Source: Thiohalobacter thiocyanaticus (GTDB taxonomy: Bacteria > Pseudomonadota > Gammaproteobacteria > Thiohalobacterales > Thiohalobacteraceae). From it: a stretch of 64,000 nt of DNA. The notes under the pieces were generated by a model. That model had not been told where the DNA came from. It did no database searches and saw nothing but the letters and a program-made list of their open reading frames with translations. Shown here piece by piece: positions 1 to 64,000 of the stretch; position 1 is the first letter of the stretch, and every line of letters begins with the position of its first letter. The stretch is from the NCBI RefSeq assembly GCF_002356355.1, contig NZ_AP018052.1:2902501-2966500 (forward strand), given 5' to 3'. The position numbers and the translations under genes were made by a program.

Positions 1-494
1 TGAATGGCGATGGCCTGGCCGCTGGTATAGCGCTTGTGGAAATCATCGCGCTCCAGCATACGGGCCACCGTGTGCTTCGAGGCCAGCTGGATCAGATCGG
101 TAACGTCCATATCGTTCATCCAGCTGGAGTTGAACATCACCAGCGTCTTTTCCGGATCCAGGATCTTGAAGATCTGCGCCTCGTAGGTGCGGGCGTTGTC
201 GATCACCTCGTCGCGGGTGAGTGGCTTGCGGGTGACGTTCTTGCCGGTGGGATCACCGATCATGCCGGTGAAATCGCCGATCAGGAAGATGGCCTCGTGT
301 CCCATCTCCTGAAACTGGCGCAATTTGTTCAGCAGCACTGTATGCCCCAGATGCAGATCCGGCGCGGTGGGATCGAAGCCGGCCTTGATGCGCAGCGTGC
401 GGCCGCTGCCGAGCCGCTCGAGCAACTCAGCCTCGACCAGGATCTCGTTCGCCCCACGGCGAATCTCTTCTAGTGCCTGTTGCGGTGTCAGCAT
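1..494 (-). CDS. tyrS: Tyrosyl-tRNA synthetase (N-terminal part, cut by window edge)
   Basis: Class I aminoacyl-tRNA synthetase that charges tRNA-Tyr in the cytoplasm. About 164 N-terminal residues are present; the rest, including the KMSKS loop and S4-like tail, lies left of the window. The reverse-strand translation begins [18 protein letters not shown] and carries the nucleotide-binding HLGH motif (variant HIGH) at residues 48-51, preceded by GFDPTAPDL, and then [16 protein letters not shown], which is typical of TyrRS of the roughly 400-residue type. It is divergent from the M23 peptidase gene, an arrangement common in gammaproteobacteria. The ORF running the other way through this stretch is a shadow of this gene. 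Confidence 0.93.
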
Positions 495-731
495 GGAATC
501 TCCGGCTTCATTCTGGATGGCGTCTGAGCGCGCCCAAAAGGCGCACAAGTTAACATACTGCAACGAAAGGGACGCGCTAGACTCAAATTCCAGTCGCTCC
601 CGACCGATACCCGGGAAGCAGGGCAGAACACAAAGGGCATGAATCCTGCTATATCCGGAGGCAGTGCACGGCCCATTGACGCCGCCGCCGATCCCGGTTA
701 ACTTCTACGAGGCAAATTATAAGGAAATTCC

Positions 732-2291
732 GTGACCTACTCATCCGTCATCAAAAAGGACTACAAGTCCGTGCTGGAGCCGGAACGCGGCGCCCGCCGA
801 CGCCTCCATCCCCTGCACTGGCTGGTGCTGGGTGCCGTCGCGGTTTCGGGTATATTCCTTTATACCTCCGCACCGGAGCAGGCCTCGGCGAATCTGGAGT
901 CCGCGCAGCCGGAGACGGCGGGCACCGCGGCCGAACAGGCGCTGGATTCCATTTATAAACAAGATATTATCGCGCTTCCCGGACAGGCTGCGCCGGCCCC
1001 CGCCTCGGCATCGGCATCTGCGTCGGGCGAGCCGGAGGACGCCCCCGGCAGCGCCCGTGCCGCGCCCGACCAGCCCGAGTCCGGGACTGCTCCCCGCGCC
1101 ATCCCCGTCACCGCAGCCCCGGCCGAATCCGCTCCCGAGGCCCGCAGCGCCGGAATCCAGGCGCCGACTGAACTGCCCTGGCGCGAGGTCACGGTCAATC
1201 CCGGCGACAGCCTGGCCCGGATCTTCTCCCGGCTGGATCTCAGCCCGCGCAGCCTGCACGAAATCATCCATCTGTCCGATGAGACCCGGCGTCTGACCCG
1301 CATCCACCCGGGCGAGAAGCTGCAGGTCCGCATCGACGACGCCCAGGGCATTGCGGCACTGCGCTACGAATACGACCGCATGCACGCCCTGCTGGTGAGC
1401 CGCACCGAGGACGGCGGCTTCGAGGCCCGTGAGGTCATCCGCGAGCCGCAGCGCAGCCAGGTCACGGCCACCGCAGAGATCGACAGTTCCCTGTTTCTGG
1501 CCGGTCAGGACGCCGGGCTGACCGACAACCTTATTATGGAACTGGCCGGCATCTTCGGCTGGGACATCGACTTCGCCCTGGATATCCGCAAGGGCGACCG
1601 CTTCAGCGTGCTCTACGAAGAACTCTATCTGGAAGGCGAGAAGATCGGCACCGGCGAGATCCTGGCCGCCGAGTTCGTCAGCCAGGGCCGCACCTTCCGG
1701 GCCGTGCGCTATACCACCGCCGAGGGCCGCAGCGATTACTATGCCCCGGACGGGCGCAGCATGCGCAAGGCCTTCCTGCGCACCCCGGTGGCCTTCTCGC
1801 GCATCAGTTCGCGCTTCAACCTCAAGCGCAAGCACCCGGTGCTCAACCGCATCCGCGCCCACAAGGGGGTGGATTACGCCGCGCCCTACGGCACCCCGAT
1901 CAAGGCCACCGGCAGCGGCAAGATCGTCTTCCAGGGCACCAAGGGCGGCTATGGACGCACCGTCATCCTGCAGCATGGCACCCGCTACAGCACCCTGTAT
2001 GCCCACATGTCACGCCATGCCCGCGGCCTGAAGACCGGCAGCCGGGTGCAGCAGGGCCAGGTCATCGGCTATATCGGCAAATCCGGCCTGGCCACCGGCC
2101 CGCATCTGCACTATGAATTCCGCATCGACGGCGCGCACCGCAATCCGCTGACCGTGGACCTGCCCGCCGCCGAACCGATCGAAGCCCGCTACCGCGAGGA
2201 TTTCGAGTCCACGGCTGCACAACTCCTGGCCGAACTGGAACTGGCCGTGCCGGGCACCGCCAGCCAGGTGGCAATGAACCGGCAGGAGTAG
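732..2291 (+). CDS. mepM: M23 family murein DD-endopeptidase (MepM/OapA-like)
   Basis: Predicted peptidoglycan endopeptidase that opens crosslinks during wall growth, anchored in the inner membrane and acting in the periplasm. The 519-residue product has a basic N-terminus, one membrane segment at about residues 28-46, an Ala/Pro-rich linker, a LysM-like OapA domain at about 150-200 (GDSLARIFSRL) and a C-terminal M23 (LytM) domain. Zinc ligands are visible as HKGVD (H377, D381) and HLH (H458, H460). The GTG start at 732 has AAGGAA five bases upstream. The anmK gene begins 34 bp downstream on the same strand, coupling wall cleavage with anhydro-muramic acid recycling. MepM-type is preferred over NlpD-type because of the N-terminal membrane anchor and OapA domain. 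Confidence 0.92.
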   Translation: MTYSSVIKKDYKSVLEPERGARRRLHPLHWLVLGAVAVSGIFLYTSAPEQASANLESAQPETAGTAAEQALDSIYKQDIIALPGQAAPAPASASASASGEPEDAPGSARAAPDQPESGTAPRAIPVTAAPAESAPEARSAGIQAPTELPWREVTVNPGDSLARIFSRLDLSPRSLHEIIHLSDETRRLTRIHPGEKLQVRIDDAQGIAALRYEYDRMHALLVSRTEDGGFEAREVIREPQRSQVTATAEIDSSLFLAGQDAGLTDNLIMELAGIFGWDIDFALDIRKGDRFSVLYEELYLEGEKIGTGEILAAEFVSQGRTFRAVRYTTAEGRSDYYAPDGRSMRKAFLRTPVAFSRISSRFNLKRKHPVLNRIRAHKGVDYAAPYGTPIKATGSGKIVFQGTKGGYGRTVILQHGTRYSTLYAHMSRHARGLKTGSRVQQGQVIGYIGKSGLATGPHLHYEFRIDGAHRNPLTVDLPAAEPIEARYREDFESTAAQLLAELELAVPGTASQVAMNRQE

Positions 2292-2325
2292 GACCGCCGC
2301 GCCGCATCTTCCCTACGGGGGATCT

Positions 2326-3462
2326 ATGGACACCTTCATCGGCCTGATGTCGGGCACCAGCCTCGATGGCATCGACGCCGTAGCGGTACGCTTCCCCCCG
2401 GGCCGGGTCGAACTGCTGGCCGCCCGCACCTTTCCCTTTGATACCCATTTGCGCACCGAACTGCTGGGGCTGATCCAGTCCACCGGCGCCGGCCTGCTGG
2501 ACCGGCTGGGCGAGCTCGACCATCGCCTCGGTCTGCTCTCCGCCGAGGCCGTATCCGCGGTCTGCGAGCAGGCCGGGCTTGCCGCCGACCAGGTCGCGGC
2601 AATTGGCAGCCACGGCCTGACGGTGCTGCACCGCCCGGACGGCCCGCACCCCTTCACCCTGCAGATCGGCGATCCCAACCTGATCGCCGAGCGCACCGGT
2701 ATCACCACCGTGGCCGACTTCCGCCGCCGCGACATCGCCGCCGGCGGCCAGGGCGCTCCCCTGGTTCCGGCCTTCCACGCAGCGCTGTTCACCCGCGCGG
2801 GCAGCCCCCGCGTGGTGGCCAACATCGGCGGCATGGCCAATCTCACCCTGCTCCCGGGCAACGAGGAGACGCCGGTCACCGGCTTCGATACCGGCCCCGG
2901 CAATGTGCTGCTCGACGGCTGGATCCAGCAGCAGCAGGGCCGGCCCTATGACCGCGACGGTGCCTGGTCGGCCACGGGCCGGGTCGACGAGGCCCTGCTC
3001 GCCGGACTGCTGGACGATCCCTATTTCCGCCAGCCCCCGCCCAAGAGCACCGGCCGGGAGCACTTCAATCTGAACTGGCTGCAGCAACGGCTGCTGGGGT
3101 CAGACCGCGCCCCCGAGGACGTGCAGGCCACCCTGGCGGAACTGACCGCCGCCAGCCTGGCCGAGGCCGTACTGCGCGCGGCACAGGATGCAGCGGAACT
3201 GATCGTCTGCGGCGGCGGGGCCTATAACCCGGACCTGCTGCGGCGCATCGCTGCCCGACTGCCGGACATGAAATTGAGCGTTTCCGATGACTATGGCCTG
3301 GCGGCCGAATGGGTGGAGGGCGCGGCCTTTGCCTGGCTGGCGCGGGAAGCCCTGTACGCCAGGCCCGGGAACGTGCCGAGCGTCACCGGGGCCCGGGGGG
3401 AGCGGATACTGGGGGGGATCTATCCGGGCAGCGACAAGCTGCAGGATACAGGAGGCAGGTAA
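2326..3462 (+). CDS. anmK: Anhydro-N-acetylmuramic acid kinase
   Basis: Cytoplasmic kinase of cell-wall recycling that hydrolyses and phosphorylates 1,6-anhydro-MurNAc to MurNAc-6-phosphate. The 378-residue length is normal for the family. The ATP-binding N-terminus GLMSGTSLDGIDAV starts at residue 5, ADFRRRDIAAGGQGAPL follows, and the DTGPGNVLLD sugar-binding and catalytic stretch lies in the middle. It is the second gene of an operon with the M23 endopeptidase, with a 34-bp gap, so the enzyme that opens the wall and the one that recovers its fragments are co-transcribed. It converges with the citrate synthase gene, leaving only 2 bp between stop codons. Confidence 0.95.
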   Translation: MDTFIGLMSGTSLDGIDAVAVRFPPGRVELLAARTFPFDTHLRTELLGLIQSTGAGLLDRLGELDHRLGLLSAEAVSAVCEQAGLAADQVAAIGSHGLTVLHRPDGPHPFTLQIGDPNLIAERTGITTVADFRRRDIAAGGQGAPLVPAFHAALFTRAGSPRVVANIGGMANLTLLPGNEETPVTGFDTGPGNVLLDGWIQQQQGRPYDRDGAWSATGRVDEALLAGLLDDPYFRQPPPKSTGREHFNLNWLQQRLLGSDRAPEDVQATLAELTAASLAEAVLRAAQDAAELIVCGGGAYNPDLLRRIAARLPDMKLSVSDDYGLAAEWVEGAAFAWLAREALYARPGNVPSVTGARGERILGGIYPGSDKLQDTGGR

Positions 3463-3464
3463 CG

Positions 3465-4622
3465 CTACCGCGCCTCGATCGCCACATAGGCCCGCACTGC
3501 CTCCCCGGTATACACCTGGGTCGGGCGGAAGATGCGATTGTCCTTGAGTTGTTCGCGCCAGTGGGCCAGCCAGCCGGCGCAGCGGGCCACAGCGAAGATG
3601 GAAGTGAACTGGTCGCCGGGGATGCCCATTTCCGAGTAGAGGATACCGGAATAGTAATCCACGTTCGGGTACACCCCCTTGGGCCCGAGCCGCTCCGCCG
3701 CGGCCTCCTCCAGCGCCACCGCGGTCTCGAACAGCGGACTGATCTGGCCGCCGCGCTCCTTCATCAGCTCCAGCATCATGTTCTGCAGGATGGTGGCGCG
3801 CGGGTCCTTGACCTTGTATTCCCGGTGGCCCATGCCCCAGATCTTGCGCTTCTCTGCCAGTTGCGCCTCCAGCCAGGGTCTGGCGTTCTCCGGCCGACCG
3901 ATCTCCTGCAGCATCTCCAGCACCCGCTGGTTGGCCCCGCCATGCAGCGGTCCGGCCAGGGTGCCGATGGCCGCGGCCACCACCAGGTAGGGATTGGTCA
4001 GGGTGGAGCCGGCCACCAGGGCGGCAAAGGTCGAGGCGTTGATGGTGTGTTCGGCGTGCAGGATCAGCGAGGCATCCAGGATCCGCGCCAGCAGCGGATC
4101 GGGCTCCTCGCCGGTGAACATGTACAGCAGGTTCTCGGCATAACCCAGGTCCTTGCGCGGGGGGATGGGGTCGTAGCCGTTGCGCAGGTGTTCCCACATC
4201 GCCACCAGGGTCGCCATGCGCGTCAGTATCTTCACTGACATGTTATGGATGTAGTCCGTATCCTCGCACATGTCGGCCCCGCTCAGGCATTCCTCGCCGG
4301 AGTAGAACATGGCCAGCGCAGCCACGGCGGACTGCAGCATCTCCATGGGATGGCCGGTGGCGGGCAGGTATTTCATGATCTCGCGGATGTTGTACCTGAC
4401 CGGGCGGTTGTTGCGCAGCCGGCGGTCGAATTCCTCCAGTTCGACGGCGGTAGGCAGGCGGCCATCGAGCAGCAGCAGGGCGGTCTCTTCGAAGTTGCTG
4501 TAGCGCGCCAGTTCACCGATCTCGTAGCCGCGGTAGGTCAGGATGCCCCGGCTGCCGTCAAGGTCCGAGATATTGGATTTGGTGGCGGGAACGCCTTCCA
4601 GGCCGGGCAGATATTCACTCAT
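3465..4622 (-). CDS. Citrate synthase family enzyme
   Basis: Condenses an acyl-CoA with oxaloacetate. The 385 residues match the short citrate synthase / 2-methylcitrate synthase type. The catalytic triad is visible: H227 in GPLHGGANQ, H266 in GMGHREYK and D322 in NVDYYSG. The signature HTINASTFAALVAGSTLTN is also present. The sequence alone does not separate citrate synthase (TCA cycle) from 2-methylcitrate synthase (propionate). No prpB or prpD gene is adjacent, which favours citrate synthase. It lies alone on the minus strand, 262 bp downstream of the erpA stop, with the erpA terminator hairpin between them. Confidence 0.9.
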   Translation of the reverse strand: MSEYLPGLEGVPATKSNISDLDGSRGILTYRGYEIGELARYSNFEETALLLLDGRLPTAVELEEFDRRLRNNRPVRYNIREIMKYLPATGHPMEMLQSAVAALAMFYSGEECLSGADMCEDTDYIHNMSVKILTRMATLVAMWEHLRNGYDPIPPRKDLGYAENLLYMFTGEEPDPLLARILDASLILHAEHTINASTFAALVAGSTLTNPYLVVAAAIGTLAGPLHGGANQRVLEMLQEIGRPENARPWLEAQLAEKRKIWGMGHREYKVKDPRATILQNMMLELMKERGGQISPLFETAVALEEAAAERLGPKGVYPNVDYYSGILYSEMGIPGDQFTSIFAVARCAGWLAHWREQLKDNRIFRPTQVYTGEAVRAYVAIEAR

Positions 4623-4832
4623 GGTTCATCCCCTGCTGCAGCCGTCAGGCCGTATTTGCGACGTTCTTCCCCGAGGGCAATTCCATGGGATCTGCGCCGC
4701 GGCAATCTCCGAACGACGCAGGTGCAGTATGAGATTGCCACGCTGCGCGCATAGAATCCCTTCGGGCTTCATCATGGGTACCCTACCCTGCGGGTCAGGG
4801 CACCGCAATGACACAAACGGGGCTCCGGAAAT

Positions 4833-4864
4833 GCGAAAGGGGCGCCCGAGGGCGCCCCTTTCGC
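4833..4864 (-). terminator. Rho-independent-type terminator hairpin after erpA
   Basis: Bases 4833-4846 (GCGAAAGGGGCGCC) pair perfectly with 4851-4864 across a 4-nt CGAG loop. The hairpin sits 21 bp downstream of the erpA stop on the minus strand. The U-rich part is inside the stem rather than following it, so it may act from either side. Confidence 0.7.
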
Positions 4865-4884
4865 GGGCAGGAGAAGCCGACGGA

Positions 4885-5250
4885 TCAGGACGGCGAGAAG
4901 GAGGAGCCGCAGCCGCAGGTCGTGGTCGCGTTGGGGTTGCGGATCACGAACTGGGCCCCGTTGAGGTCTTCCTTGTAGTCGATCTCGGCGCCGACCAGGT
5001 ACTGGAAGCTCATCGGGTCGATCAGCAGGGTCACACCGCACTGCTCGACGCTGGTGTCACCGTCCTTGATCTCCTCGTCGAAGGTGAAACCGTACTGGAA
5101 CCCCGAGCAGCCGCCGCCGGAAATGAAGACGCGCAGCTTCAGGTTCGGGTTGTCCTCTTCCTCGATCAGGCCCTTGACCTTCAGCGCCGCTGCCTCGGTG
5201 AAGATCAGCGGGGATTCTTCAGGGGTTTCGACTGCTGCGTTTTCGCTCAT
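4885..5250 (-). CDS. erpA: Iron-sulfur cluster insertion protein ErpA (A-type carrier)
   Basis: Delivers Fe-S clusters to apo-enzymes such as IspG/IspH. The 121-residue product has the three invariant cysteines of A-type carriers: C48 in [11 protein letters not shown] and C112/C114 in CGCGSSF. The start at 5250 (MSENAAV) is chosen because GGAG lies 7 bases upstream; the ATG two codons earlier is too close to that site. A longer in-frame N-terminal extension up to 5319 has no support. It is the last gene of the argC-DUF6776-bactofilin-erpA run and is followed by a strong hairpin. ErpA is preferred over IscA/SufA because of the acidic N-terminal tail and the absence of isc genes nearby. Confidence 0.94.
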
Positions 5251-5315
5251 GTTCATACTCCGGTTGAAGCGTTTTTCGGAACTGCGGGGCATTATGCAGT
5301 TCCTGAGCGTAGCAG

Positions 5316-5762
5316 TCAAGAATTGTCCTGTGCCACCAGCTGCGGCGGCGACAGGTCTTTCCCTTTTGATTCAATGGGTTTCTTGGTGACAGCCGGCGCC
5401 TTGGCGCCCTGGTGGACCAGATTGCCATTGACCTCGGCCCCCATCGCCATCTCCAGCAGGTGGTAATAGACATTGCCCGTCACCCGCGCCTGCTGACCCA
5501 GTTCGATGCGGCCACTGACATGCACGTCGCCCTCGACCTGGCCGTTGAGCACCACGTTCGCCACCCGGACCTCGCCCTGGATCCGGCCGCGCTCGCTGAG
5601 CATCAGCACGGCCTCGTTCTCGCCGTCGCTGCTGACATTGCCGACGATGCTGCCGTCCACATGCAGTCCGCCGGAAAACTTCAAATCGCCGGTCAGGACC
5701 GTATCCTGGCCCACCAGGGTGTCGATCCGGCCGCTCTGGTGCTTGCGTTTATTCCCCCACAT
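5316..5762 (-). CDS. Bactofilin (polymer-forming cytoskeletal protein)
   Basis: Small beta-helical cytoskeletal protein of the DUF583/bactofilin family that polymerises without nucleotides. In studied bacteria it positions wall enzymes or polarity factors. The 148-residue product has a short basic N-terminus (MWGNKRKHQ), a central beta-helix built of repeats such as [24 protein letters not shown] and QARVTGNV, and a disordered tail. It overlaps the upstream DUF6776 gene by 14 bp, so the two are translationally coupled. The nearby cell-wall genes (M23 peptidase, anmK) make a wall-related role plausible, but that is inference. Confidence 0.9.
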
Positions 5763-6510
5763 TGGCGTTCTCCTCTGTTGCGGGTATGCCTGCCGCGGTC
5801 TTCCAGGCGAAGGTCCAGTGCTGCGCCTCGCCGCCGCCCCGGGGCTGTGCCCGGACCTCCACTTCGCGGGCCGTGAAGCCGGCGGGCAGGGTCCAGTTGC
5901 CCTCGATGACCTGAAAGTAGCGGTAGCGATAACGGATGGCCGCGGCCGCTTCCGGGTCGGGGGACAGGCTGGCGTGGTCGTAGGCGATCGCCGCGCCGTC
6001 CCGGGTCCCCCTGACGTTGAATTCGATCTCGCCCTGGGCGAGCTGGTCGTTGCTGCCGATCTGCACCATGACCAGGCGGAACCGGAAGCTGCGCGGCCCC
6101 AACCCCCGCGTCAGGCTGAAATCCTGGGCATGGATGCCCTCGATCTCGCGCTCCGGCGCCATGATGCCGCGATAGAAGGCCAGTTCCTCGCGCAGGGCGG
6201 TGATGGTCTGCTCCAGTTGCGCACGGCTGCGGCGATAGTCGGCGTAGGCCTGCTGATCGATCTGTCGGGCCCGCTCGGCCGCGGCGAACTGGCGCTGCAG
6301 TTCGCTGTTGCGTTCCTCGAGCACCGCCACCCGTTGCTGCAGGTCGTCGCGCTCCAGCCGCAGCCGGGTCAGCGCCTCGCGGGAGTGCGATCCTCCCCAG
6401 GTGTATAACAGCCAGCCCCCGGCCAGCACCAGGAACAGGGTCACAAGAACCGCCAGGCGCACGGTCCAGCGCCGGAGGATCAGAACCTCGGTCTTGCCTG
6501 TACCCAGCAT
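5749..6510 (-). CDS. DUF6776-like membrane protein with coiled coil
   Basis: Function unknown. The 253-residue product has a short cytoplasmic start, one membrane segment at about residues 17-40, a coiled coil at about 45-115 (LRLERDDLQQRVAVLEERN and following heptads), then a soluble beta-rich domain of about 130 residues containing QGEIEFNVRGT and WTLPAGFTAREVEV. This layout matches the DUF6776 family of proteobacterial inner-membrane proteins that neighbour bactofilin genes. The 14-bp overlap with bactofilin suggests that it may recruit bactofilin to the membrane (inference). argC ends 14 bp downstream of its start on the same strand side, so transcription may read through from argC. Confidence 0.8.
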   Translation of the reverse strand: MLGTGKTEVLILRRWTVRLAVLVTLFLVLAGGWLLYTWGGSHSREALTRLRLERDDLQQRVAVLEERNSELQRQFAAAERARQIDQQAYADYRRSRAQLEQTITALREELAFYRGIMAPEREIEGIHAQDFSLTRGLGPRSFRFRLVMVQIGSNDQLAQGEIEFNVRGTRDGAAIAYDHASLSPDPEAAAAIRYRYRYFQVIEGNWTLPAGFTAREVEVRAQPRGGGEAQHWTFAWKTAAGIPATEENANVGE

Positions 6511-6523
6511 CCTCAGGCCGGTC

Positions 6524-7555
6524 CTAGGGCAGCAGCGCCGCCGCGCCCAGCCCGGTGGTCTCGTCGAGGCCGAACATCAGGTTCATGTTCTGCACCGCCT
6601 GGCCGGCCGCACCCTTGACCAGGTTGTCGATCACCGACAGCACCACCACGGTCTGCCCGCCGCGCGGATGATGCACAGCCAGGCGGCAGTGGTTGGCGCC
6701 GCGCACGCTGCGCGTCTCGGGATGTGCGCCCAACGGCATCACATCCACGAAGGGCTCGTCGGCGTAGCGCTGCTCGAACAGCGACTGCAGATCGGCCGCG
6801 GCGCCCGTCAGCCGGGCATAGAGGGTGGCATGGATGCCGCGGATCATCGGCGTCAGGTGCGGCACGAAGGTCAACTCCACCGGCTGCTGCGTGGCGGCCC
6901 GCAGCCCCTGCCGGATCTCCGGCTGGTGGCGGTGTCCGGCCACGCCGTAGGCCTTCATGTTCTCGCTGGCCTCGGCCAGCAGGGTACCGACGGCGGCCTT
7001 GCGCCCGGCCCCGCTCACCCCCGACTTGGTATCGGCGATGAGATTGCCGGGCTCGACGAGCCCCTGTTCCAACAACGGCAGGAAACCCAGCTGCACCGCG
7101 GTGGGATAGCAGCCCGGATTGGCCACCAGCCGGGCACCGCGCACGGCCTCGCGGTTGACCTCGGGCAGGCCGTAGACGGCCTCGGCCAGCAACTCCGGGC
7201 AGGCATGCGGCATCCCGTACCAGTGCTCCCATGCGGCCGGGTCGCGCAGGCGGAAATCGGCGGCCAGATCGATGACCTTCACGCCGGCGGCCAGCAGATC
7301 GGGGACCAGTTGCATGGCCGTGCCGTTGGGCGTGGCGAAGAAGACCAGGTCGCAGCCCGGCAGATCGGATTCGTCCGGGTGGGTGAACACCAGATCCACA
7401 TGACCGCGCAGGTTCGGAAACAGATCGGCCAGATGCCGGCCCGCCTCGCCGCGCGACGTCACCGCCCGCAGATCGACCTGCGGATGCGCGGCCAGCAGCC
7501 GCAGCAACTCCACCCCGGTGTACCCGGTTCCACCTACTACTCCGACCTTGATCAT
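6524..7555 (-). CDS. argC: N-acetyl-gamma-glutamyl-phosphate reductase
   Basis: Third step of arginine biosynthesis: NADPH-dependent reduction of N-acetylglutamyl-phosphate to the semialdehyde. The 343-residue product has the Rossmann motif [10 protein letters not shown] at residues 5-14 and the catalytic cysteine C149 in [10 protein letters not shown]. The start at 7555 (MIKVGVVGG) is preferred over an in-frame ATG 15 bp earlier because the shorter form matches family length and has an ACAGG-like site upstream. It heads the minus-strand run argC, DUF6776, bactofilin, erpA, and is divergent from the ClC transporter gene. Confidence 0.95.
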
Positions 7556-7701
7556 GAGCCTGTTTCCCATCGGGCCTGCGGCCCGGATTCACGTGTCCAT
7601 CCTCGAACTGAACGCGTCGGTACATCCCGGCGCCGTTCGACTGACGCCTGCGGTATTCAAGCAATAACCTTGCCGACACCGACCGGCGTGGTTAGCATGG
7701 T

Positions 7702-9102
7702 ATGAAATTTACCCGCCTGCTGCACCCGATTGTCCTCCGCGGGGCGGACAGGGCCCTCGTGGCCGCGGACACAATCAAACCTGATCATCCCATGCTGCAA
7801 CGAATCCGCCGCTCCAGTCGCCGTCTGCTCTCGCCCGACGTCTGGAAGGTCCGCATCCTGTTCTGGAGCGGTGCGGTGCTGGTCGGCCTGCTCGCCACCC
7901 TGTTCGCCTGGGGCACCGAGTGGGCCAACCACCTGTTCAGCCGGGAGGTCGTCGCACGCAGCGCCTGGCTGCCCCTGCTGATCACGCCGCTGGGCCTGCT
8001 GCTGATCGTCTGGCTGACCCGCCGCTTCGTGCCGGAGGCGCGCGGCAGCGGGATCCCGCAGGCCATCGCCGCGCTCAGTCTGACCGACCACAACAACCGC
8101 AGCCGGCTGCTCTCGTTCCGCATCGCCCTGGGCAAGATCGGCCTGTGCTGGCTGGGCATGCTCAGCGGCGCCTCCATCGGCCGCGAAGGGCCGACGGTGC
8201 ATATCGGCGCGGCCATCATGTTCTCGCTGGGCCGTTTCGCCCGCTTCCCGCACCATTACATGGACCGGGGACTGATCCTGGCCGGCGGCGCGGCCGGCAT
8301 TGCGGCGGCCTTCAACACGCCGCTGGCCGGTATCCTGTTCGCCATCGAGGAGATGGGGCGCTCGTTCGAGGAACGCACCAGCGGCACCCTGCTCACGGCC
8401 GTGTTCCTGGCCGGCATCACCGCCGTGGCGCTCCAGGGCAATTACACCTATTTCGGTACCAGCGCGGCCCTGCTCGCCCCGGGCGAGATGCTGATTCCCA
8501 TCCTGGTCTGCGGCGTGGTCGGCGGCATCCTCGGCGGCGGCTTCTCCCAGCTGTTGCTGTGGAGCACCCGGCGTCTGGCCGGCCTGGGTCGGCGCCACCC
8601 CTACGCCCTGGCCCTGACCTGCGGTCTGCTGATTGCCGGCATCGGAATCCTGGCCGGCGGCACCACCTACGGCACCGGTTACGCCCAGGCCCAGGCCATC
8701 ATCACCGAAAGCGGCGAGTCCGGGACCGGATTCGCCCTGCTCAAGATGCTGGCGACCTGGGTCTCCTACCTCAGCGGCATCCCGGGCGGCATCTTCGCCC
8801 CCTCGCTGGCGGCCGGCGCCGGCGTGGGCGCCGGCCTGGCGGACTGGCTGCCGGCCTTCCCTGCCGCCGCGATCATCATCCTCGGCATGACCGCCTATTT
8901 CACCGGCGTGGTGCAGACCCCCATCACCGCCTTCGTCATCATCATGGAAATGACCGACAACACCGACCTGCTGCTGCCGTTGATGGCCACGGCCTTCATC
9001 GCCTACGCCGTCTCCCGCGTGCTGTGTCCTCAGCCCCTGTACCGCGCCCTGGCCGAGCAGTTTCTCGCCACGGCGCGACCCGCCAAGGACAAATCCCTAT
9101 AA
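7702..9102 (+). CDS. ClC-type chloride channel/transporter
   Basis: Inner-membrane ClC protein, probably a Cl-/H+ antiporter used in acid or ion homeostasis. The 466 residues give a series of long hydrophobic segments with the family selectivity signatures GSGIP (115-119), GREGP (160-164, gating glutamate E162) and GIPGGIFAPSLAAGAG. FAIEEM contains the internal proton-transfer glutamate region. No cytoplasmic CBS domains follow. The first 30 residues before MLQRIRRS are not conserved-looking, so the true start could be at 7792; neither ATG has a good ribosome site. It is followed 29 bp later by the DUF4126 gene. Confidence 0.9.
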   Translation: MKFTRLLHPIVLRGADRALVAADTIKPDHPMLQRIRRSSRRLLSPDVWKVRILFWSGAVLVGLLATLFAWGTEWANHLFSREVVARSAWLPLLITPLGLLLIVWLTRRFVPEARGSGIPQAIAALSLTDHNNRSRLLSFRIALGKIGLCWLGMLSGASIGREGPTVHIGAAIMFSLGRFARFPHHYMDRGLILAGGAAGIAAAFNTPLAGILFAIEEMGRSFEERTSGTLLTAVFLAGITAVALQGNYTYFGTSAALLAPGEMLIPILVCGVVGGILGGGFSQLLLWSTRRLAGLGRRHPYALALTCGLLIAGIGILAGGTTYGTGYAQAQAIITESGESGTGFALLKMLATWVSYLSGIPGGIFAPSLAAGAGVGAGLADWLPAFPAAAIIILGMTAYFTGVVQTPITAFVIIMEMTDNTDLLLPLMATAFIAYAVSRVLCPQPLYRALAEQFLATARPAKDKSL

Positions 9103-9131
9103 TGGTTTTCCCGGGCAACTGAGGGCACGGC

Positions 9132-9806
9132 ATGGATCCGGTCGTACAAACCATCGCACTGACCATGGGCGTGGCCTGGGCCAGCGGCATCAACCTGTAT
9201 GCCGCCGTCTTCATGCTCGGCTACATGGGTATGACCGGCCACATGGAACTGCCGCCGGACCTGCAGGTGCTGGCCGACCCGCTGGTGCTGGCCGCGGCCG
9301 GCTTCATGTACTGCGTGGAGTTCTTCGCCGACAAGACCCCCGGCGTGGACACCGGCTGGGACGGCATCCACACCTTCATCCGCATTCCGGCCGGGGCGAT
9401 CCTGGCGGCCGGCGCAGTGGGCGATGTCAGCCAGGCGGCCCAGATCGCCGCCGGCCTGGTCGGCGGCAGCCTGGCGGCCGGGGCGCATGCCACCAAGGCC
9501 GGGTCGCGGGTGCTGGTCAACACCTCGCCCGAGCCCTTCAGCAACTGGGCCGCCTCGCTCGGGGAGGATGTCGTCGTCATCGCCGGGCTGTGGACAGCAT
9601 TGAATCATCCCTGGATCTTTCTGGGCCTGCTGCTTGTCTTTATCCTTGCCATGATCTGGTTGCTGCCGAAGTTGTGGCGCGGCATCCGCCGGGTCTTCCG
9701 TTTTCTGATCAATCGCATCAGCGGCCGGCGCGAGGCACAGGCCTCGCCACCGCAACCGCTAAACCGACCCACTCTGCCCGGGCAGGAGGACAGACACACC
9801 CCATGA
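9132..9806 (+). CDS. DUF4126 family membrane protein
   Basis: Function unknown. The 224-residue polytopic membrane protein opens with ALTMGVAWASGINLYAAV and contains VEFFADKTPGVDTGWD and HATKAGSRVLVNTSPEPFSNW, features of the DUF4126 family. About five or six hydrophobic segments are visible, followed by a basic, cytoplasmic-looking C-terminus. A GAGGG site lies upstream of the ATG. Its stop codon overlaps the start of the thioredoxin-like gene (ATGA), so the pair is translationally coupled. The substrate, if it is a transporter, cannot be told from the sequence. Confidence 0.85.
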   Translation: MDPVVQTIALTMGVAWASGINLYAAVFMLGYMGMTGHMELPPDLQVLADPLVLAAAGFMYCVEFFADKTPGVDTGWDGIHTFIRIPAGAILAAGAVGDVSQAAQIAAGLVGGSLAAGAHATKAGSRVLVNTSPEPFSNWAASLGEDVVVIAGLWTALNHPWIFLGLLLVFILAMIWLLPKLWRGIRRVFRFLINRISGRREAQASPPQPLNRPTLPGQEDRHTP

Positions 9807-10306
9807 AAACCAAGGACATTCTCATCGGCCTGACAGCCTTTGCCCTGATCGGCCTGCTGGCCTTCATCTGGCTGGCCCCGGGCGGCCACAAGCCGGCGCC
9901 GGCCCTGAGCCTGACCACACTGGACGGCGAGCAGCTGTCGCTGACCGGGTTGCGCGGCCAGCCGGTACTGGTGACCTTCTGGGCCACCGACTGCCCCGGC
10001 TGCGTCAAGGAGATCCCCCACCTGATCGAACTGCACGAGGATTACGGTCCGGACGGCCTGACCATCCTGGCCATCGCCATGGCCTACGATCCGCCCAACC
10101 ACGTCGTGGCCATGCGCGAGGCCCGCGACCTGCCCTATCGGATCGCACTGGACGTCAACGGTGAAGCCGCGCGCGCCTTCGGCAATGTCAACGTCACGCC
10201 GACCTCCTTCCTGATCAACCCGCAGGGGCGCATCGTGCGCCACAAGCTGGGCGAGATGGATATGAGCAAGGTGCGGGCGCAGATCGAGGGGATGCTGGGG
10301 ACGTGA
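9803..10306 (+). CDS. TlpA-like thioredoxin-fold protein, membrane anchored
   Basis: Thiol-disulfide protein facing the periplasm. The 167-residue product has an N-terminal membrane anchor at about residues 6-25, then a TlpA/ResA-type domain with the active site CPGC at 64-67 (FWATDCPGC) and the cis-proline region VTPTSFLINPQG. The ATG at 9803 overlaps the DUF4126 stop by 4 bp; a longer upstream ORF in the same frame is not supported. Likely roles are reduction of heme-binding or other periplasmic cysteines, but the target is not identifiable here. A block of short repeats follows the stop. Confidence 0.88.
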   Translation: MKTKDILIGLTAFALIGLLAFIWLAPGGHKPAPALSLTTLDGEQLSLTGLRGQPVLVTFWATDCPGCVKEIPHLIELHEDYGPDGLTILAIAMAYDPPNHVVAMREARDLPYRIALDVNGEAARAFGNVNVTPTSFLINPQGRIVRHKLGEMDMSKVRAQIEGMLGT

Positions 10307-10313
10307 AAAGTCA

Positions 10314-10412
10314 GAAGTGAGGAGTGAGGTGGAGTAGAAACGATTTTTCCGCCTCCCCCTCTCACTCCTTACCCCTTACTCCTTACTCCTTACTCCTTAC
10401 TCCTCACTTTCC
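10314..10412. repeat. CCTTACT tandem repeats with inverted partner
   Basis: Four exact CCTTACT units run from 10374 to 10401, with degenerate units (CTCACTCC, CCTCACT) on both sides. Bases 10314-10329 (GAAGTGAGGAGTGAGG) are nearly the reverse complement of the 3' end of the block, so the stretch could fold into a long imperfect hairpin with a small AT-rich loop. It fills the gap between the thioredoxin-like gene and hemJ and leaves little room for a hemJ ribosome site. Confidence 0.8.
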
Positions 10413-10428
10413 ATGAACGGTAAACCAA

Positions 10429-10857
10429 ATGCTCTGGATAAAAGCCTTCCACGTCATCTTCATGGTCACCTGGTTCGCCGGGCTGTTCTACCTGCCGCGG
10501 CTGTTCGTCTATCACGCCGATCTGCCGGTCGACGATACCGCCGGCAATGAGCGCTTCAAGGTGATGGAGCGCAAGCTGTTCGCCATCATGACCATCGGTG
10601 CCGTCGTCACCGCCGTGTTCGGGCTCTGGCTGCTGTTCGGCTACCATCTCCCCACCCTCACCGCCAGCCTGTGGCTGCCGCTCAAACTGGTGCTGGTCGC
10701 CGGCCTGATCGTCTACCACTTCCTGTGCTGGCAGAAGGTCCGCGCCTTCCGCGAGGACCGCAATCCCCACACCCACGTCTACTACCGCTGGTTCAACGAA
10801 GTCCCCGCCCTGGCCCTGATTGCGGTGGTGGTGCTGGCAGTGGTCCGGCCGTTCTGA
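10429..10857 (+). CDS. hemJ: HemJ protoporphyrinogen IX oxidase (UPF0093)
   Basis: Oxidises protoporphyrinogen IX to protoporphyrin IX in the membrane, the penultimate step of heme synthesis in bacteria lacking HemG/HemY. The 142-residue product has four membrane segments, the conserved N-terminal histidine in WIKAFHVIFMVTWFAGLFYLPRLF and the C-terminal block YYRWFNEVPALAL, both diagnostic of HemJ. It stands alone, behind the CCTTACT repeat block and ahead of an iron-regulated-looking region with a heme peroxidase and bacterioferritin. That neighbourhood fits a heme/iron theme. Confidence 0.93.
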   Translation: MLWIKAFHVIFMVTWFAGLFYLPRLFVYHADLPVDDTAGNERFKVMERKLFAIMTIGAVVTAVFGLWLLFGYHLPTLTASLWLPLKLVLVAGLIVYHFLCWQKVRAFREDRNPHTHVYYRWFNEVPALALIAVVVLAVVRPF

Positions 10858-10946
10858 CGGTCCCGGCTCAGCCAAACCGCCCTTTCGTCACAAAAATCCC
10901 TGAATATCAATAGACTGTGTCTTCACCCTGGATATTATTTTTAATA

Positions 10947-10964
10947 ATAACGATTAGTATTCGC
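10947..10964. promoter_or_regulatory. Fur-like operator candidate
   Basis: ATAACGATTAGTATTCGC lies in an AT-rich patch 77 bp before the peroxidase gene. Read on the opposite strand it shares GCGAAT, a central T and ATCGTT with the site upstream of bfd (13651-13668): 13 of 18 positions agree. The match to the Fur consensus is only partial, so this is a candidate. Confidence 0.4.
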
Positions 10965-11040
10965 CATTAGTTTAGTTATAGAATTTGTACCCAATTTGAT
11001 CAGCCACTCACACAAATGAAAATTAAGGGAGTTATTCCGA

Positions 11041-12728
11041 ATGAAACCAACCGCTCTTGCCCTGTCCATCGGCGCCCTGCTCGCCTGCCTGAGCGTTGCC
11101 GGATGCAAGAATGAAAAAGCCCCCCAGCGCGATCGAACCCGAGGACCCCGCCGAAATCGCCATCGGCGAGCGCCTGTTCCTGGAAACCCGCTTCGCCCAG
11201 TTCTTTGCCGCCAACCACAACGATGTGAACCGGCCCCTGATCGCAGGCGACCCGGTGATGGAATTCACCCACACCACCACCAGGTCCCTGCCCGGCCCCT
11301 TTGCCGGCCAGTCCATGAACTGCGCGGCCTGCCACCTGGTCGACCAGCAGCTGGACCAGCCCGATGGCGGCATGCGCACCTACAGTGATCTTGCCCCGCG
11401 TTCGCCCTTCCCCGATCGCCGCGACCGCGGCGATACCCGCACCACGGCGATACGCAATGCCCAGCCACTGGTAGGCAGCGCCGTACCGCGCAATGCCGGG
11501 CTGCTGCTTCACTTCGACGGCGAGTTCGCCAGCCTGGAGGATCTGGTCGGTGACACGCTCACCGGGCGCAACTTCGGCTGGCTGCCCGACGAGAGAGACC
11601 AGGCCATTGCCCACATCGCCAGCGTGATCCGCTACGACAGCGGCCACGGCGAACTGGCCGAGGAATTCGGCGGCAGCTACACCAGGGTGCTCACCGGCAC
11701 CGCGGGCGACCTGCCGGGCACGCTCGTCCCCCCCCCCCGAATTCCGGGTGGACGTGGCCACCGCCACGGACCAGGAGTTGTTCGACGCCGTTGTGCAGCT
11801 GATCGCCGCCTATGTAGAAGGGCTGACGTTCGCGATGAACGCAAACGGCGCCTTCAATCTCTCCCCCTACGATGCCTTCCTGGCCGCCAACGGTCTGCCG
11901 CGCCAGCCCAACAGCGGCGAAAGCGACCAGGCCTACACCACGCGCCTGCGCACAGCACTGGATAAGCTTACGTCACCGGTTTTCATCCTTGATGACGGTG
12001 AGACGCAGACGTTCGAGTTCCATAGCCAGCCTTTCAACTTCGGCGAGCAGGAGTTGCGCGGGTTACGGGTGTTTCTGGCCCGCCAGCCCGGCGGCCCCCG
12101 CCTGAGTTCCGGTGTGGGTAACTGCGCGGCCTGCCATGCAGCACCTCACTTCACAGACTTCAAGGTGCACAATACCGGCGTGAACCAATTCGAGTACGAC
12201 GCCCTGCACGGCGACGGCAGTTTCGCCGCGCTGGCCATTCCCAGCCTGGCGGCCCGCAATGCCGACTACAACGCCTATCTGCCCGCCACACCCAACCACC
12301 CGCTGGCCAGTGAACGCTTCCGTGCCGTGGCCGATGCCGATGATGCCAGCCTCACTGACCTCGGGGTATGGAACGTGTACGCCACCCCGGATCTGCCTGG
12401 GCCGCAGACGCGTCTGAAGACATTCCTGTGCGATGTGGCGCCCGGCACCGATTGCGGCAGTATCGACGACGACAGTCTGCTGACCCGTGCCATCGCCAGC
12501 TTCAAGACGCCCGGCCTGCGCGATCTGGGGCACTCCGGTCCCTACATGCACAATGGAGCATTCGAGACCATCGAAGCCGCAGTGCGTTTCTATCGGGATG
12601 CCTCGGAAATGGCGCGCGGCGCGACCCTGCGCAATGCAGACCCGCGGCTTGATGACATCGCTCTGAACGCAGATGATATTGCTGACCTGACCGCCTTCCT
12701 GAAAGCGCTGAATGAGGATTATGAATAA
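11041..12728 (+). pseudogene. Di-heme cytochrome c peroxidase family gene, broken by two C-tract frameshifts
   Basis: The combined reading is a secreted protein of about 560 residues with a lipoprotein-like signal (LSVAGCKNE), two heme-binding CxxCH motifs (NCAACHLV and NCAACHAA) and the late motif LRDLGHSGPYMHNG, typical of the MauG/CcpA peroxidase superfamily. As written it needs three frames. The first shift is at a C6 run (11120-11125), where one base fewer restores GCC CCC AGC. The second is at a C11 run (11728-11738), again restored by one base fewer, giving PPPEFRVDVATATDQEL. No other stops interrupt it, so decay is recent, the tracts are phase-variable, or these are sequencing errors. 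It ends in a strong terminator and may be Fur-regulated. Confidence 0.85.
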
Positions 12729-12746
12729 CGCGAAATATACTGAGTG

Positions 12747-12778
12747 AAAAAACGCGGGCTTGTCCCGCGTTTTTTTTG
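12747..12778. terminator. Bidirectional terminator between peroxidase gene and bfr
   Basis: AACGCGGG (12751-12758) pairs with CCCGCGTT (12764-12771), flanked by an A6 run on the left and a T8 run on the right. It therefore serves both converging genes. Confidence 0.92.
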
Positions 12779-12817
12779 GCAGAGTGCAGCTTCACTGCAC
12801 CCTTTCGGCGCAGATCT

Positions 12818-13282
12818 CTACATCATCGACTGCAGATAGTTCTGCTCGCCCACCTTGCCCATGAGCTCCAGCTGGGTCTCCAGCCAGTCGATGTGCTCCT
12901 CCTCACTTGCGAGGATGGATTCGAACAACTCACGGCTGACATAGTCGCCGCTCTGCTCGCAATAAGCGATGGCCTCGCGCAGCAGCGGCACGGCTTCCTG
13001 CTCGAGCTTGAGGTCGCATTCCAGCATCTCACGCGTGTTCTCGCCGATATGCAACTTGCCCAGATCCTGCAGGTTCGGCAGACCGTCCAGGAACAGGATG
13101 CGCTTGATCAGCGCATCGGCGTGCTTCATCTCGTCGATGGACTCGCCGTATTCGTGTTCGTTGAGTTGACTCAAGCCCCAGTTCTCATACATGCGCGCAT
13201 GCAGAAAATACTGATTGATGGCGGTCAGTTCGTTCTTGAGTGCCTTATTGAGATAGCTGATGACCTGATCGTCGCCTTTCAT
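12818..13282 (-). CDS. bfr: Bacterioferritin
   Basis: Heme-containing iron-storage protein that forms a 24-subunit shell. The 154-residue product keeps all ferroxidase ligands at their standard numbers: E18, E51, H54, E94, E127 and H130. It also keeps M52, the inter-subunit heme axial ligand, so it is a true heme bacterioferritin rather than a ferritin or a heme-free subunit. The ATG at 13282 begins [19 protein letters not shown]; the longer in-frame extension is unsupported. It lies downstream of bfd on the same strand with a 106-bp gap containing a hairpin. The pair stores and releases iron and probably responds to Fur. Confidence 0.96.
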
Positions 13283-13332
13283 GGGAAATCCTTGTTGGTG
13301 TTTGAGTGACGACCAAAGAAATAACCGCAAAG

Positions 13333-13353
13333 CCCGGGGTATGCAACCCCGGG
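13333..13353 (-). terminator. Hairpin between bfd and bfr
   Basis: CCCGGGGT (13333-13340) pairs with ACCCCGGG (13346-13353) around a 5-nt loop. No clear U-run follows on the minus strand, so it may be a weak terminator, an attenuator or an mRNA processing barrier setting different bfd and bfr levels. Confidence 0.5.
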
Positions 13354-13388
13354 GACAGGAGGGATGTGGCAGCTGATGGAGGGAGTGC

Positions 13389-13601
13389 TTAGACCGCGAC
13401 CTGCGGCTGGGCAGCCGGAGCGGCCTCGACTGCGCTGCGGGCGCAACTGTCGACCAGCTCACGGGCACAGCGGGCGCACTTGCCGCACTGGGTCGCCACG
13501 CCCAACTCGCGAGCCAGGCTGCGAACACAGCCGGCACGGCCGGTCTCGACAGCATCGCGGATCTGGCTGGAGGTAATGTTCTTGCACAGGCAGACGTACA
13601 T
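13389..13601 (-). CDS. bfd: Bacterioferritin-associated ferredoxin
   Basis: Small [2Fe-2S] protein that donates electrons to bacterioferritin to release stored iron. The 70-residue product has the four cluster cysteines in the Bfd pattern: C4 and C6 in YVCLCKNIT, then C39 and C42 in TQCGKCARC. The start is placed at 13601 (MYVCLC) because homologs begin with this motif; five extra in-frame codons lie upstream. A Fur-like site sits 50 bp upstream. It is transcribed toward bfr. Confidence 0.95.
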
Positions 13602-13650
13602 GGATCGGGCCCTCACCGGTCGAAATCAGTTCATGGGCTCAATCCTAGTA

Positions 13651-13668
13651 TGAACGATAATGATTCGC
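13651..13668. promoter_or_regulatory. Fur-box candidate upstream of bfd
   Basis: TGAACGATAATGATTCGC contains GATAATGATT, the left half of the Fur consensus, followed by a degenerate right half. Its position about 50 bp before bfd and its similarity to the site at 10947-10964 support iron regulation. Confidence 0.6.
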
Positions 13669-13740
13669 AATACCTTTATTGGACTTTTCTTGTTCGCTTC
13701 GGCTGCAGAAAAAGTAAAATGTTTTATTTCATGTAGTTAT

Positions 13741-16023
13741 TTATTTGCCAGCACGTACCAGTCCGCCCAGACCCGCCTCTTCCAGGGCATTATTGAGCAG
13801 GACGCGTACGGCCACAGCCTTCTCCATCCCCAGGGCGGTCGACACCAGTTCCCGCGCCCGGGCCAGCGAAAAGGCCCGGATCACGGCCTTGACCCGGGCG
13901 ATCGAGCCCACGCTCATGCTCAGGCTGTCCACGCCCAGGCCCACCAGCACCAGGGCGGCGGCCGGATCGCCGGCCATCTCGCCGCACACGCTGACCTCGC
14001 GCTCGCTGGCATGGGCCTCGTCGACGATCTGGGCCAGCGCCTGCAGGACGGCCGGGTGCAGACTGTTGTAGAGCTCGGCCACCTTGGCGTTGTTGCGATC
14101 CACCGCCAACAGATACTGGGTCAGGTCGTTGGTGCCGACGGAGAAGAAATCCACCCTTTTGGCCAGCTGCGGGATCTGGTAGATGACCGAGGGGACCTCG
14201 ACCATCACCCCGATCAGCGGCAACTCGACCGCCACGCCCTCCTCGGCCAGCTCCCGGTGGGCGCGCCGGATCAGTTCCAGGGTCTCGTCGACCTCGCCCA
14301 CGTCACTGATCATGGGCAGCATCAGGCGCAGATTGTTCAGGCCCTGACTGGCCCGGAGCACGGCCCGCAGCTGGGTGAGAAAGATCTCCGGGTGATCCAG
14401 CATCAGGCGGATGCCGCGCCAGCCCAGGAAGGGATTGTCCTCGTGGATGGGAAAATAGGGCAGCGCCTTGTCGCCGCCGATATCCAGGGTGCGCAGGGTC
14501 ACCGGCCGCGGCGCGAAGCCCTCCAGCACCTGGCGGTAGATCTGCACCTGTTCCTCCTCGCCGGGGAAGCCGTCGCGGATCAGGAAGGGGATCTCGGTGC
14601 GGTACAGGCCCACGCCGTCGGCACCGCTGCGCAGCGAGGGCGAAATGTCCGACAGCAGGCCGGTGTTCACGTACAGCGGCACATGCACGTCGTCGGGGGT
14701 GAGCGCCGGCAGCGCGGCCAGTTCCTCCAGCCCGGCGGCCAGTTCGGCCTCCTCACCGACCAGCCGTTCGAATTCCTCCAGCATGTGGCCCGTCGGCCTG
14801 ACATAGACCTGGCCGCGATAGCCGTCGATGACCAGATTCTGCTCGTCCAGCCGGTTGACCGGCAGGTCCTCCACGCCCATTACTGCGGGAATGCCGAGGG
14901 CATGCGCCAGAATGGCCACATGCGAGGAACTCGAGCCCTTCGCCGAGACGATGCCGGCCAGGTGCTGCGTCGGCACCTCGGCGAGATGCGAGGCGGTGAC
15001 CTCCTCGCCGACCAGGATGGTCGGCTCGGCCACCTCCCGCACCTGAGGCTGGTCCGACTGCAGCCGCATCAGGATGCGCCGGCCCAGGTCGCGCACGTCC
15101 TCGGCACGCTCGCGCAGGTAGGCATCCTCCATGGCATCGAAGATCCTCACATGGTCGCGGATGGTCTCGCGCAGCGCCCCCGGCGCCCAGTTGCCCTCGC
15201 CGATGCGGCGCAGGGTGGGCTCGACCAGGGTGTCGCTGGAGAGCATCAGCAGCAGGGCATCGAACAGCGCCAGGTCCTCGGCCGGCAGCGAACCGCTCAT
15301 GCGCCGGGACAGGGCGCGGATATCATCCTCGACCTCGGCGAGCGCCTGCCGGAAGCGCGCCCGCTCGGCCTCGACCTTTCCGGGCGGCAGGGCATGATCG
15401 GGAATGGCATCGAGATTGGCCGGCGGATAGACCACCAGCGCCTGACCCAGCGCCAGGCCCGGTGCGCCCGACAGCCCCTTCAGGGTGAAGGCGGTACCGC
15501 CGACCTCCTGCAGCAGCCGCGACACCCCGCCCGAGGCATCGGCGTGCGAGATGGCGCCGGCCAGCTGGGCCGCCAGGGTGACCAGGAAGGTCTCTTCGGT
15601 TTCGGCGAAACGGCGCACCGCGCGCTGGCGCACCACCAGCACGCCCAGCACCCGGCGATGCTGAATGATGGGCACGCCGAGAAAGCCGTGGAAGGGCTCC
15701 TCATCGGTTTCGGTGATATAGCGATAGCGCGGATGCGCGGGTCCGTCCTCGAGATTGACCGGCTCGGCGCGTTCCACCACCAGCCCCACCAGGCCCTCGC
15801 CGTCATCGAGCCGGACCATGCCGACCGCGGCCGGATTCAGGCCGTCGGTGGCCATCAGCACCAGCTGGCCGTCGGCATCGCGGAAGTACACCGAGGCCAC
15901 ATCGGCCCCGATGGTCTGCTTGACCCGCTGGACGATGATATTGAGCGCGGTGTTCAGGTCCGGCGCCGCATTCACCGCCTGGATGATCCGGCGCAGGCTG
16001 TCGAACATATCGGCTGGGGGCAT
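13741..16023 (-). CDS. ptsP: Phosphoenolpyruvate-protein phosphotransferase PtsP (EI-Ntr)
   Basis: First enzyme of the nitrogen-related phosphotransferase chain; it takes phosphate from PEP and passes it to NPr and then to EIIA-Ntr. The 760-residue product has an N-terminal GAF sensor domain (about residues 10-160), then the EI body with the phospho-accepting H368 in SSSSHVAILAHALG, a TIM-barrel PEP site (DIGGDKALPYFP, LMLPMISDVGEVDE) and the late CGEMAGDPAA loop. The GAF domain distinguishes it from sugar-PTS enzyme I. It follows rppH on the same strand with a 92-bp gap, a conserved gammaproteobacterial pairing. The 867-residue antisense ORF here is a GC-rich shadow. Confidence 0.95.
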   Translation of the reverse strand: MPPADMFDSLRRIIQAVNAAPDLNTALNIIVQRVKQTIGADVASVYFRDADGQLVLMATDGLNPAAVGMVRLDDGEGLVGLVVERAEPVNLEDGPAHPRYRYITETDEEPFHGFLGVPIIQHRRVLGVLVVRQRAVRRFAETEETFLVTLAAQLAGAISHADASGGVSRLLQEVGGTAFTLKGLSGAPGLALGQALVVYPPANLDAIPDHALPPGKVEAERARFRQALAEVEDDIRALSRRMSGSLPAEDLALFDALLLMLSSDTLVEPTLRRIGEGNWAPGALRETIRDHVRIFDAMEDAYLRERAEDVRDLGRRILMRLQSDQPQVREVAEPTILVGEEVTASHLAEVPTQHLAGIVSAKGSSSSHVAILAHALGIPAVMGVEDLPVNRLDEQNLVIDGYRGQVYVRPTGHMLEEFERLVGEEAELAAGLEELAALPALTPDDVHVPLYVNTGLLSDISPSLRSGADGVGLYRTEIPFLIRDGFPGEEEQVQIYRQVLEGFAPRPVTLRTLDIGGDKALPYFPIHEDNPFLGWRGIRLMLDHPEIFLTQLRAVLRASQGLNNLRLMLPMISDVGEVDETLELIRRAHRELAEEGVAVELPLIGVMVEVPSVIYQIPQLAKRVDFFSVGTNDLTQYLLAVDRNNAKVAELYNSLHPAVLQALAQIVDEAHASEREVSVCGEMAGDPAAALVLVGLGVDSLSMSVGSIARVKAVIRAFSLARARELVSTALGMEKAVAVRVLLNNALEEAGLGGLVRAGK

Positions 16024-16115
16024 GCCTCAGGCCTTTATCAGAATAGTGAGGGGATTATGTCCCAGATCCGGGGCGCGGCGCTAACGTCCACGGGGCAGGT
16101 GGGGATTGGGGCGGG

Positions 16116-16652
16116 TCAGCGTCGGGCGCGGGTCGCGAAGCGATGGCGGTTGCGCGGCAGCGGCGGCGCACCGCCGGGAAACAGCAGCGGCGCCAGTTCG
16201 CGCAGGGCACGCTTGTATACACCGCGCTTGAACGGCACCACCTCGTGCAGAGGCCGCCAGTAATCGACCCAGCGCCAGTCGTCGAACTCGGGATGATCGG
16301 TGGCGTTGAGCCGCACATCCGCCTCTTCGCCCAACAGCCGGAGCAGGAACCAGACCTGCTTCTGGCCGATGCACAGGGGCCGCGAATGACGGCGGATGTA
16401 GCGGTCGGGCAGACGGTAACGCAGCCAGCCGCGGGTCGCGCCGATGATCTCGACATGCAGGGGTGAGAGTCCGACCTCCTCATGCAACTCGCGAAAGAGC
16501 GCCTCCTCGGGGGTCTCGTCGGTGCGGATACCGCCCTGGGGGAATTGCCAGGCATTCTGACCCAGACGGCGCGCCCACAGCAGTTCCCCCTCCTGATTAC
16601 TCAGGATGATGCCGACATTGGGACGATATCCATCCGGATCAATCACTTGCAC
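16116..16652 (-). CDS. rppH: RNA pyrophosphohydrolase
   Basis: Nudix hydrolase that removes pyrophosphate from mRNA 5' ends and so triggers RNase E decay. The 178-residue product starts [17 protein letters not shown] and carries the Nudix box at residues 40-62 ([20 protein letters not shown] and following), then the RppH-typical [13 protein letters not shown] and [11 protein letters not shown]. It lies directly upstream of ptsP on the minus strand and is divergent from the HAD phosphatase gene, as in Pseudomonas-type genomes. Confidence 0.95.
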
Positions 16653-16897
16653 ACCCTTCAGGCAGGATTTCCGACATTTCTATTTTCACATAAAGCCCGG
16701 TCGGGCGGCAAATCGTACCCCGCCATGCATACGATCGCCGCTAAGCACTTGAATTTGAATGTGACCTACCCCTCGCCGCCGCAGCCGGAAGCGCCTGTGG
16801 CGGGCGGCACGGATGCGACGCGACGGAGGCTTCCAGTAGAATGCCCGCTGGCAAGGCAAGCGCATACATCTTCGACCCACACCAAGGAGAGCCGCCG

Positions 16898-17554
16898 GTG
16901 GCACTGGCCCTGTTCGATCTCGACAACACCCTGCTGGGCGGGGACAGCGACTATCTGTGGGGCCGGTTCCTGGTCGAGAACGGCATCGTCGACGCCGATC
17001 TCTACGAACAGGAAAACCACCGCTTCTACCAGCAGTATCAGGCGGGCACGCTGGACATCCAGGCCTTTCTCGCCTTCTCCCTGCGCCCGCTGGCCGAGCA
17101 TCCGCCGGCGCAGCTGCATCGCTGGCGCGAGGCCTTCGTAAGGGAACTGATCGAACCCATCATGCTGCCGGCCGCCCGCGATCTGCTGGAACGCCACCGC
17201 AGCGCGGGTGACACCCTGGTCATCATCACCGCCACCAACCGCTTCATCACCGCGCCCATTGCCGAGCGCTTCGGGGTCGAGCACCTGCTGGCCACCGAGG
17301 TGGAACAGCACGACGGGGTCTACACCGGCCGCAGCTTCGACATCCCCTGTTTCCAGGCCGGCAAGGTCAAGCGGCTGGAGCAGTGGCTGCAGGCGAACGG
17401 CGCGGACCTGGACCGCAGCTGGTTCTACAGCGATTCGCACAATGACCTGCCGCTGCTGGAGCGGGTCACCCACCCGGTGGCGGTCGATCCCGACGATACC
17501 CTGCGCCATACCGCACTGGCCCGGGGCTGGCCGGTGATCAGTCTGCGGGAATGA
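16898..17554 (+). CDS. HAD-IB family phosphatase (SerB-like)
   Basis: Haloacid dehalogenase superfamily phosphatase of subfamily IB. The 218-residue product begins VALALFDLDNTLLGG with nucleophile D7 and general acid D9, has the motif II/III region VIITATNRF and a late SHNDLPLLE motif IV. The GTG start at 16898 is chosen because AAGGAG lies 8 bases upstream; the longer ORF from 16841 has no site. Its stop overlaps the btuC start (ATGA), so it is the first gene of a three-gene operon with B12 import genes. A role in the B12 pathway, such as a ribazole phosphate step, is only a guess. The neighbourhood next to rppH is widely conserved without btuCD. Confidence 0.88.
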   Translation: MALALFDLDNTLLGGDSDYLWGRFLVENGIVDADLYEQENHRFYQQYQAGTLDIQAFLAFSLRPLAEHPPAQLHRWREAFVRELIEPIMLPAARDLLERHRSAGDTLVIITATNRFITAPIAERFGVEHLLATEVEQHDGVYTGRSFDIPCFQAGKVKRLEQWLQANGADLDRSWFYSDSHNDLPLLERVTHPVAVDPDDTLRHTALARGWPVISLRE

Positions 17555-18546
17555 GTGTGCCGTCGCGCCCGCTGTCGCTCCTGCTGCTGCTCGCGCTGCT
17601 CAGCGGACTGACTCTGCTGCTGGCCGCCGGCCTGGGCAGTGTGGAGTTGGGGCCGGCGGCCATCCTCCAGGCCCTGCTGGATCGCGGCCCCGACTGGCCC
17701 CGGACCCTGGTCTGGGAACTGCGCCTGCCGCGCGCCCTGCTGGCCTTCCAGGTCGGCGGTCTGCTGGCCCTGGCCGGGGTGCTGATGCAGGTGCTGCTGC
17801 GCAATCCGCTGGCCGACCCCTATGTACTGGGCACCTCCGGCGGCGCGGCGGTGGGTGCGCTCGGCGCCCTGCTGCTGGGCCTGTCCGGCCTGGCGGTACA
17901 GACCCTGGCCTTTGCCGGCGCCCTGCTCTCCACCCTCGTGGTATTCCAACTCGGCGGCGGCCTGCAGCGCTGGCACAGCCACCGGCTGCTGCTGACCGGC
18001 ATCGTGGTCGCCGCCGGCTGGGGCGCGATCATCACCTTCCTGCTCACCATCGCCCCGGCCGAACGGGTGCACGGCCTGCTGTTCTGGCTCATGGGGGATC
18101 TGAACACCGCCGCCCCGATCCGCCTGGGCGGTCTGTGGCTGCTGCTGTTGCTCGTGGTTGCCGTCGGGCTGGGCCGCACCCTCAACCTGCTGTTGCTGGG
18201 CCAGAGTACGGCGGCCACGCTGGGTGCGGCCGTCGGCCACACCCTGGTGCTGCTGTATGTGCTGGCGGCCCTGGCCACCGCCCTGGCCGTGAGTCAGGCG
18301 GGCAGCATCGGCTTCGTCGGGCTGGTGATCCCGCACCTGATCCGGCTGCTGGGCATCCGCGACCATCGCTTCCTCATTCCCGCCGCGGCGCTGGCCGGCG
18401 GCAGTCTGCTGGTGCTGGCCGACACCCTCGGCCGTACCCTGCTCGCGCCCCAGCAGCTGCCGGTGGGCGTGGTCACCGCCTTTCTCGGCGTGCCGCTGTT
18501 CCTGTACCTGCTCACCCGCCAGGCGCGGGCCACGGAGCCGGCATGA
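17551..18546 (+). CDS. btuC: FecCD/BtuC-type ABC transporter permease (probably cobalamin)
   Basis: Inner-membrane permease of the FecCD family that forms the B12 channel as a dimer. The 331 residues are about 70 percent hydrophobic with nine or ten membrane segments and the family motifs NPLADPYVLGTSGGAAVGA and GSIGFVGLVIPHLIRL. It overlaps the HAD gene upstream and the ATPase gene downstream by 4 bp each. FecCD permeases also import siderophores and heme; cobalamin is favoured by btuB, btuF, a cobalamin riboswitch and cobQ within 6 kb. Confidence 0.88.
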   Translation: MSVPSRPLSLLLLLALLSGLTLLLAAGLGSVELGPAAILQALLDRGPDWPRTLVWELRLPRALLAFQVGGLLALAGVLMQVLLRNPLADPYVLGTSGGAAVGALGALLLGLSGLAVQTLAFAGALLSTLVVFQLGGGLQRWHSHRLLLTGIVVAAGWGAIITFLLTIAPAERVHGLLFWLMGDLNTAAPIRLGGLWLLLLLVVAVGLGRTLNLLLLGQSTAATLGAAVGHTLVLLYVLAALATALAVSQAGSIGFVGLVIPHLIRLLGIRDHRFLIPAAALAGGSLLVLADTLGRTLLAPQQLPVGVVTAFLGVPLFLYLLTRQARATEPA

Positions 18547-19313
18547 GCCTGCTGCGCGCCGAACAGCTCGGCATCAATATCGGTCCGCGGCGCCTGGTCG
18601 CGGGCCTGGACCTGGCGGTGGAACCGGGTCAGTGCTGGGCCATCCTCGGCCCCAACGGCTCGGGCAAGACCACCCTGCTGCACTGCCTGGCGCGACTGCG
18701 CCAGCCGGAGACCGGCCGCATCCTCATCGACGAACAGCCGCTCGAATCCTTTGCGCGCAAGCCCCTGGCCCGGCGCCTGGGCCTGATGCCGCAGGACAAT
18801 CACGACCCCTTTCCCCTGCAGCTGCGCGAGGCCGCCCTGCTGGGACGCTATCCGCATCTGGGCGGCTGGCAGTGGGAGGGGCGCGAGGAAGTGGCGCGGG
18901 TCGATCAGATCCTGGGGGAGCTCGAGTTGCTGGCGCTGGCCGAACGCAACATCCAGACCCTGTCCGGCGGCGAGCGCCGGCGCCTGGCCTTCGCCACCCT
19001 GCTGGTGCAGGACCCGGCCCTGCTGCTGCTGGACGAGCCGACCAACCACCTCGACCTGCGCCGCCAGCTCGATGTACTGCAGCGCGTGCGCCGGAGCCTG
19101 GACCACAGCGACAAGGCCGCCCTACTGGTGCTGCACGATGTGAATCTGGCCGCCCGTTTCTGCAATCACGTCCTGATGCTGATGCCGGACGGCACCTGCC
19201 TGCAGGGCCCGGTCGACGAGCTGCTCAATACCGGGAACCTCAGCCGGCTCTATGCCTGGCCGATGCAGTCGGTCGCAGCGGATGGTGGCCGGTTCTGGTT
19301 TCCGCAACTCTGA
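18543..19313 (+). CDS. btuD: BtuD-type ABC transporter ATP-binding protein
   Basis: Cytoplasmic ATPase that powers the adjacent BtuC-like permease. The 256-residue product has Walker A GPNGSGKT (about 36-43), Q-loop MPQDNHDPF, signature LSGGERRRLAF, Walker B LLLLDEPTNHLDL and the switch histidine in LLVLHDVNLAARF. The ATG at 18543 overlaps the btuC stop (ATGA). The last gene of the HAD-btuC-btuD operon; the matching binding protein btuF is encoded 4 kb away on the other strand. Confidence 0.9.
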   Translation: MSLLRAEQLGINIGPRRLVAGLDLAVEPGQCWAILGPNGSGKTTLLHCLARLRQPETGRILIDEQPLESFARKPLARRLGLMPQDNHDPFPLQLREAALLGRYPHLGGWQWEGREEVARVDQILGELELLALAERNIQTLSGGERRRLAFATLLVQDPALLLLDEPTNHLDLRRQLDVLQRVRRSLDHSDKAALLVLHDVNLAARFCNHVLMLMPDGTCLQGPVDELLNTGNLSRLYAWPMQSVAADGGRFWFPQL

Positions 19314-19397
19314 TCAAACGGTCGGCAGCGACAAGAAGGGGGGGATGTATTCGCGTTCAATCGCAGCCAGTACGACATAATTCCGCGCAGCCCATGT

Positions 19398-19859
19398 TCA
19401 TCCCCGTCTATCCGAACAAACGTTGCCACCAGCGGCGGCGATTGCCGGGCAGGGGCATGTCCGCTTCGAGATCCGCGGGCTTGAGCTTGGACAGGATCCA
19501 GCCGGGCTTGGGGGATTGTCGGAGAAGCCGCAGCTCACACCCAGGTTGTTGGGATCGAAGATCTTCACATAGGTGGGCTGATCGAAGGAATCGGTGTAGA
19601 CAATGCCGCAGTAGTCCTCTTCATGCTCACGGCGCAGCAGTACGTCCACTTCATCGATGAAACGGGCCAACTGTTCTGCCGTGGCTGAGGTCCCGGGCGG
19701 CGTCTCACCGACGGCATAGATGTACCAGCCGCCATCGGCATCGTCGCGCAGCCGCTGCCAGAGCTCATCCAGCTGGGGCCAGCGCAGCACGCCGTAGAAG
19801 CTGCCCCGAAAGGCGGCAAGAAAGGGATTCTGTGAAACCGCGGGTGCATTCCGGCTCAT
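19398..19859 (-). CDS. Conserved hypothetical protein, C-terminus probably frameshifted
   Basis: Unrecognised soluble protein, starting MSRNAPAVSQNPFLAAF at 19859 with AGGAG seven bases upstream. The body includes GVLRWPQLDELWQRL and DQPTYVKIFDPNNLGVSCGF. After SDNPP the written frame turns into Ser/Cys/Pro-rich sequence (PAGSCPSSSPRISKRTCPCP), whereas one extra base in the G5 run at 19510-19514 (C5 on the coding strand) yields KPGWILSKLKPADLEADMP and a stop at 19408. The second reading looks like real protein, so a one-base deletion or a sequencing error is likely. A 16-bp palindrome overlaps its promoter region. Next to B12 genes, but no link is evident. Confidence 0.7.
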   Translation of the reverse strand: MSRNAPAVSQNPFLAAFRGSFYGVLRWPQLDELWQRLRDDADGGWYIYAVGETPPGTSATAEQLARFIDEVDVLLRREHEEDYCGIVYTDSFDQPTYVKIFDPNNLGVSCGFSDNPPSPAGSCPSSSPRISKRTCPCPAIAAAGGNVCSDRRG

Positions 19860-19873
19860 GCCCGAACTCCTAA

Positions 19874-19889
19874 CATACCGATTGGTATG
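19874..19889. promoter_or_regulatory. Palindromic operator candidate
   Basis: CATACC and GGTATG face each other across GATT, ending 15 bp before the start codon of the hypothetical gene on the minus strand. The size and symmetry resemble TetR-family operators, but no such regulator is encoded in the window. Confidence 0.5.
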
Positions 19890-19980
19890 CCAGTCTACCC
19901 CGGCCGACGAACAGGTCAAGCCGGCCGTGTCAACTTGACCGGCCATCGGCCGCCGCGTAAAGTTCCGGCCACTTGAAATG

Positions 19981-20169
19981 CCTCGGGTGCCGCGCCTTCA
20001 CAGCGCGGTGAAACGGGAAGCCGGCGCGAATCCCCTGGATTCAATTCCGGCGCTGCCCCCGCAACGGTAGGCGAGTCAAGACCTGTCACAGTGCCACTGC
20101 GTACGCGTGGGAAGGCGACAGGTCAGGGAAGCATACTTCCTGCTCGCGAGCCCGGAGACCGGCCCGAGG
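19981..20169 (+). ncRNA. Cobalamin riboswitch
   Basis: AdoCbl/B12-sensing leader RNA ahead of btuB. P1 closes by CCTCGGG (19981-19987) with CCCGAGG (20163-20169). The conserved core GTGAAACGGGAAGCC, then GCTGCCCCCGCAACGGTA, and the B12 box AGCCCGGAGACCGGCC (20149-20164) are all in place and in order. Downstream, 20192-20200 and 20206-20215 can form a hairpin that may be the expression platform. It would reduce btuB expression when B12 is plentiful. Confidence 0.95.
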
Positions 20170-20191
20170 TATCCCAGGTGGCACTGCGGAG

Positions 20192-20215
20192 GGTGGTGCC
20201 CGCGTGGCATCCACC
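20192..20215 (+). promoter_or_regulatory. Hairpin downstream of the riboswitch (possible expression platform)
   Basis: GGTGGTGCC (20192-20200) pairs with GGCATCCACC (20206-20215) with one bulge around CGCGT. No U-run follows, so control by translation rather than termination is more likely. It lies 80 bp before the btuB start. Confidence 0.45.
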
Positions 20216-20295
20216 TCTCCCACGCAACACCTTTCCCTTGCCATGCACTCACAATAATCATCCGCACGCGGACGGGCGTGCGTTGGGAGAAATCG

Positions 20296-22137
20296 ATGTT
20301 CAGAAACACGCTCGCGGCCGCAATCACGGCCGCTTCCGGATTCATCTCGCCTGCCGCGCCCGCGGCCGACTCGGAAGAAATGGCCCAGGTCATCGTTACC
20401 GCAACCCGGACGGCACAGACCGCCGATCAGAGCCTGGCCTCGGTCACGGTCATCGATCGGGACGAAATCGAGCGCAGCCAGGCCAGGTCCACGGTGGAAC
20501 TGCTGCGCGCGAAGGCCGGCATTCACATCAGTACCAGCGGTGGCATAGGCAAGACCGATTCCGTCTTCATCCGCGGCACCAATTCCGATCATGTGCTGGT
20601 ACTGATCGACGGTGTGCGTGCCGCCTCTGCCACCCTCGGCACCTTCAACTGGGGCAATCTGCGTCCGGACCAGATCGAGCGCATCGAGGTCGTGCGCGGC
20701 CCCCGCGCCAGTCTGTACGGTTCCGATGCCGTGGGCGGCGTAATCCAGATCTTCACCCGCCGGAACGAGGGACCGACCGCGCGCATCGGCTACGGCGGCG
20801 ACGATACCCGCGAGATCGAGGCCGGCATCGGCGGCGGCAAGCGCTGGCGCTACAGCCTGCAGGCCGGCGCCCTGGACACCGACGGGATCCGCACCCTCGA
20901 CCAGGCCAGCGAGAAGCACGGCTACGACAACCTGCATGCTGCGCTTGGACTGGACGGTGAACTGATGCCGGGGCTGGCGATGCGTTTCAACCTGACCCAT
21001 GCCCACGGCACCAATGAACTCGACCCCGCCACCGGCGACATCGATTACAGGAACCAGGCCGCCAGCCTGAAGCTGGAACACATGACGACTGCGGTATGGA
21101 GCCAGTCCCTGACCCTGGGCTATGCCCTGGATGAAACGGATTCCGCCAGCCCGACCTCGCCGGCCGTGATTCAGACCAAACGCCGCAGTGCGAGCTGGCA
21201 GAACGATCTCACGGTATTCAACGGTCTGTTCACCGCCGGTATCGACTACTGGGTGGACGAGGCAAGCAAGGACCGCAACGGCGTCATCGACGAGAACATC
21301 TACAACAGTGCCGGCTTCGTCCAGCATCAGTTCAGCGCCCTGGCGAGCGACTGGACCCTGGGCCTGCGCTACGATCACCACAGCGAGTTCGGCAACGAGA
21401 CCACGGGCAATATCGCCTGGGGACACGACCTCCCGACCGGCACCCGCGTGATCGCCTCCTACGGCACGGCGTTCAAGGCCCCGACGGTCAACGGCCTGTT
21501 CTGGCCACGCAGTGTGGACAGCTTCTTCGGCACCACCTACATCATCCAGGGCAATCCGGATCTGCAACCGGAGGAATCGCAAACCGCTGAATTCGGTCTG
21601 CGCCATACCTTCGGGAAGGTCCGCACCGAAGCGAATCTTTTTCATACCGACCTGAAGAACCTGATCGAATGGAGCACCGTCCAGACCGGTACGAGCACCT
21701 TCACCTCCAGTCCGGCCAATGTGCGCGATGCCACCATCCGCGGCCTGGAGTTGATCGCCGCCGCCGACTGGGCGGGCTGGAACTTCGGCGCCGGTTACAC
21801 CTACCTCGATGCGACCAACGACAGCAACGACGAACAACTCGACCGCCGGCCCGAGCATTCGCTGGACCTGACCGCGCAGCGCGACTTCGGCCGGCACGGC
21901 ATCGGCATCGAGGCACTGGCCCGTTCCGAGCGCAACGACCAGAACGCCACCACCCGCCTGGCCGGCTATGGGCTGGTGAATCTGACCTACCGGTATCGCC
22001 CCGCCCCCCGGTGGCAGGTCGAAGCACGGGTGGAAAACCTGTTCGACAAGGACTATGTACTGGCCTCCAGCTTCGCCGGCGACTGGAACACGCTGGATCG
22101 CACCCTGTTCGTCTCGGTGCGCTATAACGGAGAGTGA
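20296..22137 (+). CDS. btuB: TonB-dependent vitamin B12 receptor BtuB
   Basis: Outer-membrane gated barrel that imports cobalamin using TonB energy. The 613-residue product has a signal peptide (cleavage after about residue 24, PAAPAADSEE), a TonB box region (MAQVIVTATR), a plug domain (VFIRGTNSDHVLVLIDGVRA, RIEVVRGPRASLYGSDAVGG) and a C-terminal barrel ending in FVSVRYNGE. The ATG at 20296 is chosen because it places the signal peptide at the start; upstream in-frame codons lie in the riboswitch leader. Overlaps the TonB-like gene by one base. The riboswitch gives strong support for B12 as substrate. Confidence 0.95.
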   Translation: MFRNTLAAAITAASGFISPAAPAADSEEMAQVIVTATRTAQTADQSLASVTVIDRDEIERSQARSTVELLRAKAGIHISTSGGIGKTDSVFIRGTNSDHVLVLIDGVRAASATLGTFNWGNLRPDQIERIEVVRGPRASLYGSDAVGGVIQIFTRRNEGPTARIGYGGDDTREIEAGIGGGKRWRYSLQAGALDTDGIRTLDQASEKHGYDNLHAALGLDGELMPGLAMRFNLTHAHGTNELDPATGDIDYRNQAASLKLEHMTTAVWSQSLTLGYALDETDSASPTSPAVIQTKRRSASWQNDLTVFNGLFTAGIDYWVDEASKDRNGVIDENIYNSAGFVQHQFSALASDWTLGLRYDHHSEFGNETTGNIAWGHDLPTGTRVIASYGTAFKAPTVNGLFWPRSVDSFFGTTYIIQGNPDLQPEESQTAEFGLRHTFGKVRTEANLFHTDLKNLIEWSTVQTGTSTFTSSPANVRDATIRGLELIAAADWAGWNFGAGYTYLDATNDSNDEQLDRRPEHSLDLTAQRDFGRHGIGIEALARSERNDQNATTRLAGYGLVNLTYRYRPAPRWQVEARVENLFDKDYVLASSFAGDWNTLDRTLFVSVRYNGE

Positions 22138-22898
22138 TGAAACCTCGATCCGACAATGCCTGGCACCAGCAGCCGCTGCCCTGGCTTGTCCTGGCATCGC
22201 TGGCGCTGCATGCGGGCCTGCTGGCCTGGCAGGCGCCGCTGCAGCATGAGGTGCCGGCCCTGAGCAGTCGCAGCGGCGCACTGGCCATCCAGCTGACCGC
22301 TGCGCCGTCACCCGCTCGGCGGCCGCCGGCGCCTGCCGCAATACGCAAAGCCGGGGATGCAGAATCCGCCGGGGATGCAGAATCCGCCGGCGACCCGCAC
22401 CAGGCAAGTCCCCCGGACGCGTCAGCCGCAACGCAGCCGGCCGCCCCCGACCCCGACCCCGTCGCCGCGGCCGGGACCACCAGGACCGAACCCGAACGGC
22501 AGGCGTCGGTTGAACGACCGGCACCAGCGCGCGGCGGGCGCCCGACAGGCGCCGAACCGCTGCCGCCCCCGCGCGCGGCGGCGCCCGCCACCACAGCGCC
22601 GGTGCAAACGCGGGCCGAGGTTCAGGGCAGCGCCGTTCTCGAAGAGATCCGCGACGCCCTGCAGCAGCATTTCTACTATCCGCGCCTGGCCCGACTGCGC
22701 AACTGGGAAGGCGATGTCCTGCTCGGTTTCCAGGTCCGCAGCGACGGGCGCATCGATGACGTGGAAGTCCTGGAAAGCTCCGGCCGCGCCGTACTCGACC
22801 AGGCCGCGCTCAGCGCCCTGCGCTCGGTCCGGCAGGTGGCCTACAATGCCGCCCACCCGGTGGACCTGCAGCTGCCGGTCGCCTATCGATTGCACTGA
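22137..22898 (+). CDS. tonB: TonB-family energy transducer
   Basis: Inner-membrane protein that transmits proton-motive energy to the receptor. The 253-residue product has an N-terminal membrane segment (LPWLVLASLALHAGLLAW), a long Pro/Ala-rich periplasmic linker and a C-terminal TonB domain (YYPRLARLRNWEGDVLLGF, VEVLESSGRAVLDQAAL). The ATG at 22137 shares its first base with the btuB stop (TGATG) and has GGAGAG just upstream; a GTG one codon earlier is possible. The linker contains an in-frame 18-bp tandem repeat. ExbB/ExbD are not in the window, so it presumably uses ones encoded elsewhere. Confidence 0.9.
   Translation: MKPRSDNAWHQQPLPWLVLASLALHAGLLAWQAPLQHEVPALSSRSGALAIQLTAAPSPARRPPAPAAIRKAGDAESAGDAESAGDPHQASPPDASAATQPAAPDPDPVAAAGTTRTEPERQASVERPAPARGGRPTGAEPLPPPRAAAPATTAPVQTRAEVQGSAVLEEIRDALQQHFYYPRLARLRNWEGDVLLGFQVRSDGRIDDVEVLESSGRAVLDQAALSALRSVRQVAYNAAHPVDLQLPVAYRLH
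22350..22394 (+). repeat. 18-bp in-frame tandem repeat in tonB linker
   Basis: Two and a half copies of a unit containing GGGGATGCAGAATCC encode repeated AGDAES in the flexible periplasmic linker. Copy-number change would keep the frame and alter only linker length. Confidence 0.8.
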
Positions 22899-22913
22899 AA
22901 GAGGGAACACATC

Positions 22914-23465
22914 ATGGGTCACCGCCTGTCCAAAATCTACACCCGTACCGGCGACGACGGCTGCACCGGGCTGGGCGACGGCTCACGCGTGGACAAGGAC
23001 GACGCCCGGGTCGAGGCCTTCGGCACGGTCGACGAACTCAACAGTATGCTGGGAATACTGGCGGCACAGTCACTGCCAGCGGAAGTCCGCGAGGGCATCA
23101 ATGCCATTCAGCATGACCTGTTCGACCTGGGCGGCGAGCTCTGCGTACCGGAGTTGGTCGCGATCGGCGACGGGCATATCCGGCGCCTGGAGGCCTGGCT
23201 CGACACCATGAACGCCGAGCTGGGATACCTGGAGGAATTCATCCTGCCGGGCGGCGTCCCGGCCGCCGCCCACTGCCACCTGGCCCGCACCGTCTGCCGC
23301 CGGGCCGAACGCCGGCTGGTCAGCCTGGCGCGCAGCACCGCTGTGAATCCGGCCGCCCTGCAGTACCTCAACCGCCTGTCCGATCTGCTGTTCGTGCTGG
23401 CCCGCCATCTGAACCGCCTGGCGGGCGAGGCGGACGTACTGTGGCAGCGCGGAAGAAACGGATAA
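22914..23465 (+). CDS. PduO-type cob(I)alamin adenosyltransferase
   Basis: Attaches the adenosyl group from ATP to cob(I)alamin, making coenzyme B12. The 183-residue product starts with the PduO motif IYTRTGDDGCTGLGDGSRV and has EAFGTVDELNS, then the C-terminal RRAERRLVSLAR and LNRLSDLLFVLAR, placing it in the PduO/MMAB family rather than CobA/CobO or EutT. It lies 15 bp after the TonB-like gene in the riboswitch-led operon, so imported B12 is adenosylated on entry. Confidence 0.94.
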   Translation: MGHRLSKIYTRTGDDGCTGLGDGSRVDKDDARVEAFGTVDELNSMLGILAAQSLPAEVREGINAIQHDLFDLGGELCVPELVAIGDGHIRRLEAWLDTMNAELGYLEEFILPGGVPAAAHCHLARTVCRRAERRLVSLARSTAVNPAALQYLNRLSDLLFVLARHLNRLAGEADVLWQRGRNG

Positions 23466-23513
23466 CCCACACCGCAGGTTGCAGCTGAGCGCAGTGAAAG
23501 CCGACAGCACCCA

Positions 23514-24398
23514 CTACTGAGACTGCCGCACCTGCTCCAGCAATTCGCACATGCGCTCCGCGCCGTCGAGGATGCGCGGGCTGTGGCGGTGAATCAGATC
23601 GGGCGGGATATGAAAGATATGCGCATTGCGCACCGCGCGCAGCCGCGGCCAGCGCTGCCAGTGATCCAGCCACTCGGGACGCGTTGCGTCCATGCCGCCG
23701 GCGACAATGGCATCCGGATCGGCGGCCAGCACCGCTTCCAGGGCCACCTGCCCGGACAGCTGGGGCAGGTCGGCGAACAGGTTGCGGCCGCCGCACAGAC
23801 GGATCACGGCGCTGATGGTGTGGTCGCCGTTGACCGTCATCAACGGCCGGTGCCAGACCTCGTAGAACACCCGCACCACCGGCCGGTCACTGTAGCGTGC
23901 CCGCAACGCATCCCGCCGGGCCCGGAACTCCCGTGCCGCCTGATCGGCGCGGGCCCGTGTGCCCGCCAGCACCCCGATGCGTTCCAGCAGCAGCGCAATA
24001 TCGTCCAGGCTGTGCGGCTCGGCGATGAAGACCGGGATGCCCAGTTGCCGGAACCGGGCCAGTTGGGCGGGCGGGTTGCCGCTGCCCCAGGCCAGGACAA
24101 CATCCGGCTGCAGGGCAAGGACGGCCTCCAGGTCGATCCTGTTGGCATTGCCCACAGCAGGCAGACGCCGGGCCGGTGCCGGGTAATCGCTGTAGGCGAC
24201 GGCGCCGACCAGGCGTTCACCGGCGCCCGCCGCATAGGCCAGTTCAGTCAGGGACGGCGCCAGGCTGACAATGCGCTGTGCCGGCGCGTCCAGGACAAGG
24301 GCCTGTCCCGACATGTCCTCGACCCGGACCCCGGCAGCAACGCACGCGGCCGGGAATGCCAGAACCAGCCACAGAGACATGACACGAACCGCTTTCAT
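23514..24398 (-). CDS. btuF: Cobalamin ABC transporter substrate-binding protein BtuF
   Basis: Periplasmic binding protein that delivers B12 to BtuCD. The 294-residue product has a signal peptide ([23 protein letters not shown]), then [24 protein letters not shown], the class III binding-protein opening, and two lobes joined by a helix. The start at 24398 fits the signal peptide; upstream in-frame codons up to 24443 run into the cobQ promoter. It converges with the adenosyltransferase gene and is divergent from cobQ. The class also binds siderophores, but the context argues for B12. Confidence 0.88.
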
Positions 24399-24433
24399 CC
24401 GAACCAGTATACCGTCCGCACACATTGCATGAC

Positions 24434-25900
24434 ATGAACACACCGACCCTCATGATCCAGGGCACCACCTCGGATGCCGGCAAGAGCGTGCTCACCGCCG
24501 GCCTGTGCCGCTGGCTGCGCCGGCGCGGCATCCGGGTCGCCCCCTTCAAGCCCCAGAACATGGCACTCAACAGTGCGGTCACCGTCGATGGCGGCGAGAT
24601 CGGCCGTGCCCAGGCGGTACAGGCCCAGGCCGCCGGCGTGGAGCCGCACAGCGACATGAGCCCGGTGCTGATCAAGCCCGGCAGCGACACCACCGCGCAG
24701 ATCATTCTCCAGGGGCAGGTCTACGGCAATATGGACGCGGTCGATTATCACGCCTGCAAGGCCAGCGCGCGGGCGGCCGTACTGGAATCCTATGCCCGCC
24801 TGGCGCAGCAGTATGACGCCGTGCTGGTGGAAGGCGCCGGCAGTCCGGCCGAGATCAATCTGCGCGACAACGACATCGCCAACATGGGCTTCGCCGAGGC
24901 GGTGGACTGTCCGGTGGCGCTGATCGCCGACATCGACCGCGGCGGCGTGTTCGCCCACATCCACGGCACCCTGGCGCTGCTGTCCGACAGCGAGCGTGCC
25001 CGCACCCGCGGCTTCGTCATCAACCGTTTCCGCGGCGACATGGCGCTGCTGCAGGGCGGACTGGACTGGCTGACCCGCAGCAGCGGCAAACCCGTGCTCG
25101 GTGTGCTGCCCTGGCTGCATGGCCTGCATCTGGAGGCCGAGGACGCCATCCGGGCGGAACAACAGACCGGCTCAGACCACGACCGCCTCGACGTGGTCAT
25201 CCCCATCCTGCCGCACATCAGTAACCACACCGATTTCGACAGCCTGCGGCTGCATCCGCAGGTCAATGTCATCTGGGTGCAGATCGACGCCACCCCGCCG
25301 CCGGCGGACCTGGTGATCCTGCCCGGCAGCAAGCAGGTGCGCGCCGATCTGGCGCGGCTGCAGGCGCGTGGCTGGCAGCAGTATCTGCAGCGGCATCTGC
25401 GCTATGGCGGCAAATTGATCGGCATCTGCGGCGGCTTCCAGATGCTGGGCCGGAGCATCGATGACACGGACGCAGTGGAAGGCACCCCGGGGAGCAGCGC
25501 CGGCTTCGGCCTGCTCGAGCTGCACACCCGGTTGCGGCCGGACAAACAGCTGCGGCGCTGCCGGGGTCGTCTGCTGCATGATGAAGCGCCGGTCACGGGC
25601 TATGAGATCCACATGGGCGAGAGCACCGGGCCTGCCCTGCAGCGCCCGGCCCTGCGGCTGAAGGATCGCGACGAAGGCTGCGTGTCGGACGACGGCCAGA
25701 TCCTCGGCACCTATCTGCACGGTCTGTTCGACCATCCGGATGCCTGCCGCAGCCTGTTGCACTGGGGCGGACTGGATGATCCCGAGCCGCTGGATTATCC
25801 CACGCTGCGCGAGGCCGGGATCGAACGCATGGCCGATGCCATTGCGGCCCATATGGACGAGGCGCAGTTGCTGCAGCTCATCGGACTGGACGCCGGCTGA
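24434..25900 (+). CDS. cobQ: Cobyric acid synthase
   Basis: Amidates four side chains of adenosylcobyrinic acid a,c-diamide in cobalamin assembly. The 488-residue product has the N-terminal dethiobiotin-synthetase-like ATP site ([16 protein letters not shown]), [20 protein letters not shown], and a C-terminal class I glutaminase domain with the nucleophile cysteine in [10 protein letters not shown] and the late histidine in GTYLHGLFD. The ATG at 24434 is used rather than a TTG three codons earlier. Only this late corrin step is in the window, which fits salvage of cobinamide-type precursors or a pathway split across the genome. Confidence 0.95.
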
Positions 25901-25912
25901 TGTGACGGGCGG

Positions 25913-26329
25913 TCATTCCCCGTACACCGTGACCGTCACCGACCGGCGATGGGCCTGGGTGCGGTGTTCCCACAGGTAGACACCCTGCCAGGTGCCGAGC
26001 ACGCAGTCACCGCCGGCCACCGGCAGAGTCAGATCGGCGCCGGTGAGGACGGTGCGGACATGGGCCGGCATGTCATCCGGCCCCTCGTCGTCATGCTGGA
26101 ACAGGGGATCGCCGTCCGGCGCCAGCCGGGCCATGAAGCGTTCCAGGTCGGCCCGCACCGCCGGGTCGGCGTTCTCGCACAGCATCAGCGAGGCGCTGGT
26201 GTGCTGGACGAAGACATGGCACAGGCCGCTGCGGATGCCGCTGTCGCGCACCGCATCCCGGACCGCGCGGGTCAGGTCATGGGTCCCGCGGCCGCGGGTG
26301 GACAGGCTGAGGGTGTGCTGAAATACCAT
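25913..26329 (-). CDS. YjbQ family protein (UPF0047)
   Basis: The 138-residue product belongs to the UPF0047/YjbQ family, some members of which show weak thiamine-phosphate synthase activity; the true role is unsettled. Family marks are HVFVQHTSASLMLCENADPAV and the C-terminal GTWQGVYLWEHRTQAHRR, which hold the conserved histidines. It converges with cobQ (12-bp gap) and is divergent from typA. Confidence 0.92.
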   Translation of the reverse strand: MVFQHTLSLSTRGRGTHDLTRAVRDAVRDSGIRSGLCHVFVQHTSASLMLCENADPAVRADLERFMARLAPDGDPLFQHDDEGPDDMPAHVRTVLTGADLTLPVAGGDCVLGTWQGVYLWEHRTQAHRRSVTVTVYGE

Positions 26330-26461
26330 GGCTTCGGATCGTCGTCGTCGCTATGCACCAATTCGGTGCGCCCGTATCAACCCCCATTATATCAATGTAT
26401 ACAGGCCTGCCGGCCCGTATTCATGTATAATCCGCGCTCCCTTATTCAGAGTACCCGCACC

Positions 26462-28276
<1,815 letters not shown>

Positions 28277-28298
28277 CTCAGGATTCAGGGGCCGAGGG

Positions 28299-28382
28299 GT
28301 AGGATGGGTGAAGGCGCAACGCGCCGCAACCCATCGCGGCCCGCCGGGCCTGATGGGTTACGCGACGCTTCACCCATCCTAC
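28299..28382. repeat. REP-like inverted-repeat element, copy 1
   Basis: Outer arms GTAGGATGGGTGAAG (28299-28313) and CTTCACCCATCCTAC (28368-28382) are perfect reverse complements. Inside, AACCCATC and GATGGGTT form a second pairing. It lies between converging genes and is the same family as the element at 46297-46378. Confidence 0.88.
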
Positions 28383-28403
28383 GCCTGACGCAACGGTGCA
28401 TCC

Positions 28404-28604
28404 TCATCCCTGGGACTCATACACCGCCATGATGGCCCGCAGCTCGGCCAGCAGCAGGCGGCGCCCGGCAGTGTCCAGATGGGCATAGGCCGGATGCTCG
28501 GTGCCCGACTCCAGGGCCAGGATGTATTCCTGCACCACCGTGCAGCCCTCCGCACACAGGCGATCGATCAGCGCATTGACCTCGGGATTGTCCGTGAGCG
28601 CCAT
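28404..28604 (-). CDS. Small hypothetical protein (66 aa)
   Basis: Unrecognised soluble, acidic protein beginning MALTDNPEVNALIDRL and containing TVVQEYILALESG. It looks helical throughout, with no membrane segment. The start at 28604 has a GGGAG site; the longer in-frame ORF overlaps the upstream gene. It begins 4 bp after the stop of the thioredoxin-like gene, so it is probably the second gene of that operon. Confidence 0.72.
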   Translation of the reverse strand: MALTDNPEVNALIDRLCAEGCTVVQEYILALESGTEHPAYAHLDTAGRRLLLAELRAIMAVYESQG

Positions 28605-28608
28605 CGCC

Positions 28609-29118
28609 TCACTCCCACCCTGCCAGCCACAGCCGCAGCCGCAGACCGATACCGGTGGTATAGCCGACGCTGGTGAAACGGATATCGCCCTGCGGGCCGA
28701 TGACAAAGGAGGCCGGCACTCCCTGCACCCCGTAGCGGGCAGCAATGGCCCCGTCGCGGTCGTTGATCACGGTAAATCCCAGCCCCTGTTCCGCCATGTA
28801 CTGTTTCAACTCCCCGTCACTGCCCGAATCCAGTGCCACCGTCAGGACCGGGTGGTCATGGGCAATGGCATCGATGCTGCCCTCCTCCAGCCGGCACACC
28901 GGGCACCAGCTGGCCCAGAAGTGCACCAGCATCGGCTGGCCCGCATGATCGGCCAGGGCAACCGGCCGGCCCTGGATATCGCGGGCCTGGAATGCCGGGG
29001 CTTGGCCGCTGGCGGTATCCCAGGTCCGGTACAGGTGCACCGCGCCCAGTACCAGCAGCACCAGCGCCACCTGCCAGGCCGCCCGTCCCAGGCGTATGAG
29101 ATGCCTATGCCGGGTCAT
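28609..29118 (-). CDS. Membrane-anchored thioredoxin-like protein (TlpA/ScsD type)
   Basis: Periplasm-facing thiol-disulfide protein of 169 residues. One membrane segment at about 14-30 is followed by a TlpA-like domain with active site CPVC at 72-75 (FWASWCPVC) and the cis-proline loop VQGVPASFVIGPQG. The CPVC dipeptide and short insert resemble the protein-disulfide oxidoreductases related to ScsD/DsbE. Co-transcribed with the 66-residue gene; upstream is the divergent lipoprotein gene. Target unknown. Confidence 0.86.
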   Translation of the reverse strand: MTRHRHLIRLGRAAWQVALVLLVLGAVHLYRTWDTASGQAPAFQARDIQGRPVALADHAGQPMLVHFWASWCPVCRLEEGSIDAIAHDHPVLTVALDSGSDGELKQYMAEQGLGFTVINDRDGAIAARYGVQGVPASFVIGPQGDIRFTSVGYTTGIGLRLRLWLAGWE

Positions 29119-29276
29119 GAGGTCTGGGGAATCGCCGACTGTGGCGCATTGCAGCCGCCAACTCCATCACATTTTCGTCCGCAGAGGGTCAATAAACGTC
29201 AAAGCTGTGACGCAGATTCAGGCAGGGTTCAGCCTGCCATGACTAGAGTGAGCCTCAAGTGAACAGGAATCACCCA

Positions 29277-29816
29277 ATGACCGCAAGCCGCAGCACAATC
29301 CGTCTTCGCAGCCTCGGCGCCCTCGCTGCGCTGGTACTGCTCGTCGGGTGTGCCGGCAGTGGTACCGACCAGCTTGCGCGGCAGGCTCAGGAAACCGCAC
29401 TTGGTCAGGGCCATAATCAGGTCATTGCCTGGCTGCCGCGTGACGCGGCCCAGAGCCCCACCGTGGCCCGTGCCCGGACACTGGTGGCCCTGGGCGAGGC
29501 CAAGCGCAGGACCGAGGCCGCCCTGTGCAGCGGCGAGTGGGTATTCAGCGGCGAGGTGGACGAGGCCGGCATGCCCGCCATGGCCACCGCGCCGGATTCG
29601 CTTGGCCGTTATGCCGCCTGGCATTACCGCATCGCCTGGAATCCCGGCCTGCCCGACTGCGGCAATGTCCGCCCGCAGGAATACTATCAGACCCTGAGCG
29701 CTCACCTGCCGGAATGGATGTTGGTGCAGAGTGGCACCCCGGTGGCGGTGTATCATCAGGGTGAGGCGATCTTCCGGCAGGGTGACGCCCCGATGATGGT
29801 GGCGTTGCAGGACTGA
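29277..29816 (+). CDS. Hypothetical lipoprotein
   Basis: The 179-residue product has a lipoprotein signal with lipobox LLVGC (C25). The mature part contains TALGQGHNQVIAWLPRDA-like helical sequence, two further cysteines (ALCSGEW, LPDCGNV) that could form a disulfide, and no domain that I recognise. AGGA lies upstream of the ATG at 29277. It converges with the BrkB-family gene across a 302-bp gap holding two large hairpins. Confidence 0.75.
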   Translation: MTASRSTIRLRSLGALAALVLLVGCAGSGTDQLARQAQETALGQGHNQVIAWLPRDAAQSPTVARARTLVALGEAKRRTEAALCSGEWVFSGEVDEAGMPAMATAPDSLGRYAAWHYRIAWNPGLPDCGNVRPQEYYQTLSAHLPEWMLVQSGTPVAVYHQGEAIFRQGDAPMMVALQD

Positions 29817-29861
29817 ACCGTGCCCCGCCCCGGACTGTGGCGCCAGCATCGCCGTGCCCGC

Positions 29862-29927
29862 GGCCGGAGCCCCCGTGAGGGCTTAGCGTGCACACCCCGC
29901 ACATGCGCCCTCACGGGGGCTCCGGCC
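29862..29927. repeat. Long perfect hairpin A with conserved 24-nt loop
   Basis: Bases 29862-29882 are the exact reverse complement of 29907-29927 (21 bp, GC-rich, containing GGAGCCCCCGTGAGGG). The loop, 29883-29906, reads on the minus strand GCATGTGCG, five variable bases, TGCACGCTAA. The same loop is found in hairpin B on the plus strand. It is 46 bp after the lipoprotein stop. Confidence 0.95.
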
Positions 29928-30015
29928 ACAGGCACTGGTTCGGCGGGTTGAAGCTGCCTGAACTCGAAGAACCCTCATGATCCCGTACAACAACCCGCTT
30001 CCCGCCGCACGCAAG

Positions 30016-30097
30016 TCAGCGTCGGGCGGGCGAGGCTTCCGGGCGCATGTGCGCAATCTGCACGCTAAGCCCGGAAGCCTCGCCCGCCCGGCGCTGA
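30016..30097. repeat. Long perfect hairpin B with the same 24-nt loop
   Basis: Bases 30023-30044 pair perfectly with 30069-30090 (22 bp, containing GGGCGAGGCTTCCGGG); TCAGCG and CGCTGA extend the stem to 29 bp with one G-U. The 24-nt loop (30045-30068) matches the loop of hairpin A, in opposite orientation, at 19 of 24 positions, while the stems are unrelated. It ends 21 bp before the BrkB-family stop. Confidence 0.95.
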
Positions 30098-30118
30098 TCC
30101 GCCCGGCAGACATACCGA

Positions 30119-31456
30119 TCAACGCGCAGGCTGCCTCTGCACCACCAGATCACGCAGGGTCATGCCATCCAGATGCGCGGCCTGCGCACCCTGCAGTTCC
30201 TCCATCAGGCCGTCCACCGCCTGCAACGCGGGCACCTGCCCCGGGCGCACGAAATGGCTCTCTCCCGCCTCCCGCACCCGGTTGAGCAGTTCATCCAGGC
30301 GGATGGTCTCGATATCCCGCGCGGGTACGTAGCCAACGATCTCACTCGCGGTCGCGACCAGGAAGCCCCGCTCGAGCAGCACCTCGAGCAGCTGGTTGAG
30401 CGGTTCGGCCGGCAGATTGAGGTGATCGCACAGCTGTGTCAGCGTCCAGGGCGGGCGATTGTGGAAGTGATTCTCACCGGCCAGGTACATCACCGTCAGC
30501 GCCAGCCGCTCCTTGAGCCGGTTGCTCAGCAGCAACCGCACCCGGTGCCGGGTCAGGTACTGGGGATTCTGGATATAGAACGCCAATTGCGCGCCCAGCA
30601 ACAGCACCAGCCAGTTGATGTAGAGCCAGATCAGCAGCATCACCAGAATGGCAAAGCTGGAGTAAATGGCGGCGTACTTGGTCGATGAGGCGATGAAGGA
30701 GGCAAAGACCCAGCCGGTGGTCTGCCACAGAAAGCCCGCCAGCAGGGCGGCGATCGCCGCCGCGCCGAAGCGCACCCGCACATTGGGGATGAATATATAT
30801 ATGAAGGTGAAGGCGACCCAGATCAGCACATAGGGCACCAGCTTGGTGGCCAGGACGATCAGGGTACCGAAGGGCTCGATCGCCATCAGCTGCTGCATCA
30901 GCCCGGTGTTCATGACCGAGGCGGTCATGCCCAAAGCACTGATGATCAGCAACGGGCCGATCAGTATTACGCTGAGGTAATTGCTGAACCGCTGGGCGAA
31001 CGGCCGCAGCTGCTCAACCCGCCATACAAAATTGAACGAGCCCTCAATTTTTTTCAGCAAAGACAATACGGTATAAACCAGGAGCAGGAGGCCGATGCCG
31101 CCCAGCACACCGCCCTTGACGTTATCGACGAAGGTCATGATCTGGGCGGCAACCTCGCTGCCCTTGGGCCCGAGCGGTTCCAGAAAGCCGTACAGCAGGG
31201 GCTCGATCTGCTTGTGGACACCGAAGCCCTTCAGCACGGAGAAACTGACCGCGAGCAGCGGCACCAGTGACAGCAGGGTGGTGTAGACCAGGCTCATCGC
31301 CCGCAGTGTCAGATCCCCGGAGAGGAAGTCGCGCACCATGACATAGAGCAGGCGCAGACTGCGTATCAGGATCCGTCGAAGCGGTGACAGCGAACGCAGA
31401 TCATCCTCCCACACGAGTCCGTTAAGCCGGGTTATGACTTCGTTCAACTGATACAT
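30119..31456 (-). CDS. YihY/BrkB family inner-membrane protein
   Basis: Polytopic membrane protein of 445 residues in the YihY (formerly RNase BN) / BrkB family, function unresolved. A membrane domain of about six segments covers residues 20-300 (RAMSLVYTTLLSLVPLLAVSF, FIASSTKYAAIYSSFAILVML), followed by a cytoplasmic winged-helix-like C-terminal domain (WTLTQLCDHLNLPAEPLNQLL) of about 130 residues found in the longer members. The start at 31456 (MYQLNEVITRL) has GAGG upstream; the longer ORF to 31657 runs through non-coding-looking sequence. Confidence 0.9.
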   Translation of the reverse strand: MYQLNEVITRLNGLVWEDDLRSLSPLRRILIRSLRLLYVMVRDFLSGDLTLRAMSLVYTTLLSLVPLLAVSFSVLKGFGVHKQIEPLLYGFLEPLGPKGSEVAAQIMTFVDNVKGGVLGGIGLLLLVYTVLSLLKKIEGSFNFVWRVEQLRPFAQRFSNYLSVILIGPLLIISALGMTASVMNTGLMQQLMAIEPFGTLIVLATKLVPYVLIWVAFTFIYIFIPNVRVRFGAAAIAALLAGFLWQTTGWVFASFIASSTKYAAIYSSFAILVMLLIWLYINWLVLLLGAQLAFYIQNPQYLTRHRVRLLLSNRLKERLALTVMYLAGENHFHNRPPWTLTQLCDHLNLPAEPLNQLLEVLLERGFLVATASEIVGYVPARDIETIRLDELLNRVREAGESHFVRPGQVPALQAVDGLMEELQGAQAAHLDGMTLRDLVVQRQPAR

Positions 31457-31970
31457 GACAGCCTCATTGGTTGATCGATACCGCGCTGACAATGCCTCGC
31501 CTCCAAGTCTAGCGCACATGCATGCGATAGGCTTCCCGCATGCCGCTGATGCAACAAGCACCCCAAAATCCCGGCAATTTTTGCCGACACAGAACGGCTC
31601 TCCCTGCACCCTCGCACAGGGCTGTAAACGGCCATACCCAAGCCTGTGCCACGACACACCTCAACCCCGGCAATAGCAAAGCTCATTCCTGCACCCTGTT
31701 GCACACGAATCGACAACAGATCGCTTTCAGACTGTATATATAGTGTTTTGCGCATATCAATCGCATCTTCGCACATCGGGACAGACACTCGCGCGGCTTT
31801 GGTTTCATCGCCGCAGCCGCAACTGCAGCGTCCATGCAGGCCAGTCAGAAGTTATCACACACTAGTGCAGTTCAATATCATTTTCCGGCGCTAATCTTTT
31901 ATTTTTCGTTAAAGTTTTTATAATCAATAGCCGTTATGTTGCGCGAACCATTAAACAGGAGGGTTTCCTC
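31457..31970. promoter_or_regulatory. Divergent intergenic region with two promoter candidates
   Basis: No gene seen in these 514 bases. On the minus strand TTGATA (31755-31760) and TATACA (31733-31738), 16 bp apart, make a sigma-70-type promoter for the YihY gene, though it implies a leader of over 250 nt. On the plus strand TATAAT at 31919-31924, in an AT-rich patch, is a likely -10 for the lysine-rich gene at 31971. Confidence 0.4.
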
Positions 31971-32366
31971 ATGGCAGTGAGAAAGAAAACCACGAAACGT
32001 AAGACGACAGCCAGGAAGAAGGCAGCCGTCAAGCGCAAGACAACGGCACGCAAGACAACAGCTCGCAAGACCACGGCACGCAAGACCACAGCTCGCAAGA
32101 AAGTCGCCAAGAAGAAGGCGAAGAAGAAGGTAGCCAAGAAGCGGCCGACCAAGAAGAAGGTCGCCAAGAAGAAGGCGAAGAAGAAAGTCGCCAAGAAACG
32201 GCCGACCAAGAAGAAGGTCGCCAAGAAGAAGGCGAAGAAGAAAGTCGCCAAGAAGCGACCGACCAAGAAGAAGGTCGCCAAGAAGAAGGCGAAGAAGAAA
32301 GTCGCCAAGAAACGGCCGACCAAGAAGAAGGTCGCCAAGCGCCGCACCACCAAGCGGCGGCGGTAA
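31971..32366 (+). CDS. AlgP/histone-H1-like lysine-rich DNA-binding protein
   Basis: Very basic, low-complexity 131-residue protein made almost only of K, A, T, R and V. Residues 22-41 repeat KTTAR; residues 43-114 hold four copies of an 18-residue unit, [18 protein letters not shown]. Such KxAK proteins resemble eukaryotic histone H1 tails and Pseudomonas AlgP and are thought to bind DNA non-specifically. GGAGG lies ahead of the ATG and a clear terminator follows, so it is a single-gene unit. The repeat count is likely to vary between strains. The lysine/leucine-like antisense ORFs here are shadows. Confidence 0.9.
32097..32312 (+). repeat. Four 54-bp tandem repeats in the lysine-rich gene
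   Basis: Four consecutive in-frame 54-bp units (32097, 32151, 32205, 32259) encode the 18-residue motif. Copies differ only at synonymous positions such as GTA/GTC and CGG/CGA, alternating between copies. A partial fifth unit follows. Confidence 0.92.
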
Positions 32367-32388
32367 CACCGGCGGCTTCAACGCTGAA

Positions 32389-32416
32389 AAAAGGCCCGCG
32401 CAAGCGGGCCTTTTCT
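32389..32416 (+). terminator. Rho-independent terminator of the lysine-rich gene
   Basis: AAAAGGCCCGC (32389-32399) pairs with GCGGGCCTTTT (32404-32414) around GCAA. The A and T runs on both sides let it also serve the converging lipoprotein gene. Confidence 0.93.
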
Positions 32417-32433
32417 ATTACAAAAACAATAAG

Positions 32434-32919
32434 TTAATCTGACTCCTGCAGAAGGATGACCGGCGCCAGGAGCCGGCGCAGTTCAGTCCTCCCGATATAG
32501 CTCCGTTCATCATAGCCGTGCGCCCAGATCTCGCACTCCAGCGCCTGCAGCGGATGCTGACCGGCTTCCAGCTGGATGAGGGTGTGATAGTTGATCACCC
32601 CCCGCTCCCATACGCCGAAGTCAGTCGAACGTTGCACATTTGCAACAACCAGTTCGGTACCTGCCTCGATCGGTGGCAGGGTCTGTCCCGGCATACGCGC
32701 CACCAGCGAACAATGGTGCTCCCACACGGTGTAATCGCGCGCGCCGCCCGCTTCGCCATGCTGGATGTAGAGTCGACTGCCGTCGTCCGGCAGGTCCAGT
32801 CTCTGTTCGATCCGCAGCCGTTCGCCCGGCTCGAGCGGCAGCGGCACCGCCGTGTAGGAATCCATGTAGGCACAGCCTGCCAGCAGAAAGACGGCAAACA
32901 TCAGTGTGAGTCGCGGCAT
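32434..32919 (-). CDS. Hypothetical lipoprotein
   Basis: The 161-residue product has a lipoprotein signal with lipobox LLAGC (C16) and then a beta-rich mature domain containing YTAVPLPLEPGERLRIEQRL and GRTELRRLLAPVIL. I do not recognise a family. The start at 32919 (MPRLTLMF) overlaps the stop of the upstream peptidase gene by one base (TGATG), so the two form an operon. Shares no obvious link with the lysine-rich gene it converges with. Confidence 0.78.
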   Translation of the reverse strand: MPRLTLMFAVFLLAGCAYMDSYTAVPLPLEPGERLRIEQRLDLPDDGSRLYIQHGEAGGARDYTVWEHHCSLVARMPGQTLPPIEAGTELVVANVQRSTDFGVWERGVINYHTLIQLEAGQHPLQALECEIWAHGYDERSYIGRTELRRLLAPVILLQESD

Positions 32920-34082
32920 CAGTTCCACTCCTTCAACAGGACATCATATCCCTTACGGTTGCGCTGCAGACGCCGCCGCACCCCGCGCCAGGGATCCTGC
33001 CAGGGCAGGTTGCGGCGCATCAGCGCCTGACACAGACGGCGCATGCCCGTCACATCCTGGAGATTGACGAACTCGGGCGCCGGTCCGCGCGGCCGCGGAC
33101 AGTCTGCACCACCCTCATAGCCTTCATTATGATAGTTGCCCAGAGGCACCGTCAGGCCCACGGTGGGCAGACCGAAGGCCGTGGCCGCCGTCGCCTCGCA
33201 GGCCCCGCCGTCCATGATACGGCGTTGGTAACCGTCCCTGAGCGTGCGCGCCGCCAGTTCGTCCAGCAGCTGCATGGCATCGGCCTCGAATACCGTGCGT
33301 CTGTCACCGAGTCGCACGACCGGTCCCCGGCCGATGCGCGCTCCCGGCAGGGTGCGCGAGGCTTCCAGACTGACGCAGACCAGCGGCCGCCGGCGCGCCT
33401 CCAGCCAGCCCAGTTCGAAGTGCGCCACCGCGCCGACGAAGCCGACCTCTTCGGCCCGTGTGAGCAGGCCGAGAAAGGGCCGTTCACCGGCGCGTTGCAG
33501 GCGCACGGCCGTCTCGAGTATGCAGTGCACGCCCACCAGGTCGTCGGCGGCCTTGGTATAGACGCGTGCACCGCTGCGCCACACCGGCTTGCGGAAGGCG
33601 AAGCCGCCGAACAGCCTCCGGGCGGGCACGTTGCGACTGAGCTTACCTTCCAGACGCACCCGGGCGCGGGTGATACAGTAGCCCTTCTCATGCAGTTCCA
33701 CGGCCTGCAGCCGCCCCGTCCCCACATAGCCCTGCGCGTCGGCGAGCCACATCCGGGCATTGCGCAGGTGCCTCACCGGCGACCCGCCATGCCAGACGAT
33801 CTCCAGGCTGCCGTCATCGTGCCAGCGACGGCCGTGAAAGCCGGGGTGGTCCATGTGGGCGATGTACAGCCGCACCGGCTCGTCCGCGCGCTGTCGCAGC
33901 AGACGGCGATAGGCGATGGGTGAATCCACCCCGATGACCAGATTGCCATGCGGATCGGTGAAATGCGCCACGCCGGCCTGTTGCAGGCGTTCAACGGCAT
34001 GGGCATGAACGGCCTGTTCCCGAAACGGCGCCGTCGGAATGCTTAACAGATCGAACAGACGTTGGCGTTCCTGCTGCTGCAT
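32919..34082 (-). CDS. M42-like metallo-aminopeptidase (M20/M42 fold)
   Basis: Predicted zinc-dependent aminopeptidase or deacylase of 387 residues. Metal and catalytic positions can be followed: H76 and D78 in IAHMDHPGF, the bridging Asp in TKAADDLVG, the catalytic Glu pair in LTRAEEVGFVGA, SLEAS, and a late His in PLGNYHNEGYEGG. This order fits clan MH, closest to M42 enzymes, though the first and fourth motifs are diverged, so substrate prediction is weak. Coupled to the downstream lipoprotein gene and divergent from the glycosyltransferase gene. Confidence 0.78.
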   Translation of the reverse strand: MQQQERQRLFDLLSIPTAPFREQAVHAHAVERLQQAGVAHFTDPHGNLVIGVDSPIAYRRLLRQRADEPVRLYIAHMDHPGFHGRRWHDDGSLEIVWHGGSPVRHLRNARMWLADAQGYVGTGRLQAVELHEKGYCITRARVRLEGKLSRNVPARRLFGGFAFRKPVWRSGARVYTKAADDLVGVHCILETAVRLQRAGERPFLGLLTRAEEVGFVGAVAHFELGWLEARRRPLVCVSLEASRTLPGARIGRGPVVRLGDRRTVFEADAMQLLDELAARTLRDGYQRRIMDGGACEATAATAFGLPTVGLTVPLGNYHNEGYEGGADCPRPRGPAPEFVNLQDVTGMRRLCQALMRRNLPWQDPWRGVRRRLQRNRKGYDVLLKEWN

Positions 34083-34177
34083 GTGACTCCCCGTTGACTG
34101 ATGAAAGGCGTGCCGGCACCGCTTCCGGTATCATTGCCCGACCGGAGCCAGCACCCGCACCTGTTCCTGACCGCCTC

Positions 34178-35188
34178 ATGCCCCGCATCAGCATCCTTCT
34201 GCCCGTACGCAACGGCGCCGCCACCCTGCCCGAGGCACTGGACTCGATCGCCGGTCAGAGTTGCACCGATTACGAGGTGATCGCGGTCAATGACGCCTCG
34301 GATGATGCCACAGTCGACATTCTGCAACAGTACCGGGCGCAGGATACGCGTCTGCGCCTGCTCGAAAATCCCGAACCCGGGCTGGTCAACGCCCTGAACC
34401 TGGGTCTGGAACAGGCGCGCGGCGAACTGATTGCGCGCATGGACGCCGACGACCGCATGCACCCGCAGCGGCTGCAGTGTCAGCGTGACTGGCTGCAGGC
34501 CCATCCCGGCCATGACGTGGTGGGCTGCCGCGTGGATCTGTTTCCCGCCGAGGCGGTGCGCAACGGCATGCGCCATTATGTCGACTGGCTCAACCGCTGC
34601 CTGACTCCGACCCAGATCCACCAGGACATCTACCTGGAATCGCCCCTGGCCCACCCCTCGGTGATGTTCCGCCGCCGTGCCGTGCTGGCACACGGCGGCT
34701 ACCGCAACGGCGACTTCCCGGAGGACTATGAGCTCTGGCTGCGTCTGCATCAACAGGGCGTGCGCTTCGGCAAGGTGGACCTGTCACTGCTGGACTGGCG
34801 CGAGCGGCCGGACCGGGTCTCGCGCTGCGACCCGCGCTGCTCGCGCGCGGCCTTCGACCGGATCCGCGCCCGTTACCTGAGCCGCGACCCGCTGCTGCAC
34901 CAGGGCCGGCCGCTGGCCATCTGGGGTGCCGGGCGCAAGACCCGGCGCCGGGTCCGGCCGCTGCTGGAACTGGGCCACCGTCCGGATGCCTGGATCGACA
35001 TCGATCCGCGCAAGCTGGGCCAGTGCCTGGATGGCGTACCCGTCGTGGCGCCGCCGTGGCTGCTGGCGCAGCCGGTCAGGCCGGTCGTCCTGATCTATAT
35101 CGCCAGTCACGGCGCCCGCGAGGAGATCGCCGCCTGGTTGCAGGGGCACGATCTGCGGCCGGGGCGGGATTATTATCAGGTAGGGTAG
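34178..35188 (+). CDS. Family 2 glycosyltransferase with C-terminal Rossmann-like domain
   Basis: GT-A fold transferase of 336 residues. The N-terminal domain (about 1-220) has ISILLPVRNGAATLPEALDS, the DxD-type ARMDADDRMHPQRL for nucleotide-sugar and metal, and DFPEDYELWLRL. The last 100 residues begin IWGAGRKTRRRVRPLLE and continue DAWIDIDPRK, which looks like a dinucleotide- or nucleotide-binding Rossmann segment, an unusual fusion partner. The ATG at 34178 begins the conserved core; no better site is upstream. No polysaccharide cluster is nearby, so the acceptor is unknown. Confidence 0.87.
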   Translation: MPRISILLPVRNGAATLPEALDSIAGQSCTDYEVIAVNDASDDATVDILQQYRAQDTRLRLLENPEPGLVNALNLGLEQARGELIARMDADDRMHPQRLQCQRDWLQAHPGHDVVGCRVDLFPAEAVRNGMRHYVDWLNRCLTPTQIHQDIYLESPLAHPSVMFRRRAVLAHGGYRNGDFPEDYELWLRLHQQGVRFGKVDLSLLDWRERPDRVSRCDPRCSRAAFDRIRARYLSRDPLLHQGRPLAIWGAGRKTRRRVRPLLELGHRPDAWIDIDPRKLGQCLDGVPVVAPPWLLAQPVRPVVLIYIASHGAREEIAAWLQGHDLRPGRDYYQVG

Positions 35189-35268
35189 CGCCCGGAATGG
35201 CTAAAGCCTTTCCGGCTTGCGGCCGATTCTCCCATGAAACCGCGGTTTTAACGTCACAGGGAAGACCT

Positions 35269-36570
35269 ATGTCCGAGGAAAACACAGCGGCCGGAACCCA
35301 GGTACTGGTCGTGGATGACTCGCGTGTCATCCGCGTCGCCGCCAGGAAGATTCTCAAACAGGAGTTCGAGGTGCTCGAGGCCGGCGACGGCGAGGCCGCC
35401 TGGGATGCGCTGCAGCAGAACCCGGGTATCGCCCTGGTCATCTCCGACCTGTCCATGCCCTATCTCAACGGCATGGGCCTGCTCAAGCGCATCCGCGAGG
35501 CCGAGGACAAGCGCCTGGCCAACCTGCCGGTGATCATCGTCACCGGCGCCGAGGACGACGAGGACGCCAAGTCCTCCGCCTTCGCCGCCGGCGCCAGCGA
35601 TTTCCTGAGCAAGCCCTTCGACTCGGTGCAGCTGCTGGCCCATACCCGGTCCCACATCAAACTGGCCACGACCGAGACCCGATTGGAGCAGACCGCCACG
35701 GCCATCGAGACCGAACCCACCGTGGACCTGCTCACCGGCCTGCTCAACCAGCGCAGCTTCACCGATCGCGGCCACCAGGAACTGGCCTACGCCATCCGCC
35801 ACCGCAGCGAACTGGGGCTGGTATTCATCGACGTGGACGCCTTCGACGAGGCCTTCATCAAATACGGCAAACCGGCCGGGGAGGCCATCCTCAAGATCTT
35901 CACCCGGATCATCCAGGACAGCATCCGCGCCGAGGACACCGCCGGCCGCGTCGGCCTGGCCCGCTTCGGCCTGGTGCTGCCTTCGGCCAACGCGGTGGGG
36001 GCGCGCAAGCTGGCCGTGCGCATCTGCACCCAGATCGCCTCGCGTACCTTCAAGATCGGCAACGACACCCTCAGACTCACCGCCAGCGCCGGGGTGATCA
36101 CGCCGCTTATCCGGCGTGACACCCGCTTCGAGGAACTGCTGGAACAGGCCCAGCGCCTGCTGGGCCGCGCCCAGCACAGCGGCGGCAACCGGGTGCTGTT
36201 CGACCAGGGCACCGCCGCGGCGGACGAACGCGAAGCCGTGGTCGCAGAAGCCGGGGACGATACCGCCGGGGACGAGGCCGCTGCGCAATCGGAAACCCCG
36301 CCGGCGAGCACCGCCGAACACCCGCCGGCAATGGCGGCACCCGAGCCGGAACCGCAACCCGAACCCGCAACCGAACCGGAACCGGCCCCGACCCTGGAGC
36401 AGGCGCTGCAACGGCTCCGGCACAGCGGCGAAGCCGCCGTCGCCCCCCACCTGCCGGGACTGATCCGGGAACTCCTGCCACTGCTGGAGGCCTGGCAGCG
36501 CCGCCAGGACGGCAGTCTCGACGAGGCACTCGAGCGAATCCGCGCCAGCCTCGACACCTCGGACCCCTGA
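35269..36570 (+). CDS. Response regulator with degenerate GGDEF domain
   Basis: Receiver-GGDEF protein of 433 residues. The receiver domain (10-130) has VLVVDDSR, phospho-acceptor D60 in VISDLSMPY, T in IIVTGAED and K in LSKPFDS, so it should be phosphorylated. The second domain (165-320) follows the diguanylate cyclase fold (LLTGLLNQRSF, VFIDVDAFDEAF) but the signature is GLARF at 229-233 instead of GGDEF, so cyclase activity is very unlikely. A long acidic Pro/Glu linker and a short helical tail follow. ATG at 35269. It stands between the glycosyltransferase gene and fabA; no partner kinase is nearby. Confidence 0.9.
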   Translation: MSEENTAAGTQVLVVDDSRVIRVAARKILKQEFEVLEAGDGEAAWDALQQNPGIALVISDLSMPYLNGMGLLKRIREAEDKRLANLPVIIVTGAEDDEDAKSSAFAAGASDFLSKPFDSVQLLAHTRSHIKLATTETRLEQTATAIETEPTVDLLTGLLNQRSFTDRGHQELAYAIRHRSELGLVFIDVDAFDEAFIKYGKPAGEAILKIFTRIIQDSIRAEDTAGRVGLARFGLVLPSANAVGARKLAVRICTQIASRTFKIGNDTLRLTASAGVITPLIRRDTRFEELLEQAQRLLGRAQHSGGNRVLFDQGTAAADEREAVVAEAGDDTAGDEAAAQSETPPASTAEHPPAMAAPEPEPQPEPATEPEPAPTLEQALQRLRHSGEAAVAPHLPGLIRELLPLLEAWQRRQDGSLDEALERIRASLDTSDP

Positions 36571-36659
36571 CCCCCGAGCCCCGATCCCTGGCAGCGTGAG
36601 TCCGCCCGCCGGCTGGGGTACAATAGCGCGCTTTGTGGACAACCCGCACGAGCGCCCCG

Positions 36660-37190
36660 ATGAGTACAAGCGAGACCCCCCGCCAGGACAGCTTCAGCTA
36701 CGAGGATCTGATCCGCTGCGGCCATGGCGAACTGTTCGGTCCCGGCAACGCCCAGCTGCCGCTGCCGCCCATGCTGATGTTCGACCGCATCACCCGCATC
36801 AGCGACACCGGCGGCGCCCATGATCGGGGCGAGATCCGGGCCGAGCTCGATATCCGGCCGGACCTGTGGTTCTTCGGCTGCCATTTCGAGGGCGACCCGG
36901 TCATGCCCGGCTGCCTGGGCCTGGATGCCATGTGGCAGCTCATCGGCTTCTTCCTCGGCTGGAGCGGCGGTCCGGGCCGCGGGCGCGCCCTGGGCAGCGG
37001 CGAGGTCAAGTTCAGCGGCCAGGTCACGCCGAAGAATTCCCTGGTCAGATACCAGATCGACATCAAGCGTATCATCAAGCGGCGCTTGTTCATGGGCATC
37101 GCCGATGCCACCATGTACGTCGACGACCGCGCGATCTATCAGGCCAACGATCTGCGGGTCGGTTTGTTCACATCAACGGAAGGGTTTTGA
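36660..37190 (+). CDS. fabA: 3-hydroxydecanoyl-ACP dehydratase/isomerase
   Basis: Dehydrates 3-hydroxydecanoyl-ACP and isomerises the product to the cis-3 form, the branch point for unsaturated fatty acids. The 176-residue product has the hot-dog catalytic pair H75 ([13 protein letters not shown]) and D89 (LGLDAMWQ). TACAAT at 36619-36624 gives a likely -10. fabB starts 5 bp after its stop, so the pair is one operon, the classic gammaproteobacterial anaerobic unsaturated fatty acid system, in which FadR or FabR often acts; no clear site is visible here. Confidence 0.96.
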
Positions 37191-37195
37191 AGGTT

Positions 37196-38413
37196 ATGCG
37201 CAGGGTCGTCGTCACCGGAATCGGCATCGTTTCCTCCATCGGCAACAATGCACAGGAGGTCCGTGAGAGCCTGCGCACAGGCCGCTCGGGCATCGAGTTC
37301 TCGGAAGAATACAAGGCGCTCGGCTTTCGCAGCCAGGTGCATGCCCCGATGCACATCGACACCGAGACCCTGATCGACCGCAAGCTGCGCCGCTTCATGG
37401 GCGACAGCGCCGCCTTCAATTATATCGCCATGCAGGAAGCCATCACGGACTCGGGGCTCGGCGAAGACCTGGTCTCCGATCCGCGCACCGGCCTCATCGT
37501 GGGTTCCGGCGGCGCCTCCACCGAAAACGTGGTGCTGGCCGCCGACACCCTGCGCGAGAAGGGTGTGAAGCGCATCGGCCCCTACGGCGTGACCCGCACC
37601 ATGTCCAGCACCAACTCCGCCTGCCTGGGCACGGCCTACAGGATCAAGGGCGTGGGCTATTCCATCAGTTCGGCCTGCTCGACCAGCGCCCACTGCATCG
37701 GTCACGGCGCCGAGCTGATCCAGATGGGCAAGCAGGACATCGTCTTCGCCGGCGGCGGCGAGGAGGTGCACTGGTCGATGACCATGCTGTTCGACGCCAT
37801 GGGGGCGCTGTCCTCCAAGTACAACGACCGTCCCGAACAGGCCTCACGTCCCTACGACGCGGCCCGTGACGGATTCGTCATCTCCGGCGGCGGCGGCCTG
37901 GTGGTGCTGGAGGAACTCGAACACGCCCGCGCTCGCGGGGCGAAGATCTATGCCGAACTGATCGGCTACGGTGCAACCTCCGACGGCTACGACATGGTCG
38001 CCCCCTCCGGCGAGGGCGCAGCGCGCTGCATGCGTCAGGCCCTGGAGGACGTGGACGGCCCGATCGACTACATCAACGCCCACGGCACCAGTACACCGGT
38101 GGGCGACACCAAGGAGCTGGAAGCCGTGCGCGAGGTCTTCGGCGACCGGGTGCCGAAGATCAGTTCCACCAAGTCGCTGACCGGTCACGCCCTGGGCGCG
38201 GCCGGCGTGCACGAGGCCATCTACAGTCTGCTGATGCAGCAGGACGGCTTCATCTCCGCCACCGCCAATATCGAGCAGCTGGACGAGAAGGCCGAGGGTC
38301 TGCCCATCGTGCGCCAGCTCGAAGAAGGTGCGGAACTGAACACGGTCATGTCCAACAGCTTCGGCTTCGGCGGCGCCAACGCCACCCTGGTGTTCCGCAA
38401 GTGGGCTGATTAA
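37196..38413 (+). CDS. fabB: 3-oxoacyl-ACP synthase I
   Basis: Condensing enzyme that elongates the cis-3-decenoyl-ACP made by FabA. The 405-residue product has the Cys-His-His triad: C161 in [11 protein letters not shown]296 in NAHGTSTP and H331 in LTGHALGA. The start [16 protein letters not shown] at 37196 follows AAGG. FabB rather than FabF is supported by direct coupling to fabA and the [10 protein letters not shown] and [10 protein letters not shown] stretches typical of KAS I. Confidence 0.96.
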
Positions 38414-38599
38414 GCCCCGCCGGCCGGGTCAAGGCATCCCCGCAATGACGGGGCCAAGCGGCTTCGGACACTGGCTTGAAATCAACAAGTTGACGCACCC
38501 TTCCCATTCAGCCTGCATTCAGTTCCCCCGCCCTACACTGATCCCGCAATCTCAGAACAGACCCGTCTGTTCGCCAACCTCTACAGAAGGAGCGAGATC

Positions 38600-39100
38600 A
38601 TGAACCGAATCAAGCAGGGCTTCATCGCACTGACGCTGGGTGCCGCCGCCCTGGCTGCCGCACCCCTGGCGCATGCCGAGCGCTATGTCGAGCACAACCA
38701 TTACTATGACCGGGACTACGGGCGGGACTACGGCCGTGACTATGCCCGTCATGACCGCGGCCGCGGCCATGGCTACGGGCACTACAAGCCCCGCAAGGAG
38801 GTCCATAACCACTACCATCACAAAGACCGGTATAAACACCGCCGGCAGAAGCAGGTGATCCACCATCACTACCATCACGACCGCCCGTCGCGGGTGGTGG
38901 TCGCACCGCCGCGCCACTATCCGGCACCGCGTCACAGCGGCTATGGCGAGTACCGCTCCGCCACCCCGATGATCGTCGGCGGTATCATCGGCGGCGTGAT
39001 CGGCAACGAGATGGGCAAGGGCCGCGGCCGCGATGCGGCCACCGTGGCCGGCGTGCTGCTCGGCGGTTCGATCGGGCGGGATATCGGTTATCGCTACTGA
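38600..39100 (+). CDS. Secreted His/Tyr-rich glycine-zipper protein
   Basis: The 166-residue product has a Sec signal peptide (cleavage near residue 26, APLAHAE), a long His/Tyr/Arg/Asp-rich segment (HNHYYDRDYGRDYGRDYARH; later VIHHHYHHD) and a C-terminal glycine-zipper region (MIVGGIIGGVIGNEMGKGRG then VLLGGSIGRDIGYRY) as in 2TM glycine-zipper outer-membrane proteins. The His clusters could bind metal, which is inference. GGAG precedes the ATG and a perfect terminator follows, so it is transcribed alone. Confidence 0.85.
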   Translation: MNRIKQGFIALTLGAAALAAAPLAHAERYVEHNHYYDRDYGRDYGRDYARHDRGRGHGYGHYKPRKEVHNHYHHKDRYKHRRQKQVIHHHYHHDRPSRVVVAPPRHYPAPRHSGYGEYRSATPMIVGGIIGGVIGNEMGKGRGRDAATVAGVLLGGSIGRDIGYRY

Positions 39101-39145
39101 TCCGGCACCGCCTGATGAAACCGTCCGGCGGCAGCGCCGACAAGC

Positions 39146-39176
39146 AAAAGGGGTGGCAATTGCCACCCCTTTTTCG
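39146..39176. terminator. Bidirectional terminator
   Basis: A perfect 28-bp palindrome (39146-39173; AAAAGGGGTGGCAA and its complement) with T5 after it lies between the glycine-zipper gene and the converging DUF4382 gene. Confidence 0.92.
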
Positions 39177-39205
39177 TCCCCGTCATGGATAAGGGGAACA
39201 GGGAC

Positions 39206-40123
39206 TCAGTTGAAGTCGTGCGTCGTCGTCTCGCCGGCCGTGATCGTCACGCTGGTTTCACCGTAGAACGACATGTCGTCGGCATCCCCGGTCTCGCCAT
39301 AGTTGTCGTCATCGGTGCCGGGATCACCGTCCTCGGCGGTATCCTGATCCGAACCGCAGGCCAGGGCCACGGTGTAGACCCCGGGATCCAGGGGCGACAC
39401 GGTGTAGTCGTTGACGCCGTCCATGGGCAGGTTCACCGTGGCAACCGGATCACCGTCATCGCCATCCATGTCGTCCACACTGTCGCCTTCCTCGAACACA
39501 TAAACGGCTGCGGGTGAAGCGCAGAGCGCGGGGAACAGGGATGAATCCGCCGAGCCGGCCAGGGTGCCGGCCTCATCATCCTTCACCATCCGCAGCGTCG
39601 GCCGCATGATGTAATCGCCGGCGCCGGTCAGATGCACCGACTGGCGCAGATTGAAATCGATGGTGTAGGCCAGGGTCTGGTCGGCGGAGAGCGTGAAGCT
39701 GTTGTTCAGTTTCAGCCCGGTCTGGGCACTGCTCGGGATGGTCAGGTCATGCTGGCCGGTGCCATCCACAATGTAGGTATTGTCCTGATCCAGTTCCAGC
39801 CGGATCCAGGCATAGTCCCCGGCAGTAACGGCCTCATCATCAACCAGGGTCACGCTCGCACCGTTCTGGTAGTCCAGCAGGTTGATGCTCTGCGGCGTAT
39901 CCAGGGTGATGGTTATCGCATCACCGTCGGCCGGCTTCAGGGTCACGGCGGTGAAGGTGACGACCACTTCAGTGACGTCATCGACCGGGGCATCGGTGAT
40001 GGACAGGCTGAAGCTGCCGGTCCCGCCGGAATCGGAGCCCCCGCCACCGCCGCAGGCACTCAGGCCGACGGCGACCAGGCCTGCCAACAGGGTTCGGTGA
40101 AAATGCGTAGTGGTGGGATTCAT
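39206..40123 (-). CDS. DUF4382 domain lipoprotein
   Basis: Surface or periplasmic lipoprotein of 305 residues with lipobox GLSAC (C24) and a glycine-rich tether. The mature part starts SFSLSITDAPVDDVTEVVV, the hallmark of DUF4382, and ends in an Asp-rich carboxypeptidase-regulatory-like beta domain (EEGDSVDDMDGDDGDPV). The acidic stretches suggest calcium binding (inference). The start at 40123 has GGAGG; the earlier in-frame codons are not supported. Function unknown. Confidence 0.88.
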   Translation of the reverse strand: MNPTTTHFHRTLLAGLVAVGLSACGGGGGSDSGGTGSFSLSITDAPVDDVTEVVVTFTAVTLKPADGDAITITLDTPQSINLLDYQNGASVTLVDDEAVTAGDYAWIRLELDQDNTYIVDGTGQHDLTIPSSAQTGLKLNNSFTLSADQTLAYTIDFNLRQSVHLTGAGDYIMRPTLRMVKDDEAGTLAGSADSSLFPALCASPAAVYVFEEGDSVDDMDGDDGDPVATVNLPMDGVNDYTVSPLDPGVYTVALACGSDQDTAEDGDPGTDDDNYGETGDADDMSFYGETSVTITAGETTTHDFN

Positions 40124-40289
40124 GGTGCGCCCTCCATTATTCGAATTGGTGACCCGCAGCCTAGGGGATGACATGTCCTGTCGCTGCGAAACGACGCACA
40201 CTTCCTGTGTATCAGGAGCTTGGGGAGGCCTGGCAACACTGTCAAGCCAATCGACAAGTTATTGCTTCAATGAAACTTACTGCCGGGTT

Positions 40290-43200
40290 CTATGAAAGTG
40301 CCTGCCGCACCTTCTGCAATCGCTGGTCGGAAACCTTCTCCCGCGTGCCCAGTTCCTGCGCGAACAGCGAGACCCGGAACTCCTCAACCAGCCAGCGGAA
40401 ATGCTGCAGCGCATCGCTGGCCGGGCCCTGTGTCTGCAGCCGCGCCTTGCATGCCTCCCAATGCGGGGCGACCTGTGCGGCCAGCTGACGGTCCCGGCCG
40501 GGATTGCTCTCCAGTCGGTCCAGCCGGCGCTCGACTGCCTGCAGATAGCGCGGCAGTTCGCCCAGCCACGCCCGCGGCGTGGCGGCGACAAAGCCCGGAT
40601 AGACAAGGTACTGCAACTGGTCACGGATGTCGTTGAGCGCGCCCAGCCACTGCGGCGGGACCTTGCCCTTGAGGCGGCGGGCGATGGCGTGGTGGCGCGC
40701 CAGGGCGGCACCGACCTCGCCGGCAAGCCGGTTGGCGGTCTCCACCAGCCGCGCCTCGGCTGCCTGGCGCGCACGTGCGTAATCCTGCTGCGTGCGCAGT
40801 TCCTCCTGTTCTGCAAACAGACATTCGGCCGCCGCGGCGCGGATGATATCGCGCTTGAGCGAATCGCAGTCACCGACCGGCGCATAGTGCAGGCACAGCT
40901 GCTTCGCCTGCGGCAGGTTCTTCTCCAGATAGCGCCGGGTCTTGTCCGCCTGGCGGCAGAACAGGGCCAGGGTGCCGGCACGGTGCGCCCGGCGCGCCCG
41001 CTCCGGATTGTCCAGCAGTCGCAGCGCAACGCCATCGTCTTCCGCCACCAGCGCCGGGTAGCCGCGCAGGCGCAGGCCGTCGCGCTCCAGTTCGATGGAC
41101 TCGGGCAGATCGCCGACGTCCCATTCCATGATCCCTGCACGTTCATATTCCGCCGTAGGCAGACCGGCGAAGCTGCGCTCGGCGCGGGCGCCGATCCCGG
41201 CCTTGAGCGCCGCCAGGTCGCGGCCCTGTGCCAGACATTTGCCCTTGCCGTCCAGCACCCGGAAATTCATGAACAGATGCAGCGGCAGCTGCTCCAGCCG
41301 CCAGTCGTCCGGTCCGACCTCGATGCCGGTCATACGCCTGAGCTGCGCGGCCAACTGTTCGGTGAGCGATCCTTCTCCGGGGGATAGCGCCTGCAGACAG
41401 GCGCGGGCGAAGTCAGGCGCCGGCACGAAGTGCCTGCGCAGCGCCTTGGGCAGGGAACGGATCAGGGCCGTGGCCTTCTCCTCCAGCAGCCCGGGCACCA
41501 GCCACTCGAAGGGTTCCGGGCTGAGTTGGTTCAACGCCGCCAGCGGGATCTCCAGCGTCACCCCATCCTCGGCATGGCCGGGCTCGAAGTGATAGTGCAG
41601 CGCCAGACTCAGCCCGCCCAGTTCCAGTCGGGCCGGGAAGGCCTCGCCGGTGATATGGCCGGCGGCGTGCTGCATCAGGGTCTCGCGGCTGAGATGGAAG
41701 GCCTGCTGCTGTTCCGGCGTGGCGCGTTTGTACCAGCGCTCGAACTCGGGGGCATTGCTGACATCCGCCGGCACCAGGCGATCGAAATAGTCATACAGCA
41801 CGGCCTCGTCGATCAGTATGTCCTGGCGCCGCGATTTGGCCTCCAGTTCCTCCACCTCCTCGATCAGGCTCCGGTTGTGCTGATGAAATTCCAGCCGGGT
41901 GCGGTACTCGCCGCGCACCAGGGCACCGCGGATGAACAACTCGCGCGCGGCCTGAGGGTCGACCCGGCTGTAATCCACCCGCCGCGCCGGCACCAGCACC
42001 AGGCCGTAGAGACTGACCTGCTCGTCGGCCACGGCGCGGCCGCGCTTCTGCTCCCAGTGGGCATCGCGCCAGTTGCGCTTGACCAGATGCGGCGCCAGCT
42101 GCTCGGCCCACTGCGGTTCGATGCGCGCCACGGTACGGGCGTACTGGCGGCCGGTCTCGACCAGTTCGGCGGCCATGATCCATTTGGGCGGCTTCCTGAA
42201 CAGGCCCGAGCCGGGAAAGATATGCAGCTTGATCCCGCGCGCGCCCGTGTACTCCTGCCCTTCCCCCTTGAAGGCCAGGTTGCCCAGCAGCCCGCTCAGC
42301 AGCGCCCGGTGAATGGCGCCATGCTCGGCCGGCTCGGCATTGAACTGCAGGTCCAGCTCCCGGACCAGCCCCAGCAACTGACCGTGAATATCCTTCCATT
42401 CCCGCAGCCGCACCCAGGACAGATAGTGGCGCTCGCACAGGCGCTGCAGCTTGCGTCGGGTCAGGTGCCGTTCCTGTTCGCGGTAGAAGCGCCATAATTT
42501 GAGAAAACCGACGAAGTCCGACTGCTCGTCGCGAAACGCCGCCTGCGCCTCATCGGCGGCCTGCTGCGCCTCCAGCGGCCGCAGGCGGGGGTCGGGCACG
42601 GTCAGCGCACTGACGATGACCAGCACCTCCTCCAGGCTGCCCTCTGCATGGGCGGCCAGCAGCATGCGGCCCAGGCGCACGTCCAGCGGCAGGCGTGCCA
42701 GCTTGCGTCCGATGTCGGTCAGGCGGCTGTCGTCATCGATGGCCTGCAGCTCATGCAGCAGCCGGAAGCCGTCGCGGACATAGCGCGGGTCGGGGGGATC
42801 GATGAAGGGAAAGGCCTCGATATCCCCCAGCCCCAGCTGCAGCATCTGCAGTATGACGCTGGCGAGACTGGTGCGGCGGATCTCGGGATCGGTGAAGACG
42901 GGCCGTTGGGCGTAGTCCTCCTCGCTGTAGAGGCGGATGCAGATCCCGGGCGCGACCCGGCCGCAGCGACCGGCGCGCTGGTCGGCCGAGGCCTGCGCGA
43001 CCGGCTCGATGGGCAGGCGCTGCACCTTGGTGCGATGGCTGTAGCGGCTGATGCGCGCCAGCCCGGTATCGACCACATAGCGGATGCCGGGCACGGTGAG
43101 CGAGGTCTCGGCCACGTTGGTGGCCAGCACGATGCGCCGGCCGCTGTGCGCCCGGAACACCTGTTGCTGCTGCTGCACCGACAGCCGGCCGTACAGCGGC

Positions 43201-44159
43201 AGGATCTCGGTCTGCGGCGGATGGTGCTTACGCAGCCGCTCGGCGGCGTCGCGGATATCGCGCTCGCCCGGCAGGAACACCAGGATATCGCCGGGGCCGG
43301 CGCGCGCCAGCTCGTCCACGGCATCCAGGATGGCCTCTCCGCGATCGCGTTCGCGGCTGTCCTCGTCCTCGCCCCGCAGCGGCCGGTAGCGGAGCTCCAC
43401 CGGATAGGTGCGGCCGGAGACCTCGATGATGGGGGCGTCGTCGAAGTGGCGGCTGAAGCGTTCCGGGTCGATGGTGGCGGAGGTGATGATCACCTTCAGT
43501 TCGGGCCGCTGCGGCAGCAGCCGCTTGAGGTAGCCGAGCAGGAAATCGACATTGAGCGAGCGCTCGTGGGCCTCGTCGATGATCAGGGTATCGTAGGCCA
43601 GCAGCTGCGGATCGCTCCGGGTCTCGGCCAGCAGGATGCCGTCGGTCATCACCTTGATCAGGGAATCCGCGCCGACCCGGTCGCTGAACCGCACCTTGAA
43701 GCCGACCTGCGCGCCGACCTCGGTGTGCAGTTCCTCGGCGATGCGCGCGGCCAGGCTGCGCGCGGCGATACGCCGCGGCTGGGTGTGACCGATCAGGCCG
43801 TCCACGCCGCGGCCCAGTTCCAGACAGATCTTGGGCAGCTGGGTGGTCTTGCCGGAGCCGGTCTCGCCGCAGACGATCACCACCTGATGTTCGGTCAGGG
43901 CCGCAGCGATCGCCTCGCGATGCTCCACCACCGGCAGCTCCAGCGGATACTCCGGCCGCGGCAGGGAGCGGCGGCGCTGTTCACGCCGCTGCTCGGAGGC
44001 CGAGATCTCGGCGGCCACCGCGCTCAAGCCGCGATCGATGGGCTTGTTGCTGCGCAGGCGCCGGCGCAGCCCGGCCAGCCGCTTGTGCAACGCCGGTCTG
44101 TCGCGCAGCAGGCACCGGGCCAGGCGCTGTTCGAGTTGTTTGAGCTCAGAAACGGACAT
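40290..44159 (-). CDS. hrpA: ATP-dependent RNA helicase HrpA
   Basis: DEAH-box RNA helicase of 1289 residues, full length for HrpA (about 1300). Motif I is GETGSGKTTQLPKI, motif II is DEAH in IIDEAHERSLN, motif III is TSATID, and the QRAGRCGR motif VI follows. An OB-fold and the long HrpA-specific C-terminal part make up the rest. The start at 44159 (MSVSELKQLEQRL) is nine codons inside the longest ORF. It stands alone on the minus strand and is involved in mRNA processing and rescue of stalled ribosomes in studied species. The several plus-strand ORFs in this span are shadows. Confidence 0.96.
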   Translation of the reverse strand: MSVSELKQLEQRLARCLLRDRPALHKRLAGLRRRLRSNKPIDRGLSAVAAEISASEQRREQRRRSLPRPEYPLELPVVEHREAIAAALTEHQVVIVCGETGSGKTTQLPKICLELGRGVDGLIGHTQPRRIAARSLAARIAEELHTEVGAQVGFKVRFSDRVGADSLIKVMTDGILLAETRSDPQLLAYDTLIIDEAHERSLNVDFLLGYLKRLLPQRPELKVIITSATIDPERFSRHFDDAPIIEVSGRTYPVELRYRPLRGEDEDSRERDRGEAILDAVDELARAGPGDILVFLPGERDIRDAAERLRKHHPPQTEILPLYGRLSVQQQQQVFRAHSGRRIVLATNVAETSLTVPGIRYVVDTGLARISRYSHRTKVQRLPIEPVAQASADQRAGRCGRVAPGICIRLYSEEDYAQRPVFTDPEIRRTSLASVILQMLQLGLGDIEAFPFIDPPDPRYVRDGFRLLHELQAIDDDSRLTDIGRKLARLPLDVRLGRMLLAAHAEGSLEEVLVIVSALTVPDPRLRPLEAQQAADEAQAAFRDEQSDFVGFLKLWRFYREQERHLTRRKLQRLCERHYLSWVRLREWKDIHGQLLGLVRELDLQFNAEPAEHGAIHRALLSGLLGNLAFKGEGQEYTGARGIKLHIFPGSGLFRKPPKWIMAAELVETGRQYARTVARIEPQWAEQLAPHLVKRNWRDAHWEQKRGRAVADEQVSLYGLVLVPARRVDYSRVDPQAARELFIRGALVRGEYRTRLEFHQHNRSLIEEVEELEAKSRRQDILIDEAVLYDYFDRLVPADVSNAPEFERWYKRATPEQQQAFHLSRETLMQHAAGHITGEAFPARLELGGLSLALHYHFEPGHAEDGVTLEIPLAALNQLSPEPFEWLVPGLLEEKATALIRSLPKALRRHFVPAPDFARACLQALSPGEGSLTEQLAAQLRRMTGIEVGPDDWRLEQLPLHLFMNFRVLDGKGKCLAQGRDLAALKAGIGARAERSFAGLPTAEYERAGIMEWDVGDLPESIELERDGLRLRGYPALVAEDDGVALRLLDNPERARRAHRAGTLALFCRQADKTRRYLEKNLPQAKQLCLHYAPVGDCDSLKRDIIRAAAAECLFAEQEELRTQQDYARARQAAEARLVETANRLAGEVGAALARHHAIARRLKGKVPPQWLGALNDIRDQLQYLVYPGFVAATPRAWLGELPRYLQAVERRLDRLESNPGRDRQLAAQVAPHWEACKARLQTQGPASDALQHFRWLVEEFRVSLFAQELGTREKVSDQRLQKVRQALS

Positions 44160-44395
44160 GCAAACAGGTATCAGCAGACCGGCCATGCCAGTAATGCGTC
44201 ATGCAGGTATCGGCGGGATTCAGGGGCGCCGCAGGTCAATATGGATCGGACATGATATCCTGCCCGCCGCGGAACCAACAGGGCGGCGGGGAATCCCACT
44301 TCCTGCAGATCCGCTGGCCTGCATCCTGCATTGATCAGGTCGACACCCGGCAACAGGGCGCCCCAGTCCGACCAGCGCCCGGATGGAGATTCACA

Positions 44396-44872
44396 ATGAA
44401 ACAGCTGTTCCGTATTCTTGTTCTGCCGTTCTGCGCCCTGTGCCTGTTCGGAGCCACCGTCCCGGCCCTGGCTCAGGAGGGCGAGACCCAGACCGATTCC
44501 CTGTTCGGCGAACCCAGCCACAAGCTGGTCTACCAACTCAACCAGGCCGACCCGGACTACATGGATCACATCCTGTTCTCGGCCGGCGCCATGCTGCGCA
44601 AGTTCGGCGATGACATCAAGATCGTGATCACCCTGATCGGTCCCGGCGTGCATCTGGCGGCGAAGAACCCCGGCCGGCCGGTACCGGAGGAACTGCGCCA
44701 ACGGGCCGAAAGCCTGGCCATGTATGACGTCGAGTTTCATGTCTGCGGCAACACCCTCAAGTCCCTGGAATGGACCATGGACGACATGGAAAGCTACGCC
44801 ACCTACGTCGAGGTCGGCGCGGCGGACCTGATGCTGCTGCAGGAACAGGGCTTCAGCTATATCAGCTGGTAG
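44396..44872 (+). CDS. Secreted DsrE-like protein
   Basis: The 158-residue product has a Sec signal peptide (cleavage near residue 26, VPALAQEG) and a DsrE/DsrF-like alpha/beta domain (KLVYQLNQADPDYMDHIL, FGDDIKIVITLIGPGVHLA, YATYVEVGAADLMLLQEQGF). A single mature cysteine, C117 in FHVCGNT, sits where DsrE-type proteins carry the sulfur-binding residue, so a periplasmic persulfide or thiol role is possible but unproven. GGAG precedes the ATG. Divergent from hrpA. Confidence 0.85.
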   Translation: MKQLFRILVLPFCALCLFGATVPALAQEGETQTDSLFGEPSHKLVYQLNQADPDYMDHILFSAGAMLRKFGDDIKIVITLIGPGVHLAAKNPGRPVPEELRQRAESLAMYDVEFHVCGNTLKSLEWTMDDMESYATYVEVGAADLMLLQEQGFSYISW

Positions 44873-44883
44873 GCAGGGCCGCA

Positions 44884-44955
44884 GGTCGGGTCAGCGCAGC
44901 GTAACCCGACATGTCGCGGCATGCGTCGGGTTACGCCTTTCAGGCCAACCCGATC
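44884..44955. repeat. REP-like inverted repeat (different sequence family)
   Basis: CGTAACCCGAC (44900-44910) pairs with GTCGGGTTACG (44925-44935), and outer arms near 44884 and 44955 pair with one mismatch. The design resembles the GTAGGATGGGT elements, but the sequence differs. It follows the DsrE-like gene by 11 bp and may end its transcript. Confidence 0.75.
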
Positions 44956-45022
44956 TACATCCCTTTGACCAACCGCCGACGGCGGGTATGATCGGCGGCA
45001 CATCCCCTCGAACCGGCGGCCG

Positions 45023-46300
45023 ATGGCATCCCATTCCCACCAGCGCGGCATCTACGGCTGGGCCCTGTACGACTGGGCCAACTCCGCCTTCTCCACCACG
45101 GTCATGGCCGGCTTCTTCCCGGTCTTCTTCAAGCAGGTCTGGAACGCCGGCGAGCCGGTCGCGCTGAGCACCTTCCGCCTGGGTCTGGCCAATTCGCTGG
45201 CCAGCCTGGTGGTGATGCTGGCCGCGCCCCTGATCGGCGCGATGGCCGACCAGCTCGGGTACCGCAAGGGCGCGCTGCTGATCTTCGCCGCCCTGGGTAT
45301 TCTCATGACCGGCGCGCTGGCCTGGATCCAGGCCGGACACTGGGAACTGGCCGCGCTGACCTACGCCCTGGCGGTGATCGGCTTCTCCGGCAGCAACCTC
45401 TTCTATGACGCCCTGCTGGTCTACATCGCCCCGCTGCGCGACAGCGACCGGGTCTCGGCACTGGGCTTCGCCCTGGGCTACCTGGGCGGCGGCCTGCTGT
45501 TCAGCCTCAACCTGGTCATGGCCTGGCAGCCGGAATGGTTCGGCCTGGCCGACCGCGATGCGGCCGTGCGGGCCGCCTTCCTCTCGGTGGCAGTCTGGTG
45601 GGTGGTATTCTCGCTGCCGCTGCTGCTGTGGGTGCATGAGCCGCAGCCGCCGTCACGGCCGACCTGGGGCGCAAGCCTGAGCCGGGGCGGACGTCAACTC
45701 GTGCGCACCCTGCGCGAGATCCGCGCCCTGCCGGAGGCCTTCATCTTCCTGCTCGCCTACTGGTTCTACATAGACGGCGTGGGCACCATCATCCGCATGG
45801 CGGTGGACTACGGCCTGTCGCTGGGCTTCCCCGACACCAGCCTGGTCACCGCCCTGCTGATCACCCAGTTCGTCGGCTTTCCCGCCACCCTGGTGTTCGG
45901 CCGCCTGGGCGGCCTGATGGGCACCCGCAATGCCATCTACCTGGCGCTGGGGCTGTACATGCTCATCACCCTGTGGGGCGCCTTCATGAGCGCGGTGTGG
46001 GAGTTCTATCTGCTGGCCACCGCCGTGGGCCTGGTCCAGGGCGGGGTGCAGGCACTGAGCCGATCGCTGTTCGCCCGCCTGATTCCGCTGCGGCAGTCGG
46101 CGGAACTGTTCGGTTTCTACAACATGCTGGGCAAGTTCGCCGCCGTGCTGGGACCGCTGCTGATGGGGACGGTGGTGCTGGTCACCGGCTCGCCGCGTGT
46201 GGGCATTGTCTCCGTGCTGCTGCTGTTCGGCATCGGCGTCTGGCTGCTCTCGAGGGTGGACATCGAGCGCGGCGAGCAGCGCGTGAACGCAGGCACGTAG
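45023..46300 (+). CDS. MFS transporter, UMF1/Atg22-like family
   Basis: Twelve-segment membrane transporter of 425 residues. The N-terminal YGWALYDWANSAFSTTVMAG is the UMF1 (vacuole-effluxer Atg22-like) signature, and GFPATLVFGRLGGLMGTRNA resembles the MFS loop between helices. Atg22 exports amino acids from yeast vacuoles; the bacterial substrate is unknown. The stop codon TAG is the first bases of the REP-like element at 46297, so the element inserted into or shaped the gene end. Confidence 0.88.
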   Translation: MASHSHQRGIYGWALYDWANSAFSTTVMAGFFPVFFKQVWNAGEPVALSTFRLGLANSLASLVVMLAAPLIGAMADQLGYRKGALLIFAALGILMTGALAWIQAGHWELAALTYALAVIGFSGSNLFYDALLVYIAPLRDSDRVSALGFALGYLGGGLLFSLNLVMAWQPEWFGLADRDAAVRAAFLSVAVWWVVFSLPLLLWVHEPQPPSRPTWGASLSRGGRQLVRTLREIRALPEAFIFLLAYWFYIDGVGTIIRMAVDYGLSLGFPDTSLVTALLITQFVGFPATLVFGRLGGLMGTRNAIYLALGLYMLITLWGAFMSAVWEFYLLATAVGLVQGGVQALSRSLFARLIPLRQSAELFGFYNMLGKFAAVLGPLLMGTVVLVTGSPRVGIVSVLLLFGIGVWLLSRVDIERGEQRVNAGT

Positions 46301-46378
46301 GATGGGTGGAGGCGCTTGCGCCGTAACCCATCACACGACCGGGTCGCGATGGGTTGCGCTGCGCTCCACCCATCCTAC
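46297..46378. repeat. REP-like inverted-repeat element, copy 2
   Basis: GTAGGATGGGTGGAG (46297-46311) and CTCCACCCATCCTAC (46364-46378) are perfect reverse complements. Same family as 28299-28382, also between converging genes; internal AACCCATC and GATGGGTT are conserved too. It supplies the stop codon of the MFS gene. Confidence 0.88.
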
Positions 46379-46400
46379 ACTCTGAGCCGCAATCCGCCCG

Positions 46401-49400
46401 TCATTCCGCCAGCCGGATGATATGGACGTTCTCGTCCACGGCATTGACCAGCACATAGGCCCGCTGGTCCGGCACGTAGCGGAAGCGGCCGAAGGTGCCG
46501 GCCGAGGGCGCCTCGCCCGGGCCGCTGCTGCCGGCCGCCACCCCCGCCTCGATGCGCTGCCAGACCCGGCTGTCCAGATCCAGCGCGTACAGGTCCGTGC
46601 CGCCCATCCAGGCCACCAGGCGGTCCAGGTCGGGATCGTAGACCAGGCCGGGGCTCTTGGCCGCGGTGACGGCGATATCACCCGTGGTCTGCACGCGGCG
46701 CGCGGCAGTCTCGCCCGCGGCCAGGTCCCACAGCATGATTTCCCCGGGCGCGCCGCCGGCATCGCCCCCCACGGCCACGAACAGGCGCCGCTTCGGATCG
46801 ATGGCACCGGTCATGCGGCTGACCCAGGGATCGCTGCTGCGGTCGCCATGGCCGGCCCACTGGCGAGTGGCGGCATCGAAGGACAGCAGGTGGCCGCGGC
46901 CGCCGGCACTGTGCATCCACACCTTTTCTGTGACCGGATCCCAGGCCGTCATCACGCCGTAGCTGATCCGGCCCGGCACGTCCTCGAGGCGGAACCACTC
47001 GCCGGTCTCCAGCCGCAGACAGTCAAGGTTCTGCAGGGTGGTGCGGGTGGCCTGGTACAGGGCCTTGCCACCGAAGGCGCACAGCGCGTCCTCGCCCGGA
47101 ACATACTCCAGCGAGTCATAGGTCGAACGCGCCCAGGGCAGGCCGTCGCGGTAGTAGCCTGTCTCCGGATCGCCCTCCTGCCACTCGCTGCGCGCGGACA
47201 CCTGCTGCCATTGCAGCCGGCGGGTATCGAAGGCATAGACGGCATTGCCGCCGTAGCGGTTGCCGCCGCCGCCCCAGACCAGCAGCCGGCCGCGCCGGGT
47301 ATCGAAGGCCGCACCGCTGCTGGCCTCGGTCAGGGCGCGCAGATAGGCCTCGGATTCGTCCCCGGCCACGGCGTCGGCCAGGCGGCTGTCGGGGATTTCG
47401 GTCCAGACCGCGGCCGGCAGGTTGGCCTGATCGAAGCCCTTGTCATTGACGCTGTAGCTGCGTTCCCACTGGTTGTCGGTGGGGGTGGGTTCCCTGCCCG
47501 CGCTGCTGACCGCAATGCGGACAGCGGCCGTCGGCGTGCTGTCACTGACGGTCAGGACGCGCACCGTCAGACGCTCGCCCGGCGCGAGGTCGGGCACCGG
47601 ACAGGCGAGTTCATCGCCGCTGCGGGTACAGGCCACTTCGTCCGCGGTCATGCCCACACTCAGCGGGGCCTCGGTCACGGCCGAGAGCTGCACGCCGCGG
47701 GCGGTATCGCTGCCGGTGTTGGCGAGCTCCAGCGTCCAGCTGACCGGTTCGTTCGGTTCCAGGGCGGCCGGCGCGTCCAGGGCGAGCAGCTGGAGATCCA
47801 CCTGTGCGGGCTCGATCATCAGACGATCCTCGAACAGGTTGTTGGACAGCATGCCGTCCGGTTCGGCGGCCAGCAGTTCGGCGCGTACGTCGATCTCGCC
47901 GGCCTCGGCGGCCGTCAGTTCGAGCGTGATGCCGCGCCGCTCGCCCGCCGCCAGCCCGTCCAGGGCACAGCGCAGGCCGTCGGTCCGGCGCTCACAGCCG
48001 GCAACCGGTTCGGTGAGCGCGACGTCGGCCAGTTCGCCCTCCAGGCGCAGGTAGGCATCGATGCCGGTGGCGGGCGTCTGCGACAGGTTCATCAGGGTCC
48101 AGCGCAGCTGTGTACGTCCGCCTGCGGCCAGCACCGGGCTGTCGGTCTCGACCACGGTGGCCACATCCACGTCCGGGGCCGGTTCCGGCACCGGCTCGTC
48201 CACAGGCTCATCGACCGGTTCATCGACGACAGGATCATCGGGGGTGGTATCCACCGTGCCCGCATCAGTGTCATCCGTAGTGATGTCCGGGTCCGGATCA
48301 TCGATCGGCTCAGGCATGGGTTCGGGCCCGGCATCCGCATTGGTGTCATCGACCGAGTCAATCACATCGGGCAGGTCGGTGGCGCTCACATCCACACCGG
48401 CCAGACGCAGCAGGCCGCGGCCGGTGTAGCTCTTGCGGGTGCGGTTGGCCGCCGGCACGCCCGGCTGTACCAGGCTCAGGCTGCGATCGGGGCGATCCCA
48501 GATCTCGAAGCTGATCCGCACCTCATCGGCGTTGGCCTCGCTCACCGCCACTGGCAGACTGACCGGGATCACGGCGGGCTGGCCGTCGACCGCCGGGGTG
48601 ATGTCGATACCATCGGCCAGCACCCGGAAGCGACCGTAATCCAGTGGCGAGTCGTCCCAGACCCCCACCAGCACCTGGCTGATGTAGCCGCCGGACAGCA
48701 CCGGGGTAACGGTGAGTACCGGCCGCACCAGGTCATCGTGCACATTGGTCAGGGGCGCGCCCATGTCCACCCAGCGTGCCAGCAGTCGCTTCTCACGCTC
48801 GGGCATGTCGGCCACATAGCCGGCATGTTCGCTCACCTTCGGCCAGATCTCGGGGAACTCGCGCCCCTGTGGATCGACCGGCACGCCGCTGTTGACCGGC
48901 GGCAGGCCGGTGGCCGGATCGCGGCCGTCCAGACGCTCGCCGTACAGGGCCCAGATCAGCATGCTGGAGCGGGCGCTGTTCATGGCCAGCCAGCGCGACA
49001 CGGTGCAGCAGCTGTAATGCCGGGTGATGCGGTCGGTGCCGGGTTGATCCAGATCGGTCAGGCCGTCGCCGGGCCGGGTGGTGTGATTGATCTTCACGCC
49101 GTCCTCGCGCACATAGGCGTTGCGGGTGAGCAGATCGTAGGTGCGCATATCGCCGTCCAGCCGCAGACCTGTCAACTGCTGTGCCGCTCTGCCCTCGGCG
49201 TGACAGGAGGCGCAGCGGCTCTGGATGATCTCGCCGATGCCGTTCTCCCAGTCCACACCCAGGCTGCGCCGCGCGCTGATGCCGGGCAGTTCGGGATAGA
49301 CCGCCTCGGCGGCGGCCACCTCGACCCTGCCCTGCGCATCCACGCCGGCGAACAGCGGCGCGCTGTGACGGGTGAAGTCCCCGAACGGCGCGCCGGTATC

Positions 49401-51569
49401 CAGTTTGGCGAAGGACTGTTCCGGGTCCAGGCCGTCGCGGGTATGCACATGACAACCGACGCACAGCTGCTGCTCGCCGCGACCGACCGTGCGCGAGGCG
49501 GTTTCGATGTCCAGCGCCATGCCGTGCTTGTCGATGGTCTGGAACAGGAACGGCGTGTCGGCCGGGATGCGGACGATGAAGCTGGTATCCGGATTGCCCT
49601 GGCCGTCCGTCACCCCCGGCTTGCGTACCGGGAACTCGCCCAGGATGCGCAGATGGTGGTTCTGCGCCTTGCCGGCCCACTGCTCGCGACTGCCGGAAAA
49701 GCCGTTGGGGGTCTGCGGAATCGGCAGGCTCACCCGGATGCCGGCGATCTCTTCGTTGTCGAAGATCGCCAGTTCTCCGCCCTGCACCAGCAGGTTCTGG
49801 TAGGTGCGACCGGAATGGAAACCGCCGCCGTCCTTCGCGTTCCAGGGGGTGCCGTTGAGCGCCCGGGTCTCGCGGTCATACAGGCTCGAGGCGCCGGTCA
49901 GGCCCCAGGGCACGCCGGCGGGCAGCCGCGGATCCTCCAGGCCCAGGTTGTCATGGCGGGCGATGGTGTCGGGTTGCGGCTTGCCGTGAATGCGGCTGTA
50001 GGGCACCACGGCGCGCGGCATGATTTCATGATAGTCGGGGTGATCCACCACGATCAGGCCGTCCTCGGTCACATGCCCGATGGGATCGGTGCCGTTGGGC
50101 GCGAGCGGGAACAGCCAGATGCCGGCATCCTTGCCGATCTGGGCCAGGGTATCCTGCAGCGAGGCATAGTACTTGCCCATGGTCGAGGAACTGCCGATGG
50201 TGTAGGTCGTCAGCAGGCCGTTGTCCGGCGCGCCGGAGGGATGGGTGAACTTGCCGTTCATCATCACGGTGCGGCCATCGCCCGGATGGCGCCAGTAATC
50301 GCCGCTGTCGACATAGGGATCGGCGGCCTGGTCGCCGGCCGGCGCCTCGGGGGTGAGTCGGTATTCGCCGCGGCGGGCGAAGGGATGCAGCTGGTTGCCG
50401 CTTTTCCAGACACCCGGATCATGGTTGCGATGCTCGAAATCCGGTCCCGCGGGATCGGCCGGGAAGCGCTGCAGCGAGCCCATGCCGCCGTTGTTGTTGT
50501 CGTAGTACAGAGTCACCACCGCGTCGCCGTCGCTCAGCTGGGTGACATAGTGATAGGAGAAATGGGTGGCATCGGTCTTGCCGGCGAAGATGAAGGGATC
50601 CGAACCGTCGGGGTTGATGGTGAACAGCGAATAGTCGTTGTTGTTGGAACGCTGCAGCATGGTGTCCTGGCTGGTATAGACCACCTTGCCGTTGCTGAGC
50701 ATGGCCGGGTGCAGCTGCTGACCCATGGCGCGATGGCCCAGCCATTCCAGGTTGTCGCCGTTCACATCCATGGCGAACAGCTGGAACTGGTAGAAGCCGC
50801 TGGCGCGGTTGCTGGTGAAGCCGATACGCCCATCGGGCAGGAAGAAGGGGCCGGTGTCCATGACCGGGATGGGGCTCTCCCACTCCGGGTCCAGACCGGG
50901 ATGGGCGCGCCCGGCGAACTTGCCGCCCGGCGGCGAGACCCGGCGCTCGGTGCCTGTCTTCAGGTCATAGATGTAGACATGGGCCGGTGCGTCGAAGGAC
51001 TCGAGCAGAATGCCGCGCCGATGGGCATACTTGCCCATGGGGCCGTCGCCGTCGGGATAGAGTTCCATCACGCTCTGCAGATGGTCGGTCTCGCCCCAGC
51101 CGCCATTGCCGTTGAAGCCGCGATCGGTGATGAAGCTGCGGGTGTCCTCGAACTTGGTATAGACGATGCGGCTGCCATCGAAGGAGACGTTCGGGTCGGC
51201 CACGCTGCAGACGGGGCCGCTGGCGATATCCTCGTCGCACTCGACCAGCACCTGTTCGGCCGCCGGATCGCCGTGCGGTTTGTCATGACGGTGCAGCACC
51301 AGATCGCAGCCCGGCTGCTGGTAGAGGTTGTTGGAGGCCGACAGCCAGATATCATTGACCCCGTTCCAGTTGCCGTATTCGTTGCCGTCCGGCATCCGCA
51401 CCGGCTCCTTGCCGCGTGGACAACGCACATACACGACGTCGTAATCGAGCTGCGCGAACTGCGCCTGGCGGGGGGTCTGGGAATGGACTGAGAGGGTGGA
51501 CAGGGCGGCCGTCAGGCCGACAAGGCATGCGGCCGCAAACGGGCCGGGAATAATCCGTTTCATCATCAT
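46401..51569 (-). CDS. Giant secreted di-heme c-type cytochrome with hydrazine-synthase-alpha-like architecture
   Basis: Exported protein of about 1722 residues. A signal peptide (ending near LSVHSQ) is followed by a beta-propeller-like part (about 40-690; PDGRIGFTSNRASGF and HPAMLSNGKVVYTS are PD40-like). Two heme c sites follow, CVGCH at 703-707 and CASCH at 786-790. An acidic Asp/Pro/Glu linker (about 1070-1133) leads into two CARDB/DUF11-like beta domains (about 1140-1380) and a C-terminal Kelch-like propeller. The propeller-plus-two-hemes order resembles the hydrazine synthase alpha subunit and its uncharacterised relatives; I see no anammox genes, and no tyrosine follows the first CxxCH at +4. 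Three ATG codons at 51561-51569 could each be the start. Alone on its strand, 231 bp after tmcA. Confidence 0.85.
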   Translation of the reverse strand: MMMKRIIPGPFAAACLVGLTAALSTLSVHSQTPRQAQFAQLDYDVVYVRCPRGKEPVRMPDGNEYGNWNGVNDIWLSASNNLYQQPGCDLVLHRHDKPHGDPAAEQVLVECDEDIASGPVCSVADPNVSFDGSRIVYTKFEDTRSFITDRGFNGNGGWGETDHLQSVMELYPDGDGPMGKYAHRRGILLESFDAPAHVYIYDLKTGTERRVSPPGGKFAGRAHPGLDPEWESPIPVMDTGPFFLPDGRIGFTSNRASGFYQFQLFAMDVNGDNLEWLGHRAMGQQLHPAMLSNGKVVYTSQDTMLQRSNNNDYSLFTINPDGSDPFIFAGKTDATHFSYHYVTQLSDGDAVVTLYYDNNNGGMGSLQRFPADPAGPDFEHRNHDPGVWKSGNQLHPFARRGEYRLTPEAPAGDQAADPYVDSGDYWRHPGDGRTVMMNGKFTHPSGAPDNGLLTTYTIGSSSTMGKYYASLQDTLAQIGKDAGIWLFPLAPNGTDPIGHVTEDGLIVVDHPDYHEIMPRAVVPYSRIHGKPQPDTIARHDNLGLEDPRLPAGVPWGLTGASSLYDRETRALNGTPWNAKDGGGFHSGRTYQNLLVQGGELAIFDNEEIAGIRVSLPIPQTPNGFSGSREQWAGKAQNHHLRILGEFPVRKPGVTDGQGNPDTSFIVRIPADTPFLFQTIDKHGMALDIETASRTVGRGEQQLCVGCHVHTRDGLDPEQSFAKLDTGAPFGDFTRHSAPLFAGVDAQGRVEVAAAEAVYPELPGISARRSLGVDWENGIGEIIQSRCASCHAEGRAAQQLTGLRLDGDMRTYDLLTRNAYVREDGVKINHTTRPGDGLTDLDQPGTDRITRHYSCCTVSRWLAMNSARSSMLIWALYGERLDGRDPATGLPPVNSGVPVDPQGREFPEIWPKVSEHAGYVADMPEREKRLLARWVDMGAPLTNVHDDLVRPVLTVTPVLSGGYISQVLVGVWDDSPLDYGRFRVLADGIDITPAVDGQPAVIPVSLPVAVSEANADEVRISFEIWDRPDRSLSLVQPGVPAANRTRKSYTGRGLLRLAGVDVSATDLPDVIDSVDDTNADAGPEPMPEPIDDPDPDITTDDTDAGTVDTTPDDPVVDEPVDEPVDEPVPEPAPDVDVATVVETDSPVLAAGGRTQLRWTLMNLSQTPATGIDAYLRLEGELADVALTEPVAGCERRTDGLRCALDGLAAGERRGITLELTAAEAGEIDVRAELLAAEPDGMLSNNLFEDRLMIEPAQVDLQLLALDAPAALEPNEPVSWTLELANTGSDTARGVQLSAVTEAPLSVGMTADEVACTRSGDELACPVPDLAPGERLTVRVLTVSDSTPTAAVRIAVSSAGREPTPTDNQWERSYSVNDKGFDQANLPAAVWTEIPDSRLADAVAGDESEAYLRALTEASSGAAFDTRRGRLLVWGGGGNRYGGNAVYAFDTRRLQWQQVSARSEWQEGDPETGYYRDGLPWARSTYDSLEYVPGEDALCAFGGKALYQATRTTLQNLDCLRLETGEWFRLEDVPGRISYGVMTAWDPVTEKVWMHSAGGRGHLLSFDAATRQWAGHGDRSSDPWVSRMTGAIDPKRRLFVAVGGDAGGAPGEIMLWDLAAGETAARRVQTTGDIAVTAAKSPGLVYDPDLDRLVAWMGGTDLYALDLDSRVWQRIEAGVAAGSSGPGEAPSAGTFGRFRYVPDQRAYVLVNAVDENVHIIRLAE

Positions 51570-51800
51570 CTGCAACTCAAAAAAATCAAAAAGAAAAAGT
51601 GGTGCCAAGTACAACAAGTGACGGCAGCATAACGGGATGCTGCAGCGATGAAACGGTATGAGTTCACACTATTCCGGATGCACCGGCCATGATCTGCACG
51701 ATCTGAAGGAATCAGTCACAAACAGGGAAAACAACAGGGAAGGTGGGCTAAAGATTATGCGCAGCGTGCCGTGGGGCGACGGGATCAGGGATGCAGTCGC

Positions 51801-53966
51801 TCAGGCAGACTGACGCCGACACTCGGCTTCGAGCCGATCCGGCGCAACGGCACGCAACAGCCGATGGAGGATTTCGCGCATGCGTGCGCGCGCCATCCCG
51901 GCCCCGTCCAGCCGATGTGTCTGCGCCAGCTGCGACCAGGGATGATGCTGGAGACATTTTTCGATCAGGAAGGCGCGTTCGCCGGGGTCCAGGACATCGC
52001 TATGCCTCCAGGCCGCCTCGTACTGCTGCAGTAACCGATGGATCGCCACCAGGCTGACCTCGTAACCACGCCGGCCGCAGGCGAAGGCGGCCAGTTCGGC
52101 CCAGTCCTGCGGCTCCAATGCCGCCCCCGGATCGGTCGGCCCCACTGCTGCAGCCAGCAGCGCCCGGGCCAGTTCCGGCTCCAGCGCCTGCAGTCCATCG
52201 GCCAGCTGCAGGGGCAGCAGGGCATGAAAACGAATCCGCAACTGTTTCAGCTGACTTGCTGCGCTGCGGTTCAGTGCCTGCAGCACGATGAGCGCATGCT
52301 GGCCGCTGCTGGCTTCACGCCGCAGCCCTACCCGCACCGGCACATAGCCGTTGCCCTCCCAGAAAGCCAGCAAGGGTCGGTCCAGACCGAAACTCGCCCC
52401 GATCCAGTCGGCCTCGCCCCGTGCCTGCATCTGCGCCGTCAGATCGCGCAACAGCCGGCTGCCCAAGCCGCGGCCCTGGCGCCGGGGATGCACGGCGATG
52501 CGCATGATGCGCAGACCGCGCAGTCGGCCCGCCGCTTCGCAGCCGGCATGCGCCACCAGGGACTGGGCGATCAACTCGCCCCGCACCCGCCGCCGGCCGG
52601 CGAGAATCGCGGGTATCAATTCCATCGGCAGCGGCCCCTCGGGAATCGCCAGGGCAACCGCAAGCACTGCCTCACCCTGGCGCAATACATGGACTGACAA
52701 CGCCGGCATGTCCAGCAACTGGCGCAGGTCCGAGGGCCGGGTGCGATAGTGGGCCGAGACCAGCAGACCGAACAGCTGCCGGAGCAGCGCCTCGTCGGTG
52801 ACCAGCCGCCCGGGGTCGAGACATTCATATACCAGGGCTTCCGGCACCAGTGCGGGAAGGCGCTCCTCCGGGAACAGCTCGGCCTCCAGCAGCAGGGCAC
52901 GGGCCAGCCACCGCTCCAGCGGGTCGGCCGCGGCCCAGCGGATGGGCTCGCTCAGGCGCAGCAGTTGCCAGCCCGGGGCGATGCGATCCAGCCGGGGGAA
53001 GAACTTCAACTCGAACCCGCGCCCGGTGCCTTCATATCCCTGCACCGTGGTGGCCAGTGCCACCCGCGGCCAGCCCAGCACCAGCTGCTCCAGCAAGGGC
53101 AGGGGAATGGCCGCGGCCTCGTCGATCAGCAGCAGGTCGGCGGCCGAACGCCGGCGCAGCAGTTCGTCGGGCGGGACAAAGGGCGGCACCCGGCCGCCCG
53201 CGCCGCGGGCATGACGCAGCAGGGTCTCGCAGCTTGCCCGCCCCGGAGCCGTGACCAGGATCTGCTGTGCCGGCAGCTGCGCGGCCGCCTGCCCGAGCGC
53301 GGTCGACTTGCCGCGTCCGCGCGGGGCGGACAGCACCAGCGGCCGGTGGCGATGCCGGGCCTGCGCCAGGGCCAGCACTGCGGCGACGGCCGCCGCCTGT
53401 CCTGAAGGGGCAACCGCGGATTCCGCTGCAGCCGCCGCCGGCGCTGGCGGCAGCGGCGGGCGCCAGCCATGGCCCTGTTGCAGCAGCCCCACGGCAGGAT
53501 CGTCCAGGCACTCGGTCAGACGCAGGAGAAAATGCCCTTCCGGCTGTGCTGCATGCGCGGCGAAGCGGGCGAACTGCGCGTCCGCCCGCCGCGGCCAATC
53601 GGCCAGTGGCGGCACGAGCAACACCAGCAGGCCACCGCCGCGCAGGGTGCCGGCCACCGCCGCCAGGGCGTCCACATCGAGGCCGGCATGGGCATCCAGC
53701 ACCACCAGTTCGTACTCGCCGCCCAGATAGCGGCGATAATCGCGCTGCGCCGCCGCCTCGCCAGCGTCCGGCGCGTCCTCACCGATCCATAACATGGATT
53801 CGGGCCGCCAGGCATGGGCAAGGCGCCGAACCGCCTCCACACACCAGTCCCGCGCACCGGCGCACACCCACAGCCGGCGCTGGCGGGCGCGTCGCAGGGC
53901 CGGACGCAGCTGCAGCAACTCGGCGGCGGCTGCGGCCCGGATATCTGTTGACGGTTCGGATATCAT
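51801..53966 (-). CDS. tmcA: tRNA(Met) cytidine acetyltransferase TmcA
   Basis: Acetylates the wobble cytidine of elongator tRNA-Met (ac4C34). The 721-residue product has an N-terminal DUF1726-like region, an RNA helicase-like ATPase with Walker A APRGRGKST and Walker B LLLIDEAAAIP, a GNAT acetyltransferase domain (RIMRIAVHPRRQGRGLGSRLL) and a C-terminal tRNA-binding domain. The start at 53966 follows the family; five codons upstream are optional. Divergent from the uracil-DNA glycosylase gene. Confidence 0.94.
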   Translation of the reverse strand: MISEPSTDIRAAAAAELLQLRPALRRARQRRLWVCAGARDWCVEAVRRLAHAWRPESMLWIGEDAPDAGEAAAQRDYRRYLGGEYELVVLDAHAGLDVDALAAVAGTLRGGGLLVLLVPPLADWPRRADAQFARFAAHAAQPEGHFLLRLTECLDDPAVGLLQQGHGWRPPLPPAPAAAAAESAVAPSGQAAAVAAVLALAQARHRHRPLVLSAPRGRGKSTALGQAAAQLPAQQILVTAPGRASCETLLRHARGAGGRVPPFVPPDELLRRRSAADLLLIDEAAAIPLPLLEQLVLGWPRVALATTVQGYEGTGRGFELKFFPRLDRIAPGWQLLRLSEPIRWAAADPLERWLARALLLEAELFPEERLPALVPEALVYECLDPGRLVTDEALLRQLFGLLVSAHYRTRPSDLRQLLDMPALSVHVLRQGEAVLAVALAIPEGPLPMELIPAILAGRRRVRGELIAQSLVAHAGCEAAGRLRGLRIMRIAVHPRRQGRGLGSRLLRDLTAQMQARGEADWIGASFGLDRPLLAFWEGNGYVPVRVGLRREASSGQHALIVLQALNRSAASQLKQLRIRFHALLPLQLADGLQALEPELARALLAAAVGPTDPGAALEPQDWAELAAFACGRRGYEVSLVAIHRLLQQYEAAWRHSDVLDPGERAFLIEKCLQHHPWSQLAQTHRLDGAGMARARMREILHRLLRAVAPDRLEAECRRQSA

Positions 53967-54130
53967 CGGTTTTGGCCCCACGCGCCGGATCGGGCATACT
54001 GACCGGCATTCCCCCGATGAAACCCGAGGAGCGCTATCAACATGCCAGTGCGCATGGCGGTGTCTTCACCCCTGTTCTGCATCGAGCCCGGCAGCTTACG
54101 GCACCAGGCCCCTGTTCCGGGCGTGTCGCT

Positions 54131-54793
54131 GTGAAGACCCGCCACGTCCAGTTGCGCGAGCACCAGCATCAACTCGCCCGCTGCCGCCGTTGCCCCGACA
54201 TGCAGGGACCCCCGGTCATCGGCACCGCGGTGCTCTCGCCCATCATGCTGATCGGTCAGGCCCCCGGCGGCAAGGAGATCCATCTGCACCGTCCCTTCGC
54301 CTGGACCGCAGGCAAGACCCTGTTCCAGTGGTTTGCCGGCATCGGCCTGGAAGAGGAAGCCTTCCGCCGGCGCGTCTACATGGCCGCGGTGTGTCGTTGT
54401 TTTCCAGGCAAGAAGACCCGGGGCGGCGACCGGGTGCCGGCCCCGGAGGAGATCGCCAACTGCAGTACCTGGCTGGAAACCGAACTCACCCTGCTGCGCC
54501 CGCAGTTGATCATACCGGTCGGCCGGCTCGCCATCAGCCGCTTCATGCCGTTCCGGAAACTGACCGAGGTCATCGGCACCATCCACCACCATTCGGTGCA
54601 GGGACGGCCCACCGACGTGCTGCCGCTGCCGCATCCCTCCGGCGCCTCCACCTGGCACCGCACCGACCCGGGCCGGGAACTGCTGGCGCAGGCACTGCAA
54701 CGGCTGGCACGGCATCCGGCCTGGCGGCGGGTGTGCGCCCAGCAGGATGACGACAAAGCCGCCGACAGCCAGGGCCATCCCGGACGGCTGTAA
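54131..54793 (+). CDS. Uracil-DNA glycosylase family protein (Fe-S type)
   Basis: Base-excision repair enzyme of the family 4/5-like UDG group, 220 residues. Catalytic motif A is IGQAPGGKEI and motif B is PHPSGASTWHRT. Four cysteines (CRRC near residue 18, VCRCFPGKK, NCSTWLE) match the [4Fe-4S] site of this group. The GTG at 54131 (VKTRHVQL) gives family length; an ATG at 54017 would add 38 residues of unlikely sequence. Next to tmcA in divergent orientation. The exact uracil-DNA glycosylase family (4 or 5) cannot be fixed by eye. Confidence 0.88.
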   Translation: MKTRHVQLREHQHQLARCRRCPDMQGPPVIGTAVLSPIMLIGQAPGGKEIHLHRPFAWTAGKTLFQWFAGIGLEEEAFRRRVYMAAVCRCFPGKKTRGGDRVPAPEEIANCSTWLETELTLLRPQLIIPVGRLAISRFMPFRKLTEVIGTIHHHSVQGRPTDVLPLPHPSGASTWHRTDPGRELLAQALQRLARHPAWRRVCAQQDDDKAADSQGHPGRL

Positions 54794-54813
54794 TCGACTG
54801 CGGGGTCGCAGCG

Positions 54814-57120
54814 TCAGCGGGCCTCACCGACCGTCTCGATCAGCACCGGGATGCGTGCCGGCGCCAGGCACTGTCCGGCGTCGCTGCAGGCCTGGGCATG
54901 CACGCTCAACTCCAGCCCCGGCGGCGCGGCCCGCTCAAGTCGCAGTGGGATGCGCGTGCCGTCGTCATAGACCCGGATGGGCCATTCGAAGCCGGCCGCC
55001 AGCGGCCGGCCGGCGGGGTAATCGGCCGTCAGTACCAGTTCGCGGCCGCCGGCGCGGGCGCTGACCCGGGTCGGTATCAGGAACTCCAGCGAGGCCGGTG
55101 AGGCATTGACGTGCCAGCCGGGATCCAGTTGCAGGGTCAGGATCAGCCGGCGCGGATCCTCTGCCTCGGACCGGGCCACCACCCGCAGCCGGTCGGCCGT
55201 GTCCGGCGGCGTGAAATCCTGCGCCGGCGGCGCTGCGCCCTCATCGAGCCCCGCCGCACGGTATTCGGCCAGCGCCCGGAGCATGTGGGGCATGGCCGTG
55301 GGCGCCTCCTCCAGTACGGGCGTGAAGGCGCGCAGGGTCGCGGCGGCATAGGCACCGAAGCGCTCATCGACCTGTCGCGCCAGGCCGGCGAGGGCGCGCG
55401 CGGCCAGGCTGTTGGGTGCGGGCAGGGCGGCATCGCGACGCGACCTGGGCTGCACGACCAGGTGCCCGACGGCGGCATCGGCATAGTGGAAGCCGCCGGC
55501 CGGATCCCAGAGCGCGGCGATCATCGCATCGCCCAACTGTCCGGCGGCACGCCGCCAGCGCGCCTCGTCGCGCACCCGGTCCAGCGCCAGCAGTCCGAGA
55601 ATGGTGGCGGCATAGTCATCGAGATAGGCCGGCAGCCGGGCTTCCCCGCCGCGGGCCACATGCAGCAGACGGCCGTCGGCGTCCCGCAGCTGCCGCAGCA
55701 GGGCATCGGCGGCACCCGCCGCCTGGTCGATATAGTCCTTGCGCCCCAGCGCCGCGCCGGCATCCGCCAGCGCCTCGATCATCAGGCCGTTCCAGGCCGT
55801 GATGACCTTGTCATCGGTGTGCGGCTGCGGACGCTGCAGGCGGACCGCGAGCAGCTGGTCGCGGATCGGCGCCAGACGCGCCTGCAGCCGGGTCGGCGTC
55901 AACCCCAGGGCCTCGGCCGTCGCCGCATAGCCCTGCGGCCAGTGCAGCACATGGCCATGATCCAGCTCGGGCGGTCCCTCCACGCCCCAGACCTGAACGG
56001 CCAGGGCATACTCCGCCTCGGCCAGCACCGCCCGCAGCTGATCCCGGGACCAGACATAGGAAGCACCCTCCACGCCGGCCACCTCGGCATCCTGCGCCGC
56101 ATGGAACAGCCCGTCCGGGCCGGTCATCTCCCGCCTCACCCAGGCCACGATGGCCTCGGCGACCCGGCGATTGGCCGCCTCGCCGGTCAGCGCCCAGGCA
56201 TGCGCATAGACCTGCAGCAGCTGGGCATTGTCATAGAGCATCTTCTCGAAGTGCGGCACGCGCCACTGCGGATCGACGGCATAGCGATGGAAGCCCCCGC
56301 CGACCTGATCGAAAATGCCGCCGCGCGCCATGGCATCCAGAGTGGCGTGGAGCATCTCGCGGGCCCTGGCGTCGCCGCTGCGCTCAGCATGGGTCAGCAG
56401 CAACTGCAGGTTGGACGGCAGCGGAAAACGCGGCGGCGGACCGAAGCCGCCGTCGAAGGGATCGAACTCCTGTTCCAGCCCGGCCACCGCCCGCGCGATC
56501 ACGTCCTTCCCGGGCAGCTGTGCCGCCGCCTCGCCCGGAAGGGCATGGGCCTGTGCGACGCGCGCCATGATCCGGGCCGCGCGACGCTCAATCGCGGGCC
56601 GGTCCTCCCGCCACCGGCTCCGCGCCTCCTTCAGGGTGGCGGCCAGCTGTTCCGGGGACAGGTACACGGCAGCAAAGAAGGGGTCGAGATCCGGTGTGAG
56701 CAGCAGGTTCATGGGCCAGCCGCCGCGTCCGGTCATCTGGCGCAGGGCGGTCATGTAGACGGCATCCACCTCCGGGCGCTCTTCGCGGTCGACCTTAACG
56801 CTGACCGCATAGTCATTGAGCAGCGTCGCGATCGCCGGATCACTGAAGGACTCGCGATTCATCACGTGACACCAGTGGCAGGTCGAGTAGCCCACGGACA
56901 GGAAGATGAATTTGTCCTCGCGCCGGGCCCGCTCGAACGCTGCCGCGCCCCAGGGATGCCAGTCCACCGGGTTGTCGGCGTGCTGCTGCAGGTAGGGGCT
57001 GGCCGCATCGGCCAGCCGATTCCCCTCCCCCGGCGCCTGCGCCTGGACCGCGCCCGGGGCCAGGCACAGGCCGGCCAGGGAAACCATGACGGAACACAAC
57101 CAGGCATGCATAGGAACCAT
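54814..57120 (-). CDS. YyaL-type thioredoxin domain protein (DUF255), secreted
   Basis: Large protein of about 768 residues with a signal peptide (ending GAVQAQA), unlike most family members, which are cytoplasmic. The N-terminal DUF255/thioredoxin-like domain has [20 protein letters not shown] and the motif [10 protein letters not shown] middle six-hairpin glycosidase-like (alpha/alpha) region follows, as in YyaL/SPATA20. The last 130 residues ([19 protein letters not shown]) resemble the DsbD alpha domain, an extra thiol-exchange module. The start could be 57120 or 57111. Converges with the uracil-DNA glycosylase gene; function unknown. Confidence 0.86.
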
Positions 57121-57644
57121 ATCCTCTTGGACCCGGTCCGGGTGAGTGCGTTCACCGGGACGCCGCCGTCGGAGTCGAGCCGCATACGTCAACAATTTTT
57201 ACACGACATCAACTTCCATATCTTGTGACAACAGCCGTTAAATCAGCCGGTAACACCGAATATACGGGATGGCCGGCGGCTGCGCCCGGGAACCGGGGGC
57301 ATTGCCGCCGGAACCCGAAGGATCCGACACATAGACCGCAATTTATTGTTTTTCATATTTTAAACAGCGCAAACTCAGACAAGGGGCGGAGACAGGATCT
57401 CACCCGCTTATGGAAAACCTTACGTTTTGTTGCCCGCGAGCGTGCCGATGTCACGTGAGCCGGCCTGACGACATCATATATCTCTGTTTATCCAGAACAA
57501 AATTTCACCTGGCAGGCCTCTTGCTTGTTCAACAGCGATTACTCCGTTTACCGGCCCGTCCGGGACGGATCTGCTGTTGCCCGCCCCCACCGGCCGGCGA
57601 CAGGCCAGACGTGATAACGATTATTAAAGTTTGAGGGGGAGCCC
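57121..57644. other. 524-bp non-coding region before the PEP-CTERM genes
   Basis: No gene seen. The left part should hold the promoter of the YyaL-type gene. The right part is AT-richer and holds the sigma-54-type promoter at 57510-57525 and about 110 nt of leader before the first PEP-CTERM gene. Confidence 0.6.
57510..57525 (+). promoter_or_regulatory. Sigma-54-type -24/-12 promoter
   Basis: TGGCAGGCCTCTTGCT has GG and GC exactly 10 bp apart and matches TGGCACG-N4-TTGCT at all but one base. It reads into the PEP-CTERM pair; sigma-54 and the PrsK-PrsR system are known to control PEP-CTERM genes in other bacteria. Confidence 0.8.
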
Positions 57645-58268
57645 ATGCCGCACACTATAACCACATCAGGGTGGATGAAACGGGTTGCCGTCGCGCTGGG
57701 AACGGCCTGGCTGTATGCCTCAGCAGTCAGCGCGGCCCCATTGGGCCTGACGCAGCAGTTCCCGGATATCCAGACCTCGGATCTGAACATCAGCTATGAC
57801 GCCGGCACGGGCAGCCTTAGCGCGAACCAGCCCACCTTCGCCATGTTCACCTATTCCGACGGCATCACCTCGACCCAGTACTATGACTGGACCTATTCAT
57901 TGACCGCCAGCCTGGACAGCGGCACCGGCACCCTGACCTCCGGCAGCCTGGAGATCCAGGACGGGTCCAGCGTCACCCAACTCAGCGGCAGCCTCACCGC
58001 CTTCGGTTACACCGATGCAGGCAGCAAAGACGTATTCGAATTCCTGTTCGACGTGACCGGCGGCGCTCTGGCCGGCGACTTCGGCGCGCTGGGCGGCATC
58101 ATCATCGTGACTGACACCAGCGACTTCACCGGAGACTTCGGTATCGATTTCACTGCCGCCAGCACGTCCAACGACACCTTCGCCGCCGTCGTCCCGGTAC
58201 CGGCCGCCGTCTGGCTGTTCGGCAGCGGCCTGCTGGGCCTGGCCGCCGCCGCCCGACGCCGGCACTGA
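57645..58268 (+). CDS. PEP-CTERM-type sorted surface protein
   Basis: Exported protein of 207 residues with a signal peptide (cleavage near residue 30, ASAVSAAP), a Ser/Thr/Gly-rich beta domain and a C-terminal sorting tail VPVPAAVWLFGSGLLGLAAA ending in an Arg cluster. This is the VPxPAAxWL variant of the PEP-CTERM signal cleaved by exosortase. GAGGGGG precedes the ATG. The core (FEFLFDVTGGALAGDFG and DFTGDFGIDFT) is similar to the next gene, so the two are paralogs. No exosortase is in the window. Confidence 0.88.
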   Translation: MPHTITTSGWMKRVAVALGTAWLYASAVSAAPLGLTQQFPDIQTSDLNISYDAGTGSLSANQPTFAMFTYSDGITSTQYYDWTYSLTASLDSGTGTLTSGSLEIQDGSSVTQLSGSLTAFGYTDAGSKDVFEFLFDVTGGALAGDFGALGGIIIVTDTSDFTGDFGIDFTAASTSNDTFAAVVPVPAAVWLFGSGLLGLAAAARRRH

Positions 58269-58309
58269 AAATGGACTTTCAGTCTGCACACAAGACAAGG
58301 AGCACAACC

Positions 58310-58999
58310 GTGACGGAACTGAAAACTCGTATCGGACGCACTGCCGCGGCCCTGCTGCTGGCACTGACGCTCGCACCGGCTCAGGCCACCCTGCTGGACA
58401 TCGATCCCGATGCCCCCCTGCTGCGCTTCGGCAGCCTGCTGAATCAGGGTGCCGACTATGACAGCGCCAGCGGCCGGCTCAGCATCACTGGCGATCCGCA
58501 GGCACTGCAATTCGTCCTGCCGGGCCCCTTCACCGGTATCAGCGGACCGCGCTCCCTGAGCATGGACTTCTTCGTGGACAGCAGCGGCATCGTCACCGGC
58601 GGCATTGCCGGCAACGACTTCGAACTGTTCGGCGAAATCGACAGCGACGGCGACGGCCTTGCGGATTTCACCGGCCTGCTGCTGGCCGGCGAGATCCGCG
58701 ACTTCGGTTTTCAGAACCTGACCGCCACGGTGGATGCAATGGACTTGCTGTTCGAGGTCAGCGGCGGCAGCCTCGCCGGCCAGTTCGCCGGCTTCGGCAT
58801 CGGCGTGGCCATGACACTGGAGAACTCCAGCTTCACCGGCAGCTTCGCCCAGGACTTCACCAGCACCCGGGTCAAGGGCCGCATCGGCACCGCCCCCCTC
58901 CCGCCCAGCCAGATCCCGGAACCGGGCACCGCCTGGTTGCTGGGCCTGGCCCTGCCGGCCCTGCTGCCCGCACTGCGCCGCCGCACCCGACACGGCTAG
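58310..58999 (+). CDS. PEP-CTERM sorted surface protein (paralog)
   Basis: The 229-residue product has a signal peptide (ending APAQA), a beta-rich body and a canonical tail IPEPGTAWLLGLALPALL followed by RRR, the PEP-CTERM signal. The GTG start at 58310 has AAGGAG seven bases upstream; an ATG at 58271 would put 13 polar residues before the signal. The stretch LLFEVSGGSLAGQFAGFG and SFTGSFAQDFT aligns with the previous gene. Starts 41 bp after its stop, so they share a transcript. Probably exported with exopolysaccharide in biofilm or floc formation, as inferred from the family. Confidence 0.88.
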   Translation: MTELKTRIGRTAAALLLALTLAPAQATLLDIDPDAPLLRFGSLLNQGADYDSASGRLSITGDPQALQFVLPGPFTGISGPRSLSMDFFVDSSGIVTGGIAGNDFELFGEIDSDGDGLADFTGLLLAGEIRDFGFQNLTATVDAMDLLFEVSGGSLAGQFAGFGIGVAMTLENSSFTGSFAQDFTSTRVKGRIGTAPLPPSQIPEPGTAWLLGLALPALLPALRRRTRHG

Positions 59000-59002
59000 A
59001 CA

Positions 59003-59629
59003 TCAGCGCGACCACCTGAGCCGCCGGTCAGGCCGCGGCCGTTGTACCGCGCCGGCGGAACCGGTGCCGAACAGCACCCGGCCGGCGAGCCACAGCGCCA
59101 GTCCCGACGCCAGCAGCAGCAGGCTGCGGCCCAGCAGTTGCTGCTGATCCACCAGGTAATTGGTGCATACCCGCACGGGAGCGGCGCTGTAGAGCCAGCC
59201 CAGCACCACCAGCATGCTGAGCAGGTTGCTCCACAGAAAGCCGCGGCCGATCAGCGGCAGGCGGCGCCAGCTCAGCGCCAGCGGCATCCCCACCAGCAGC
59301 GGCAGACTGAGGAACTTGGCCAGTTCCATCAGCGGCGCATTGAGGGCGGCATCGAGCGAGCGCGGCAGCATCCAGAAGGCCGCGGCGAACAGCGCCAGCA
59401 GGGTCAGCGGCAGGCCGGCGGCATTGCAGCGATCCAGACGTTGATGCAACCGGGGCGGCAGCCAGCGCCAGGCGAGCGCCCCGATCCCGACCAGCAGCGG
59501 CAGCTGCACCAGCATGTGGCTGACCATGCCCGCCTCCAGCCAGCCGCGCAGCGGCGGCGCGGCCAACAACGCATAAACCGCCACCAGCATCCAGCCGCGG
59601 CCCGGCCCGACCATTGGATTCACAGCCAT
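59003..59629 (-). CDS. Polytopic membrane protein of the heme-copper cluster (orf1-like)
   Basis: Hydrophobic protein of 208 residues with about six membrane segments and several His/Cys positions (MVSHMLVQLPLLVGIGALAW, RVCTNYLVDQQ). It resembles CtaG/DUF1404-type assembly membrane proteins in size and in the HMxxQ motif. It overlaps the SCO gene by 10 bp and ends the four-gene operon, the place of orf1 in norSY-senC-orf1 clusters. A role in copper or heme insertion into the enzyme is inferred from context only. Confidence 0.8.
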   Translation of the reverse strand: MAVNPMVGPGRGWMLVAVYALLAAPPLRGWLEAGMVSHMLVQLPLLVGIGALAWRWLPPRLHQRLDRCNAAGLPLTLLALFAAAFWMLPRSLDAALNAPLMELAKFLSLPLLVGMPLALSWRRLPLIGRGFLWSNLLSMLVVLGWLYSAAPVRVCTNYLVDQQQLLGRSLLLLASGLALWLAGRVLFGTGSAGAVQRPRPDRRLRWSR

Positions 59630-60225
59630 TCCCGCACCCGCTCAACGAAGGCCAGCGGCCGGTCGTAATCCTCTATCCGCACCAGCCGCCCGTCGCGGTC
59701 GACCAGGTGCAGGGCCGCATTGTGCTCGAAGCCGCCGAAGCCGTCGGGAATGACCACGATGCCGAAGCTGTGCAGCAGGGCCTGCAACTCGTCCGGATCC
59801 TCAACCCGCGCCACCCGCCAGGCCTCGCCGTCCGCATGGTAGCGTGCCGCATAATCGGCCAGCCGCGCCGGGTGGTCGCGCTCGGGATCGAAACTGATGC
59901 TGAGCAACATCAGTTCCCGGCCCGGCACGGACGCCGGCAGGGCATCGCGCACCCGCTGGAAGGCCTGCCCCAGGGCCCGGCACACGCTCGGACAGTTCAC
60001 ATAGATGAACTCCACCGCCAGCAACCGGCCCTGCAGATCAGCCAGCGCAAAGCGCCGGCCGCTCTGGTCCTGCAGCGTCACCGCGGGCAGCGGCCGGGGG
60101 CTGGTGTGCACGGCAAGGCGCCGCGCGCCCTCGTCGGTGAAGGCACGGAAGCCGTCCGTGCCCCAGGCCAGAACAGCGACACCGAGCAGCGTCACCGCCA
60201 GCGCCGTGAGCAGGCTGCACCTCAT
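59620..60225 (-). CDS. SCO1/SenC family copper chaperone
   Basis: Membrane-anchored periplasmic protein of 201 residues that delivers copper to CuA sites. An N-terminal anchor (LLTALAVTLLGVAVLAW) precedes a thioredoxin-like fold with the metal-binding VNCPSVC cysteines and the distal histidine in EHNAALHLVD. The start overlaps the subunit I stop (ATGA), and subunit II in the same operon carries the CuA site it would load. Confidence 0.94.
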   Translation of the reverse strand: MRCSLLTALAVTLLGVAVLAWGTDGFRAFTDEGARRLAVHTSPRPLPAVTLQDQSGRRFALADLQGRLLAVEFIYVNCPSVCRALGQAFQRVRDALPASVPGRELMLLSISFDPERDHPARLADYAARYHADGEAWRVARVEDPDELQALLHSFGIVVIPDGFGGFEHNAALHLVDRDGRLVRIEDYDRPLAFVERVREWL

Positions 60226-61685
60226 ACCGCCCGGCTCCGGGCCTGGCCCAGGCGCAGCAGGAACCGGCCGACGAACACCAGGGTGGCCGCCAGCACCAGC
60301 GCGGCGAACAACGCACCGGCGCGGTCATAGGGCAGCCACTGGGCCAGGTGTTCGGCATAGCGGCGCGGCGCGCCGGCCTGCCCGCCGGCCAGAAAGGCCA
60401 GCACGAAACCCAGCCCCGCCACGGCGAACACCCAGAAACCGATCCGGTCCAGGCCGCGGCCGGCGGCGGTCTGCCGGTCGCCGGTCAGGAAATACATGAA
60501 GCCCAACACCATGGGCAGCATGCCCAGCAGCAGATAGGTATGGAAATGCCCCGGCACCCACATGGTGTTATGCATCACCTGATTGATCACCACGGTGGCG
60601 TCGATGATGGCCGGGATCACGCCCGCCCCCCAGCCGAACATCGACAGCAGCAGCAGACCGGAAGTCAGGTCCCAGCGGATACCGGACCGGTAGACATTGG
60701 TGAGCGCGCCGAACACGGTCACCACCAGCACCGGCAGACCGCTGGCGTAGGAGATCACCTGGCCGGCCACCAGCGCCCACTGCGGCATGGCGAAGTCCAT
60801 CAGCAGATGATGCGGATAATTGGTCATCACCATGATCAGCGAGGCGTTCCAGGCCGCCAGCACCACCTTGTTCGACTTCCAGGGCCGACCGGTATGGCGC
60901 GGCAGGATCTCGTAGACGGCGATCACGGCCATGTAGATGGTGGCGTTGATGAACACATGCCCGAAGAAGTAGGTCATGTTCTTGGCCAGCAGCGGATCGA
61001 TCGCGAAGGCCGGCACATAGAGGTTGATCAGGGTCATGGCGAGGATGGCCGCGCCGACGGTGATGCCGATACTGTTGATGATCAGCACCATGGTGCTGGC
61101 CACCACCGCCACCGGCGGCGCCCGGCCGTCGTCGCGACCGAACAGCTGCGGCCAGCCCAGGGCGCGGCCCAGGTTGCCGTATTGCCCGAGGATGGCACGC
61201 GCCGCATCCAGATACAGCAGCAGGAAGCCGGTGCCGATCACCAGCAGCCCGCCCACGAACAGGGCTGCGGCCTGGGTGTCCCACACCCCCATGGGCCGGG
61301 CCGGCAGCGGATACAGGAAGGTCCAGGCGCCGGCGAAGCCGCCGGCCAGCACGCTGGCCAGGATCATCACCACTCCGGCCAGGAACAGCACCAGGTTGGC
61401 GATGAACATGCCGCGCGACAAGCGCACATACTGGCCCAGGAAGTGCCACATCACCGCCACGCTGGCGAGCGCGGCGATGCCCACCATGCCGGCGCCGTGC
61501 AGTGTCAGCAGTTCATAGAAGGTATCGGGTCCGAGTTGCAGCAACCCGCCCTGGGCCAGGCGCATCAGCAGCCCGAAGGCCATCATCAGCAGCACCACCG
61601 CCCCGGCCGTGACCAGGTAGGCCAGTACCGGCGCGGATGCGCGCCGCGCGGGATCCGGCGCGCCCTTGGCATCGACTTCACTCAT
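60222..61685 (-). CDS. Heme-copper enzyme subunit I lacking the active-site tyrosine (candidate sNOR nitric oxide reductase)
   Basis: Integral membrane catalytic subunit of 487 residues, about twelve segments. Metal ligands are all in place: H63 (LTLHGAG, low-spin heme), H243 (YFFGHVFIN, CuB), H292 and H293 (NYPHHLLMDF, CuB), H380 and H382 (VPGHFH, hemes). In oxidases the residue four after the first CuB histidine is the Tyr cross-linked to it; here it is N247. The NTMWVPGHFH region is close to B-type (ba3-like) oxidases. Loss of that tyrosine is characteristic of NO reductases in this superfamily. The start at 61685 overlaps the subunit II end by 8 bp. An O2-reducing enzyme with an unusual site is the alternative. 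Confidence 0.9.
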   Translation of the reverse strand: MSEVDAKGAPDPARRASAPVLAYLVTAGAVVLLMMAFGLLMRLAQGGLLQLGPDTFYELLTLHGAGMVGIAALASVAVMWHFLGQYVRLSRGMFIANLVLFLAGVVMILASVLAGGFAGAWTFLYPLPARPMGVWDTQAAALFVGGLLVIGTGFLLLYLDAARAILGQYGNLGRALGWPQLFGRDDGRAPPVAVVASTMVLIINSIGITVGAAILAMTLINLYVPAFAIDPLLAKNMTYFFGHVFINATIYMAVIAVYEILPRHTGRPWKSNKVVLAAWNASLIMVMTNYPHHLLMDFAMPQWALVAGQVISYASGLPVLVVTVFGALTNVYRSGIRWDLTSGLLLLSMFGWGAGVIPAIIDATVVINQVMHNTMWVPGHFHTYLLLGMLPMVLGFMYFLTGDRQTAAGRGLDRIGFWVFAVAGLGFVLAFLAGGQAGAPRRYAEHLAQWLPYDRAGALFAALVLAATLVFVGRFLLRLGQARSRAV

Positions 61686-62229
61686 GTGAGTTCTCCTCTT
61701 CGGCAACCGCCACCACCTTCAACTCGGCGATCATGTCGTGATGAATCAGACCGCAGTACTCCAGGCACAGCAGCTTGTAGGTGCCGGGCTCGGCAAAGGT
61801 GTGGCGCAGGGTGTTGGTGTAGTCAGGCATGGCCATCACCTGGGCGACCAGGCGCATGTCCGCGTCATAGATGCCCAGCCCGTGGTTGACGTCGGCGCTG
61901 GTGACCCGGAATTCCACCGGGGTGCCGACACTGGCCCGATCCGTACTGAGATCCCAGGCCCACTGTTTGCCGACCACCTCGATGACCTGGGACTCCCGGC
62001 GGTCGATCCCGGCGCTGGCATAGGGCAGGTCGAGCAATGTGTAGAGCATCACCGGCGTGACCACGACCAGCAGGGCCCAGAACAGGATCCCGCGGATGCG
62101 GTAGGCGCGGCTGACCACGGAGGCGTCCGCGTCCGCGCGGTCGCGCGCCCGCCGCGCCACGAACAGGAAGGCGATGAGCAGAGCCCCCATGAGGATGAGG
62201 CTGAGCTGCCAGGCAAGCGTCTGATACAT
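61678..62229 (-). CDS. Heme-copper enzyme subunit II with CuA site
   Basis: Electron-entry subunit of 183 residues with two N-terminal membrane segments and a periplasmic cupredoxin domain. The CuA ligands are complete: H116 in DVNHGLGIYD, then C155, C159, H163 and M166 in CLEYCGLIHHDM. So electrons come from a soluble cytochrome c or cupredoxin, unlike quinol enzymes and unlike cNOR, whose NorC is a cytochrome c. The start at 62229 has a GGGGA site; it is the first gene after the sigma-54-type promoter and overlaps subunit I by 8 bp. Confidence 0.92.
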   Translation of the reverse strand: MYQTLAWQLSLILMGALLIAFLFVARRARDRADADASVVSRAYRIRGILFWALLVVVTPVMLYTLLDLPYASAGIDRRESQVIEVVGKQWAWDLSTDRASVGTPVEFRVTSADVNHGLGIYDADMRLVAQVMAMPDYTNTLRHTFAEPGTYKLLCLEYCGLIHHDMIAELKVVAVAEEENSHE

Positions 62230-62291
62230 AGAAGTCCCCGTCATTCGGTTGAACACAGTCACACCGGGCGGATGCCCGGCGCGCCTCCTGT

Positions 62292-62308
62292 TTGCCAGAA
62301 CCATGCCA
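62292..62308 (-). promoter_or_regulatory. Sigma-54-type -24/-12 promoter of the heme-copper operon
   Basis: On the minus strand TGGCATGGTTCTGGCAA has GG and GC exactly 10 bp apart, with TGGCA at -24 and TGGCA at -12 (one mismatch to TTGCA). It would start transcription about 50 nt before subunit II, and the divergent neighbour is a sigma-54 activator. Confidence 0.75.
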
Positions 62309-62340
62309 GATAACAACCAATTGACTTTACGGGATAATTT

Positions 62341-62439
62341 AATACATGTATTCTATATGAATGTTAATATGTGTTCACACTCCCGCCACGCTTGACGTTC
62401 ACTCTGAACATCCGGATCTCCGCCCATGTTCACGCTGAA
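62341..62439. promoter_or_regulatory. Candidate activator sites between operon and regulator
   Basis: A perfect palindrome AATACATGTATT lies at 62341-62352. GTTCA occurs at 62373, 62397 and 62428; the last two sit in GTTCACTCTGAAC and GTTCACGCTGAA, 31 bp apart, about three helical turns. They are 65-150 bp upstream of the sigma-54-type promoter, the right range for an enhancer, and overlap the regulator start, so autoregulation is possible. Confidence 0.45.
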
Positions 62440-63790
62440 TACCCTGAGCCGGTTCCTGGACAGCCTGGAGGAAGGGGTCCTGTTCCTGGATCGCGAGCGC
62501 CGCGTGGTCGCCATCAACGAGGCCGCCAGCGCGCTGCTCGGCCGGGCTCGGGACGAGGTACTGCGCCGGCCCTGTCCTGGCATCTTCGCCGATACCGCCT
62601 GCGCCCGCGCCTGCGAGGCGCGCGGCCACTGCACCCTGAGCCAGGCCCACGCCAGCGCCCGCCAGCTGCAGGACATCAGCCTGACCCGCCCGGACGGCCT
62701 GGCGGTGCATCTGCGCATGTGGTCGCTGCTGCTGCCGCCCAACCAGGCCGACCTGTACAGCGCCATCATCCTGCGCGACCGCTCGCGCGAGGTGGAACTG
62801 GAAGGCGAGGTGCGCGAGCGGCTGCGCCTGGGCGGCATCGTCGGCCACAGCCCGGTGATGCAGACCCTGTACGAGAAGATCCTGCGCGCCGCCACCAGCG
62901 ACGCCACCGTGCTGGTGATGGGCGAGTCCGGCACCGGCAAGGAACTGGTGGCCCGCGCCCTGCACGACAATTCGCCCCGCAGCAGCGGCCCCTACATCGC
63001 CGTGCACTGCGCCGCCCTGCCGGAGAACCTGCTGGAGGCGGAGTTGTTCGGCCATGCCCGCGGCGCCTTCACCGGTGCGGCCACGGCGCGCGCCGGCCGC
63101 TTCGAGGCAGCCCACGGCGGCACCCTGCTGCTGGACGAGATCGGCGAGATTCCCCCCAGCATCCAGGTCAAGCTGCTGCGGGTGTTGCAGGAGCGCGAGA
63201 TCGTGCGCCTGGGCGAGAACCACGCCCGGGCGATCGACGTGCGCGTGATAGCGGCCACCCACCGCGACCTGGCCGCCATGGTCCAGCGCGGCGAATTCCG
63301 CGAGGATCTGTATTACCGGCTGCGGGTACTGCCGCTGGAGGTCCCGGCCCTGCGCCAGCGCCGCGAGGACATCGCCATGCTCGCCACCCGACTGCTGGAG
63401 GACGTGGCCCAGAACTATCAACGCCCCCCGCCGGAGTTGGCGCATGAAACCGTGCTGCAGCTGGAAGCCTGCGACTGGCCGGGCAATGTGCGGCAGCTGG
63501 CCAATGCCATCGAATACGCCCTGGTCCACTGCGACGGCGAGCGCATTCTGCCCCGCCATCTCCCGCCGGACATCGCCGGCGACGCGGTGCTGTCCGCAGT
63601 ACCGGCACCGGGCAAGGCCGGCCTGACCCGTTACTACCGCGCTCCGATCAACGACGCCGACGAATGGACACGAATCCGGCAGACCCTGCGCGCAACCGGC
63701 GGCAACAAGGCCGAGGCCGCCCGCCGCCTGGGCATGTCGCGCACCACCCTGTGGAAGCGGCTGCGGGAAAATGCTCGCCGTCAGCGTTGA
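62426..63790 (+). CDS. Sigma-54-dependent regulator with cysteine-containing PAS domain
   Basis: Enhancer-binding activator of 454 residues. The N-terminal PAS domain (about 5-120) has four cysteines, C50, C59, C63 and C69 ([20 protein letters not shown] and GHC), a pattern that could hold a metal, an Fe-S cluster or a redox switch. The AAA+ domain follows with Walker A GESGTGKE (166-173), sigma-54 contact loop GAFTGA (213-218) and Walker B LLLDEIGE, then a Fis-type helix-turn-helix ([20 protein letters not shown]). It is divergent from the heme-copper operon, 196 bp between starts. NorR has a GAF mono-iron sensor instead, so this would be a different sensor. Confidence 0.9.
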
Positions 63791-64000
63791 CTGGTGGATA
63801 TATCCTCGACTGCATCGGTGTGCAAACAAAAAAGCGGAGTTGGATTAATCAGAAACCCCTTAAGTATTGAACGTGTAATCTGGCATTCAGACATGGTACT
63901 TATGATTACTGGAGTTAACCACGAGGATATATGAGAGGTTATTCAATGGAATTATAAGCAAACAAATCGTCAGCAATCGCAAGGAACACATTGTCTCGCT
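63791..64000. other. AT-rich end of window without a recognisable gene
   Basis: These 210 bases are clearly richer in A and T than the rest of the window. Only very short ORFs are present (for example from an ATG near 63931). It may be a promoter region of a gene beyond the window or the edge of an acquired segment. Confidence 0.4.

What the first reader, a model, noticed from the sequence alone, without database searches (positions are those of the whole stretch)
59003..62229. Candidate NO reductase of the sNOR type: CuA subunit plus subunit I with Asn in place of the active-site tyrosine
Seen: four overlapping genes in the order CuA subunit II, subunit I, SCO, membrane protein. Subunit I keeps all six heme/CuB histidines but has N247 four residues after H243, where oxidases carry the His-linked tyrosine. 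Known: NO reductases in this superfamily lack that tyrosine, and ammonia oxidisers have norSY-senC-orf1 clusters with this gene order. Inference: this encodes a nitric oxide reductase fed by cytochrome c or cupredoxin. The organism is not obviously an ammonia oxidiser in this window, so it may widen the range of this enzyme.
Basis: partly seen in the sequence, partly recalled or inferred. Interest (0 to 1): 0.8.

Follow-up and report, generated by a model that had tools for sequence, protein, structure and literature searches.

The report
sNOR-type nitric oxide reductase in Thiohalobacter
A salt-loving sulfur bacterium carries, besides its ordinary denitrification enzyme, a second and less studied kind of predicted nitric oxide-consuming enzyme (sNOR) that is already known from other bacteria; what is new is mainly the switch gene beside it.

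Summary
Four overlapping minus-strand genes (norS CuA subunit, norY subunit I, SCO, membrane protein orf1) lie at 59003-62229 of a complete Thiohalobacter genome. NorY keeps all six metal-ligand histidines and has Asn247 where oxidases carry the His-linked Tyr. Asn247 is invariant across 26 aligned homologues. NorY groups (100/100) with Alpha- and Gammaproteobacterial copies, including that of Ruegeria (Silicibacter) pomeroyi, a taxon the literature names for sNOR. It does not group with ba3 oxidases (AU p about 1e-8) or Gln-type eNOR. The Tyr sites of both oxidase types and most of the ba3 K-channel are gone. So it is an sNOR by sequence. NO reduction itself is inferred: I found no purified enzyme of this subtype, and one group proposes an O2-reducing role in Nitrosomonas. 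The suggested widening of range is not new: sNOR is known from Silicibacter, Deinococcus, Geobacillus and Methylomirabilis. The genome lacks AMO and has nirS-norCB and nosZ, so sNOR is a second NOR in a predicted denitrifier. New here: a divergent sigma-54 activator with a conserved four-Cys PAS domain and a conserved -24/-12 promoter, in the slot held by NsrR-like genes in other sNOR clusters.

The parts
61678..62229 (-). norS: CuA-type subunit II, 183 aa, two N-terminal TM helices, complete CuA motif (H116, C155-x-E-x-C-x3-H-x2-M)
   Evidence: CoxB model, 72.6 bits, below cut-off; TM and motif; Thermus ba3 CuA subunit in the PDB, E 1e-10
60222..61685 (-). norY: catalytic subunit I, 487 aa, six ligand His, N247 in place of the cross-linked Tyr, V254 and V319 in place of K-channel residues
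   Evidence: (PF00115, 173 bits)
59620..60225 (-). SCO1/SenC-type protein, likely CuA assembly factor (CxxxC motif VNCPSVC)
   Evidence: PF02630, E 6.6e-17; conserved next to norY in 20 loci
59003..59629 (-). orf1: 208 aa membrane protein, no library family, conserved fourth gene of the cluster
   Evidence: no hit; homologues in 20 loci; TM segments
62293..62308 (-). predicted sigma-54 promoter TGGCATggttcTGGCA, conserved as TGGCAYGGTTCTGGCW in T. thiocyanaticus and in another genome of the family
   Evidence: conservation; 1 match in window, 0.15 expected
62341..62352 (.). palindrome AATACATGTATT upstream of norS; the only copy in this genome and in T. thiocyanaticus; candidate activator site
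   Evidence: not present exactly in the more distant G278
62397..62409 (.). inverted repeat GTTCACTCTGAAC, conserved in T. thiocyanaticus and nearly so in G278; candidate second regulator site
62426..63790 (+). divergent sigma-54-dependent activator: PAS domain with a conserved C-x8-C-x3-C-x5-C cluster, AAA+ domain, Fis-type HTH; not NorR (no GAF, 324 bits against cut-off 476)
   Evidence: 86% and 75% identical copies in the same place in two relatives, all four Cys kept

Best explanation
This is an sNOR, a CuA-containing nitric oxide reductase of the B-family-related branch of the haem-copper superfamily. Inferred mechanism: cytochrome c or a cupredoxin hands electrons to CuA in NorS; they pass to the low-spin haem (H63, H382) and on to the haem/CuB site (H380; H243, H292, H293) of NorY, where two NO become N2O. 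With Asn at the Tyr site and the ba3 K-channel largely gone, it lacks the usual apparatus for splitting O2 and pumping protons. SCO loads CuA. A divergent sigma-54 activator with a four-Cys PAS sensor (possibly an Fe-S cluster that reads NO or O2) switches the operon on through a -24/-12 promoter. The enzyme works beside, not instead of, the genome's cNOR, most likely clearing NO when the denitrification cNOR is not expressed or when some O2 is present. Shown: gene content, residues, phylogeny, synteny, conservation of the promoter-like site. Inferred: substrate, electron donor, regulation, division of labour.
For: N247 is invariant in 26 homologues; eNOR relatives have Gln and ba3/aa3 have Tyr at that column. 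The clade of 22 rows (Pseudomonadota plus one Thermomicrobiales MAG) has 100/100 support and includes Ruegeria (Silicibacter) pomeroyi, a genus named for sNOR (PMC8756737 Table A4 gives residue N). Grouping with ba3 is rejected, p-AU 1e-8. The cbb3-type Tyr position is V286 (position from own knowledge of cbb3). K-channel residues are replaced: Tyr by V254, Ser by V319 (Val, Ile, Leu or Ala in 23 of 26 rows). Bacillus azotoformans qCuANOR, a purified NO reductase, has Asn at the same Tyr site (PMC3475470). NsrR-like Rrf2 regulators lie divergent to norS in 8 other sNOR loci and elsewhere in about 4 more; formate/nitrite-family transporters occur in 7. The genome has nirS, norCB and nosZ, so it should make NO.
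Against: No biochemistry for this subtype was found in the sources read, and B. azotoformans qCuANOR is a different branch (bNOR). N. europaea sNOR is induced under O2 limitation and was proposed to be an oxidase (PMC6967387). NorY lacks the NorB glutamates (noted for NorY in PMC6967387). Y290, near CuB by sequence, is present in 24 of 26. The genome already has a cNOR. The Rrf2 regulators score below the NsrR cut-off. No Nitrosomonas europaea or Bacillus sequence could be placed in the tree.
Confidence: 0.78

Rival explanations
1. NorSY is mainly a high-affinity terminal oxidase that reduces O2 without a cross-linked tyrosine, as proposed for N. europaea sNOR, useful when O2 is scarce and NO high.
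For: Strong induction under O2 limitation in N. europaea and a haem-copper centre (PMC6967387); CuA subunit and SCO as in oxidases.
Against: Tyr is replaced by Asn without exception in 26 relatives and K-channel residues are lost. The genome already has two cbb3 subunits I and an aa3 subunit I for O2. NsrR-like regulators and nitrite-family transporters cluster with it elsewhere.
Confidence: 0.15
2. An ordinary ba3-type O2 reductase in which the Asn is a local oddity or sequencing error.
For: The best named PDB sequence hits are ba3 oxidases and the fold is that of oxidase subunit I.
Against: Asn is invariant in 26 homologues from several phyla; the clade is separate from ba3 at 100/100 and p-AU 1e-8.
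Confidence: 0.02
3. It belongs to the bNOR (qCuANOR type I) or another proposed branch rather than sNOR proper.
For: bNOR also has Asn at the Tyr site (PMC3475470), and no bNOR sequence was available for the tree.
Against: Subunit I is short (487 aa) and subunit II has two TM helices, as described for the type II enzyme and not for bNOR (PMC3475470); grouping with the Silicibacter copy.
Confidence: 0.05

Closest known systems
sNOR of Ruegeria (Silicibacter) pomeroyi DSS-3 megaplasmid (SPO_RS20760-20745)
   Same: 54.5% identity in subunit I, Asn at the Tyr site, same four-gene order CuA subunit, subunit I, SCO, orf1
   Different: That locus carries an NsrR-like Rrf2 gene and a formate/nitrite transporter instead of a sigma-54 activator; annotated there only as cbb3-type oxidase
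norSY-senC-orf1 of ammonia oxidisers (NE0683-86 in Nitrosomonas europaea)
   Same: Same gene order and named content (PMC4940428); sNOR residue N (PMC8756737)
   Different: Sequence not available here, so not compared directly; that host oxidises ammonia, this one does not
qCuANOR / bNOR of Bacillus azotoformans
   Same: CuA subunit, Asn at the Tyr site, SCO and membrane protein linked (PMC3475470)
   Different: Longer subunit I, one TM in subunit II, extra 46-residue peptide; treated as a separate family (PMC11388526)
eNOR
   Same: CuA two-subunit NOR, Tyr replaced by an amide residue
   Different: Gln instead of Asn, separate clade
ba3 cytochrome c oxidase (Thermus)
   Same: Fold, six His, CuA subunit
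   Different: Has the cross-linked Tyr and the K-channel that NorY lacks
NorR and NsrR (NO-responsive regulators)
   Same: The regulator is a sigma-54 AAA+ activator like NorR and sits where NsrR-like genes sit in other sNOR clusters
   Different: PAS with four Cys rather than GAF; below the NorR cut-off

Membership tests
sNOR | Asn in place of the His-linked Tyr in subunit I | tested here: met
   N247, invariant in 26 homologues; sNOR = N in PMC8756737 Table A4
sNOR | Six histidine ligands of two haems and CuB | tested here: met
   H63, H243, H292, H293, H380, H382
sNOR | CuA cupredoxin subunit II with two TM helices, short 12-TM-type subunit I | tested here: met
   NorS 2 TM and full CuA motif, NorY 487 aa with about 12 long helices in the model; criteria from PMC3475470
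sNOR | Gene order norS-norY-senC-orf1 | tested here: met
   order from PMC4940428
sNOR | Phylogenetic grouping with literature-named sNOR | tested here: met
   100/100 clade with R. pomeroyi (Silicibacter) and a Nitrosomonadales copy; N. europaea itself not available
sNOR | No conserved proton channel | tested here: met
   K-channel Tyr and Ser of ba3 replaced by V254 and V319, the Thr falls in a gap, Y258 kept; by alignment only
sNOR | Reduces NO to N2O | not testable with these tools
   needs an enzyme assay
ba3 O2 reductase | Tyr cross-linked to the CuB His on helix VI | tested here: not met
   N247
ba3 O2 reductase | Grouping with ba3 oxidases | tested here: not met
   p-AU 1.2e-8
eNOR | Gln at the Tyr site and grouping with eNOR | tested here: not met
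   Asn; separate clade
bNOR | Subunit II with one TM and longer 13-TM subunit I | tested here: not met
   two TM, 487 aa; no bNOR sequence in the tree
NorR (regulator at 62426-63790) | GAF sensor and score above the curated cut-off | tested here: not met
   PAS instead, 324 bits against 476

The most novel reading that the evidence does not exclude
NorSY reduces O2 in the cell although it has no tyrosine in the active site, making it a haem-copper oxidase that works without the His-Tyr cofactor and is switched on by an Fe-S PAS sigma-54 activator at low O2 or high NO.
Probability: 0.12. Interest if true: 0.65.

Novelty: new member of a known kind. Interest (0 to 1): 0.36.

Why it matters
sNOR genes are usually annotated as cytochrome c or cbb3 oxidase, so NO-consuming capacity and N2O output are misread in genomes; a syntenic, well-placed case in a cultivated genus helps to fix this. 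Whether sNOR reduces NO or O2 in the cell is unsettled, and a cultured non-nitrifier with a separate cNOR and separate O2 oxidases is a cleaner test host than an ammonia oxidiser. The sigma-54/PAS regulator in the slot held elsewhere by NsrR-like genes suggests that a NO or redox signal controls sNOR through two unrelated regulator classes.

Tried and rejected
Considered and rejected: ba3 oxidase with a chance Asn (tree and invariance); a cbb3-style tyrosine on helix VII (V286 at that place); Y290 as substitute tyrosine (Phe in 2 of 26, so not required; not excluded structurally); NorR as name of the regulator (below cut-off, no GAF). One look-up by a guessed DOI returned an unrelated article.

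Full report
WHAT IS THERE. The window is part of a complete 3.23 Mb genome of a Thiohalobacter species: the closest named relative is T. thiocyanaticus Hrh1 (88% in subunit I). On the minus strand four genes overlap at their ends: norS 61678-62229, norY 60222-61685, SCO 59620-60225, orf1 59003-59629. NorS is a CuA subunit with two TM helices and a full CuA motif. NorY belongs to PF00115; its predicted model (mean pLDDT 82.6) matches haem-copper subunit I structures. The SCO gene is PF02630. orf1 has no library family but is conserved.

ACTIVE SITE. Aligned with 25 relatives, NorY has the six ligand histidines; N247 is invariant where Thermus ba3 and the genome's own aa3 have Tyr and where eNOR relatives have Gln. 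The position of the cbb3 cross-linked Tyr, six residues before the helix VII histidine pair (own knowledge of the cbb3 structure), is V286. Of the ba3 K-channel residues, one Tyr is V254 and the Ser is V319 (Val in 15 of 26 rows, Ser in 3); the Thr falls in a two-residue gap; Y258 is kept. Y290, two residues before the histidine pair, is Tyr in 24 and Phe in 2. Two further invariant tyrosines (Y251, Y384) lie where oxidases have other residues.

PHYLOGENY. Two careful trees place NorY in a clade with 100/100 support: Thiohalobacter, other Gammaproteobacteria, Alphaproteobacteria including the Ruegeria (formerly Silicibacter) pomeroyi megaplasmid copy, a Nitrosomonadales MAG, and one Thermomicrobiales MAG. 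Asn-bearing homologues of Chloroflexota and Gemmatimonadota are its nearest outer relatives. The ba3 oxidases and eNOR form separate clades. Holding the core sNOR rows together with ba3 is rejected (p-AU 1.2e-8). Long branches separate these families, so their deeper order is not claimed.

SYNTENY. norS-norY-SCO-orf1 occurs in 20 distinct loci in the same order. In 8 loci an Rrf2-family gene is divergent to norS, and in about 4 more one lies elsewhere in the locus; 8 of 10 tested score highest with the NsrR model, though below its cut-off. Formate/nitrite-family transporter genes lie in 7 loci. In Thiohalobacter (two species) and one further genome of the family the divergent slot holds instead a PAS-AAA+-Fis sigma-54 activator (86% and 75% identity) with a C-x8-C-x3-C-x5-C cluster kept in all three. 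Upstream of norS all three keep TGGCAYGGTTCTGGCW, a -24/-12 type site with GG-N10-GC spacing. The two Thiohalobacter species also share AATACATGTATT, unique in each genome.

METABOLIC SETTING. The genome has aa3, two cbb3 subunits I, and a cNOR whose NorB matches the solved cNOR 3o0r at E 5e-239. norCB lies about 10 kb downstream of nirS in one island with nir biogenesis genes. nosZ is present, AMO is absent. So this is a predicted NirS denitrifier with two unlike NORs. Of 21 sNOR-bearing genomes only one has an AMO-family gene and 13 have nosZ (two of the 21 handles, G281 and G282, appear to be the same genome). Across the class the gene is patchy: 8 of 274 sampled genomes, this one included.

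FUNCTION. The literature read gives the Asn residue as the sNOR mark (PMC8756737 Table A4; PMC3475470) and identifies a purified NO reductase with the same Tyr-to-Asn change in B. azotoformans (PMC3475470). It also records an open dispute: N. europaea sNOR genes rise 2.7 to 10.8-fold under O2 limitation and the enzyme may be an oxidase, while indirect evidence for NO reduction is mentioned for Nitrococcus mobilis (PMC6967387). A Thiohalobacteraceae MAG was enriched in a bioreactor fed sulfide and NO (PMC8906906), which fits a NO-tolerant denitrifying life but does not name the enzyme. My reading: sNOR with NO reductase function about 0.78, O2 role about 0.15.

NOVELTY. The enzyme type and its presence outside ammonia oxidisers are known. 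New, as far as the sources read show, is the regulator arrangement in Thiohalobacteraceae; a text search for sigma-54 together with sNOR found only a Nitrosococcus genome paper, which I did not read for this link.

Noticed in passing
L039 (same-family genome G278, contig C72:206821-208140): A very divergent haem-copper subunit I with a CuA subunit upstream: Glu at the Tyr site (AHNLME) and Met where the second low-spin haem His should be (TGHTMT). Only weak matches in NCBIfam, PDB and plasmids; branch length over 5. It may be one of the proposed unassayed NOR types (gNOR/nNOR) or something new.
   Followed up: partly
L071-L096 (genomes of the same phylum): Many Pseudomonadota genomes in the sample carry eNOR-type subunit I with Gln at the Tyr site (GHSSQQ), a rarely annotated NOR.
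   Followed up: partly
L011 / G284:C96:8447-23089: An uncultured gammaproteobacterium has norSY-SCO-orf1 and an NsrR-like gene about 11 kb from an amoCAB/pmoCAB-like cluster, and next to a gene resembling boxB.
   Followed up: partly
L041 (Parasedimentitalea marina pW43B) 4962-6433: norY is split into two overlapping frames with no annotated gene: probably frameshifted or a sequencing error.
   Followed up: no
window 57645-58268 and 58271-58999: Two adjacent predicted secreted proteins ending in PEP-CTERM-like sorting signals (VPVPAAVWLFGSGLLGLAAAARRRH; IPEPGTAWLLGLALPALLPALRRR).
   Followed up: no
window 54814-57195: Large thioredoxin-like (YyaL/DUF255-type by eye) protein with a C-terminal DsbD-like stretch, near the sNOR operon; not checked against a library.
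   Followed up: no
own genome C1:743611-744747: A further cytochrome d1-type gene apart from the nir island (341 bits), possibly a second NirS.
   Followed up: no
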